A stretch of DNA of 47,154 nucleotides from Gammaproteobacteria bacterium. Its GTDB lineage: Bacteria; Pseudomonadota; Gammaproteobacteria; SZUA-229. This document shows, in pieces, positions 1 to 47,154 of this stretch (its first letter is position 1; every line of letters begins with the position of its first letter). The notes below the pieces were generated by a model. It was given only the letters and a program-made list of their open reading frames with translations. It did not search any database and was not told where the DNA came from. The DNA lies in assembly GCA_029881275.1 (NCBI GenBank), contig JAOUMX010000005.1, positions 1 to 47,154 of the forward strand, given 5' to 3'. Both the position numbers and the translations under genes were made by a program.

Positions 1-79
1 CATTATCGCCCACAACAAAATTATTAAATGAATAGGAGTCCCTTAATTTTAAATCAAGAACCAGTTGTGTTGACGTCAT
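1..79 (-). CDS. hda: DnaA inactivator Hda, N-terminal fragment (runs off window)
   Basis: Only the first 26 codons lie in the window; the gene continues beyond position 1. Reading from 79 leftwards gives a Met start, then QLVLDLKLRDSYSFNNFVVG, which fits the N-terminus of DnaA-related Hda proteins (the F-x-N-F-x-V-G-x-N entry to the AAA+ domain). Hda is known to act with the DNA-loaded beta clamp to stimulate ATP hydrolysis on DnaA and so prevent re-initiation. Its ATG overlaps the TGA of the perM-like gene (ATGA, 76-79), implying translational coupling, and hda beside perM and purM is a common gammaproteobacterial order. The call rests on a short fragment plus synteny. Confidence 0.75.
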   Translation of the reverse strand, partial: MTSTQLVLDLKLRDSYSFNNFVVGDN

Positions 80-1146
80 TCACGGCTACCACTATCAAAA
101 AATGTACTTGCCTTGTATTCACCGTGCATATGACGCAAGACAACCGCTATCACTGCTGCCACCGGCAATGCCAGAAGAATGCCGACAAAACCAAATAACT
201 GCCCACCGGCCAATATGGAAAATATTACAGCAACAGGATGCAGGCCAATCTTATCGCCCACCAGTAATGGTGTTAGTAACATACCTTCCAGTGCCTGACC
301 TATACCAAACACAATGATCACAGGCACTAACTGAAGTAACTCATGGGTTTGTAATAACATGGCAATAGATGCTGCAACGATTCCCAGTATAAAACCCAGA
401 TAAGGTACAAAGCTCACCAGCCCTGCCATCAAGCCAATCAATAATGCAAGTTCAAGATTGATCACCCACAAACCAATGGAATATATCAAACCTAATACCA
501 GCATCACTAAAAATTGCCCGCGAAGAAAAGCGGACAGAGTTTCATCAGATTCTTTTGACAACTTACTAATAACCGGCTGGTATTGCTTTGGCACTAATTC
601 ATGTATGCGTGAAACAAGAACATCCCAGTCGCGCAATAAATAAAATGTCACTACCGGTATTAAAACCAGATTACCCAACCAGGCAATAATACTTAGCCCT
701 GATTTTGTCACCGAAGAAAACACGGTCATAGCCAGACCACCTGCCTGCTTCCAGTATTGATTCATGGCTTTTTTTAATTCATTTAAATCAAATTGTGCTG
801 CATCAATACCAAGTTTATTTGCAAGGCCTGGCAATATGTCAGTTTGTAAAAGATCAATATAACGAGGGATATTACCCAGCAGATATGACAACTGGTGTTC
901 CAGCATGGGTACCAATAGAAAGACAATTAAGGTTAATAAAAGAAATATACTGACAAAAACAATACTCACAGACAGTGTCCGTGATAAATTTTTTAACTCT
1001 AATCGATCTACCAGAGGGTCGCCCAGATAAGCCAGTAATGCCGCCGCAAGAAAGGGGGCTAGTATAGGAGCCAGCAAATAAATCAACAGCACCAGACTGA
1101 TCAACCCGGCAAACAACAGCCACTTCTGCGAATCATTCAGGATCAT
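76..1146 (-). CDS. perM: AI-2E family transporter, PerM-like permease
   Basis: A 356-aa polytopic membrane protein of the AI-2E/PerM family, the usual length. Hydrophobic segments lie at about residues 8-40 and 58-82, and a cluster runs from about 150 to the C-terminus (around 150-170, 210-265, 270-290, 305-340). A soluble, mostly helical stretch at about 85-145 is typical of the family. The conserved end-of-domain pattern (PxLVGDKIGLHPVAVIFSIL, then a GFVGILLALPVAAV-like segment) is visible near 295-335. Family members have been proposed to export autoinducer-2 or to work as Na+/H+ antiporters; the substrate here cannot be told. It is coupled by ATGA overlaps to hda downstream and the DUF2066 gene upstream. 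Confidence 0.9.
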   Translation of the reverse strand: MILNDSQKWLLFAGLISLVLLIYLLAPILAPFLAAALLAYLGDPLVDRLELKNLSRTLSVSIVFVSIFLLLTLIVFLLVPMLEHQLSYLLGNIPRYIDLLQTDILPGLANKLGIDAAQFDLNELKKAMNQYWKQAGGLAMTVFSSVTKSGLSIIAWLGNLVLIPVVTFYLLRDWDVLVSRIHELVPKQYQPVISKLSKESDETLSAFLRGQFLVMLVLGLIYSIGLWVINLELALLIGLMAGLVSFVPYLGFILGIVAASIAMLLQTHELLQLVPVIIVFGIGQALEGMLLTPLLVGDKIGLHPVAVIFSILAGGQLFGFVGILLALPVAAVIAVVLRHMHGEYKASTFFDSGSRE

Positions 1147-2258
1147 TGATTAAATTTATAAATTAAAAGATTATCGTCTTCCGTAGCAGGCAACGTGTGT
1201 GGCACCACCGCATTCACAGGTAATGGACTATCCACTTTAGGCAGGCTATCTGGAACAAGCACTTTACCCAAGGCAATAATTCGCTGAATATCCTCTTTCT
1301 CACCACTCATATCGACATGAAAACGGACCCAGTTTTGATTAACCTCTGTTGGAAACACCTGCTTCACAGATGTAATAGAGGACAGATAATGCATCACTTT
1401 TGAATACACACTCAATTGCTGAATACCATTCACATGAATGATGATTTTACCGTCACTAGTCAGATCATTAACAACTGCAAAACGACTGGCAACCTGATCA
1501 GCGGCAAAATCAATACCATTGACCATCAGCTGCTCTATCTCAGGCGAACGAAAGCGCCAGCTTTCCAGTTTTTTATCCAGCATTAGCGACCAGTCAACCT
1601 GCCAGCTAACCCCATCCCAGTTCATACGGCACAACATCACAGTATCCACTGAATAACGTTTACTGGCCTCGACCACGGGCCCCCAGAACTGGCCCCAGAC
1701 ATCCAGATAAGTCACCTGTTTCTGATCAGTTTCATCAAATGATGGCCAGACGATCGGCAACCCTCGTCTTTTCGCCGCTTTTTCAACGGCATCCTTGATT
1801 ACCGAAATATCCTGATTTCTAAGAATATATCGATTTCGACCGTCTTTTACACTCAACCAGAGTAATACGGGGGGGCGCTGATCACCCCATATAGACAGGC
1901 CATTTTCAGTCAGCAGGTTTCTAATTTTAGATTCACTAAACTGAATCCAGAGATTACGCTTCACCTCTGGCTGCCCGGGTCCCACAACCTGCCCCGACCT
2001 GTTCTCAGCCACAAGATAACGGTATTGCTGCACATAGTGAGCTGCCGTGCTGATATCAATATGTGATGGTGCCTGGCTGGAACCGGATACCCGTACCAGA
2101 ACCTCAAAAAAACCCTGTTCAAAAGCGGCCTGACGAATGTCTCGGTCCTGACTGACCACTGGCAACGAGGTCTCAAACAGTTGTTTCACGACTTCTGCCT
2201 GCGTAATCGCGGGCAAACCCATCAATAACGTAATTAAAAAGACTAATTTACTTCGCAT
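1143..2258 (-). CDS. DUF2066 periplasmic protein of unknown function
   Basis: This matches the DUF2066 family that gammaproteobacteria carry between purM and the perM/hda pair. I chose the Met at 2258 because the next 20 residues ([20 protein letters not shown]) form a signal peptide with a likely cleavage after TQA. An in-frame Met at 2309 would add 17 residues that bury this signal and run into the purM promoter region. The mature protein is about 350 aa, with a basic, Trp-rich middle part and no membrane helix, so it is probably periplasmic. Its stop overlaps the perM start (ATGA, 1143-1146). It is transcribed divergently from purM. No biochemical role is known to me for this family. Confidence 0.8.
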
Positions 2259-2328
2259 TATTATTCGTTCGATTTGCAATGAGCGTGTACAATACCACAT
2301 CTTTGACAAGACTTGTTTCAGGTATCTA
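2259..2328. promoter_or_regulatory. Divergent intergenic region between DUF2066 gene and purM
   Basis: This 70-bp interval must hold the promoters of both the hda-side operon and the purM operon. A plus-strand TACAAT (2289-2294) could be a -10 for purM but lacks a good -35. A perfect TTGACA (2303-2308) is too close to the purM ATG to be its -35. No PurR-like palindrome (ACGCAAAC-GTTTGCGT type) is visible. purM has only a weak Shine-Dalgarno, AGG at 2320-2322. Confidence 0.35.
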
Positions 2329-3378
2329 ATGTCCGTTTCAGATCAAACCAATAAATCTTTAAGTTACAGGGATGCAGGCGTCGATATTGATGCCGGCAAT
2401 CAGCTGGTAGAAGAAATCAAACCCCATGTGGCCAGAACCCAACGCCCCGAAGTCATCGGTGGACTGGGAGGTTTTGGTGCCCTGTTTGAAATTCCACTGA
2501 ACCGTTTTCAACAACCTGTACTGGTATCCGGTACCGATGGCGTCGGCACCAAGCTGAAGCTGGCGCTGGAAATGAACAAACATGACACCATTGGTATTGA
2601 TCTGGTGGCTATGTGCGTTAATGACATCCTGGTTCAGGGTGCCGAACCCCTGTTTTTCCTTGATTACTATGCCACTGGCCACCTGGAAATCAAGGTTGCA
2701 GCCGATGTTATCAAGGGCATAGCCGAAGGCTGCCACCAGTCTGGTGCGGCGCTGGTCGGAGGTGAAACTGCTGAAATGCCCGGCATGTATAGTAAAGGCG
2801 ACTATGATCTGGCGGGTTTCTGTGTCGGTATCGTCGAAAAAAACGCCATCATTGATGGCTCAAAAGTACAGCCTGGCGATACCCTGATTGGTATTGCTTC
2901 ATCCGGTCCTCACTCCAATGGCTATTCACTGATACGCAAAATTATTGAGATCAGTAAGGCAGACCTGAATCAGGATCTAAATGGTCAGAAGCTTGGCGAT
3001 GCCCTGCTGGCACCCACTCGTATCTATGTAAAATCCATACTACCGTTACTGGATCAGGTGGACATTCATGCCATGTCACACATTACCGGTGGTGGCCTGC
3101 TGGAAAACATCCCTCGCGTCATGCCAGAAAATACCCGCGCTCGAATCAATGCATCCAGCTGGGACATGCCTGACGTTTTCAAATGGCTGCAACAACAGGG
3201 TAATGTTAAACAATCCGAAATGTACCGCACCTTCAACTGTGGTGTCGGCATGGTTCTTGTGGTGAACGCGGAAGACACAGAACATACACTGGAATTACTC
3301 AAAGCCAGTGGTGAAACAGCCTGGAAATTAGGTGACGTCGTCAGTTCTACAGGACAGGCTGATATTGCTATTGAATAA
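2329..3378 (+). CDS. purM: Phosphoribosylformylglycinamidine cyclo-ligase (AIR synthetase)
   Basis: PurM closes the imidazole ring of formylglycinamidine ribonucleotide with ATP, giving aminoimidazole ribonucleotide, step five of purine synthesis. At 349 aa it is full length and close to the E. coli enzyme throughout. It has the N-terminal [14 protein letters not shown], the glycine-rich [15 protein letters not shown], the GTDGVGTKL nucleotide-binding loop, [22 protein letters not shown], and the C-terminal [13 protein letters not shown] and FNCGVGM motifs. It is first in a plus-strand operon and its TAA overlaps the purN ATG by one base (TAATG), so translation is coupled. Confidence 0.98.
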
Positions 3379-4052
3379 TGTCTAACCCTGCGCTTCCCAT
3401 TGTTGTCCTTATTTCGGGATCCGGCTCAAATTTACAGGCAATTATTGATGCCATAGCAGCCAAACGGCTGCATGCAGAAGTTCGTGCAGTTATTAGTAAT
3501 CGAGCGGACGCTCCAGGCTTACAACGCGCCCAAAAAGCCGGCATCACGACACATGTTCTGAATCACAAAGACTACCCGGATCGTGAGAGCTTTGATCAGG
3601 CACTGATACAGATCATCGATAACTACCATCCCGCACTGGTGGTTCTCGCCGGATTCATGCGCATCCTGACAGATAACTTCGTAGCTCATTATCAGGATCG
3701 CATGCTCAATATTCACCCGTCACTACTCCCGGACTTTCGTGGTCTGAATACTCATCAGCGCGTACTCGAAGCAGGACAAGATAAACACGGCGTCAGCGTG
3801 CATTTTGTTACTAGTGAACTGGATAGCGGTCCGCTGGTCATACAAGCAATCATTAACGTTGACTCAACGGATACCGCTGAGTCATTGGCAAATAAAATTC
3901 ATCAACAGGAACACATTATCTATCCAATGACTATTCAGTGGCTGGCCGAGCAACGTTTACAATGCAAAAACAATCAACTGTTTTTTGATGACCAGGCCCT
4001 GGCATCACCATTGATCTGGGAAAACAATACACTGCTGAATCAAAACACATGA
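3378..4052 (+). CDS. purN: Phosphoribosylglycinamide formyltransferase
   Basis: PurN uses 10-formyl-tetrahydrofolate to formylate glycinamide ribonucleotide, step three of purine synthesis. The 224-aa protein shows the phosphate-binding GSGSN (residues 14-18), the AGFMRIL segment and the catalytic trio Asn111, His113 and Asp149 in MLNIHPSLLP and HFVTSELDSGP. It is slightly longer than the roughly 212 aa of E. coli because of an extended C-terminus. It overlaps purM at its start and the DUF3108 gene at its stop (ATGA, 4049-4052). Confidence 0.97.
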   Translation: MSNPALPIVVLISGSGSNLQAIIDAIAAKRLHAEVRAVISNRADAPGLQRAQKAGITTHVLNHKDYPDRESFDQALIQIIDNYHPALVVLAGFMRILTDNFVAHYQDRMLNIHPSLLPDFRGLNTHQRVLEAGQDKHGVSVHFVTSELDSGPLVIQAIINVDSTDTAESLANKIHQQEHIIYPMTIQWLAEQRLQCKNNQLFFDDQALASPLIWENNTLLNQNT

Positions 4053-4771
4053 AATGGATAACACTTTTATGCTGCTTTCTAAGCTATCAATCACTGGCTT
4101 TTGAAACACCTCCTGCTTTTACAGCAACCTACCTGATTAAAAAATATGACAGCACCATTGCACAAACAACAATGGCACTCAAAAAAACAAACGAGCACAT
4201 TAACTTCACATCAAGCTCAAAAGCTGAAGGCCTGGCAGCCATATTTACCAGCGACATAATCACTGAAAGCAGCAAATTAAAGCTATCGGAAAATAATAAT
4301 TCACCCTATCTTATTGAATACAACTATATTCGCAAACAAAAACCTGAAAAGAACCAGACTATAAAAATAGCCTGGAACGAGAACAATACAGCCAATATCA
4401 TCAGTCAATATAAAAAAAACCATACAGAATTCAATGAACCTCATCCAGTATGGGATAACCATTCAGTTCAACTGGCCTTAATGAGTGATATCAACACCGC
4501 TAAAATAAATGACACCCTCCACTATAGAGTGGTCGAAAAAAAATCACTAACCGATTACAATTTCAAATACCTGGGCGATGAAAACATTACCCTTAACGAC
4601 CATAACTACCTGACAAAAAAAATAGAGCGCATACATGCCTCAGGAAAACGCACTACCCTGATATGGCTGGCAACTGAATTAGCCAATTTACCCATTATCA
4701 TCGAACAACATAAAGACAAAGACATTCATTTACGAATGATTTTAAAAGACATCAAAATAGAAGCGAACTAA
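4049..4771 (+). CDS. DUF3108 secreted protein of unknown function
   Basis: A 240-aa protein with an N-terminal signal peptide (about residues 1-17, cleavage near LAF). The body is rich in beta strands, Lys and Asn, and fits the DUF3108 family often found straight after purN in gammaproteobacteria. The start overlaps the purN stop (ATGA), so it is co-translated with purine genes although nothing in it suggests a purine role. The codons are visibly more AT-rich than in purM and purN. I see no catalytic motif. It is predicted periplasmic, or outer-membrane associated if it follows other small envelope beta proteins. Confidence 0.75.
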   Translation: MKWITLLCCFLSYQSLAFETPPAFTATYLIKKYDSTIAQTTMALKKTNEHINFTSSSKAEGLAAIFTSDIITESSKLKLSENNNSPYLIEYNYIRKQKPEKNQTIKIAWNENNTANIISQYKKNHTEFNEPHPVWDNHSVQLALMSDINTAKINDTLHYRVVEKKSLTDYNFKYLGDENITLNDHNYLTKKIERIHASGKRTTLIWLATELANLPIIIEQHKDKDIHLRMILKDIKIEAN

Positions 4772-4773
4772 AC

Positions 4774-5274
4774 ATGCACGATCTTGATGATGACGAAGAT
4801 TTTATTAGTAAAACGCAACGCAAGAAAGAATGTGATGCGCTACAAAAACTGGGCGAAGAGCTGGCTACTTTAAAAGACCATGAACTGGACAGCTTTAATT
4901 TGCCTGATGCATTATATGCTGCCATCAAAGAAACCAGAAAAATTCGTCAACACGGCGCACTGAAGCGTCACCGCCAGTATATTGGGCGACTAATGCGTGA
5001 TATTGATGCGGAACCGATAGAACAACAACTACAAAAAATTCGTCATAAAGATGACCTGAATAATGCATTGTTTAAAAAACTGGAAAAATGGCGTGACCAG
5101 ATTATTAATGATGGCGATGCCGCAATAAATGAAATCATGGAAGAAATACCCCACGCAGATCGTCAGTATTTAAGGCAACTGTCACGCAATGCACAAAAGG
5201 AAAAACAGCAGAATAAACCGCCGGTAGCATTCAGACAAATCTTTAAATATCTACGAGATTTATCGGAGAACTAA
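4774..5274 (+). CDS. darP: Ribosome biogenesis factor DarP (YjgA, DUF615)
   Basis: DarP/YjgA associates with late 50S precursors and helps large-subunit maturation. The 166-aa product has the family's architecture: an acidic N-terminus (DLDDDEDFISKTQRKKE), a helical segment with LPDALYAAIKETRKI, the basic HGALKRHRQYIGRLMR, and a C-terminal helical domain ending in a FRQIFKYLR segment. The length is close to E. coli (about 180 aa). It begins 2 bp after the DUF3108 stop, so it belongs to the same operon. There is little room for confusion with another family. Confidence 0.93.
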   Translation: MHDLDDDEDFISKTQRKKECDALQKLGEELATLKDHELDSFNLPDALYAAIKETRKIRQHGALKRHRQYIGRLMRDIDAEPIEQQLQKIRHKDDLNNALFKKLEKWRDQIINDGDAAINEIMEEIPHADRQYLRQLSRNAQKEKQQNKPPVAFRQIFKYLRDLSEN

Positions 5275-5321
5275 CCTATACTTGTTTCATTATTCATCTT
5301 TTACCTTGCGAGAGAATAACC

Positions 5322-5603
5322 ATGGATTTTACAAGTATTCATAACTACTACGAACATCTGGTTATAGATTATATTCAAACCAAAGTCATTCCTGAAACGG
5401 AACATAGAGATGAAGAATTTCTACTTGATGTAGCCTGCTATGCGCTAAGCAAACTACCTGCACGTTATATGCGCCATGAAATCGACATGGCGTTTTATCT
5501 CGACTCCAAAGAAAGAGACAAGATATCTCATGAAGTCGAAAAATCCATCAAAGACGCTCTAAAATATATCGGCAAAAACAATCGCTACAAAATCAACGAA
5601 TAA
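5322..5603 (+). CDS. ComFB-like small protein
   Basis: A 93-aa all-helical protein resembling the late-competence ComFB family. It has the opening NYYEHLVIDYI, an acidic turn, then DVACYALSKLPARYMRHE, matching the family's A-x-x-x-LP-x-x-Y core. The two cysteine pairs of Bacillus-type ComFB are absent. A good Shine-Dalgarno (GAGAG, about 9 bases upstream) precedes ATG. A TATACT at 5277-5282, right after darP, could be a -10 for its own promoter, but no -35 is convincing. Some ComFB proteins have been reported to bind cyclic di-nucleotides; whether this one does is inference. A chemotaxis receptor follows. Confidence 0.7.
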   Translation: MDFTSIHNYYEHLVIDYIQTKVIPETEHRDEEFLLDVACYALSKLPARYMRHEIDMAFYLDSKERDKISHEVEKSIKDALKYIGKNNRYKINE

Positions 5604-5840
5604 TAACCCGTGCTGAACTAACCTGAGCGAACTAAGCACACCTCAATTTACATATTAAAGTACGATATTGCTCACTCCATCTAAAGCAATACAGCTCCAA
5701 CTATTATCCTCAGAGCGGGATACACACAGCATTAAAAGACACCTGGATCAACAACCATCAGGATACCAGCCACAGCCAGCCATCCTGGAAACCACCCTGT
5801 TTCAGATCATATTTGACCATGACATTTACAGTGTTTTGAC

Positions 5841-5846
5841 TATACT
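5841..5846 (+). promoter_or_regulatory. Likely -10 element for the chemotaxis receptor gene
   Basis: TATACT lies 30 bases before the preferred ATG at 5876, giving a leader of roughly 22 bases with an AGGA ribosome-binding site (5865-5868). The -35 side (CATGAC with a 17-base spacer) is poor. The rest of the 5604-5840 gap shows no convincing gene. A 62-codon TTG-started reading frame there runs into the promoter and is not believed. Confidence 0.4.
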
Positions 5847-5875
5847 TTATGGATAAGCCTACTCAGGAACCAGAA

Positions 5876-7483
5876 ATGAAAAACATCGGATTAATAAAAG
5901 GTTTTTTTATACTTACAGGTTTACTGACGACCATTCTCATTATTCAGAACATGCTCATGTTCGCCAGAAGCACTGACATCATTAAGATGACCAATCATCT
6001 AAAAGATACCGAGTTAGAAATTCTAAATAAGGCACATCAACTAAAACTTTCGGTGGTTCAGGTCCAGCAGTGGCTCACAGACATCAGCGCAACCCGTGGC
6101 CAGGATGGACTGAATGATGGTTTTGACGAAGCAGAAAACAACGCCCAGCTATTCAAGTCACTAATAACAGACCTGATATCACTTGATGCCAGGAATACCG
6201 ATCAATATAAAGCCATGCTGCCCACTTTTAATGCCTATTATACAACCGGCAAAAAAATGGCACAGAGCTATATTGATTATGGCCCAGAAGGTGGCAATCA
6301 GATGATGTCACAATTTGATGAAGTCGCTGCCAATATGTCCAGTACTGTAGATAATTTCCTGGAGAACACTATCAAGCGAATTTCGCTATCTTCCAGTAAA
6401 GAAGCACAGGCAGCAACAACAAGCAGGTCCATTATACTGATCAGCGCAGGCATCATAATTATCATGATGGCTATTTTTATGTTTCTGGTTAACCGGTCAT
6501 TATCCCGCTTGCCCAGAGCCATCAGCTGTATACAAAAAATATCCGCGGGTGATCTCAGTATCAATTTAAATGTCAAAAAAACCGATGAAATTGGCGCTCT
6601 GCTGAGCGCAGTTGAAGCCATGCGTGTACAAATTGTCACCATCATTTCACAAATCAAACAGACCAGCAGCCAGCTTTCAACAACGTCATACCAGCTGAAC
6701 AACATTGTCGCAGAAACCACCAACATCACACAGCAACAACAATCCGAAACAGATCAGGTCGCGACGGCAATGAATCAGATGACAGCCACCATTCAGGAAG
6801 TTGCCAATCATATTCACATGGCAGCAGAAGCGGCTGGCAATACCAATAATGAAGCCATCTCCAGTAAAAGCATTGTCAGCCAGGCCATTAGTCAAATACA
6901 CAAACTGGCGAATGAACTGGAAAATGCCGACACCACCATTCAGCAACTGGAACAAAATAGCAAAAGCATCACCAGCATACTGGATGTTATCAAAGGCGTT
7001 GCTGAACAAACAAATTTACTTGCTCTAAATGCCGCCATTGAAGCTGCTCGTGCAGGTGAACAGGGCAGAGGTTTTGCTGTGGTTGCCGATGAAGTCCGTT
7101 CGCTTGCCAGTCGTACTCAGCAATCAACCGAAGAAATCAATCAGATGATTGATAAACTACTGGCCGGCTCACATCAGGCTGTTGAAGTGACCAATACCTG
7201 TCGCCAGCAGGCACGATCAGCTGTGGAACAGACATCAACCGTGAATGCGTCACTGGAGTCCATTACCCAATCAGTATCTCAAATCAATGATATGAGCATT
7301 CAAATTGCCAATGCCGCAGAGGAACAGGGTTCTGTTTCTGAGGAAATCAATAAAAATATAGTAAAAATCAGCAATATGTCTGAACAAACAGTTGATATCG
7401 TTAGCCAGCTATCCATTACCGGCGATGAACTGGGACATCACGCAAGAGAACTGGAAGATGCCATCAGTCATTTCAAGATATAA
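5876..7483 (+). CDS. Methyl-accepting chemotaxis protein
   Basis: A 535-aa transducer. I start at 5876, where AGGA sits 7 bases upstream and the first membrane helix follows at once; the in-frame ATG at 5849 has no ribosome-binding site and overlaps the likely -10. Layout: TM1 about 5-28; a periplasmic helical sensor about 29-183; TM2 about 184-206; HAMP about 207-260; then a long cytoplasmic coiled coil with the signalling tip from about residue 377 ([20 protein letters not shown], then [14 protein letters not shown]). There is no NWETF-type CheR tether at the C-terminus. No che genes are nearby, so it is an orphan receptor. The ligand cannot be predicted. Confidence 0.93.
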
Positions 7484-7488
7484 ATCAA

Positions 7489-8313
7489 TTAACTGATTTT
7501 ACAGTTCAACCGACGATGCTGTAAAACAGGGAAGTTTTTCCGGGTTCTCTTTAGAAAATTTTTATCAATATCCGCCACGATAACCCCGGTTCCACCAGGC
7601 ATACGATCCAGTATATTACCCCATGGATCAACAATCATACTATGACCGTAGGTTTCTCGACCATTGATATGAAACCCGCCCTGAGCAGAAGCCACCATAT
7701 AACAGAGATTTTCAATTGCCCTGGCTCGCACCAACGGCTCCCAATGCGCTTTTCCTGTAATGGCAGTAAAAGCAGAAGGTAAAACACAAATCTCCATACC
7801 ATAGTCATTCATGGTGCGAAATAACTCAGGAAAACGTAAATCATAACAAACTGCTAGCCCTAATCGGCCAAACGGCGTATCCACAACCACAGCCTGATCA
7901 CCGGCATCAGTTGTTCTTGATTCATTATAACTTTCGGAATTATCCCCAAGAACGACATCAAACATATGGATTTTGTCATAACGCGCCACCTGCTCGCCCT
8001 TATCATTGAATAACAAACAGGCTGCCCTGGCCTTACCATCAACATCAGATTTCAGCGGTATAGTACCTCCAACCAGCCATATGCCGTGTTTTCTGGACTG
8101 ATTTGCCAGAAAATCCTGCATAACACCCTTACCTGACTGTTCCGCCTGGGACACACGGTCTTCATCAGTCATGGCCATCAAGGCAAAATTTTCAGGCAAT
8201 ACAACCAGCTTGGCGTCCTTTTTTACTGCCACATCAATTAATTTTGCTGCGCTATCAAAATTAGATTGCACATTAGGACCTGATGCCATTTGAATGGCGG
8301 CAACTTTACTCAT
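7489..8313 (-). CDS. Carbon-nitrogen hydrolase (Nit-type omega-amidase / deaminated glutathione amidase)
   Basis: A 274-aa nitrilase-superfamily enzyme. The catalytic triad is in place: Glu41 (VVLPENFA), Lys114 (RYDKIHMFDV) and Cys156 (GLAVCYDLRFPELFR). The KIHMFDV and CYDLRFPELFR blocks resemble the Nit1/Nit2 branch, whose members hydrolyse deaminated glutathione or omega-amides such as alpha-ketoglutaramate. A nitrile substrate is unlikely. It is the last gene of the minus-strand run that begins with proA and follows yhdP and rng, a common gammaproteobacterial order. The start overlaps the end of the small upstream gene by 8 bases. Confidence 0.9.
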   Translation of the reverse strand: MSKVAAIQMASGPNVQSNFDSAAKLIDVAVKKDAKLVVLPENFALMAMTDEDRVSQAEQSGKGVMQDFLANQSRKHGIWLVGGTIPLKSDVDGKARAACLLFNDKGEQVARYDKIHMFDVVLGDNSESYNESRTTDAGDQAVVVDTPFGRLGLAVCYDLRFPELFRTMNDYGMEICVLPSAFTAITGKAHWEPLVRARAIENLCYMVASAQGGFHINGRETYGHSMIVDPWGNILDRMPGGTGVIVADIDKNFLKRTRKNFPVLQHRRLNCKIS

Positions 8314-8671
8314 TCGATTGTTTCCCCTGAACCAGAACTATTTTTATTATATCCTCATTTCCACTACCAGGAACAGCATACATACTACTGGATGGCACAC
8401 CCAGTGCAATCAGCCAATCCATAAACTCCTGCACCCAGAGCTCACCTTCCTCACCACCCGGATAGCGCATTTCAATAATTTTCTCGGTATTTTCCGACCA
8501 TAACCTGACTAATTCGGTCAATTCTGGTATTTTAACTAATTTTTCACCCTGTCGTGATATCTCCCATTGCTCAAATCGAAGATTCATTGCCGATAATTCT
8601 TCAGCCAAACTAGCACCTGCTCCAGATAGAATCAAAACAAAAAATAATATCGAATATTTAAAAATCATCAT
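8306..8671 (-). CDS. Small exported protein of unknown function between yhdP and the Nit gene
   Basis: A 121-aa product with a clear signal peptide (residues 1-23, likely cleavage after SLA), leaving a mature domain of about 98 aa. The C-terminal half (IIEMRYPGG, then a helix with WVQEFMDWLIALGV, then a strand DIIKIVLV) looks like a small alpha/beta periplasmic domain. I do not recognise the family. It overlaps the 3' end of yhdP by 14 bases and the start of the amidase gene by 8, so it is certainly within the operon. Two adjacent Met codons make the exact start uncertain by one residue. Confidence 0.7.
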   Translation of the reverse strand: MMIFKYSILFFVLILSGAGASLAEELSAMNLRFEQWEISRQGEKLVKIPELTELVRLWSENTEKIIEMRYPGGEEGELWVQEFMDWLIALGVPSSSMYAVPGSGNEDIIKIVLVQGKQSNE

Positions 8672-11600
8672 TACTATTTTTTTCCAGTTTCTTTTCTTTT
8701 TTTGGTGCTGACAACAATGTTACTTTCGGATTGCTCCATGGTCCTGTCACTGAATATTTATATTCTGCAATTTTATCAAGCCCCAGTATCTTCTGAAAGA
8801 ATAATATAGCCGCACCAATCGTTGCACCACCCGCTACAGCGCCAATGACACTAAGCGTACTACCGACACCAGGGATAACCGATATGGTTTGATCAAAATC
8901 TTCTGCTGTTAAACCCACTCTGCCCTTTATATTAATATCGGCAACCTTACCCTCTATTTTGAAGTTTTCTGTATAGGCATTACCATTCGCAAAAGTAAAT
9001 GCGCCTTTAATCTCATCAAACGCAAAACCACCTGACATCTGCTTACCAAAATCAAGAGACAACAATGTTTCAAAATTAAATATGCCCAGAATGCGTCCTG
9101 CTCCGGGCTGAATATCAACCAGCTTACCATCTTCCAGTATCAGGGTTGACATGCCTTCAAGAAGATCCCATTTAAACTCATACGGTGCGGCTGACCATTT
9201 CCATTTAAAATCGCCAGTTCCTTTCGCATCCTCAATACCATTGGTTAAATTAAGATTTGTTAAACAACGACCAAGATTATCCGTGGATAATTGAAAATCA
9301 AACTTTGTAAGATTCTCATGTCGCCAGGTTGAAATCCAGGAACCTTTGCCTGTCAAATGAATATCCGGACCATCCAGTTTTAATACATCAATCATCATAC
9401 CGGACTTAATTTTATGTGTTTTTAAACTTATATTTTTAAAACTAATATTATTCCAGGCAATTTCTTTTGCCTTAAATTCTATCGACGGCAATTCAACGAC
9501 TGATATAGATTGCTCGCCTGCTTTCTTTGTTTCCCCCATAAATGCCGACAAATTGAGATAATCAAGATTTACTCTGACGGGATATCCCAGAGGGGATTCT
9601 GCAGAAAACAAGATTGCTCCCTTCAATTGCGAAGACTGAAGACTGATATCCCAAAGATGATCTGCATAATTAGCCTGCAATCCATTTGATTTATCATAAT
9701 TGATCGCAACTGCTAGCGCATTATCCGGCAATACATCTAACGTCATTTTAAATGGCACTGAAGAGTCAGTTGCTTTTTTAAATGGCAACGGCAATGTTGA
9801 CGAAACGCCCTGCAGATCAGACATTATAGAAATGATAGCTGATGGCTGTTTTTTAGTTTTAGAGACAGGAATATCGATATTCACATTCCAGTCGGCAATA
9901 CCATCCATATAATCCATTAACACAGGCATAGCTGAAAGAATATTTTTAACAGGTAAACGCCCGGAGACATCAATACGTGTTACCGATTTATCAGCAACCA
10001 CATAAGGACCGACAATGGCATTAACAGGATAACCCGCCATATTAGCCTGTAACTTTTCAGCACTCACTGAAGCCTCAGAAAACAACAACTGCCCATTGAC
10101 AGTATCCAGCAAATACCCCTGATCTGGTAAGAAAATTTCATTATTTTCAAATGACAGCAACCCATTCACTTTCAGGTTGTCGCCTTTATCCAGTGGTATC
10201 TGCAAATCCAAGTCAAGACTGGAGCTACCTTTTGCCCTTAACCCTGCAACAAAAGAACCCAGTATATTTTTAAGCGGGCTATTACGAACAAATAAAACAA
10301 GATCTGACAATGGTGAGACTATATCACCATCAATTGATAAATGCGGTTCAGATAAATTCTCTATACTGACATTCACATCAGACAAATCAGCACCATAAAC
10401 ATAACCTGTCGCACCATTGATATAAAATGAGGAATTATAAAATAGTAATGTTGATTTTAAACCGGTGATGGCAGGCCAGTCAGGCAGATACTGGAGTCTT
10501 GCATCTTCAATATCAAAAAGAACTTCCATCACTCCTTCACCTTTGTGAAATGGAAAATCGTTTACTTCACCAAAAAAAAGAAAACCGCCTTGCGGAATAG
10601 ACGCTCTAACAATGGCATGATCTAGCCAGTCAACAGTTTTTTTACCCATGATCCCTGCTGGCAAATATTCTGAGACATGGCTACCATCCCCCTGATAAAA
10701 AGTGGTCACAATATCCATAAATACAGAACCATTTTCAGGCACAACAATTTTAAGCGATGAATCTGTTTTTATATGAGGCGACCGAGCAATAACTTTTTTT
10801 GACTCTATAATCCAGTCAGCTAATTTTTTGCTTACCTCAACGGACCCCGTCAGATATTCAAATTTTAACTTATCTCGAAATAAATCTTTAAATTCAAAGG
10901 CAACATTATTACTTTCGATGTCAATTACGACCTGATTAGGCTCTATTTTCAAATAACCATCCATGCCATAAATAGATGGGGCACTAGAAATTGACTGATA
11001 CCCAAAATCAACAAAATAAGCACTCGCAGTTATTTCGTCTGGACGATCAAGATCAATTAACAAATTCACATTATATAAATCACCTCTAACGCTACGCGCA
11101 TCAGCAACAGGTAAAGCATCTAATACTGAGCCATGCCGGATAACATCCGCAATACCCGTAAAATAAAGCAGATCCTCCAGCCTTGCATAATTTGTTGTTA
11201 CCTGTATTTTTTGACTTTTAAAAATTTCCAGATCCGCTGCTGAAGCTATTGACCAGGCCTCATTATTACGCTGGACATGAAGATCACGAATATTAAGCAT
11301 CATGCTTTCGTCAGTTTGTGACCACTTTGTCACTGCAGAAATATGATCCAGCTTCCATGCCTCTATATCTTCATCAAGATGGTAGATAACAAGATCATCT
11401 GCAGACAATTCAATACTCACATTTTTTACAGACAAGCCATCAAATGAAACCCAGGCGTTTGCAGTCAACTGACCCGATCCTGGAAATCCGACAAGTGCCC
11501 AGTAATCGTTCAACCAGGCATCAAGCTGAATCTTCTCCGCATTCACATAAGCAATTCCTTTCCATGAATGCAAATTCCCTATGTCACCTTCAAAATCACC

Positions 11601-12245
11601 CATAATCTGGAGATGCCTACCATAGGCGGCTGGCAGATCCATTCCCACTGACACTTTATGACCGATGCCATTATTAATCATGGCAAGATTAACTTTTGTT
11701 AAATCCAGTCTTTGTGAATTATTTATTTGATCAATCCAGTGGATAGTACTATCAACCAGATAGAATGATGTTTCTGATAGAAACTTCATCGCACCACCTG
11801 AATCAGAAGCATCGGCATTAGCTGATTCAGAAATATTTATACCTTGAATTAAAAACTGACCGTTCTCATTTCTCTCTATTTGCAAATCCATTCCAAACAG
11901 AAAAACATCACCCAGTTCAGGCTTTAAATTCTTTATTGATTCTATCCAGTTCAGGCTAACACTGATTTCCATAAAGTGTATTAGATGCCTGTTATCTTCC
12001 TCATCATAAACAGATACATCAAGAAGTCTAAGACGAGGCACCAGCCAACTGATGTCCGCATCAATCATACCTATTTCTACCCGCTTCCCCAGCTGCGCTG
12101 TTAACTCACGTTCAATATCAGCACCATAATTAGTGATGTATGGGATGGCCGCACGAAAAAGACTGAATACAAGAGCAGAAAAAATAACAGCGACAGCAAC
12201 AACTATTACAATCCTGGAACGAAGCTTATGTTGTTTTATAGCCAA
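8658..12245 (-). CDS. yhdP: YhdP family AsmA-like phospholipid transport protein
   Basis: A 1195-aa giant anchored by one N-terminal membrane helix (about residues 12-32). Next comes a very long beta-rich periplasmic part with the AsmA/DUF3971 character, ending in an AsmA-like C-terminal domain (PGAGRILGIFNFETLLSLDF and later GVGSTLSVIGAVAGG). YhdP, TamB and YdbH are known in E. coli to form hydrophobic grooves that move glycerophospholipids from inner to outer membrane. E. coli YhdP is about 1266 aa, so this is near full length. It lies 25 bases after rng, as in many relatives, and is followed by a small exported protein. Confidence 0.92.
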   Translation of the reverse strand: MAIKQHKLRSRIVIVVAVAVIFSALVFSLFRAAIPYITNYGADIERELTAQLGKRVEIGMIDADISWLVPRLRLLDVSVYDEEDNRHLIHFMEISVSLNWIESIKNLKPELGDVFLFGMDLQIERNENGQFLIQGINISESANADASDSGGAMKFLSETSFYLVDSTIHWIDQINNSQRLDLTKVNLAMINNGIGHKVSVGMDLPAAYGRHLQIMGDFEGDIGNLHSWKGIAYVNAEKIQLDAWLNDYWALVGFPGSGQLTANAWVSFDGLSVKNVSIELSADDLVIYHLDEDIEAWKLDHISAVTKWSQTDESMMLNIRDLHVQRNNEAWSIASAADLEIFKSQKIQVTTNYARLEDLLYFTGIADVIRHGSVLDALPVADARSVRGDLYNVNLLIDLDRPDEITASAYFVDFGYQSISSAPSIYGMDGYLKIEPNQVVIDIESNNVAFEFKDLFRDKLKFEYLTGSVEVSKKLADWIIESKKVIARSPHIKTDSSLKIVVPENGSVFMDIVTTFYQGDGSHVSEYLPAGIMGKKTVDWLDHAIVRASIPQGGFLFFGEVNDFPFHKGEGVMEVLFDIEDARLQYLPDWPAITGLKSTLLFYNSSFYINGATGYVYGADLSDVNVSIENLSEPHLSIDGDIVSPLSDLVLFVRNSPLKNILGSFVAGLRAKGSSSLDLDLQIPLDKGDNLKVNGLLSFENNEIFLPDQGYLLDTVNGQLLFSEASVSAEKLQANMAGYPVNAIVGPYVVADKSVTRIDVSGRLPVKNILSAMPVLMDYMDGIADWNVNIDIPVSKTKKQPSAIISIMSDLQGVSSTLPLPFKKATDSSVPFKMTLDVLPDNALAVAINYDKSNGLQANYADHLWDISLQSSQLKGAILFSAESPLGYPVRVNLDYLNLSAFMGETKKAGEQSISVVELPSIEFKAKEIAWNNISFKNISLKTHKIKSGMMIDVLKLDGPDIHLTGKGSWISTWRHENLTKFDFQLSTDNLGRCLTNLNLTNGIEDAKGTGDFKWKWSAAPYEFKWDLLEGMSTLILEDGKLVDIQPGAGRILGIFNFETLLSLDFGKQMSGGFAFDEIKGAFTFANGNAYTENFKIEGKVADINIKGRVGLTAEDFDQTISVIPGVGSTLSVIGAVAGGATIGAAILFFQKILGLDKIAEYKYSVTGPWSNPKVTLLSAPKKEKKLEKNSNDDF

Positions 12246-12270
12246 TGTTATATATCAAAAAAGAAATGAA

Positions 12271-13737
12271 TTACATAATAACGACATCATACTGTTCCTG
12301 AGTGTACAATGCCTCTACCTGTAACTTAATCGGGATACCAATAAAGTCTTCAAGCTCTGCCAGGCTATTAGATTCTTCATCAACCAGCATATCAATAACA
12401 TCCTGGGCTGCAAGAACCAGCAATTGTTTTGCATCAAATTGACGCGCCTCACGTAATATTTCCCGGAAGATTTCATAGCAGACAGTTTCTGATGTTTTTA
12501 CAGAGCCGCGCCCTTCACAGGCCGGACACACCTCACATAAAATATGCTCCAGACTTTCTCGAGTCCTTTTCCGTGTCATCTCCACCAGACCTAATGATGA
12601 TACTTCACATACATGGGTACGTGCGTGATCCTTTTCCAATGCTTTTTCCAGTGCACGCAATACCTGGCGCCGATGATCTTCTTCAATCATATCAATGAAA
12701 TCAAGAATAATAATGCCGCCGAGATTGCGCAATCTTAACTGCCTGGCAATTGCCTGCGCAGCTTCCAGGTTAGTCTTAAAAATAGTTTCTTCCAGATTTC
12801 TATGGCCAACAAACGCGCCGGTATTTACATCAATGGTTGTCATCGCCTCGGTTTGATCGATAATTAAATAACCACCGGATTTAAGATGCACTTTACGATC
12901 AAGACTTTTCTGTATTTCGTCTTCAACACCATAGAGGTCAAAGATTGGACGCTCACCCGGATAATGCTCAATAATCATTGATGCTTCTGGCATAAATTCT
13001 GCTGAAAACTCTTCCATGCGACGCCATGTTTCTCTTGAATCAACACGTATTTTTTCCAGATCTGAATCAATCATGTCGCGTAAAACACGCATTGATAATG
13101 GCAGATCTTCATGCACGACATTACCCGGCTTTATTTCTTTTGATTTTTCCCTTACCGACTCCCATAGTTTTTTCAGATAAATAATATCCTGACGCATCGA
13201 TTCCGGTTCCGCGGATTCAGCCGCGGTACGAATAATGTAACCCGAATCACCCAGAACATCTTCATGCTGCATTAGCATCTCACGCAGACGATCACGCTCT
13301 TCTTCAACTTCAATGCGTGCAGACACTCCGACATTATTTGAATTGGGCATAAACACCAGATAACGCGAAGGGATGGTAATATGTGCAGTTAATCGTGCCC
13401 CTTTCGTGCCCATAGGGTCCTTGATAACCTGTACCAGAATATCTTCACCTTCTCTCAATAATTGAGAAATGGAAATTTTTGTCTCATGACTATTTTCTTT
13501 ATTCAATGAATATCCGATGACATCAGAAACATGAAGAAAAGCGGCTCGTTCCATGCCTACTTCAACAAAGGCAGCTTCCATACCAGGCAGAACACGACAG
13601 ACACGGCCTTTATAAATATTACCCACCAGACCTTTATTACGACTGCGTTCGATATACAACTCCTGTAAGACACCATTTTCCAGAATGGCAACCCGAGTTT
13701 CCTGTGGAGTAACATTAATTAAAATTTCTTTACTCAT
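12271..13737 (-). CDS. rng: Ribonuclease G
   Basis: RNase G is a single-strand endonuclease that finishes the 5' end of 16S rRNA and turns over some mRNAs. The 488-aa protein is E. coli-like from end to end: an S1-type RNA-binding domain in the first 120 residues (GNIYKGRV, AAFVEVGMERAAFLH), the RNase H-like and catalytic part with IDQTEAMTTIDVNTGAFVGH and GGIIILDFIDM carrying the metal-binding aspartates, and the Zn-link region (CEVCPACEGRG). It lacks the long unstructured tail of RNase E. It sits downstream of maf and upstream of yhdP. Confidence 0.97.
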   Translation of the reverse strand: MSKEILINVTPQETRVAILENGVLQELYIERSRNKGLVGNIYKGRVCRVLPGMEAAFVEVGMERAAFLHVSDVIGYSLNKENSHETKISISQLLREGEDILVQVIKDPMGTKGARLTAHITIPSRYLVFMPNSNNVGVSARIEVEEERDRLREMLMQHEDVLGDSGYIIRTAAESAEPESMRQDIIYLKKLWESVREKSKEIKPGNVVHEDLPLSMRVLRDMIDSDLEKIRVDSRETWRRMEEFSAEFMPEASMIIEHYPGERPIFDLYGVEDEIQKSLDRKVHLKSGGYLIIDQTEAMTTIDVNTGAFVGHRNLEETIFKTNLEAAQAIARQLRLRNLGGIIILDFIDMIEEDHRRQVLRALEKALEKDHARTHVCEVSSLGLVEMTRKRTRESLEHILCEVCPACEGRGSVKTSETVCYEIFREILREARQFDAKQLLVLAAQDVIDMLVDEESNSLAELEDFIGIPIKLQVEALYTQEQYDVVIM

Positions 13738-13748
13738 AACATATCTGC

Positions 13749-14342
13749 TTACTTAGATTGGAACTGGCCAATGGCCACGCCAAATGTTTTCAATAATTGA
13801 GCCGTCTCAAATAATGGCAATCCCATCACGCCTGAATAACTCCCATCAAGTCGTTCAATAAACTGCGCAGCTAATCCCTGTATGGCATAAGCCCCGGCCT
13901 TATCAACAGGCTCGCCGCTTTCCCAGTAAGCCTGTATTTCGTTTCCAGTCAGTTCTCGAAAATATACATTACTTTTACTAACTAAATACTCACGCTTCTG
14001 GTTAGTAACCATAGCAACTGCTGTTAATACCTGATGTGACTGACCTGACAAACTGGACAGCATCTGTATTGCATGCATTCTATTTTCAGGTTTCCCCAGT
14101 ATCTGCTTATTTAATAAAATTATAGTATCAGACCCCAGCACCGGGAGCTTTGTTTCACTTTTATTCAGCCCGGTAACCGCTTTTTCCAGTGCCAGTCGAA
14201 TGACGCAATCCTCTGCTGATTCACCCGGTTTAACCGTTTCATCAATATCCACGGGTAAAACCTGATAACTGACCCCAATTTGATCCAGCAAGGCCTGACG
14301 TCGGGGTGATGCTGATGCCAGAATAATTTGCGGCGGCTGCAT
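13749..14342 (-). CDS. maf: Maf-family nucleotide pyrophosphatase (YhdE type)
   Basis: Maf/YhdE proteins hydrolyse dTTP, UTP and modified pyrimidine nucleotides to monophosphates, a house-cleaning role. The 197-aa protein has the SASPRRQALL signature at the N-terminus, LGSDTIILL with the catalytic-region Asp, and the YhdE-specific DKAGAYAIQGLAAQFIERLD. The usual partner genes are rng and yhdP, which follow here. It starts only 3 bases after the rlmH stop region, which ties the rng group to the rlmH group. Confidence 0.93.
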   Translation of the reverse strand: MQPPQIILASASPRRQALLDQIGVSYQVLPVDIDETVKPGESAEDCVIRLALEKAVTGLNKSETKLPVLGSDTIILLNKQILGKPENRMHAIQMLSSLSGQSHQVLTAVAMVTNQKREYLVSKSNVYFRELTGNEIQAYWESGEPVDKAGAYAIQGLAAQFIERLDGSYSGVMGLPLFETAQLLKTFGVAIGQFQSK

Positions 14343-14345
14343 AAT

Positions 14346-14816
14346 TCAGGCTCGGTGATAAGGGTGTTTTTTTAACACAGTCCAGGCTCGATATAGCTGC
14401 TCGGCAACAATAATTCGAACCAGTGGATGAGGAAATGTCAGTGCTGACAATGACCAGTACTCGCGTCCAAGCGCACGGCATTCATCAGAAAGGCCTTCTG
14501 GACCTCCAACCATAAGTGCGACGTCCTGACCTGACTGCATCCAGCTCTCTAATCGCTCTGATAACTGTTCTGTACTCCAGTGCTTGCCTTTGACATCCAG
14601 AATGACAATGTGTGAATTTTTTGGGACACTGGCAATAAGTCGCTGACCTTCTTCCTGAATAATGCGTTTAATATCCGCATTTTTACCCCGCTTTCCAGGG
14701 GCAATTTCTTTTAGTTCCAGTTTCGCTTCAACAGGGAGTCGTTGAGCATATTCAGTGTAACCCTGCTCAACCCAGACAGGCATTTTCTGACCAACGGCTA
14801 AAAGATGTATTTTCAT
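14346..14816 (-). CDS. rlmH: 23S rRNA (pseudouridine1915-N3)-methyltransferase RlmH
   Basis: RlmH is a SPOUT-class methyltransferase that methylates pseudouridine 1915 of 23S rRNA on assembled 70S ribosomes. At 156 aa it is the family length. It shows the trefoil-knot SAM site ([10 protein letters not shown]), [18 protein letters not shown] in the middle, and the diagnostic C-terminus [16 protein letters not shown] followed by HPYHR. It begins 3 bases after the rsfS stop, as part of the conserved nadD-rsfS-rlmH cluster. Confidence 0.97.
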
Positions 14817-14819
14817 TAA

Positions 14820-15167
14820 CTAACTAACGCTGCGCTCCTTAACCGTATCAACTGACCAGAGTTTTTCAAGATCATAAAAATCTCTGATATGGGGCTGCAT
14901 AACATGTACAACCACATCACCCAGATCAACCAGTACCCATTCTCCCTGCACATCACCTTCTACACCCAGTGGCTTAATACCGGCTTTTTTGGATTCTTCA
15001 ACGACGTTGTTAGCGATGGATTTCACATGACGACTGGACGTACCACTAACAATAATCATAACATCAGTCACACTGGTTTTATCTGTGACATCCATTTCCA
15101 CAATATTCTCCCCTTTCAGGTCCTCTATTGCCTCAATAACCAACTTCTTTAATTCTTTAGCTTGCAT
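14820..15167 (-). CDS. rsfS: Ribosomal silencing factor RsfS
   Basis: RsfS binds L14 on the 50S subunit and blocks joining to the 30S subunit in starvation. The 115-aa product has the family pattern: [10 protein letters not shown], a central [36 protein letters not shown], and a [12 protein letters not shown] end. The order nadD-rsfS-rlmH is widespread in bacteria. The gap to nadD is 20 bases. Confidence 0.96.
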
Positions 15168-15187
15168 ATTGTCTTTAAGCTGACAAA

Positions 15188-15817
15188 TTAACTTTGCCCG
15201 GCTTCTAATCTCTCTCTAATGGATTCAGGTACTAAATAGCGAATACTGGAACCTGCACTCAAAATTTGACGAATCTGGCTCGCAGATATATCCAGCAATG
15301 TAACCGATTGTAACAGGATTTGACCCGACTGGCCCTCAACTAATGCCTCGGGTTTTGCACAGAAGCGGGACTCAATTTCATCACGATATTCGGCAAAATC
15401 CGGTTTTACTATGCCCGGCCGGGTAGCGACAATCAAATGACAAAGATTCAATATATCCTGCCAGCGATGCCATTGGATGAAGCCTGCAAAAGCATCCATA
15501 CCCATCATTAAACATAACTGGTGCTCTGGAAAATCATGCTTTAGATCCGCCAGAGTATCGACCATATATGAGGGGCCATCACGTTTCAGCTCCCTGTCAT
15601 CGAGCACAAAACCGTCTACATCGGCAATGGCGAGTTCAATCAACTGGCGACGAGTTTTCGCATCCAGCCAGGGCTGCTGCCGATGAGGGGGAACTCGATT
15701 AGGGAGAAACCGCACCTGCTCAAGCCCGACAGATTGCATCATCTCATAAGCCGGTCGCAGGTGACCAAAATGAATCGGGTCAAAGGTACCGCCTAAAATA
15801 CCCAGCAATCTGGCCAT
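15188..15817 (-). CDS. nadD: Nicotinate-mononucleotide adenylyltransferase
   Basis: NadD adenylates nicotinate mononucleotide to deamido-NAD in NAD synthesis. The 209-aa protein carries the nucleotidyltransferase start [18 protein letters not shown] with the HxGH motif, [11 protein letters not shown], a MGMDAFAGF active-site block, and a C-terminal [12 protein letters not shown] that stands in for the ISSTxIR motif. It sits 12 bases after proA. Confidence 0.96.
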
Positions 15818-15829
15818 TACCTCACCCGT

Positions 15830-17092
15830 TTATTCACGAATCTGGCCATCACCCAGCACAATATATTTTTGTGAGGTCAGGCCTTCCAGCCCAACAGGAC
15901 CTCGGGCATGTATCTTGTCAGTACTAATGCCAATTTCGGCACCCAGACCATACTCGAAACCATCGGCAAAGCGAGTCGAGGCATTGACCATCACCGAACT
16001 GGAATCCACTTCACGCAGAAAACGACGAGCCTTACTGTAATCCTCTGTCACAATCGCATCGGTATGATGCGAACCATGCTGATTAATATGCGCCATCGCC
16101 TGATCCAGTGACGCCACTATTCTAATTGCCAGTACCGGGGCCAGATATTCCGTATCCCAGTCCTCCTCAGATGCGGCTGAAATACCGCTGATGATGTTTT
16201 GCGTCTTCTCACAACCACGCAGCTCGACACCTTTTGCCAGATACTGTTGTGCCAGTTCAGGTAATACCTGTGACGCGACAGCCTCATGAACCAGCAAGGT
16301 TTCCATCGCATTACAGACACCATAACGATGGGTTTTGGCATTCACAGCTATGTTAATGGCTTTTTGCACATCCGCCTGATTATCAATATAAACATGGCAA
16401 ATACCATCCAGATGCTTGATCACAGGGACTCTGGCGTCATTACTGATTCGCTCAATCAGACTCTTACCACCGCGGGGAATAATCACATCAATATAGTCTT
16501 TTGCAGTAATCATCTCACCCACTGCTGCCCGATCGGTAGTGGCGACAACCTGCACAGCATTCGCAGGCAAGCCGCTACTGACTAAACCCCGCTGAATACA
16601 CTCAGCAATCGCCCGATTGGAATAAATGGCTTCAGAACCACCACGTAAAACCGTTGCATTACCGGATTTCAGACACAGTCCGGCTGCATCCGCTGTCACA
16701 TTAGGGCGTGACTCATAAATAATACCAATCACACCCAGGGGTACTCGCATTTTGCCCAGCTGTATACCACTGGGACGGTAAGCCATATCAGTAACCTCAC
16801 CAACAGGGTCAGGCAAGGTTGCAATCTGTCGTAAACCTTCAGACATACCGGCAATTCGAGCATCATTTAATGCCAGACGATCCAGCAGGGCATCATCAAG
16901 ACCGTTCGCACGACCCGCATCCAGATCTTTGGCATTTTCAGTTTTGAGCGTACCAGCCGCTGCATCAATCGCATCTGCAATCGCCCGCAACGCTTTATTT
17001 TTAATATTCGTATCGGCACGGGACATCTCAACAGATGCCTGACGCGCCTGCCGTCCCACAGTTTGCATGTATTCTTTAATATCCAGTGACAT
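15830..17092 (-). CDS. proA: Gamma-glutamyl phosphate reductase
   Basis: ProA reduces gamma-glutamyl phosphate to glutamate semialdehyde with NADPH in proline synthesis. I place the start at 17092 ([17 protein letters not shown]), giving 420 aa against 417 in E. coli; an upstream in-frame Met at 17158 would add 22 residues with no family counterpart. Family motifs include [32 protein letters not shown], the [12 protein letters not shown] segment, and the region around [11 protein letters not shown], where the catalytic Cys lies. proB is not adjacent. It is the promoter-proximal gene of the nadD-rsfS-rlmH-maf-rng-yhdP run; the region upstream to 17287 is where its promoter should be. Confidence 0.96.
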
Positions 17093-17287
17093 AATGAGTT
17101 CTTTACTAACAAAATTAAGGCTATTTTGCCACAGAGCGCAGCAAAAGGCAGATTTCAAATGTATTTAATTGTCTTTCCTGGATATGACAAATAAAAGGAT
17201 GCGCGCTTGATGTACTCAATAAATAACACACACCTGAGATCGATGTGCAATAAAACACAAACCAAATACAAAAAAGGGGGTGATTAA

Positions 17288-19708
17288 TTAATGTTTGGTG
17301 GTACTGGAAATCGAACCCAGTGCCGAATTCAATGCATGATCAAAAACAGAATGCTGCATAATGACACCTGAAAGATCACGCTCCAGCTCATCAGCAAACA
17401 CTTCAGCATCTTTTTCAATAACCACGTTACCCATATGATCGACAAAAACCAGTGTTGCATCCTGAACCAGAATAATCGCCAGCTTCAAACGTCGAACCGG
17501 ACGGTCTTCGCCATTGTAAACAATACACCAGGTACCGGGTTTAATGGTATCGGGTAGTTTCTGAAGTTTTCGTCTGGCAATATCCTCTGCCGATTCTTCT
17601 ACTTCCTGTTCCACCTCTTCTGACACTTCATCAACGATTTCTGCCTCAACTTCTGCTACTGTCTCTGCAGTTTCACTCGTTACATCTTCTCTACTTTGCG
17701 CAGCCAGCATCGTTGCGAGTACAACATTTTCCATTTTTTCTTCGGACTGTTCTTCGAGCTGTTGCTGTTGTTGCTCATGTTCTTTTCGTTGCGCAGCTAC
17801 CTGCTCATAAGTTGAACACAAATCGGCAATCACAGTTTTAATCAAACCTTTTTTCTTATAATTCGCTTCCAGCTTTTGTCGCACCGCTTTTACCAGATCA
17901 TCAAAACTAAAACCCAGCTCTTCCAGTTCAGACATGGAACCCGACAACTGCACACTGTCGATAATTTTTGACAAAATCATCAACATATCAATCCATTCAT
18001 CATTGGCTTTGCCATGCTTCAGAAAATAATTAAACATCATACTGGGCCAGACTTTCAAAACCAGCGTATGAACACCCTGGGGCAATTCCTTACCAAGTGT
18101 TATTTTGCGTATTTCCTGAAGAACAATATTTCGAGCATGCGCATGCTGTACTTCTTCATAGGATTGCTGTTCACGCTCCTGTGCCTGACGATAAATATCG
18201 TCAACTAATTCGGTTAATTCATCCAGAGCATTTTTAAAAACAGTAATATCTTCTTCGAATTCTTTCAATAACTTTTGTACTATCGCATTAATAGCAATAT
18301 AAACTTCATCACTGTGTTCACTAACACCCACACCTGCCTCAGCAAGCTTATCCAGTAATAAACGTGCAGGATGTTTATCATCGACAAAGAAATCGGCATC
18401 CAGCATAGCGGCTTTAATAACCGGTATCTGCAAACTCAGCAAAATAGCTTTGATAGCATCCGTAATGCTTTTATCTTCAATAATGGCATCAAAAATTAAT
18501 TTAATAAAATCGATTGTCTTTTCAGATATCTGATGTACGGCTTTATTAACAACACCGCCCTGCTGCTCACCGATGGTCGACAGAACAGCTCGCTTAATAG
18601 CTGCTGCATTGAACTCAAGTTTACCACCGGGCTGAATCTGAACCTGTGACTGCAAACTGGATAAGGCACCAACCACCTCCTGACGGGAATAAAAACCACC
18701 GCCACCCGGACCTTCAGATGGCCCATCACCTGCATCTGACTGACTTGGATCACCGCCAAGAAAATCATGAATCGCCTGTTGTACATGACTGGCAGAATAA
18801 GCTGGAGAAGCACCCCGATCACCTTGAACCTGTGACTGTGAAGCGCTTCCAGTGCTGCCACCGCCTGAGGTACCGCCTGATCCACCACCTGATCCACCAC
18901 CTGATCCACCGGCTGATGTGCCACCTGAAGTGCCGCCACTTCTTCCACCAGTAGAACCACTACCGACTGGCCCCGCAACATCGTCTTCACGCAGTTCATC
19001 ATGGGATTCCACTCTACGCTCGGCACGGTTTTTATTAACCTTACCTCGATACTCAATCTTTGGCAGAATACCCTGCTCTATTAGTAGCTTATTCAACTCA
19101 TCATATATTTCTTTCAATGGCGTTATGACTTCATCACCGAATATTTTATAAAGCAGCAACTTATTCTTGCGGTCATAATCAGTACACGTCAGGGCATCCT
19201 GAAAAGCGTCACAAATACGCACCGGTTTTAACGCTTCAAAATGAAAAATATCTTTTGTTTTTAAACCCAGTTCATCAAGGCGTGCTTCCAGATGGGAAAT
19301 TTCTTCCTGCATATTCATGGCAGCCTTACCACTAATAGACGACAGGGTCACCATTTCATCCATTTCGTCTGTTGCAACAAGACTTAATTCATCACTATTC
19401 TGCTGATTATCTTTATGATGTTTTTTCCGAGGTAATTCTTTTTGCTGTGAAAGCGGCTTAAAGTAAATACTTAATTCCGTATTAAAATGCTGCTCCAGTT
19501 TTTTTCGATCAACACGTAGAGCATTCATAAATTCAAACATTCTATTCTGTTCTGCAATATTACTTGCTGAATTGACAGATTCAAATAAAAAGTCATCTGC
19601 TTTTTCAAAAAGCGTCGTCATATGACTGGAAAAAAACGATGCCAGTGCTGAACGTATATTTTCAACTACTTCAGCATAATTTGGATTTTGATCTTGCTGA
19701 TCACTCAC
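17288..19708 (-). CDS. DUF1631 domain protein with Gly/Ser/Thr-rich linker
   Basis: An 806-aa cytoplasmic, mostly helical protein of the DUF1631 family (sometimes mislabelled thymidine phosphorylase). An N-terminal helical domain spans about residues 1-235. A low-complexity linker rich in Gly, Ser and Thr follows at about 245-305. A second helical domain runs from about 340 to 670, then an acidic, Gln/Glu-rich coiled stretch at about 660-725, and a small C-terminal beta domain at about 725-795 (PGTWCIVYNGE, then RRLKLAIILVQDATLVFVD) resembling the PilZ-like C-terminus of this family. A PilZ gene lies directly upstream. The family is linked to c-di-GMP or surface behaviour only by association; its biochemistry is unknown to me. 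Confidence 0.82.
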   Translation of the reverse strand: MSDQQDQNPNYAEVVENIRSALASFFSSHMTTLFEKADDFLFESVNSASNIAEQNRMFEFMNALRVDRKKLEQHFNTELSIYFKPLSQQKELPRKKHHKDNQQNSDELSLVATDEMDEMVTLSSISGKAAMNMQEEISHLEARLDELGLKTKDIFHFEALKPVRICDAFQDALTCTDYDRKNKLLLYKIFGDEVITPLKEIYDELNKLLIEQGILPKIEYRGKVNKNRAERRVESHDELREDDVAGPVGSGSTGGRSGGTSGGTSAGGSGGGSGGGSGGTSGGGSTGSASQSQVQGDRGASPAYSASHVQQAIHDFLGGDPSQSDAGDGPSEGPGGGGFYSRQEVVGALSSLQSQVQIQPGGKLEFNAAAIKRAVLSTIGEQQGGVVNKAVHQISEKTIDFIKLIFDAIIEDKSITDAIKAILLSLQIPVIKAAMLDADFFVDDKHPARLLLDKLAEAGVGVSEHSDEVYIAINAIVQKLLKEFEEDITVFKNALDELTELVDDIYRQAQEREQQSYEEVQHAHARNIVLQEIRKITLGKELPQGVHTLVLKVWPSMMFNYFLKHGKANDEWIDMLMILSKIIDSVQLSGSMSELEELGFSFDDLVKAVRQKLEANYKKKGLIKTVIADLCSTYEQVAAQRKEHEQQQQQLEEQSEEKMENVVLATMLAAQSREDVTSETAETVAEVEAEIVDEVSEEVEQEVEESAEDIARRKLQKLPDTIKPGTWCIVYNGEDRPVRRLKLAIILVQDATLVFVDHMGNVVIEKDAEVFADELERDLSGVIMQHSVFDHALNSALGSISSTTKH
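18877..18912 (-). repeat. 12-bp tandem repeat inside the DUF1631 gene linker
   Basis: Three direct copies of CTGATCCACCAC (18877-18888, 18889-18900, and 18901-18912 with two changes) encode GGSG-type tetrapeptides on the minus strand. Looser related units extend from about 18858 to 18960. Being a multiple of three, the repeat can gain or lose copies without frameshift. Confidence 0.85.
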
Positions 19709-19748
19709 AGAATATTATCCTCATTTCACAACTTATTACGCCCGACTT

Positions 19749-20033
19749 CTAGTCGTCCAGCTCCATTTCAACATATGCCAGGCCAATCCCCATCGCATCC
19801 TGATGAACCACGACAGCAGCGCTTTCTGGTAATGTTTCCCTGTTTGCTGATTCCCCCACCAGTGATACATATACCAGCTCACCAATAACAGGTCGTTTTT
19901 CCACGCTATCCATAATTAGAAATAAGCCACCTTCACTGATATCCCGGGTATGAACAATAACCGGTTCTGCATCCAGGTATGACAGCTCAACTTCAAGATC
20001 TATTTCTTTTCGTGGGTATTTACGTTGTTCCAT
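19749..20033 (-). CDS. PilZ domain protein
   Basis: A 94-aa single-domain PilZ protein. Both c-di-GMP-binding motifs are intact: RxxxR at residues 4-8 (RKYPR) and D/N-x-S-x-x-G at 31-36 (DISEGG). The beta-barrel follows, with VYVSLVGES and IGLAYVEME strands. It should act as a stand-alone c-di-GMP receptor in the cytoplasm. It lies 40 bases upstream of the DUF1631 gene in the same direction, so the two are probably co-transcribed and may work together; the partnership is inference. Confidence 0.9.
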   Translation of the reverse strand: MEQRKYPRKEIDLEVELSYLDAEPVIVHTRDISEGGLFLIMDSVEKRPVIGELVYVSLVGESANRETLPESAAVVVHQDAMGIGLAYVEMELDD

Positions 20034-20073
20034 TTTATTATCTTCAAATTAGGCCAACTATTGTGGCTATGCA

Positions 20074-20097
20074 TTCGACAGCTCCAGATATGTCGAA
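20074..20097. repeat. Inverted repeat between the PfkB and PilZ genes
   Basis: TTCGACA (20074-20080) and TGTCGAA (20091-20097) form a 7-bp stem with a 10-base loop, 59 bases past the kinase stop and 40 bases before the PilZ start. No U-tract follows in either direction, so it may be an operator or mRNA hairpin rather than a classical terminator. Confidence 0.35.
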
Positions 20098-20155
20098 ATA
20101 AGATTTATTTATATGAATATAGCTTTAAATCTGAATTTTGATAGTCATAGCTGCC

Positions 20156-21148
20156 TTAACCCAGCACTATTCCAAGAATATCTTTATGATCCTCAGCTTT
20201 CAGACGAGGACCAAACTGACTGACTACCCTGGCAGCAGCCAGACTGGCGATATTACCGGCCTCGTAAAATGAATGACCATGGGTAATGCCATAAATAAAA
20301 GCTCCGGCAAACATATCGCCCGCACCATTGCTATCAACCGCCTTTACCGGATGGGGTGAAATTTCAATCATTCGCTGACCGTCATATACCATGGCCCCCT
20401 TACCACCCAGGGTGACGGCAAATGTTTTAGCCACTGATTTCAAAGACTCCAGCGCCTGATTCAGGTCATCACTACCGGACCAGCTCCTGGCTTCTGCCTC
20501 ATTGCAAAACAACAGATCCACACCCTCTCCCAGCATTTCAGCAAGACCACTCTTAAAATACTCAACCATGGCAGGGTCAGAAAATGTCAGCGCTGTTTTA
20601 ACGCCGAATTTTTCAGCAATTTTACGCGCCTCAATCGCAGCATGACGTCCAGTCTCAGATGTCACCAGATACCCCTCGATATATAAATATTCCGAATCTT
20701 TGATGGCATCCTGATGTAATTCATCGACAGAGAAGGTTTCCGTAATTCCCAGAAAAGTATTCATGGTACGCTCGGCATCAGGTGTCACCATAACCAGACA
20801 TTTACCAGTGACACCTTCTTTTCGTCCATCACCAATATTAGTATCCACCCCCGCAGCCAGCAGATCATTGACATAAAAGTCACCCAGTTCATCATTTGCC
20901 ACTTTACAGGAATAAAAAGCATTTCCGCCAAAATAATTTACCGCAATAATAGTATTGGCGGCAGAACCACCACTGGCTTTTTTACCTTCAAAAGCATCAA
21001 GATGAGCAATCAGTTCATGTTGACGCTGTTCATCGACCAGTGTCATAACACCTTTTTCAATACCACTTGTTTGAAGAAAAGCATCTTCAATTTCAAACTC
21101 CATATCGACCAATGCATTACCTACACCATACACATGATATTTTTTCAT
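20156..21148 (-). CDS. PfkB family carbohydrate/nucleoside kinase (adenosine kinase-like)
   Basis: A ribokinase-fold kinase of about 330 aa. I prefer the ATG at 21148 because GGA lies 6 bases before it, whereas the ATG at 21154 directly abuts that GGA; the difference is two residues. Numbered from 21154, the features are the substrate loop GGSAANT (62-68), NEAEA (218-222) and the anion-hole/catalytic DSNGAGDMFAG with base Asp280. The N-terminus GVGNALVDMEFE resembles proteobacterial PfkB proteins annotated as adenosine kinase. The actual substrate (adenosine, inosine or a sugar) is not fixed by the sequence. Confidence 0.88.
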   Translation of the reverse strand: MKKYHVYGVGNALVDMEFEIEDAFLQTSGIEKGVMTLVDEQRQHELIAHLDAFEGKKASGGSAANTIIAVNYFGGNAFYSCKVANDELGDFYVNDLLAAGVDTNIGDGRKEGVTGKCLVMVTPDAERTMNTFLGITETFSVDELHQDAIKDSEYLYIEGYLVTSETGRHAAIEARKIAEKFGVKTALTFSDPAMVEYFKSGLAEMLGEGVDLLFCNEAEARSWSGSDDLNQALESLKSVAKTFAVTLGGKGAMVYDGQRMIEISPHPVKAVDSNGAGDMFAGAFIYGITHGHSFYEAGNIASLAAARVVSQFGPRLKAEDHKDILGIVLG

Positions 21149-21187
21149 ATTCATTCCAGTATTCTTTTAAATTAATTAACAAAAATG

Positions 21188-22186
21188 TTATCGCGTCTGC
21201 GCAATTTGCGTTGTCAAAGCCAGTAACTCATCCCAGGGACGTCCCGGCTCTATTCCTTTTATAACCCTGTCAATGCGCGCACAACGCCTGAGAAATCCAC
21301 GCCATCGTCTGGCACCGTGTCTATTCAATGCTTTTTTCAACAGAGGTTTACGGCTATCCCAGATGCGCGCCTGAGTCATGGCCGCATCCATGGAAATATT
21401 AGACTCAGAAAAGCCAGCCAGTAATCTTACTTCTCTCGAAAGCGCCCACAAAGCCAGCACTGGTTCAATGCCTTCATTTTTTAATCCACTGGAAATTCTT
21501 GCCGCACGAACCACATCACCTGTCAGGGCACTATCAACCAGATCATAAATATTATAACGGGCACTATCTGCAACAGCAGATGCAATTTCTTCTATGCCAA
21601 TTACTGCATCACCATAAAGTAAATATAACTTGTCAATTTCCTGTGCAGCTGCCAGCATGTTGCCTTCAATTCTATCCGCCAGTAAAGATACTGCTTCTGT
21701 CGTTGGTTTAAGATTTTTTTGGCGCATGCGCTGCTCAATCCATCGAGGCAACTCCTGTACTGAAATCGGCCAGCATTGTATGACCACACCCAACTGATCC
21801 AGTGCTTTAAACCATTTTGTATTTTTAGCACTCGAGTCCAGTTTACCCGCAGTAATAATTAACACTGCATCCTCTGCCGGTCGTTGTGCGTATTCAATCA
21901 GCACCTGTGAACCCTGCTTACCAGGCTTACCCGATGGCAAACGTAATTCAATAATGCGTTTTTCAGCAAACAAAGACAGACTATTGCCCGCATCCAGCAA
22001 CTGATTCCAGTCAAAATGACTGTCCACATCCATCACTTCACGTTCTGTATAATCCAGTTGGCGTGCAGCATTGCGTATTGTATCTGTCGATTCCATCACC
22101 TGCAGCGGCTCATCTCCACTGACAAAATAAATGGCTTTCAATCCCTGTTTCAAATGCTGCTGGATCTGATCAATTCTGATTTTCAT
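21188..22186 (-). CDS. holA: DNA polymerase III subunit delta
   Basis: HolA is the wrench of the clamp loader, opening the beta ring. The 332-aa protein is the usual length and has the family's N-terminal IYFVSGDEPLQVMESTDTIR, the core ELPRWIEQRM and ADRIEGNMLAAAQEIDKL, and the C-terminal LALWALSREVRLLAG collar segment. It follows lptE and leuS with a 93-bp gap, the ordinary gammaproteobacterial arrangement (leuS-lptE-holA). Confidence 0.96.
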   Translation of the reverse strand: MKIRIDQIQQHLKQGLKAIYFVSGDEPLQVMESTDTIRNAARQLDYTEREVMDVDSHFDWNQLLDAGNSLSLFAEKRIIELRLPSGKPGKQGSQVLIEYAQRPAEDAVLIITAGKLDSSAKNTKWFKALDQLGVVIQCWPISVQELPRWIEQRMRQKNLKPTTEAVSLLADRIEGNMLAAAQEIDKLYLLYGDAVIGIEEIASAVADSARYNIYDLVDSALTGDVVRAARISSGLKNEGIEPVLALWALSREVRLLAGFSESNISMDAAMTQARIWDSRKPLLKKALNRHGARRWRGFLRRCARIDRVIKGIEPGRPWDELLALTTQIAQTR

Positions 22187-22279
22187 ATAGCTATTTAATT
22201 ACACATAAATCGTCTTTGAGTAACTCTAATTTATTTTTAACTAACGGGACTTACACACTGGATCAACAATAGCCATCTA

Positions 22280-25455
<3,176 letters not shown>

Positions 25456-25552
25456 TTAATACAGAAGTCTTTAAACTAAGCTATAAAAAGAAAAGGAAGG
25501 ATACCTCAGACCCCATGGTATGGAAACTGCTTACAGTATTTAAGAGGTACGC

Positions 25553-26071
25553 ATGACCGTAAATAATAACCACGAAGATAATTCTCTGGTTGACGCATAC
25601 AATCAAATGATGGCACGTATTAAAGATTCCATCGAAAGCGCTGAAGCCAAGGCAGCACCTACATTACAGAAAGCCATTGATCTGGCCAAACAAAAAGCCA
25701 TTCATCTAGGTGAAATATCCCTGGAAGAAGCCGAAGAAATTGGTAATTACATCAAGCGCGACATTAATGATGCTGCCGAATACCTTATGGAGACCAGCCA
25801 TGAATTCAGTGAATGGCTAATGCTGGATATCGACATCATTGAACAAAAGGTACTGGAACTGTTTCTGTCCGTGGCGGATAAAACACGCATTGAACTGGAG
25901 GAACTGGCCAGACCTGCCTGTACAATCTCACAATACCATACGGGTGAAATTACCGGTCCGGGATCATTAATCTGTGAAGCATGCGAAGAAATGATCCATT
26001 TCACCACCACCGGTCATATCCCTCCCTGCCCAAAATGCAAAAAAACCTGTTTTAAACGGGCAGAAATTTAA
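25553..26071 (+). CDS. ybeL: Zinc ribbon-containing protein YbeL (DUF1451)
   Basis: A 172-aa soluble protein matching E. coli YbeL. It has a helical N-terminal two-thirds and a C-terminal zinc ribbon with paired cysteines CEACEE and CPKCKK, preceded by the family's YHTGEITGPGSLIC segment. A strong Shine-Dalgarno (AGAGG, 25541-25545) precedes the ATG. It faces away from leuS and converges on the NlpC/P60 gene with two bases between stops. The function of the family is unknown. Confidence 0.92.
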   Translation: MTVNNNHEDNSLVDAYNQMMARIKDSIESAEAKAAPTLQKAIDLAKQKAIHLGEISLEEAEEIGNYIKRDINDAAEYLMETSHEFSEWLMLDIDIIEQKVLELFLSVADKTRIELEELARPACTISQYHTGEITGPGSLICEACEEMIHFTTTGHIPPCPKCKKTCFKRAEI

Positions 26072-26073
26072 TA

Positions 26074-26589
26074 TCAGAACTTAACCCGTCGTGCCTTCCA
26101 GTAACTTCTAGCCCAGTAAACATTATCAAGATGACTGACACGAACGCCTTTACTGGAAGACGCATGCATAAACTGCCGGTTACCCATATAGATACCTACA
26201 TGCCGCTGTTTTAAGCCGGTTTTAAAAAACACCAGATCACCGGGACGGAGCTGGTTCTGCTTGATCGCCACACCCATTTTTGACTGCAATTCCGTTGATC
26301 GCGGCACACGAATACCCAGCTTTGATAAATAGGTAACATAAACCAGCCCTGAACAGTCAACGCCCTCTTTTGATAAACCGCCGAGACGATGCTTCACCCG
26401 TTTCCATTCGTTATATTGAGATTTAAGTAATTTTTTTACTTTTACCCTATCGTCCAGATTCACCACCTTGCCTGGAACAATAGTCACTTTTTCAGCCTGT
26501 CGCACAGCCGAACTGGAACAGGCACCAAGCCCGAACACCAGTAATAAGCAAATAAAATAAGGCACTATATATCTAATTTGAAAAACCAT
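26074..26589 (-). CDS. NlpC/P60 family lipoprotein, peptidoglycan endopeptidase
   Basis: A 171-aa lipoprotein precursor: hydrophobic signal, lipobox LGAC with Cys24, then an NlpC/P60 domain. The catalytic Cys79 (GVDCSGLVYVTY), His130 (QRHVGIYMG) and a third polar residue His142 (FMHASSSKGV) are all present. Such enzymes (MepS, NlpC) cleave D-Glu/mDAP-type bonds or stem-peptide crosslinks in the cell wall. The start lies 17 bases inside the end of lnt, so it is co-transcribed with the enzyme that acylates lipoproteins. Which of the enterobacterial paralogues it equals is unclear. Confidence 0.9.
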   Translation of the reverse strand: MVFQIRYIVPYFICLLLVFGLGACSSSAVRQAEKVTIVPGKVVNLDDRVKVKKLLKSQYNEWKRVKHRLGGLSKEGVDCSGLVYVTYLSKLGIRVPRSTELQSKMGVAIKQNQLRPGDLVFFKTGLKQRHVGIYMGNRQFMHASSSKGVRVSHLDNVYWARSYWKARRVKF

Positions 26590-28087
26590 TTTTTCTATTC
26601 TTTACATAAACCACTAGCAGCAACAGTACACCCAGACTGACCAATAAATAATTTTGCCAGCGCGAATACGGTGTAACCCCGATAAATGGCTGCACATCTG
26701 CCACCAGCACATGCCGTTCAAACTGCGGCGACATAGCCTTCACTCGACCTTTATGATCAATTATAGAAGATACTCCGGTATTAGTAGCTCGCAACATATA
26801 TCGCCCTGCCTCCAGCGCTCTCATACGAGCAATCTGATGATGCTGCCAGGCCTCTGGAGAATCCTCAAACCAGGCATCATTACTCACATTCACCAGAACT
26901 GTTGCCTGAGGCAGGCTTTTCATAACATCACGATCAAATGCATCTTCAAAACAGATGCTCACACCCACGGGTTGGCCCGCCATTAATATCAGATCCTGAT
27001 CCTGTTTTCCCGAATCAATGTCTGACATCGGAATATTTATCCAGTGCCTGAAGAATTCCAGTGCACCCCGAAAAGGGAAATACTCACCCAGTGGCACCAG
27101 ATGACGCTTCTGGTAAACACCATCACGCAAACTAATTACGCTATTAAAATAACGGCGACTATTTTGTTCGCGAATAAATAATCCCAGCAACACATCTTTA
27201 TCGTGTTTTTCAGCTTCACTTTTTAAACGCTGAAGATACTCGGTCACCTGATGTTGATAGTCAGGAATAGCCGTCTCTGGCCAGATAATGACGTCACTGC
27301 TCCAATGCTGTTGCGTAAGTTGCCTGTACATATTGAGCGTAGGCCGATACATATAGGAACGCCATTTATCTTTCTGTGCAATATTCCCCTGTATTAAACT
27401 AACATTAATTTCATCACCTGCCGGATTTACCCAGTCAAGTCGCATCAAACCGAAACCCACTAACCAGACAAGCAACAGAACTGGCAAACAAACTTTCAAA
27501 TATTTTTTATGATAAATAATCAGGGCGAGCAATGCCGAACAAAAAACAGCAACAAAACCAACACCCAAACCACCAAATAAAGTCGCATAACCGGCAACGG
27601 GCATATCAATCTGGGAGTAACCCAGTTGCAACCAGGGAAAGCCGGTTAAAAAATAACCTCGTAACCATTCTGTAATTAACCAGCACAGAGGAATTATCAG
27701 GATTAATTTTAAAGACCGTTGTACATTAAAGAAACGCTGCGCTAAAAAACCGGCAAGAGCAGGAAATAGCGCCAGGTAGGCGGCCAGTAAAAAAACAATC
27801 AATACAGCCAGAAATACAGGGGACCCACCGTGAAAATATAAACTATAAAATATCCAGTGAACGCCAAAAACAAACTGCCCCAGACCAAATAACCAGCCTC
27901 GCCAGAAAGCCCGGCCCGGCAATGAATGCAACCACAACAAACACATCCAGGCCATAACAATATAAACCAGCCATGACTGTTCATAGGGTGCAAATGCAAA
28001 GGGCAGTAACAGCCCACTTGCTAATGCGCTTATATCAAGAATTCTTACACTGGATTTTTTTGTAGACTTAAAAAAATCAATCAGCAT
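26573..28087 (-). CDS. lnt: Apolipoprotein N-acyltransferase
   Basis: Lnt adds the third acyl chain to outer-membrane lipoproteins. The 504-aa protein has eight hydrophobic segments (seven before about residue 215 and one near the C-terminus, about 485-500) flanking a periplasmic nitrilase-like domain. The catalytic triad is visible as Glu271 (WPETAIP), Lys327 (YQKRHLVPLGEY) and Cys379 (VSICFEDAF). It overlaps ybeX/corC by 11 bases upstream and the NlpC/P60 gene by 17 downstream. Confidence 0.97.
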   Translation of the reverse strand: MLIDFFKSTKKSSVRILDISALASGLLLPFAFAPYEQSWLVYIVMAWMCLLWLHSLPGRAFWRGWLFGLGQFVFGVHWIFYSLYFHGGSPVFLAVLIVFLLAAYLALFPALAGFLAQRFFNVQRSLKLILIIPLCWLITEWLRGYFLTGFPWLQLGYSQIDMPVAGYATLFGGLGVGFVAVFCSALLALIIYHKKYLKVCLPVLLLVWLVGFGLMRLDWVNPAGDEINVSLIQGNIAQKDKWRSYMYRPTLNMYRQLTQQHWSSDVIIWPETAIPDYQHQVTEYLQRLKSEAEKHDKDVLLGLFIREQNSRRYFNSVISLRDGVYQKRHLVPLGEYFPFRGALEFFRHWINIPMSDIDSGKQDQDLILMAGQPVGVSICFEDAFDRDVMKSLPQATVLVNVSNDAWFEDSPEAWQHHQIARMRALEAGRYMLRATNTGVSSIIDHKGRVKAMSPQFERHVLVADVQPFIGVTPYSRWQNYLLVSLGVLLLLVVYVKNRKNGFSN

Positions 28088-28937
28088 CTGTTATTGTTCT
28101 CGCCGCGGGAAGCAATAACACTTGCAGATGTTTAATACGACGACTATCCGCGCTCATGATTTTAAATAGAAAACGATCTATTACCACTGATTCCCCACGT
28201 TTGGGCAAATGGCCAAGATGGTTCATCACCAGGCCGGCCAGGGTATCAAAATCTTCATCACTAAAATCACTTTCAAAATAATCATTAAACTCTTCGATCG
28301 GCGTCAATGCTTTAACTGAATAACGACTAACACCCAGACGACGGATATTTCCTATATCTTCAATATCATGTTCATCATCAATATCGCCGACAATCTGTTC
28401 TAACACATCTTCGATTGTTACCAGGCCTGCAACACCGCCATATTCATCCACAATCATCGCAATATGATTTCGACTGGAACGAAACTCTTTCAGTAACACA
28501 TTCAATCGTTTGCTTTCTGGCACAAATGAAGGCGAGCGTAGTACATCTTTTATTTCAAAGTCTTTACGGCTGTCCTCATTACAATAACGCAACAAATCTT
28601 TAGCCAGCAGAATACCTATAATTTCATCACGACTATCACCAATAACCGGAAACCGGGAGTGACCAGACTCAATAACTACGGGCAACATTTCCTCATATGA
28701 ATTATCCTCTTTCAGCACAACCATATGCGAACGAGGAATCATAATATCTCGAACCTGAATCTCATCTACCTGAAGCACGCCTTCAATCATAGTCAGTGCA
28801 TCAAGATCAAATAAATTGCTTTTCTGTGATTTTTTCAGAACCGAAAGAAGTTCATCACGGTCATCAGGGTGGTTAAGAAAAATCCGACTTAACTTCTGAA
28901 AAAAAGTTAATTCTTTATTATTCGTTCGATCATTCAT
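28077..28937 (-). CDS. ybeX: CBS-domain protein YbeX/CorC
   Basis: A 286-aa cytoplasmic protein with two CBS domains (about residues 65-190; [14 protein letters not shown] and [20 protein letters not shown]) and a C-terminal CorC_HlyC domain. It has no membrane part, as in E. coli YbeX. It was first linked to Co/Mg efflux and more recently to ribosome metabolism through its neighbours. It overlaps ybeY by 8 bases and lnt by 11, the conserved ybeZ-ybeY-ybeX-lnt order. Confidence 0.95.
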
Positions 28938-29388
28938 GTATTGAAATATAGGGATTCTTATACCCTAGCTCCTCCAGATATTTAATTTCCAGTGTTTCCA
29001 TTTCTTCTGCCTGCTCATCTGATATATGATCAAATCCCTGCAGATGCAAAACGCCATGAATCACCATATGCGCCCAATGAGCTTCACTACTTTTATATTG
29101 TTCTGCAGCTTCCTTTTCTACGACAGGCGCACATATAACAAGATCACCGAGTATGGTTTCTCCCAGCTCTTCAGGCAACTCCATAGGAAAGGACAAAACA
29201 TTAGTCGGTTTATCTTTTCCTCTGTATTCATGATTAAGACTTTGACTTTCAACTTCATCAACAATACGAATACCAATATGCACAGGATCCTTACCCTGTA
29301 TTGCCTTAGCCGCCCATAAATTTAATTGTTCTGGATCAGGAATACCTTTCCGATCAACAACATATTGCACATCCAGTTCAACCGACAT
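28930..29388 (-). CDS. ybeY: Endoribonuclease YbeY
   Basis: YbeY is a metal-dependent RNase needed for 16S rRNA 3'-end maturation and ribosome quality control. The 152-aa protein contains the zinc-binding H-x3-H-x5-H signature in [11 protein letters not shown] and the upstream [14 protein letters not shown] and GDLVIC motifs. It starts two bases after ybeZ and overlaps ybeX, so the three are one transcriptional unit. Confidence 0.96.
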
Positions 29389-29390
29389 GA

Positions 29391-30356
29391 TTATTTCTCA
29401 TTTTCATCAAAACGGTCATATGCATTGACAATACGTTGAACGAGCGGATGACGGACAACGTCCCGTGCATTAAAGAAAGTCATTGAAACACCGTCTACAT
29501 CTTTTAATACTTCAACAGCATGCCTGAGCCCTGAACGTGTACCTCGTGGCAAGTCCACCTGGGTAACATCACCGGTAACTACAGCTGTTGAACCGAATCC
29601 TATTCGAGTCAAAAACATTTTCATTTGTTCACAGGTGGTATTTTGCGCTTCATCAAGTAAAATAAAAGCATCATTCAATGTACGGCCTCGCATATAGGCC
29701 AGCGGTGCAATTTCAATTGCATTTTTTTCCATTAATTTTACAACACGATCAAATCCCAGCATCTCATACAGTGCGTCGTACATAGGACGTAAATAAGGAT
29801 CAATTTTCTGCGCCAGATCACCGGGCAAAAAGCCAAGTCGCTCACCTGCTTCAACTGCAGGGCGTACCAGCACCAATCGTTGCACCCGTTCATTTTCCAG
29901 CGCTTCCACTGCACAGGCCACCGCAAGATAGGTTTTACCCGTTCCTGCAGGGCCTATACCCAGATTCAAATCATGCTGCTTAACATTACGTAAATAATTT
30001 ATCTGATTTTCACCGCGAGCTTTAATAATCCCTTTACGTAACTGTAAACTCCATTGTTCAACATCGATCTGTTTTTTGGTAGTTAATTGCTCGACACCGG
30101 AATCCTGCAGAAAGAGATTGATTTTTGATGCCGTTAATTCTTCTTTTTCCGTTGCGGCATACAAATTCTTTAAAACTTCGACTACTATACGCAACCCTTC
30201 AGGCTCACCAATCAACTGAAAGTGATGATTACGATTATTAATCTCCACACCAAGTCGAGATTCAATCTGCCTCAAATGATCATTCAATGGGCCACAAAGA
30301 TTAGCCAATCGAAGATTATCCACGGGGCTTAAATCTATATCCAGACTTTCAGTCAT
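29391..30356 (-). CDS. ybeZ: PhoH-like ATPase YbeZ
   Basis: A PhoH-family P-loop ATPase that partners YbeY. I start at 30356 ([20 protein letters not shown]), which aligns with the E. coli YbeZ N-terminus and gives 321 aa. The frame is open a further 42 codons upstream, but those would lie within the 3' end of miaB and match nothing. Walker A is [11 protein letters not shown], Walker B is ILLDEAQN, and the family's GRTLNDAFI and [13 protein letters not shown] are present. Only 37 bases separate it from the miaB stop. Confidence 0.95.
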
Positions 30357-30393
30357 ATTATTAATTTTCAGGTAATTGTTAATCGACAAATAA

Positions 30394-31752
30394 TCAGGCG
30401 CTAAGACGTTTTTTTTCAGAATCTGCCAGAGAGACAAACTCGCCCTGTAAAGAATTTGGCAAGGCTTTGGTAATTCGCACATCTACAAAACAACCGATTA
30501 AACGTGGGTTACCTTCAAAATTCACCACACGATTATTTTCTGTACGTCCTGCCATCTGATTTTCGTCTTTACGTGAAGGCCGTTCTACCAGAATCCGCTG
30601 CACAGTTCCAACCATGGCTTCACTGATTGCCTGCGCCTGCTCATTAATTCGCTGCTGCAAACGCGCAAGACGGTCCTTCTTAATTTGCAAATCAATAGCA
30701 TCTTCCAGCGAAGCTGCCGGTGTACCCGGGCGTGCGCTATAGATAAAACTAAATGAATGATCAAAACCTATCTCATCTATCAGTTTCATAGTCTGTTCAA
30801 AATCATGATCTGTTTCACCCGGGAAGCCGACAATAAAATCAGATGAAAGAGTAATATCAGGACGCGCCTTACGTAACTTACGAATTTTAGATTTATATTC
30901 TGCTGCCATGTGACCACGTTTCATGGCCGCCAGAATCCTGTCGGAACCACTTTGCACGGGCAAGTGCAAAAAGCTAACCAGTTCTGGAACTTCCGTATAG
31001 GCCTGAATCAAGGAATCAGAAAACTCAACCGGATGCGATGTAGTAAAGCGAATACGATCGATCCCCTGTACTGAGGCCACATAATGAATCAGCAGGGCCA
31101 GATCAGCAATCTCACCATCATCCATTTCACCCCGGTAGGCATTTACATTCTGACCCAGCAGGTTAATTTCCCGAACCCCCTGTTCAGCCAGTTGCGCAAC
31201 TTCTGCCAGCACATCATCAAAGGGACGTGAAATTTCCTCTCCACGGGTATAGGGCACAACACAAAAAGTGCAGTATTTACTGCAGCCTTCCATAATGGAA
31301 ACAAAAGCAGTAGGGCCATCGGCTCTGGGGGCAGGAAGATTATCGAATTTTTCTATTTCGGGAAAAGAAATATCAACCACAGAGGCATGTTGCTGTTCGA
31401 CCTGCTTCAGCATGTCAGGCAGACGATGAATGGTTTGCGGGCCAAAGACCATATCCACATAAGGTGCTCTCTGACGAATCGCCTCACCCTCCTGGGAAGC
31501 CACACAACCGCCCACACCAATCACCAGACCTGGCCGGGTTTGCTTCCAGTTCTTCCATTTGCCCAGCAGGGAAAAGACTTTTTCCTGGGCTTTTTCACGA
31601 ATAGAACAGGTATTTAATAAAAGAATATCCGCCTCTTCAGGCGTTGAGACCTGAACCAGATCATGTGAATCTGCCAGCACATCCTGCATTTTGGCTGAAT
31701 CATACTCATTCATCTGGCAACCAAAGGTTTTGATATAAAGCTTACGAGCCAT
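30394..31752 (-). CDS. miaB: tRNA-2-methylthio-N6-dimethylallyladenosine synthase
   Basis: MiaB is a radical-SAM methylthiotransferase that modifies A37 of tRNAs reading U-starting codons. Of 452 aa, the N-terminal UPF0004 domain carries three cluster cysteines ([29 protein letters not shown]). The radical-SAM CxxxCxxC lies in [18 protein letters not shown], and a C-terminal TRAM domain ends the protein. It leads the ybeZ-ybeY-ybeX-lnt operon. Confidence 0.98.
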
Positions 31753-31860
31753 TTAGACCTGATAATAATTGCTAAATCGACTGCCAAGATTATCACAAAA
31801 CAGGCCAAAGCTCATTATATTAGACCGCCACTGAAATACCCGGCAGCTGCCATCTCCGGC

Positions 31861-32130
31861 TTAGGGCTCTACCTGAGAATGGCAAAGCTGACGTTCTTCC
31901 AGCACCCGGACAACTGCTGCCCTGAAATACTCAAACTCATCAACCTTAAAATCAAAAAAATACAAGGAAGATGGATCCAGTTTCCTGGCTCGTGCAATCA
32001 TATCAGCGTAATTAATGTGTCCACCGGCAACAAGATCCTGAATGGTTTTCTCTATCAGATCCGACTGATACTTTCTACACTTGGCAATTTCTACTTCTGA
32101 CTGCACGATATTAAAAAGTTCTTTTTTCAT
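31861..32130 (-). CDS. Hypothetical 89-aa protein
   Basis: An 89-aa soluble, helical protein I do not recognise. The ribosome-binding site is good (AAGGGA, 8 bases before ATG). The sequence alternates charged and hydrophobic residues, with a central hydrophobic/aromatic patch (SSLYFFDFKVDEFEYF) and two cysteines. It follows a possible 26-codon ORF on the same strand and sits 108 bp upstream of miaB in the direction of transcription. No function is suggested. Confidence 0.6.
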   Translation of the reverse strand: MKKELFNIVQSEVEIAKCRKYQSDLIEKTIQDLVAGGHINYADMIARARKLDPSSLYFFDFKVDEFEYFRAAVVRVLEERQLCHSQVEP

Positions 32131-32139
32131 AATTATCCC

Positions 32140-32220
32140 TTACAACTCTTTCTTCTTGTAGCGAAAAAGCTCACAAGCCCTGACAAGATCACGCTCCATG
32201 TCATCCATCAAAATTTCCAT
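32140..32220 (-). CDS. Possible 26-aa ORF upstream of the hypothetical gene
   Basis: An ATG-to-TAA frame of 26 codons (starts MEILMDDMERDLVRACELFR, then KKKEL) with GGG 7 bases before ATG. It ends 9 bases before the ATG of the 89-aa gene, and its last codons contain that gene's Shine-Dalgarno. The peptide would be an amphipathic helix. It may be a short translated leader coupled to the next gene, a remnant, or chance. Confidence 0.3.
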   Translation of the reverse strand: MEILMDDMERDLVRACELFRYKKKEL

Positions 32221-32322
32221 AACAGCCCAAAGGCCTTAACATAATAAAGCAAATATCTACTAAAGTAATTTTCAGTTATAAACAAAAAAATTTCATGTTT
32301 TCTATTCTAGAAACATATCAAT

Positions 32323-33285
32323 TTATTTAACGTGAACAGATTCAATAAAATGCTGCTTATTAAGATTCAGTACAATATCAGCTCTTGAAGGCATTTCATC
32401 CAGTGTGGCTCGTGTAATACGTTCATAATGCATCACAAACCGTTCCAGCTCTGTTTTTCCCATAACTTTATTATTCTCTGCTGATAGCCCAGACGATAAT
32501 GATCTTAATTTACTTTCCTGTAAATTTCGCCACTCTATGACACTGCCAAAATCTGGCGCTCGTAACATGATCAGAATATCAATCAAAGAAAACAAATCAC
32601 GGTATATCCCTTTAAGCTGATTGTTCGCAAAACTACGCCAGATCATAGCAGGGTCTTCTGTACGCTCAAGTTCATTTACCGGTATTTGTAACTCATCTTC
32701 TGTCTGTGCCTGAGACCCGACACACCAGCCTTCAAAAATAACAATATCCACTGCTTCTTGCTGAATATGCCAACATTTTTCAGAAACTCTATCATCGACA
32801 GCCTTATCAAAAGCAGGCACAGCAATACCCTTTTCTCCTGTCTTTAATCGACTGAACAACTGAATACCTGAAAGCACATCATGGGTACCCGGAACACCTC
32901 GTGTTATGAAGAGCGGATGCACAGTTTTTGACATCAACAGCCGTTGTTCTCTGGTTTTGTATAAATCATCGATCGACAAACTCAGTACAGACTTATTAAA
33001 TCCCTTCTCAAGTATCAGAGCAATTACTTTTGCCAGCGTTGATTTACCGGATCCCTGAGCACCATTAAGCCCGACGATGACTGGTTTATTGTTATAACAG
33101 TGAGCCAGCCAGGCAGATAACGGCAAAAAAACTTCTTCGAAACTACGCTCCATCTCTGAAGAAAACTGAATTGCTTCTTTCTGTAACAATTTCTTAAACA
33201 CTGGCAGTATTGATTGTTTTAACTGCTGTTTATCTGCTTCAGATAAAAACGTTAACTGGTCAGGCCATAATCCGGATTCATTCAT
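32323..33285 (-). CDS. D-glycerate 3-kinase-like P-loop kinase
   Basis: A 320-aa kinase with a Walker A GAQGSGKST (residues 75-83), then SLSIDDLYKTREQR, HPLFITRGVPGTHD and FEGWCVG, the set seen in GLYK-type D-glycerate 3-kinases and YggC/YLR-type relatives. Glycerate 3-kinase makes 3-phosphoglycerate from glycerate. The N-terminal 60 residues are a helical extension also seen in relatives. It stands alone between an unknown gene and nhaD, so context gives no pathway. A different small-molecule substrate cannot be excluded. Confidence 0.8.
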   Translation of the reverse strand: MNESGLWPDQLTFLSEADKQQLKQSILPVFKKLLQKEAIQFSSEMERSFEEVFLPLSAWLAHCYNNKPVIVGLNGAQGSGKSTLAKVIALILEKGFNKSVLSLSIDDLYKTREQRLLMSKTVHPLFITRGVPGTHDVLSGIQLFSRLKTGEKGIAVPAFDKAVDDRVSEKCWHIQQEAVDIVIFEGWCVGSQAQTEDELQIPVNELERTEDPAMIWRSFANNQLKGIYRDLFSLIDILIMLRAPDFGSVIEWRNLQESKLRSLSSGLSAENNKVMGKTELERFVMHYERITRATLDEMPSRADIVLNLNKQHFIESVHVK

Positions 33286-33567
33286 AGATTAGTTCTCATA
33301 AAGCAGAAACTTATGTTTATTTTAAACACATGCAAATGATTAAAGTCACACATTATAAAACTCATAACCTCCATGAGTGCACGTATCATCTGGTCACTTA
33401 CTGTTTATCCGCTGATCGCCAACTGCTTAAATGACAGGCGGGTTAGACACTTCACAAAGACGCTAAAAATCCACGTGTGAAGCAATGAATAATCTTTTAT
33501 ATGATAGAAGGATACAACAGACAACAAACATCGCCAGGCAGAAAACTATCTACCTGGCGATGTTTGA
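33286..33567. other. Intergenic region between kinase gene and nhaD
   Basis: A 282-bp non-coding stretch. It contains the promoter side of the kinase gene near 33286-33360 and the nhaD terminator hairpin at 33525-33566. I see no ORF, RNA gene or mobile-element end in between. Confidence 0.6.
33525..33566 (-). terminator. Hairpin terminator after nhaD
   Basis: Perfect 14-bp arms (33525-33538 and 33553-33566) around a 14-base loop; the core is ATCGCCAGG against CCTGGCGAT. It begins one base beyond the nhaD stop codon. In the minus direction the stem is followed by TTGTCTGTTG, a modest U-rich tail, so it probably ends nhaD transcription. Confidence 0.7.
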
Positions 33568-34995
33568 CTAAAACAGATGGCTATTTAGCCACATATGAAC
33601 AGCAATACTGGCCATATAACCGATAGCAATAGCTGGCATCCATTTAAGATGAGAGAAAAAGGTGTATTGACCGCGTGCCTGCCCCATCAGCGCAACACCC
33701 GCCGCAGAACCAATCGACAACAATGAACCACCAACACCTGCGGTCAGGGTCACCAGCAACCACTGTCCTAATGACATATCAGGGTTCATGGTTAATACCG
33801 CGAACATAACCGGTATGTTATCCACAATAGCGGATAAGACACCAACAGCAATATTAGCGCTGGTTGCGCCCCACTGGTTATACATCAACTCTGATGCCAT
33901 ACCCAGATATCCGAGGAAGCCAAGACCACCAACACATAGCACAACACCGTAGAAAAATAGTAAGGTATCCCACTCTGCACGAGCAATTTTACTGAAAATA
34001 TCAAACGGCACCGGATCACCCATCTGCTCTTCATGCTCCTGATTATGGTTAGCGATTTCACGACACTTATGCGGTGTTTTCTTCAGATAATAACCAAATA
34101 ACTGCAAGTAACCCAGACCGGTTAACATACCAATAACCGGCGGTAAGCCAAGGAAGTTATGGTAAGAAACAGCGGTAATAATGGTTAACAGGAATAGTGC
34201 CAGAACACGTTTTGCACCACGTTTCATAAATACCTGTTCATCGTTGGCATCGGGCTGTTCATCTGGTATCGCGAAATGCATCATCAACCCAGGCACCACA
34301 AAATTCACCAACGAAGGAATAAACAGGTCAAAGAAGGCCCAGAAATCGACAACACCTTTCTGCCACACCATCAGGGTTGTGATATCACCAAAGGGGCTAA
34401 AAGCACCTCCGGCATTAGCACCAATAACAATATTGACACAGGCCAAACTAACAAAACGTGTATTAGTGCCGCCTACGGATAATACAACAGCACACATTAG
34501 CAACGCTGTAGTCAGGTTATCGGCAATGGGCGAAATGAAAAATGCCAGAAAACCGGTTAACCAGAAAAGCTTTCTGAAACCAAAACCTTTCTTAATCAAC
34601 CATGCCCGAAGCGCATCAAATACCTGACGCTCATCCATGGCATTAATATACGTCATGGCAACCAGCAGGAATAACATTAACTCGGCATATTCCAGCAGAT
34701 TATGACGCACCGCATGCTCTGCCAGTTCTGACATGCCGTGATTCATGTAAACCACACCAATCATTGCCCAGATAACACCGGCTGCAATTATAACGGGTTT
34801 AGATTTACGCAAATGCGTAAATTCTTCTGCCATCACCAGTGCATAAGCCAGAATAAAAATAGCAATCGCAGCATAACCAACACCACTCTGGGTAAGGTCC
34901 ATTATTTCATGCCCTGTCTCAGCGATACTGGTTAGCGGAAACAGTAACAGTGATAGCAGGATTAACAGTTTATTGTTGTTTTTAAATATATTCAT
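33568..34995 (-). CDS. nhaD: Na+/H+ antiporter NhaD
   Basis: A sodium-proton antiporter of the NhaD/ion-transporter superfamily. I start at the ATG at 34995, which has GAG at good spacing; a GTG two codons upstream is possible. The 475-aa protein opens with a hydrophobic leader (about 7-25), then a dozen membrane helices. Family motifs include ISPIADNLTTALLMCAVV, GANAGGAFSPFGDITTLMVW and SAIVDNIPVMFAV, with acidic residues inside helices fitting the ion site. NhaD suits marine or halo/alkaliphilic life. Its upstream region carries a decayed reading frame rather than a partner gene. Confidence 0.95.
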   Translation of the reverse strand: MNIFKNNNKLLILLSLLLFPLTSIAETGHEIMDLTQSGVGYAAIAIFILAYALVMAEEFTHLRKSKPVIIAAGVIWAMIGVVYMNHGMSELAEHAVRHNLLEYAELMLFLLVAMTYINAMDERQVFDALRAWLIKKGFGFRKLFWLTGFLAFFISPIADNLTTALLMCAVVLSVGGTNTRFVSLACVNIVIGANAGGAFSPFGDITTLMVWQKGVVDFWAFFDLFIPSLVNFVVPGLMMHFAIPDEQPDANDEQVFMKRGAKRVLALFLLTIITAVSYHNFLGLPPVIGMLTGLGYLQLFGYYLKKTPHKCREIANHNQEHEEQMGDPVPFDIFSKIARAEWDTLLFFYGVVLCVGGLGFLGYLGMASELMYNQWGATSANIAVGVLSAIVDNIPVMFAVLTMNPDMSLGQWLLVTLTAGVGGSLLSIGSAAGVALMGQARGQYTFFSHLKWMPAIAIGYMASIAVHMWLNSHLF

Positions 34996-35011
34996 GTTCA
35001 CTCAATCTTTT

Positions 35012-35119
35012 TTAGAAAATCAAATTTATCATTAAAGTCGTCACCACCAGAAACAGCACCGTCATGATACCACCCGCGCACATAAAATCAGGCACACGAA
35101 TAACCAGCCGGTCCCAAAT
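35012..35119 (-). pseudogene. Possible 3' remnant of a membrane permease gene
   Basis: On the minus strand a 35-codon frame ends in TAA 16 bases before the nhaD ATG and reads WDRLVIRVPDFMCAGGIMTV followed by a hydrophobic helix ending NLIF. This looks like the last transmembrane helix of a DASS/SLC13-type permease (the DFxxAGGxMTxLF pattern is my recollection of such C-termini). TAA and TGA stops lie directly upstream in this frame, while another frame is open for about 50 codons to the right. A gene decayed by stops and frameshifts would explain it. Chance is possible. Confidence 0.35.
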
Positions 35120-35309
35120 TTATCACACACACCCTGGAAATAGCCCACTGAAAACAGCGGACAGGCTTCAAATACAGACTGTTGTCCGGCTCCATAAACG
35201 GTGCCAGCAATGTCGTCAAACCTGACTACCCTAATACTGATTGCTTTAAAGTCAACCTGCCCATCTGTGCAACAACCATTTATTCATCAGCTAAAGCAAT
35301 CAAATCTCC

Positions 35310-35335
35310 TTAAAAATATAAAATGATATTTTTAA
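35310..35335. repeat. AT-rich palindrome downstream of glmS
   Basis: TTAAAAATAT (35310-35319) and ATATTTTTAA (35326-35335) are perfect 10-bp arms with a 6-base loop, 14 bases past the glmS hairpin. Read on either strand it ends in a T-run, so it could assist termination or serve as a regulator-binding site before nhaD. Confidence 0.5.
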
Positions 35336-35348
35336 ATTTCGATTACTC

Positions 35349-35378
35349 ATTAATCCCTGAATTCAAACAGGGATTAAT
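35349..35378 (-). terminator. Hairpin terminator after glmS
   Basis: Perfect 11-bp arms ATTAATCCCTG (35349-35359) and CAGGGATTAAT (35368-35378) with an 8-base loop, about 110 bases downstream of the glmS stop. The U-tract is weak, but a second AT-rich palindrome follows at once. Confidence 0.55.
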
Positions 35379-35486
35379 ACACCCGATCAAAACCCCAAAT
35401 AATAGTTTCTGAATATCTTATCCAACACCTCTGATGACCAGGGCGATAAGAAAATACTATCTAAATAATAAAATTACACAGGCTAA

Positions 35487-37316
35487 TTATTCTACTGTTA
35501 CTGACTTGGCCAGATTTCGCGGCTGATCCACATCGGTACCTTTTCGCACCGCCACATAATAAGAGAATAACTGCAAAGGTATTGCATACAGTATAGGTGC
35601 AACTTCAGGGTCTACAGCCGGTATTTTAATGACATGACAATTATTGCCCAGATCCGACATATTCAGTCGCTCATCGGCAAACACATAAACCTCGCCATTG
35701 CGTGCCAGCACTTCCTGTAAGTTAGACTTGAGTTTATCTTCCAGCCCATCTTTTGGCGCTACTGCAATAATCGGCATTTGCGGATCAACCAGTGCCAGAG
35801 GACCGTGTTTTAATTCACCCGCCGCATAGGCTTCAGCATGAATATAAGAAATTTCTTTTAGCTTTAACGCACCTTCCATGGCAATGGGGTATTGCACACC
35901 ACGACCCAGAAAAATTGAATTCAAGGTATCTTTAAAGTTTTCCGACCAGTTTTCAATTTCGTCACCCTGCAACACTTTATCAATCAGTGTCGGCAAATTT
36001 TTCAGGCCGGCAACAATAGCGTTCTCTTTTTCGCCTGACAAGCCGTGCCTGCGCCCCAGAGCCAGCGTTAATAACATCAGGCCGACAAGCTGAGTGGTGA
36101 ATGCCTTGGTTGAAGCAACACCAATTTCCGGACCCGCACGGGTCATTAATACCAGTTTTGATTCGCGCACCAGTGAGCTTTCCGGCACATTACAAATAGC
36201 CAGTGAATGTTCTGTTTTTTGCTGCAAACTACGCAGTGCCGCCAGTGTATCGGCAGTTTCACCCGATTGCGAAATAGTCACTACCAGTGTATCTGGATGA
36301 ACCACAGGATGACGGTAACGAAACTCACTGGCCACTTCAACATTACAGGGAATACCGGCCAGCGATTCCAGCCAGTAACGCGCCACCATACCGGCATGAT
36401 AGGATGTACCACAGGCAATAATCTGCACCTGCTTCACCTGGTCAAAAATAACGGCTGCATCTGCACCAAAAGCATTATCCAGCACTTTACCGTCATAAAC
36501 CCGACCTTCCATGGCTTCTAACAGCACACGCGGCTGCTCGTAAATTTCCTTCATCATGTAATGCCGGAATTCACCCCGACTCACTGCATCAACACTTAAT
36601 TCGGATGTACGCGTTTCCCGCTCAACGACCTTATCGTTTTTGTCATAAATCGTCAGAGAGCCTTTGGTAATATCGGCAATATCACCTTCTTCAAGAAAAA
36701 TAAAACGCTGCGTGACCGGTAGTAATGCCGCCACATCCGAAGCGATAAAGTATTCACCAAAGCCGACACCAATCACCAGCGGACTGCCACTGCGTGTTGC
36801 AATCAATCGCCCCGGCTCATCAGTACAGATAACCCCTAATGCGTACGCACCCTCAAAGTCCTGACTGGCTTTTTTAACTGCGTTTAAAAGATTGTCACCT
36901 TTAAGCCGATAAGACTGCACCTGGTGAGCAACCACTTCGGTATCGGTTTCAGAGGTAAAGACAAAACCCTGGTTTTTTTGCTGCTCTCTTAATTCAGTAT
37001 GATTTTCGATAATGCCATTATGAACGACAGCAACTGTCTTATTGCAGATATGCGGATGTGCATTGGGCTCAGAAGGCTGACCATGTGTTGCCCAACGCGT
37101 ATGAGCTATGCCCAGAAAGCCTTTAATGGGATGTTTATCCAGGGATTCAGCAAGATTCTCAACCTTGCCGACCTTGCGTTCCCTGTCAAGGCAATTGTCC
37201 TGATTTAATACAGCTATTCCAGCCGAATCATAACCACGATATTCCAGCCTGCGTAAGCCTTCTAATAAAATAGGCGTTACATTACGTTCTGCCACCGCAC
37301 CGACTATTCCACACAT
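35487..37316 (-). CDS. glmS: Glutamine-fructose-6-phosphate aminotransferase
   Basis: GlmS makes glucosamine-6-phosphate from fructose-6-phosphate and glutamine, the first step to UDP-GlcNAc for peptidoglycan and LPS. The 609-aa enzyme begins MCGIVGAVAERN with nucleophile Cys2. The class II glutaminase domain spans about 1-240 (LEYRGYDSAGIA, HTRWATHGQPSEPNAHPH). Two SIS domains follow (CGTSYHAG, SQSGETADT), and the C-terminus ends PRNLAKSVTVE. glmU is not beside it, unlike in many relatives. There is a decent ribosome-binding site (GATGAGAG). No glmS ribozyme-like leader is seen in the 67-bp gap to ssb. Confidence 0.98.
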   Translation of the reverse strand: MCGIVGAVAERNVTPILLEGLRRLEYRGYDSAGIAVLNQDNCLDRERKVGKVENLAESLDKHPIKGFLGIAHTRWATHGQPSEPNAHPHICNKTVAVVHNGIIENHTELREQQKNQGFVFTSETDTEVVAHQVQSYRLKGDNLLNAVKKASQDFEGAYALGVICTDEPGRLIATRSGSPLVIGVGFGEYFIASDVAALLPVTQRFIFLEEGDIADITKGSLTIYDKNDKVVERETRTSELSVDAVSRGEFRHYMMKEIYEQPRVLLEAMEGRVYDGKVLDNAFGADAAVIFDQVKQVQIIACGTSYHAGMVARYWLESLAGIPCNVEVASEFRYRHPVVHPDTLVVTISQSGETADTLAALRSLQQKTEHSLAICNVPESSLVRESKLVLMTRAGPEIGVASTKAFTTQLVGLMLLTLALGRRHGLSGEKENAIVAGLKNLPTLIDKVLQGDEIENWSENFKDTLNSIFLGRGVQYPIAMEGALKLKEISYIHAEAYAAGELKHGPLALVDPQMPIIAVAPKDGLEDKLKSNLQEVLARNGEVYVFADERLNMSDLGNNCHVIKIPAVDPEVAPILYAIPLQLFSYYVAVRKGTDVDQPRNLAKSVTVE

Positions 37317-37383
37317 ACTCTCATCCGATCGTTATCGTTATATCCAGAAATCTTTGTTTATCTTTTAAATTTTATATAATTTT

Positions 37384-37821
37384 TTAGAACGGGATGTCAT
37401 CATCAAAACCATCATCAGCCATGGCGGGTTCTGGTGCGGACTGGTTAGCATTTTGAGGTGCCTGAGAATAATCGCCACCACCCGAACGGCTGCCCAGCAT
37501 TTGCATTTCACTGGCAATAATTTTTGTTGTATAACGATCAGAACCATCCTTACCCTGCCACTTTTCAGTACGCAAGCTACCTTCGATATACACCTGCGAA
37601 CCTTTACGCAAATATTCACCGGCAATTTCAGCCAGACGACCAAAGAAAGTGACATTATGCCATTCGGTACGCTCCTGCTTCTGACCTGATGTTTTATCGG
37701 TCCACTGCTCACTGGTCGCCACCGCTATAGTGGTTACAGCTCCACCACTTGGCATATAACGAGTTTCAGGATCCTTGCCACAATTACCTACAATAATTAC
37801 TTTATTAACTCCGCGTGCCAT
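37384..37821 (-). CDS. ssb: Single-stranded DNA-binding protein
   Basis: SSB of 145 aa with the OB-fold ([20 protein letters not shown] at the start, [21 protein letters not shown] in the middle), a shortened Gln/Asn/Pro-rich linker and the canonical acidic tip ending DDDIPF that recruits partner proteins. It lies 29 bases downstream of the MFS gene, in the familiar uvrA/MFS/ssb neighbourhood. No LexA-like box is seen directly upstream. Confidence 0.97.
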
Positions 37822-37850
37822 TATCTGCCCTCACCTTATGTGTATTTAAC

Positions 37851-39230
37851 TTAATCTAATTTATTCACCGAATATTCAAGTAATTTTGCCTCATCCAGCG
37901 CATTCATCTCCACTTTCAAATAGGCAATACCCTCTTCTGGTACAACTGTGGCTTCAGCGACTCCCTGAACAGCAACCAGTTGTATAACCATCTGGTTAAC
38001 CTGATCTGGAGCTATTTTACCCACATTTAACAGATATGTACTGACATAACGTGGATTTTTCATACTGATTGCCAGTAATAACCAGATCATAAGACCCGCG
38101 GCACAGACCAGAAACACGCCCTCACTGCCCCAGTGCTGGTAACTATAACCACCTAGCGAGCCGCCGGCAAAAGCCCCGAGAAACTGGCTACTGGAATAGA
38201 CCCCCATGGCGGTACCTTTTCTATCCGCTGGTGACATTTTCGCCACCAGTGAAGGCAGACTGGCCTCCAGCAAATTAAAAGCGGTGAAATAAACCACCAG
38301 CACAACACCAATTTGCCAGACAGAATCGCCACCGATAAAAAGACCAAACTCTGCCAGAATCAGCGTTCCTATTGCACCCACAAATACCTGCTTCATGCGG
38401 CGTTTTTTCTCAGCCTTAATAATGAAGGGAATCATAAAAACCACGGACAACAGGAAAACAGGTAAATAAAGCTTCCAGTGTTCATCCACATGAAAATCAG
38501 CCTGATTTTGCAGCAAATGGGGAATCGCCATATAACTGGCCATGAGCACCGTATGCAGGGTAAAAATCCCAAAATCCAGTCTCAGCAACTGACTATCGGT
38601 CAACACCTTGCTAACCTGTGTCGGCATGGCCTGGGTATCCCGATGAAAAATACTATTTTCAGGATCCGGCACTAAAATAAACAAAATAAAAATGGATACC
38701 ACTCCGAGCACAGCCATCACCAGAAATAAGCCGGAAACACCTATATAACGATTCAACAGAGGCCCCAGCACCATAGCCAGCGCGAATGCAAAGCCAATAC
38801 TGACACCAATAAAACTCATCATCTTCAGACGATTTTCTTCACGGGATAAATCAGCTGCCAGTGCCATTAAAGCAGACGCTATAGCACCAGCACCCTGTAG
38901 TGCACGGCCAATAATAATAACGTAGAGATTCTCAGAACTGGCAGCCAGTAAACTACCCAGAATGAAAATCAGCAACCCGGCGGTAATCACCGGTTTGCGG
39001 CCAAATTTGTCCGACAAAATACCAAAAGGAATCTGAAACAGGCCCTGAGTAAGACCATAAATACCCAGTGCCAGACCGGCTAATAAGGGTGTGTAATCAG
39101 GCAGGCTTTCCGCATAAACCGCAAACACCGGTAAAATCATAAATAAACCCAGCATACGCACTGCATAGATCATGGCCAGTGAATACCCGGCCTGCATCTC
39201 CAGTTTGCTCCAGCTCTCTTTATGCTGCAT
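37851..39230 (-). CDS. MFS transporter, YajR-like with C-terminal YAM-type domain
   Basis: A 459-aa major facilitator with twelve predicted helices over about residues 15-390, and the MFS signature GILSDKFGRKPVITAG between helices 2 and 3. The last 70 residues (RYVSTYLLNVGKIAPDQVNQ, then GVAEATVVPEEGIAYLKVEM) form a ferredoxin-like cytoplasmic domain as in E. coli YajR (YAM domain). The transport substrate is unknown. The position between ssb and a divergent uvrA is conserved in many gammaproteobacteria. Confidence 0.88.
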   Translation of the reverse strand: MQHKESWSKLEMQAGYSLAMIYAVRMLGLFMILPVFAVYAESLPDYTPLLAGLALGIYGLTQGLFQIPFGILSDKFGRKPVITAGLLIFILGSLLAASSENLYVIIIGRALQGAGAIASALMALAADLSREENRLKMMSFIGVSIGFAFALAMVLGPLLNRYIGVSGLFLVMAVLGVVSIFILFILVPDPENSIFHRDTQAMPTQVSKVLTDSQLLRLDFGIFTLHTVLMASYMAIPHLLQNQADFHVDEHWKLYLPVFLLSVVFMIPFIIKAEKKRRMKQVFVGAIGTLILAEFGLFIGGDSVWQIGVVLVVYFTAFNLLEASLPSLVAKMSPADRKGTAMGVYSSSQFLGAFAGGSLGGYSYQHWGSEGVFLVCAAGLMIWLLLAISMKNPRYVSTYLLNVGKIAPDQVNQMVIQLVAVQGVAEATVVPEEGIAYLKVEMNALDEAKLLEYSVNKLD

Positions 39231-39313
39231 GAACTATATGACTCGTTTTCAATTGAAAGGCTGAATTCTACCCGAAACTTACTTTCACTGCTGTCTAAAT
39301 CGGCATAGCTTAT

Positions 39314-39341
39314 TTGAGTCCATTTAGTTATCCTTTACTGT
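39314..39341 (+). promoter_or_regulatory. Candidate uvrA promoter
   Basis: TTGAGT (39314-39319), a 16-base spacer and TACTGT (39336-39341) make a moderate sigma70-like pair; the -10 falls inside the LexA-like box, as expected for a repressed promoter. The divergent MFS promoter must lie between 39231 and about 39310. Confidence 0.4.
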
Positions 39342-39355
39342 TCACTTTTGCAGTA
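39336..39355. promoter_or_regulatory. LexA-like SOS box upstream of uvrA
   Basis: TACTG-N10-CAGTA, containing CTGT-N8-GCAG (39338-39353), departs from the gammaproteobacterial LexA consensus CTGT-N8-ACAG at one of eight fixed positions. The E. coli uvrA box is similarly imperfect. It lies 12 bases before the preferred uvrA start, so binding would block both promoter and start region. Confidence 0.7.
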
Positions 39356-39367
39356 GTTATTAACCTT

Positions 39368-42220
39368 ATGATGCATGAAATACAGATTCGCGGCGCCCGC
39401 ACCCATAACCTGAAAAACCTGAATCTCAATATCCCCAGGGATAAACTCATTGTTATCACAGGTCTTTCAGGCTCTGGTAAATCCTCATTGGCATTCGATA
39501 CCATTTTTGCCGAGGGTCAGCGACGTTACGTAGAATCCCTGTCTGCTTATGCTCGCCAGTTTTTATCCATGATGGAAAAGCCGGATATTGACCACATTGA
39601 AGGTTTATCACCGGCAATTTCGATAGAACAAAAAACCACGTCCCATAATCCACGATCCACCGTAGGCACGGTCACTGAAATTTATGATTATCTGCGGTTG
39701 CTTTTTGCCCGTGCCGGCACGCCAAAATGCCCGGATCACCATATTCCTCTGGCCGCTCAGACCATTTCTCAGATGGTCGACCACGTACTGGATTTACCCG
39801 ATGACACCCGACTGATGCTACTGGCACCCATCATTCAGGACCGCAAGGGCGAATACCAGTCGTTACTCGACGACCTTAAACGACAGGGCTTCATTCGCGC
39901 CAGAGTTGACGGCGTAGTCTATGAACTGGACGAAGTACCTGAACTGGAAAAAAATCACAAACACACTATCGAGGTGGTGGTTGATCGTTTTAAAGTCAGA
40001 AGTGATCTTGATCTCCGTCTGGCAGAATCCTTTGAAACCGCCATTAATTTAACCGATGGCGTGGCCCGCATTGCCTACATGGATGACGCCAGCAAAGAAG
40101 AAATTGTATTTTCATCCCGATTCGCCTGCCCTACCTGTGGCTACAGCCTGAATGAACTGGAACCACGCTTATTTTCTTTTAATAATCCAGCCGGTGCCTG
40201 TACCGAGTGCGATGGTCTCGGCCATATCCAGTTTATTGATCCACAACGCGTGGTCACCAACCCCATTCTGAGTTTACCCGGCGGCGCTATTCGTGGCTGG
40301 GACAGACGCAATGCATGGTACAACGGCATGCTGGAATGTCTTGCCAAACATTACAAATTCAATCTGGATGATGCCTATTGCGATTTACCTGAAAACATAC
40401 AACAGATTATTTTGTTTGGTAGTGGCGACGAAGAAATTAAATTCAAATACCCCGCAGGTAGAGGCGAACTTAAAACACGCACACATGCATTCGAAGGTAT
40501 CATCCCTAACATGCAACGGCGTTTTCTGGAAACTGAGTCCAGTGCTGTGCGCGATGAAATGCTTAAATATTTTGCTCAACGTGATTGTCCTGCCTGTGAA
40601 GGTTCACGTCTGAATAAATCCGCACGTCATGTTTATATTCTTGATAAAACCCTACCTGAAATAACCTCCCTGTCGATCGCCGACTGTTATGTTTTTTTCC
40701 AACAACTGACTCTGCCTGGCAACAAGGGTGAAATCGCAGAAAAAATTGTTAATGAAATTTCAGCCCGCCTTCGTTTTCTGGTTAATGTGGGTCTTAACTA
40801 TTTATCACTGAACCGTAGCTCAGACACCTTATCAGGTGGTGAAGCACAACGTATCCGTTTAGCCAGTCAGATTGGGGCAGGCCTGGTGGGCGTGATGTAC
40901 ATTCTTGATGAACCGTCCATTGGTTTACATCAAAGAGATAATGACCGTCTTATTACTACGCTGAATCATCTGAGAGATATTGGTAATACGGTTATTGTTG
41001 TTGAACATGACGAAGATGCCATTATGTGTGCTGATCATGTGATTGATATAGGGCCAGGTGCAGGCGTACATGGTGGCGAGGTAGTCGCCGAAGGCACACC
41101 GCAACAAATCATGGACAACAGCAATTCTCTCACTGGAAAATATCTTTCTGGTGCAATGGAAATTGCTATCCCCAGAAATCGGGTACCACATTCTAAACAG
41201 GTATTTAAAATAACCGGTGCATCGGGCAATAACCTGAAAAATATAGATGCAGAGTTTCCAGTAGGACTATTTACCTGTGTCACTGGCGTTTCCGGCTCGG
41301 GCAAATCCACACTGGTCAATGACACGCTCTATCGACTGCTGGCAAAAGAAATCAATGGATCATCCGAATCATCTGCAGCATATACCAGCCATGAAGGGCT
41401 GGATCATTTTGATAAAGTAGTCGACATTGATCAGGCGCCCATTGGACGAACACCACGCTCGAATCCGGCAACTTATACAGGCCTGTTTACCCCTATACGT
41501 GAATTATTTTCTGGCACCCAGGAAGCACGTTCTCGTGGCTATAAACCGGGTCGCTTCAGCTTTAATGTAAAGGGGGGGCGCTGCGAAGCCTGTCAGGGTG
41601 ATGGCGTTATTAAAGTTGAAATGCATTTCTTGCCCGACATTTATGTACCCTGTGATGTCTGCAAAAGCAAACGCTACAATCGTGAAACACTGGACATCAA
41701 GTACAAAGGTAAAAATATTCACGAAGTACTCGAAATGACCATTGAGGAAGCACTGGATTTCTTCCATGCCGTGCCCGTCATTAACCGAAAATTACAAACA
41801 TTAATGGACGTCGGTCTTTCCTATATAACCCTTGGCCAGCGAGCCACCACACTGTCGGGTGGTGAGGCTCAACGCATCAAACTGGCACGTGAACTGTCAA
41901 AACGAGATACCGGAAAAACCATTTATATTCTTGATGAACCTACCACCGGTTTGCATTTTCATGATGTTGAACAGTTATTACAGGTATTAATTCGTCTTCG
42001 TGATCATGGCAATACTATCGTCGTGATCGAACATAATCTGGATATTATAAAAACAGCTGACTGGATTATCGATCTGGGACCTGAAGGCGGTTCAGGTGGC
42101 GGAGAAATTATTGCCCAGGGAACACCCGAACAGGTTGCAGAAAACAAAAACTCTTTCACCGGTCATTATTTAAAAAGACTTTTGGATAAAAAACAGAACC
42201 TCAAGGATTTTGCCAGTTAA
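39368..42220 (+). CDS. uvrA: UvrABC excinuclease subunit A
   Basis: The damage-recognition ATPase of nucleotide excision repair. I start at 39368 ([20 protein letters not shown]), which matches the family N-terminus and gives 950 aa; the frame is open 18 codons further up, through the LexA-like box, with no homology. Two ABC modules are visible: Walker [10 protein letters not shown] at about residues 32-40 and GVSGSGKST in the second half, each with an LSGGEAQRI signature. Zinc cysteines occur in [23 protein letters not shown] and CDVCKSKR. Shine-Dalgarno is weak. Expression is probably SOS-controlled. Confidence 0.98.
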
Positions 42221-42281
42221 TCTATATTAATAGAACACCAACCAACAGTAACATTTTATTTCCACACATGAGGGATTCATT

Positions 42282-42854
42282 ATGATTGGTAAAAAGAATA
42301 TTGTGTTTGGTTTTTTATATTTAGTCGTCACCGCTGCACTTGGACCGGTCATGGTCACGATGTATGACGACTATTACACCGCAATTGACGAAAAACAACA
42401 GCTGGTAGGAAGGCTCCAGGCATTACAGCAGAATCAGTTTGAAGAAGACCTGGAAACATTAAGCGCCGAACAAATTGCCAGAGCAAATACTGACGGAATC
42501 CTGAGCCTGAATAAAATACTGAATATTGAAAACTCAATTGATAGCATCAAAGGCGGCGCACATGCACATGGCAATCTTGAAGCGCTGTTAAATATTATTA
42601 TTGGAGTTGTTCTTGGTTATCTACTAGTAGCTAGCTGGTTAAAACAACTCATTAGCTGGCTTTTTATAACTGGCGCCATCATGCACTCTGGCATGCTATA
42701 TGTTTCACGCATATTTGAATCTACATGGGCAGAAAGCATATTAAATACAGGAATTGGCCCAATATGCCTGTTATCTGGCCTGTTGCTGGCAGGTATTGCC
42801 AGTGCCATTGGTTATCAGACAGGCAAACAGAAGGCTAGCGCTCCAGATATTTAA
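42282..42854 (+). CDS. Unknown four-helix membrane protein with a His-rich loop
   Basis: A 190-aa protein I cannot assign. Predicted helices lie at about residues 7-28, 101-119, 122-141 and 156-178. The 70-residue loop between helices 1 and 2 has a charged coiled part (about 35-65) and ends in HAHGN (residues 94-98) at the mouth of helix 2; His135 lies in helix 3. Such His placement could bind a metal or haem, but that is speculation. Ribosome binding is strong (GAGGG, about 8 bases before ATG). Its last 20 bases overlap the 3' end of the convergent fdxA gene. Confidence 0.75.
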
Positions 42855-43158
42855 GCTTACCTTTTACACCTTCCCACTCGCTGGCATCCTCTAATGGTGG
42901 CTTTTTCACATTAATAACCGGCCAGATTTTGGCCAATTCCGCATTTAATTGCAAAAAGTCGCTCATTTCATCAGGCAAATCATCTTCGGCAAAAATAGCA
43001 TTAATAGGACATTCCGGCACACAGAGATTACAGTCTATACATTCATCCGGGTCAATAACCAGAAAATTAGGCCCCTCATGGAAACAATCGACAGGGCAAA
43101 TATCAACACAATCGGTATATTTACACCTGATACAATCTTCGGTAACAACATAGGTCAT
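42835..43158 (-). CDS. fdxA: Ferredoxin FdxA, 7Fe-8S type
   Basis: A 107-aa ferredoxin of the Azotobacter FdI/Pseudomonas FdxA type. Nine cysteines at residues 9, 12, 17, 21, 25, 40, 43, 46 and 50 follow the FdI pattern for one [3Fe-4S] and one [4Fe-4S] cluster; the second cluster's CxxCxxCxxxCP is intact and the first has the altered spacing typical of 3Fe binding. The C-terminal 45 residues (helical, [17 protein letters not shown]) are characteristic. It is an electron carrier of low potential; the partner enzyme is unknown. It is convergent with, and overlaps by 20 bases, the membrane-protein gene. Confidence 0.96.
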
Positions 43159-43448
43159 AGCGCACCCTCGGTAGACATACTTCCATCCATAAGAGTAATC
43201 TTATATTCCTATGATTTAGCTTAAAAAATTAGCCAGAATGAGAAACGTATCATACTTCCACAATCGTTAATAGAAAGACCACCCATTCAGGGGGTGCCAG
43301 CACCCTAAAATCAACTATACTAGTACTGCATTCTCGGTTAAATACCATGCAGTTACTGGTTTAATTCATTGCCAGTGTCTTAATTGATTATCTCACCCAA
43401 TTGATAACTCTTCTATTAAAACTATTACTTAGGTTATAGAGGTTTATC
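43159..43448. other. Intergenic region between fdxA and the coiled-coil protein gene
   Basis: About 290 bp holding divergent promoters and no ORF I believe. A short GC-rich hairpin, GGGTGC-CA-GCACCC, lies at 43292-43305. The coiled-coil gene's promoter candidate is listed separately. The sequence turns clearly more AT-rich from here to about 46030. Confidence 0.6.
43401..43428 (+). promoter_or_regulatory. Candidate promoter of the coiled-coil protein gene
   Basis: TTGATA (43401-43406), a 16-base spacer and TATTAC (43423-43428) fit a sigma70 promoter with a leader of about 15 bases. A strong Shine-Dalgarno GAGG (43439-43442) precedes the ATG by six bases. Confidence 0.4.
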
Positions 43449-45011
43449 ATGCGTATCTCAAAAAAAATATCAACTGCCGTATTTATACTGACTTTTCTGC
43501 TGGTCAATAATGCTTTCGCAAAAGACAGCCATCGAAACGACTACAAAAAGCCCAATACCCACAAACTTGAATCATCTCAACCCAAGAATGATAAAAAACA
43601 CAATCATGGACGTCCTTTTCAGGCGCTTCTCACTTTGATTGAAGAAAACAAGTCTTTGATTAACGCCAATCAGCAGGACAATATCAATCAGGATCAGATT
43701 TTATTAAATTTAATTGAATCTAACAAATCTCTCATCGAAAGCAATCAAACTCTAAATGCCAGTCAGAATAAAAACATTTTAGAAATGCTTGCGTCCTACC
43801 TTAACGTAATAGAAACCAATCACCAGGACAACATCAGTCAGGACCAGTTACTGATGAATATGATTGATGAAAGCAAAGCATTCACAACTGCTCAAAATCA
43901 GGCTTTGATCGGACTGATTGATTCAAATACAGCACTCATCAACAATAATCAGAATACCAATATCAATCAGGATCAGATGCTACTCAGTATGATCAATGAC
44001 AGTAGACTACTGATAGATGCAAATCGAGCAGATATTGCGAATTTAACACTGGCAACAAGTGACTTAAAACTAAAGGTAACTTCTCTAGATAATGAAATTA
44101 TTGTTATACAAGATAAAGTGACAACCAACGAAAACGAACTTCGTAGTGTGCTCTCACAACTACAGCAATCTAATAATCAGATCTCATTAATTACACAGGA
44201 CCTGTTAAATCTGTCCGCAACGCATACTGCTGATTTACAGACGGTCAATAATGAGATTGCATGGTTAAAAGCACAGGTCTCTGGATTAGATCAGGAACTT
44301 AAAGCACTCGCTGAAAACCTGTCTAAAAAACTTACCGATCTTAATACTGCAATCTCTGAAAATTCAATTGCACTTGACGGCTTAATGAATGAAATACTGT
44401 TACTTACAGCTGAAACCACTCAGATTACAGCGATGATTAGCAGTTTGAATACCGCCATTACGGATCTTGAACAACGTTCATCTCAACAGGAACAACAACT
44501 CGGCATACTGGCTCAGCAATTTACATCCATGGGCGAACAATTAGCCACCATTACTAACCCTGCAAGCGTACCTGTTAACCTTACAGGTGTTCATGCGGAG
44601 TATACATTCGACAATAGAACAGTCTATTTCTGGAAAACACCACCTTGTGCCGATCTAAATCTATTTGAGAATTTCTGCCAGAATCGAGGCTTGAACTGGT
44701 GGCGTGCAAAATCACAGGCAGATGCCCAGAAACTGATTGATTATGGATACAATTTAGACAGCAATCATACATGGATACAGATATTTGGCGTAACAACACA
44801 AAAAGGGACAGCCAGTGGTATTGCTGGTTTACTTGATGGATTTAGCGTCAACGTTGACCAACCTGCTTGTATGGCTGATTCAACAACTGGCTTTACCGGT
44901 ATCCGTAAAAAACCATGTTCCATGTGTAATCCAGAAGATAATAACAATAAGAGCTGTTGTTGGGATGTTGACCACCAATATGACTGGTTCGTTTGTGAAT
45001 CAATCAATTAA
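43449..45011 (+). CDS. Exported coiled-coil repeat protein with Cys-rich C-terminal domain
   Basis: A 520-aa protein I do not recognise. A signal peptide (about 1-24, NAFA cleavage) is followed by a basic, low-complexity stretch (25-55). Next come six Asn/Gln/Ile/Leu-rich repeats of about 25 residues (60-192; units like LLNLIESNKSLIESN), then continuous coiled coil (about 195-365). A globular C-terminal domain (378-520) has eight Cys (400, 410, 474, 490, 493, 503, 504, 516). Its WIQIFGV and final YDWFVCE recall C-type lectin-like folds, but only loosely. This looks like a stalk carrying a disulfide-rich binding head, exported to the periplasm or surface. No anchor, sortase motif or secretion partner is seen. 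Confidence 0.8.
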   Translation: MRISKKISTAVFILTFLLVNNAFAKDSHRNDYKKPNTHKLESSQPKNDKKHNHGRPFQALLTLIEENKSLINANQQDNINQDQILLNLIESNKSLIESNQTLNASQNKNILEMLASYLNVIETNHQDNISQDQLLMNMIDESKAFTTAQNQALIGLIDSNTALINNNQNTNINQDQMLLSMINDSRLLIDANRADIANLTLATSDLKLKVTSLDNEIIVIQDKVTTNENELRSVLSQLQQSNNQISLITQDLLNLSATHTADLQTVNNEIAWLKAQVSGLDQELKALAENLSKKLTDLNTAISENSIALDGLMNEILLLTAETTQITAMISSLNTAITDLEQRSSQQEQQLGILAQQFTSMGEQLATITNPASVPVNLTGVHAEYTFDNRTVYFWKTPPCADLNLFENFCQNRGLNWWRAKSQADAQKLIDYGYNLDSNHTWIQIFGVTTQKGTASGIAGLLDGFSVNVDQPACMADSTTGFTGIRKKPCSMCNPEDNNNKSCCWDVDHQYDWFVCESIN

Positions 45012-45025
45012 ATAAAAGCAGAATA

Positions 45026-45062
45026 ATTAGCAGTTACCTTTCAATTCAAGGTAACTGCTAAT
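45026..45062. terminator. Bidirectional hairpin between the coiled-coil gene and the small Cys-rich ORF
   Basis: Perfect 15-bp arms (45026-45040 and 45048-45062; core GCAGTTACCTT / AAGGTAACTGC) with a 7-base loop, 15 bases after the coiled-coil gene's stop and 6 bases from the stop of the convergent ORF at 45068. There is no clear U-tract, so efficiency is uncertain, but the placement between convergent stops fits a shared terminator. Confidence 0.65.
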
Positions 45063-45067
45063 CATTG

Positions 45068-45199
45068 TTATCCGCATACCTCACCAGATTTACAGTATTT
45101 TCCACCATCACAGACAACATATCCATTAAGCGTAAACCCCACTTTTTGTAAATTAGTTGTAACTAATGGACAATAACAGAATCTCAAAAGCTCAAACAT
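45068..45199 (-). CDS. Possible 43-aa Cys-rich small protein
   Basis: An ATG-started 43-codon frame with Cys at 8, 10, 30, 36 and 42. It opens MFELLRFCYCPLVTT and closes VCDGGKYCKSGEVCG before TAA. The Gly-Tyr/Gly-Lys turns around Cys30-Cys42 look like a metal- or disulfide-stabilised knuckle. It ends just short of a perfect hairpin, as a real gene would. There is no strong Shine-Dalgarno. A 6-bp palindrome (45200-45214) abuts its ATG. No family is recognised. It may be a genuine small protein or a chance frame in AT-rich DNA; the Cys/Gly density argues for the former. Confidence 0.4.
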   Translation of the reverse strand: MFELLRFCYCPLVTTNLQKVGFTLNGYVVCDGGKYCKSGEVCG

Positions 45200-45214
45200 A
45201 GTCTAAAATAGACT
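45200..45214. repeat. AGTCTA-AAA-TAGACT palindrome between divergent small ORF and HPt gene
   Basis: Perfect 6-bp arms with a 3-base centre. It contains TAAAAT (45204-45209), a good plus-strand -10 for the HPt gene, although no matching -35 is seen. It could be an operator covering both divergent genes. Confidence 0.35.
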
Positions 45215-45251
45215 CAATCAATCATTTTTATCATTCCTGTAAAACAGTATC

Positions 45252-46013
45252 ATGACAACATTAAATCCCATTCAGGCTTTACTTGATAAATTAAGAAATG
45301 AATTCATTGCTGAATTACCAGGGCGGATCGAGGAAATAGAAAAGCTTATTCTTACTCTAGATAGCGCTGATAATTATGAAGAGCTTTACAGACATATACA
45401 CAGCCTGAAAGGCGCTGGCGGGACACATGGAATACAAATCATTTCTGTCATCTGCCACAATCTTGAGACATATTTACAAACCAGAAAGGATTCTGGAGAT
45501 CTAAATTCGACAGCATGCATAGATCATTGCCTCAAGTATATAGATCTATTAAATAAAACTTACAAAGAAAGCACAAACTCAAAAAATCAACTTAATCGGA
45601 TAGAAGCCAAACTCGGTGAACTTACAGAATTAGAATCAGCCCATAAGTATACAGCTCTGGTACTGGAATCATCTAATCTACACATTAATCTAATAAAACA
45701 ATCACTAAGCTCATTATCTTTAGCTATTGAGACACATGACAATGGATTAAAAGCACTTGAATTACTGCTGCATAAAAAATACGACCTCATCATTACAGGA
45801 ATGGAAATCAATGAATTAAATGGTGAAGCGCTGATCTCAGCAGTACGTTTATCTAAAGCTATAAACAAAAACACTAAATGTATTTTATTAACCACCAGAA
45901 AACCCGCTAAGCCTAACAGAATGACTGATCCTGATAGAATTATTTCACGCAGTACAGATTTAAGCACCCAACTTCTGGAAACCACAAAAGAACTATTAAA
46001 AGAAATAAATTAG
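45252..46013 (+). CDS. HPt domain protein with degenerate receiver domain
   Basis: A 253-aa signalling protein. Residues about 8-105 form a histidine phosphotransfer domain with the phosphorylatable His50 in HIHSLKGAGG. A linker follows, then a receiver-like domain (about 133-250). The usual acidic pair after strand 1 is replaced by Glu-Ser (ALVLESSNLHINL), and the phosphoacceptor Asp of strand 3 is Gly183 (YDLIITGMEINELNG). It should therefore accept phosphate on His50 but not pass it to its own receiver, which may be a binding module. No histidine kinase or response regulator is adjacent. Ribosome binding is weak. Confidence 0.82.
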   Translation: MTTLNPIQALLDKLRNEFIAELPGRIEEIEKLILTLDSADNYEELYRHIHSLKGAGGTHGIQIISVICHNLETYLQTRKDSGDLNSTACIDHCLKYIDLLNKTYKESTNSKNQLNRIEAKLGELTELESAHKYTALVLESSNLHINLIKQSLSSLSLAIETHDNGLKALELLLHKKYDLIITGMEINELNGEALISAVRLSKAINKNTKCILLTTRKPAKPNRMTDPDRIISRSTDLSTQLLETTKELLKEIN

Positions 46014-46030
46014 AATGCGGTCATTAATTT

Positions 46031-46075
46031 AAAGACATAAAAAAACCGATCATAGATCGGTCTTTTTATGTCTTT
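46031..46075. terminator. Bidirectional terminator between HPt gene and rplQ
   Basis: Two 21-base arms (46031-46051 and 46055-46075) pair with one mismatch in the plus RNA and as a single G-U in the minus RNA, around a 3-base loop (core ACCGATC-ATA-GATCGGT). Runs of T follow the GC core on both strands (5 on plus, 7 on minus). It ends both the HPt gene and the rpoA-rplQ operon. Confidence 0.9.
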
Positions 46076-46088
46076 CATAGTGATGTTA

Positions 46089-46478
46089 TTAAGCAACTTC
46101 TACAACATCACCTGTTACTTCTGCGCGATCAACCAGTTCAACATACGCCATTGGCGCAGCATCACCCGCTCTAAAACCGCATTTTAAGATACGTAGATAG
46201 CCGCCAGGACGGTCTTTATATCTTGGTGCCAGCTCAGCAAATAATTTACCAACCATTTCTTTATCACGTAAACGTGAAAATGCTAGACGACGCTTGGCAA
46301 CATTATCTTCTTTAGCCATTGTAATTAAAGGCTCCGCAACTCGGCGTAACTCTTTAGCTTTAGGCAAAGTAGTTTTGATTACTTCATGGCGAAATAATGA
46401 ATTTGCCATATTTTGAAACATCGCCTTACGATGGCTGCTGTTTCTATTTAATTGACGACCTGATTTACGATGACGCAT
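46089..46478 (-). CDS. rplQ: 50S ribosomal protein L17
   Basis: The 129-aa protein is canonical bL17: [20 protein letters not shown] at the N-terminus, [20 protein letters not shown], and the [27 protein letters not shown] block. The last dozen residues are a variable tail. It is last in the alpha operon, 32 bases after rpoA, and is followed by a strong terminator. Confidence 0.98.
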
Positions 46479-46510
46479 GTTCTTTTACCTTCGCGTAGAT
46501 TAATCTACGA

Positions 46511-47154
46511 TTAACTTGCTTCTTTTTCTCTAATTGAAGCTGGCGGCCAGTTTTCGAGACGAATACCCAGAGATAACCCATGAGAAGCTAAAACGTCTTT
46601 TATTTCTGTCAGCGACTTCTTACCCAAGTTTGGAGTTTTTAATAATTCAACTTCTGTGCGTTGAATTAAATCACCAATGTAATAAATATTTTCTGCTTTA
46701 AGACAATTTGCTGAACGTACAGTTAACTCAAGATCATCGACTGGACGCAACAAAATTGGATCAATTTCTGCTTCATCTGAAACAGCTTCAGCTTCTTCAA
46801 TACTTTGCAGATTAACAAAGGCAGCTAATTGTTGCTGCAGTATAGTTGCTGCATTGCGTATTGTTTCTTCTGGATCAACAGTACCATTTGTCTCCAGATC
46901 AATAATTAACTTATCTAGATTGGTACGCTGTTCAACACGAGCACTTTCCACATTATACGCAATGCGCAAAATAGGGCTAAATGAAGCATCAAGACTTAAT
47001 GCACCAATTGTAGTACCACTTTCTAAAGCATTAGCTTTACGAACAGAAGCAGGCTGGTAACCACGTCCTTTAGCAACTTTTAAGGTCATATTTAATGCAA
47101 CATTTGATGTCAAATTTGCAATAACATGATCAGGATTTATGATTTCAATATCGT
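46511..47154 (-). CDS. rpoA: RNA polymerase alpha subunit, C-terminal two-thirds (cut by window edge)
   Basis: The frame runs to the window edge without a proper start; upstream of 47113 it still encodes alpha-NTD sequence ([18 protein letters not shown]), so the 5' third lies outside. Present are the NTD part with [20 protein letters not shown] and [12 protein letters not shown], the acidic flexible linker ([16 protein letters not shown]), and the complete alpha-CTD ([40 protein letters not shown]), which binds UP elements and activators. Confidence 0.98.

Follow-up and report, generated by a model that had tools for sequence, protein, structure and literature searches.

A cysteine-rich, likely C-type-lectin-like head on a coiled-coil stalk, with relatives on collagen and other bacterial stalks

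The 47,154-nucleotide stretch of DNA analysed here (the window) encodes a protein composed of a long coiled-coil stalk and a cysteine-rich C-terminal domain, which raises the question of whether such a protein is exported, what its head resembles and whether it binds a ligand. The reading frame (43449–45011, forward strand) specifies 520 residues, with the strand and length given by the original prediction, which had likened the product to an exported adhesin or trimeric fibre head. An AGAGG ahead of the ATG and a terminator-like hairpin behind the stop codon indicate a real gene that is probably transcribed alone. Its layout is summarized in Table 1. We modestly favour reading the product as a multimeric protein that is secreted and serves as an adhesin or matrix lectin, with the architecture of an animal collectin or of Legionella Lcl.

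Table 1. Features of the stalk-and-head gene and its immediate surroundings, in window coordinates
Feature	Coordinates	Strand	Basis
Likely ribosome-binding site AGAGG, six bases 5' of the ATG	43437..43441	+	Sequence
Predicted Sec signal peptide, residues 1–24, MRISKKISTAVFILTFLLVNNAFA	43449..43520	+	Read from the translation
Basic Lys/His-rich linker, residues 25–56, pI 10.0	43521..43616	+	Composition
Six 25/18-residue coiled-coil repeats (7+7+11 / 7+11), residues 60–202	43626..44054	+	Self-identity, hydrophobic period
Heptad coiled-coil stalk, residues 203–372	44055..44564	+	Hydrophobic period; gap-free ortholog alignment
C-type-lectin-like head (predicted), residues 373–520, eight Cys	44565..45008	+	AlphaFold2, Foldseek, 16 homologs
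Terminator-like hairpin, 15–19 pairs, bidirectional, directly 3' of the stop codon	45022..45066	.	Sequence

The stalk was examined for periodicity at two levels. Self-identity within residues 56–200 was highest at a lag of 25 (z = 7.5 against shuffles), followed by 68 (equal to 25+25+18), 50 and 32, and the ortholog from a second genome of the genus gave peaks at lags of 25, 57, 82, 75, 32 and 18. Of the six repeat starts originally proposed, all but one were recovered (residues 60, 85, 110, 135 and 178), the fifth lying at residue 153 and not 152, with steps of 25, 25, 25, 18 and 25. Hydrophobic periodicity was 3.56–3.58 residues in the repeats and 3.52 in residues 200–372, the latter agreeing with the long coiled coil said to follow the repeats. 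Neither value was reached by any of 500 shuffles, and the stalk pattern is accordingly, at the level of sequence, that of a real coiled coil. A 7+7+11 coiled coil has a period of 25/7 = 3.57; since 25 decomposes into 7+7+11 and 18 into 7+11, the first stretch reads as a mixed heptad/hendecad coil in which the short unit would drop one heptad and keep register, the same one-heptad deficit noted originally. No 75-bp tandem array was detectable at the DNA level in the repeat region, indicating that the repeats are old. The stalk contains no Cys in translation. No meaningful Pfam match was obtained for the coiled coils of the window protein or its ortholog, and NCBIfam matches to SMC and PspA, far under the cut-offs, were set aside as generic coiled-coil similarity.

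All eight Cys of the protein lie within its last 148 residues (about 140 in the original estimate, which also counted eight), at positions 400, 410, 474, 490, 493, 503, 504 and 516, and the YDWFVCE ending was found at residues 511–517. The head is acidic overall (pI 5.0). Its alignment with 16 relatives (A5, 17 sequences) retained 21 columns invariant between two subfamilies, and the distribution of Cys losses within it points to a pairing scheme. Subfamily 1 has both Cys400 and Cys503, and subfamily 2 has neither; Cys474 and Cys490 are lost together in L021 and L025, with L026 irregular at this place; and Cys493 and Cys504 are both missing in L029. Although each co-loss represents only one or two evolutionary events, the pattern suggests four disulfides, 400–503, 474–490, 493–504 and, by remainder, 410–516. 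Cys410 and Cys516 are invariant in the 17 sequences and occupy the places of Cys1 (helix 1) and Cys4 (last strand) of the outer disulfide in C-type lectin-like domains (CTLDs), suggesting that they form this canonical bond.

Structure prediction and structural search of the head returned CTLDs. The first AlphaFold2 model, built from 8 sequences, reached a pLDDT of 83 and a pTM of 0.81, and the second, from 17 sequences, 88.8 and 0.85. For both models the best 50 Foldseek matches in the PDB were all CTLDs, with CD93, CD69, Ly49C and langerin among the leading matches of model 1 and tetranectin and the trimeric collectins CL-K1 and SP-A among those of model 2; C-type-lectin-like proteins were also among the leading matches in the viral library. 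Model 2 runs through two N-terminal strands, two helices, a strand, a long loop and further strands to a last strand ending in FVCE, an order that fits the CTLD topology of N- and C-terminal strands, two helices, a long loop and a final strand. The scores were modest (E 0.008–0.08, the best being 0.008 and 0.010; TM 0.33–0.51), and the CTLD fold is therefore taken as very likely rather than proven. At the level of fold the lectin-like head originally proposed has held up: neither a head devoid of a lectin-like fold nor membership in a known cytoplasmic or structural family was encountered.

Sequence searches placed the head outside existing models. At E up to 10, Pfam gave no match for the 17 heads except one stray in one member, and neither PF00059 (Lectin_C) nor PF07603 (DUF1566) matched any of them. 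NCBIfam matches to the head were at chance level, PDB sequence searches with the single head or with profiles returned nothing meaningful, and no description of the family was found in the literature, of which coverage was partial. The head is a family without a Pfam or NCBIfam model. Comparison with Myxococcota Lectin_C by hhalign was not significant (probability 8%); this non-significant alignment places Cys410 on CTLD Cys1 and TWIQ on the WIGL strand, but in a repeat run profiles with shuffled columns equalled the score of the real one, and the comparison was consequently not used as evidence of kinship. Motif content is also atypical. W505-D506 is invariant in the alignment, the calcium–sugar motifs WND and EPN/QPD are absent from it, and the head carries an unusual SCCWD where WNDxxC would be expected. 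Canonical calcium-dependent sugar binding is therefore not supported.

The head might instead be another small disulfide-rich alpha/beta domain, possibly metal-binding or enzymatic. Such a reading would account for TM-scores below 0.52 with no match at E 0.001, for the lack of profile-level similarity to Lectin_C and for the SCCWD motif, but it is rendered quite improbable by the convergence of the best 50 PDB matches of two models and the viral C-type-lectin-like proteins on a single fold, and by the position of the invariant Cys pair at the CTLD outer disulfide.

Among 1,959 genomes sampled in all, the head was found mostly in Myxococcota. L006, L010, L014, L015, L016 and L018 lie in Myxococcota-type genomes, with L006 and L010 representing two copies within one genome. 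The window head is single-copy in its own genome. L019–L026, likewise from Myxococcota-type genomes, form a second subfamily, and L029 comes from another class of the window's phylum, where it is the sole carrier in 78 genomes. The tree separated the two subfamilies (100/99) and placed the window head in subfamily 1, where the ortholog alone is firmly supported as its closest relative. Two of three genomes in the genus carry the head; the 51 other genomes searched in the order, some of them incomplete, gave no match. This patchiness suggests horizontal transfer or domain shuffling. Three candidate relatives were rejected, L004 as a chance match with internal stop codons and L012 and L013 because both read as methionyl-tRNA synthetase with a short WW..SQ resemblance.

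In all 16 relatives the head is the last domain, at the extreme C-terminus, while the region preceding it changes. Pfam recognized MopE metal-binding repeats in L019, Dicty_CTDC repeats in L026, STIG1-like repeats in L016 and Collagen in L029, the last with 53 uninterrupted Gly-X-Y triplets; a MopE-like pattern was evident by eye in L020, L022, L023 and L025, and L021 and L024 are nearly stalkless. An extracellular rod or array of repeats thus appears common to the carriers, as would suit a binding head that is exported. Recurrence of the same head on different rods in other bacteria, collagen included, makes it probable that the head is a mobile module for binding surfaces or sugars. In L029 (793–1929, forward strand), a short CPTGQAVTGFDGSGNLIC segment joins collagen to head, and similar segments follow the collagen repeats of other fibres from bacteria and phages. 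Separately, in the Myxococcota-type genome G075, the reading frame immediately following a head gene (L010:1197–2567, forward strand) specifies a collagen-like protein of the Gly-X-Y type that has a C-terminal domain of its own.

The oligomeric state of the stalk bears directly on its mode of action. Leu predominates at d and residues are mixed at a, a composition that does not separate dimer from trimer. For L029, 53 triplets read as a collagen triple helix imply a trimer, and the occurrence of the same head on that stalk makes a trimeric fibre plausible for the window protein, for which we consider a trimer reasonably probable. A dimeric coiled coil, acting as a surface receptor- or enzyme-binding factor rather than as a trimeric fibre, would be compatible with the residues at a and d, and many of the matched CTLDs act as dimers, CD69 and Ly49 being examples. 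Nevertheless, L029 implies a trimer at least in that protein, and collectins, tetranectin and langerin, which are trimers, are also among the matches; on balance the dimer is unlikely.

A further possibility is that the protein serves as a structural element of the matrix or surface, in which function resides in the coiled coil and a ligand-free head nucleates oligomer folding or caps the rod. In Lcl and in eukaryotic collagens the C-terminal heads assist trimerisation of the stalks (PMC11162425), the canonical sugar-binding motif is absent here, and conservation is equal in the two parts (pN/pS of 0.23 for the stalk and 0.22 for the head, against the ortholog). Yet the same head terminates the nearly stalkless L021 and L024 as well as Cys-rich or MopE stalks, for which trimerisation is unnecessary, and 21 invariant columns would exceed what a cap needs. 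This scaffold role is accordingly rather unlikely, and a real binding function of the head carries a good degree of probability. The nature of the ligand is less constrained, a glycan having about an even chance.

Comparison with the ortholog indicates that the gene is maintained by selection. The ortholog is syntenic, sharing the order uvrA, a 185–190-residue protein, fdxA (other strand), the head gene, an Hpt/receiver gene, rplQ and rpoA, and differs by one extra gene downstream of the head gene. Identity was highest in the head (73%), followed by the heptad stalk (70%), the repeats (56%) and the N-terminus (residues 1–56; 40%), where the linker region diverges fast. Units of 25 and 18 differ in count and order between the two species, whereas residues 203–372 align without gaps. 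The overall pN/pS was 0.29, with synonymous sites saturated, and together with the stalk and head values it demonstrates purifying selection at the sequence level.

Several neighbouring genes deserve mention in their own right. The extra gene of the ortholog locus (L005:4413–4934, reverse strand), which the window lacks, is flanked by the head gene and the Hpt/receiver gene and reads like a cyclic-nucleotide-binding (Crp-like) protein. In the window, 42282–42851 (forward strand) encodes a 190-residue protein with hydrophobic stretches and no Pfam match that adjoins uvrA and is kept in the ortholog locus; 45252–46010 (forward strand) encodes a fusion of Hpt and receiver domains with no Pfam output domain, whose position 3' of the head gene is conserved in the two genomes; and 32326–33285 (reverse strand) is a 320-residue reading frame with no Pfam match.

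This context also bears on a phage tail fibre or prophage remnant as the source of the gene. Coiled-coil or collagen stalks with CTLD-like tips do occur in phage receptor-binding proteins described in the literature, but a signal peptide is apparent, the flanks are housekeeping genes (uvrA, fdxA, rplQ and rpoA), and searches of plasmids and viral contigs with the head gave no match, phage matches being at chance level. The genomic context refutes this source, which we regard as extremely improbable, and a plasmid origin was likewise rejected.

Export of the protein is quite likely. The leader reads A-F-A at the cut and lacks a lipobox Cys, and the N-terminus of the ortholog is a hydrophobic leader too. 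The absence of an anchor, as originally proposed, was borne out: no Pfam membrane anchor or YadA-type barrel was found in the protein, and the C-terminus is a soluble head. The accompanying claim that no secretion system is present is true of the annotated part of the window, where no secretion genes were seen, but does not extend to the genome. Besides the apparent signal peptide, contig C201 of the same genome carries a type II gspC–M cluster with gspC, D, E, F, G, H, J, K and L above the NCBIfam cut-offs and a gspM-like gene. GspD exceeded its cut-off in seven of the eight carrier genomes tested, compared with two of 14 control genomes. Type II systems export folded, disulfide-bonded and often multimeric proteins, and the window protein may follow this route, for which the export signal is not readable from sequence.

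Combining these observations, we propose that Sec would export the protein into the oxidising periplasm, where the head would fold as a CTLD with four disulfides and the stalk would assemble as a coiled coil, most likely of three chains. Once folded, the multimer would leave the cell via type II secretion. Its basic N-terminal tail may retain it weakly at the cell surface or in the matrix, and its heads would bind a glycan or surface polymer with avidity. For the family as a whole, we lean slightly towards a previously unmodelled, disulfide-rich CTLD-like head that bacteria have combined with secreted stalks of interchangeable kinds (coiled coil, collagen, STIG1-like, MopE and Dicty_CTDC), in practice a set of bacterial collectins that bind surfaces or glycans. 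Such a family, with its defined Cys pattern, adds to the few known bacterial C-type-lectin-like modules, and at least five kinds of stalk under one head provide a natural set for testing how stalk and oligomer contribute to binding. L029 in particular would represent a bacterial version of the collectin layout whose head is rich in cystine, in contrast to the disulfide-free head of Lcl.

Comparison with known systems sharpens this picture. Trimeric autotransporter adhesins (type Vc) share the coiled-coil stalk and invasin and intimin the CTLD tip (general knowledge; PMC11162425), but the window protein has no beta-barrel anchor and ends in a soluble head. The variable proteins of diversity-generating retroelements also use bacterial CTLD-fold binding domains (literature), whereas the window head is conserved rather than hypervariable and is present once in its genome. 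Myxococcota Lectin_C proteins come from the phylum of most head relatives, yet PF00059 misses the window head, which lacks EPN and WND and shows only the hhalign similarity reported above. As a separate observation, Lectin_C is common in the phylum to which G075 belongs, with 185 of 321 genomes positive (L039–L062; up to 14 matches per genome), and was detected in none of 14 control genomes.

Animal collectins and other lectins with coiled necks (CL-K1, SP-A, tetranectin and langerin) resemble the window protein in placing a disulfide-bonded CTLD at the C-terminal end of a stalk or neck; they are among the best fold matches of model 2, and the outer disulfide would lie at the same place. They differ in having no significant sequence or profile similarity to the window head, which has two extra putative cystines, shifted Cys (SCCWD against WNDxxC) and no EPN/QPD.

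Legionella Lcl combines a collagen stalk with a CTLD-like C-terminal domain without disulfides, is a trimer by MALS and crystallography, occurs in the culture supernatant and on the cell surface, is discussed among type II exports and binds sulfated glycosaminoglycans via a positive surface (PMC11162425). The window protein differs in having a head outside PF07603, eight Cys in that head, a coiled-coil instead of a collagen stalk and an overall acidic head as opposed to the positive binding surface of Lcl. The order of stalk and C-terminal CTLD-like head is nevertheless the same, L029 sharing even the succession of collagen and head; signal peptide, stalk and predicted head fit an Lcl-like layout, and secretion genes are present in the genome. 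Lcl is thus the closest functional model, and by this analogy the window protein appears to act in a comparable way.
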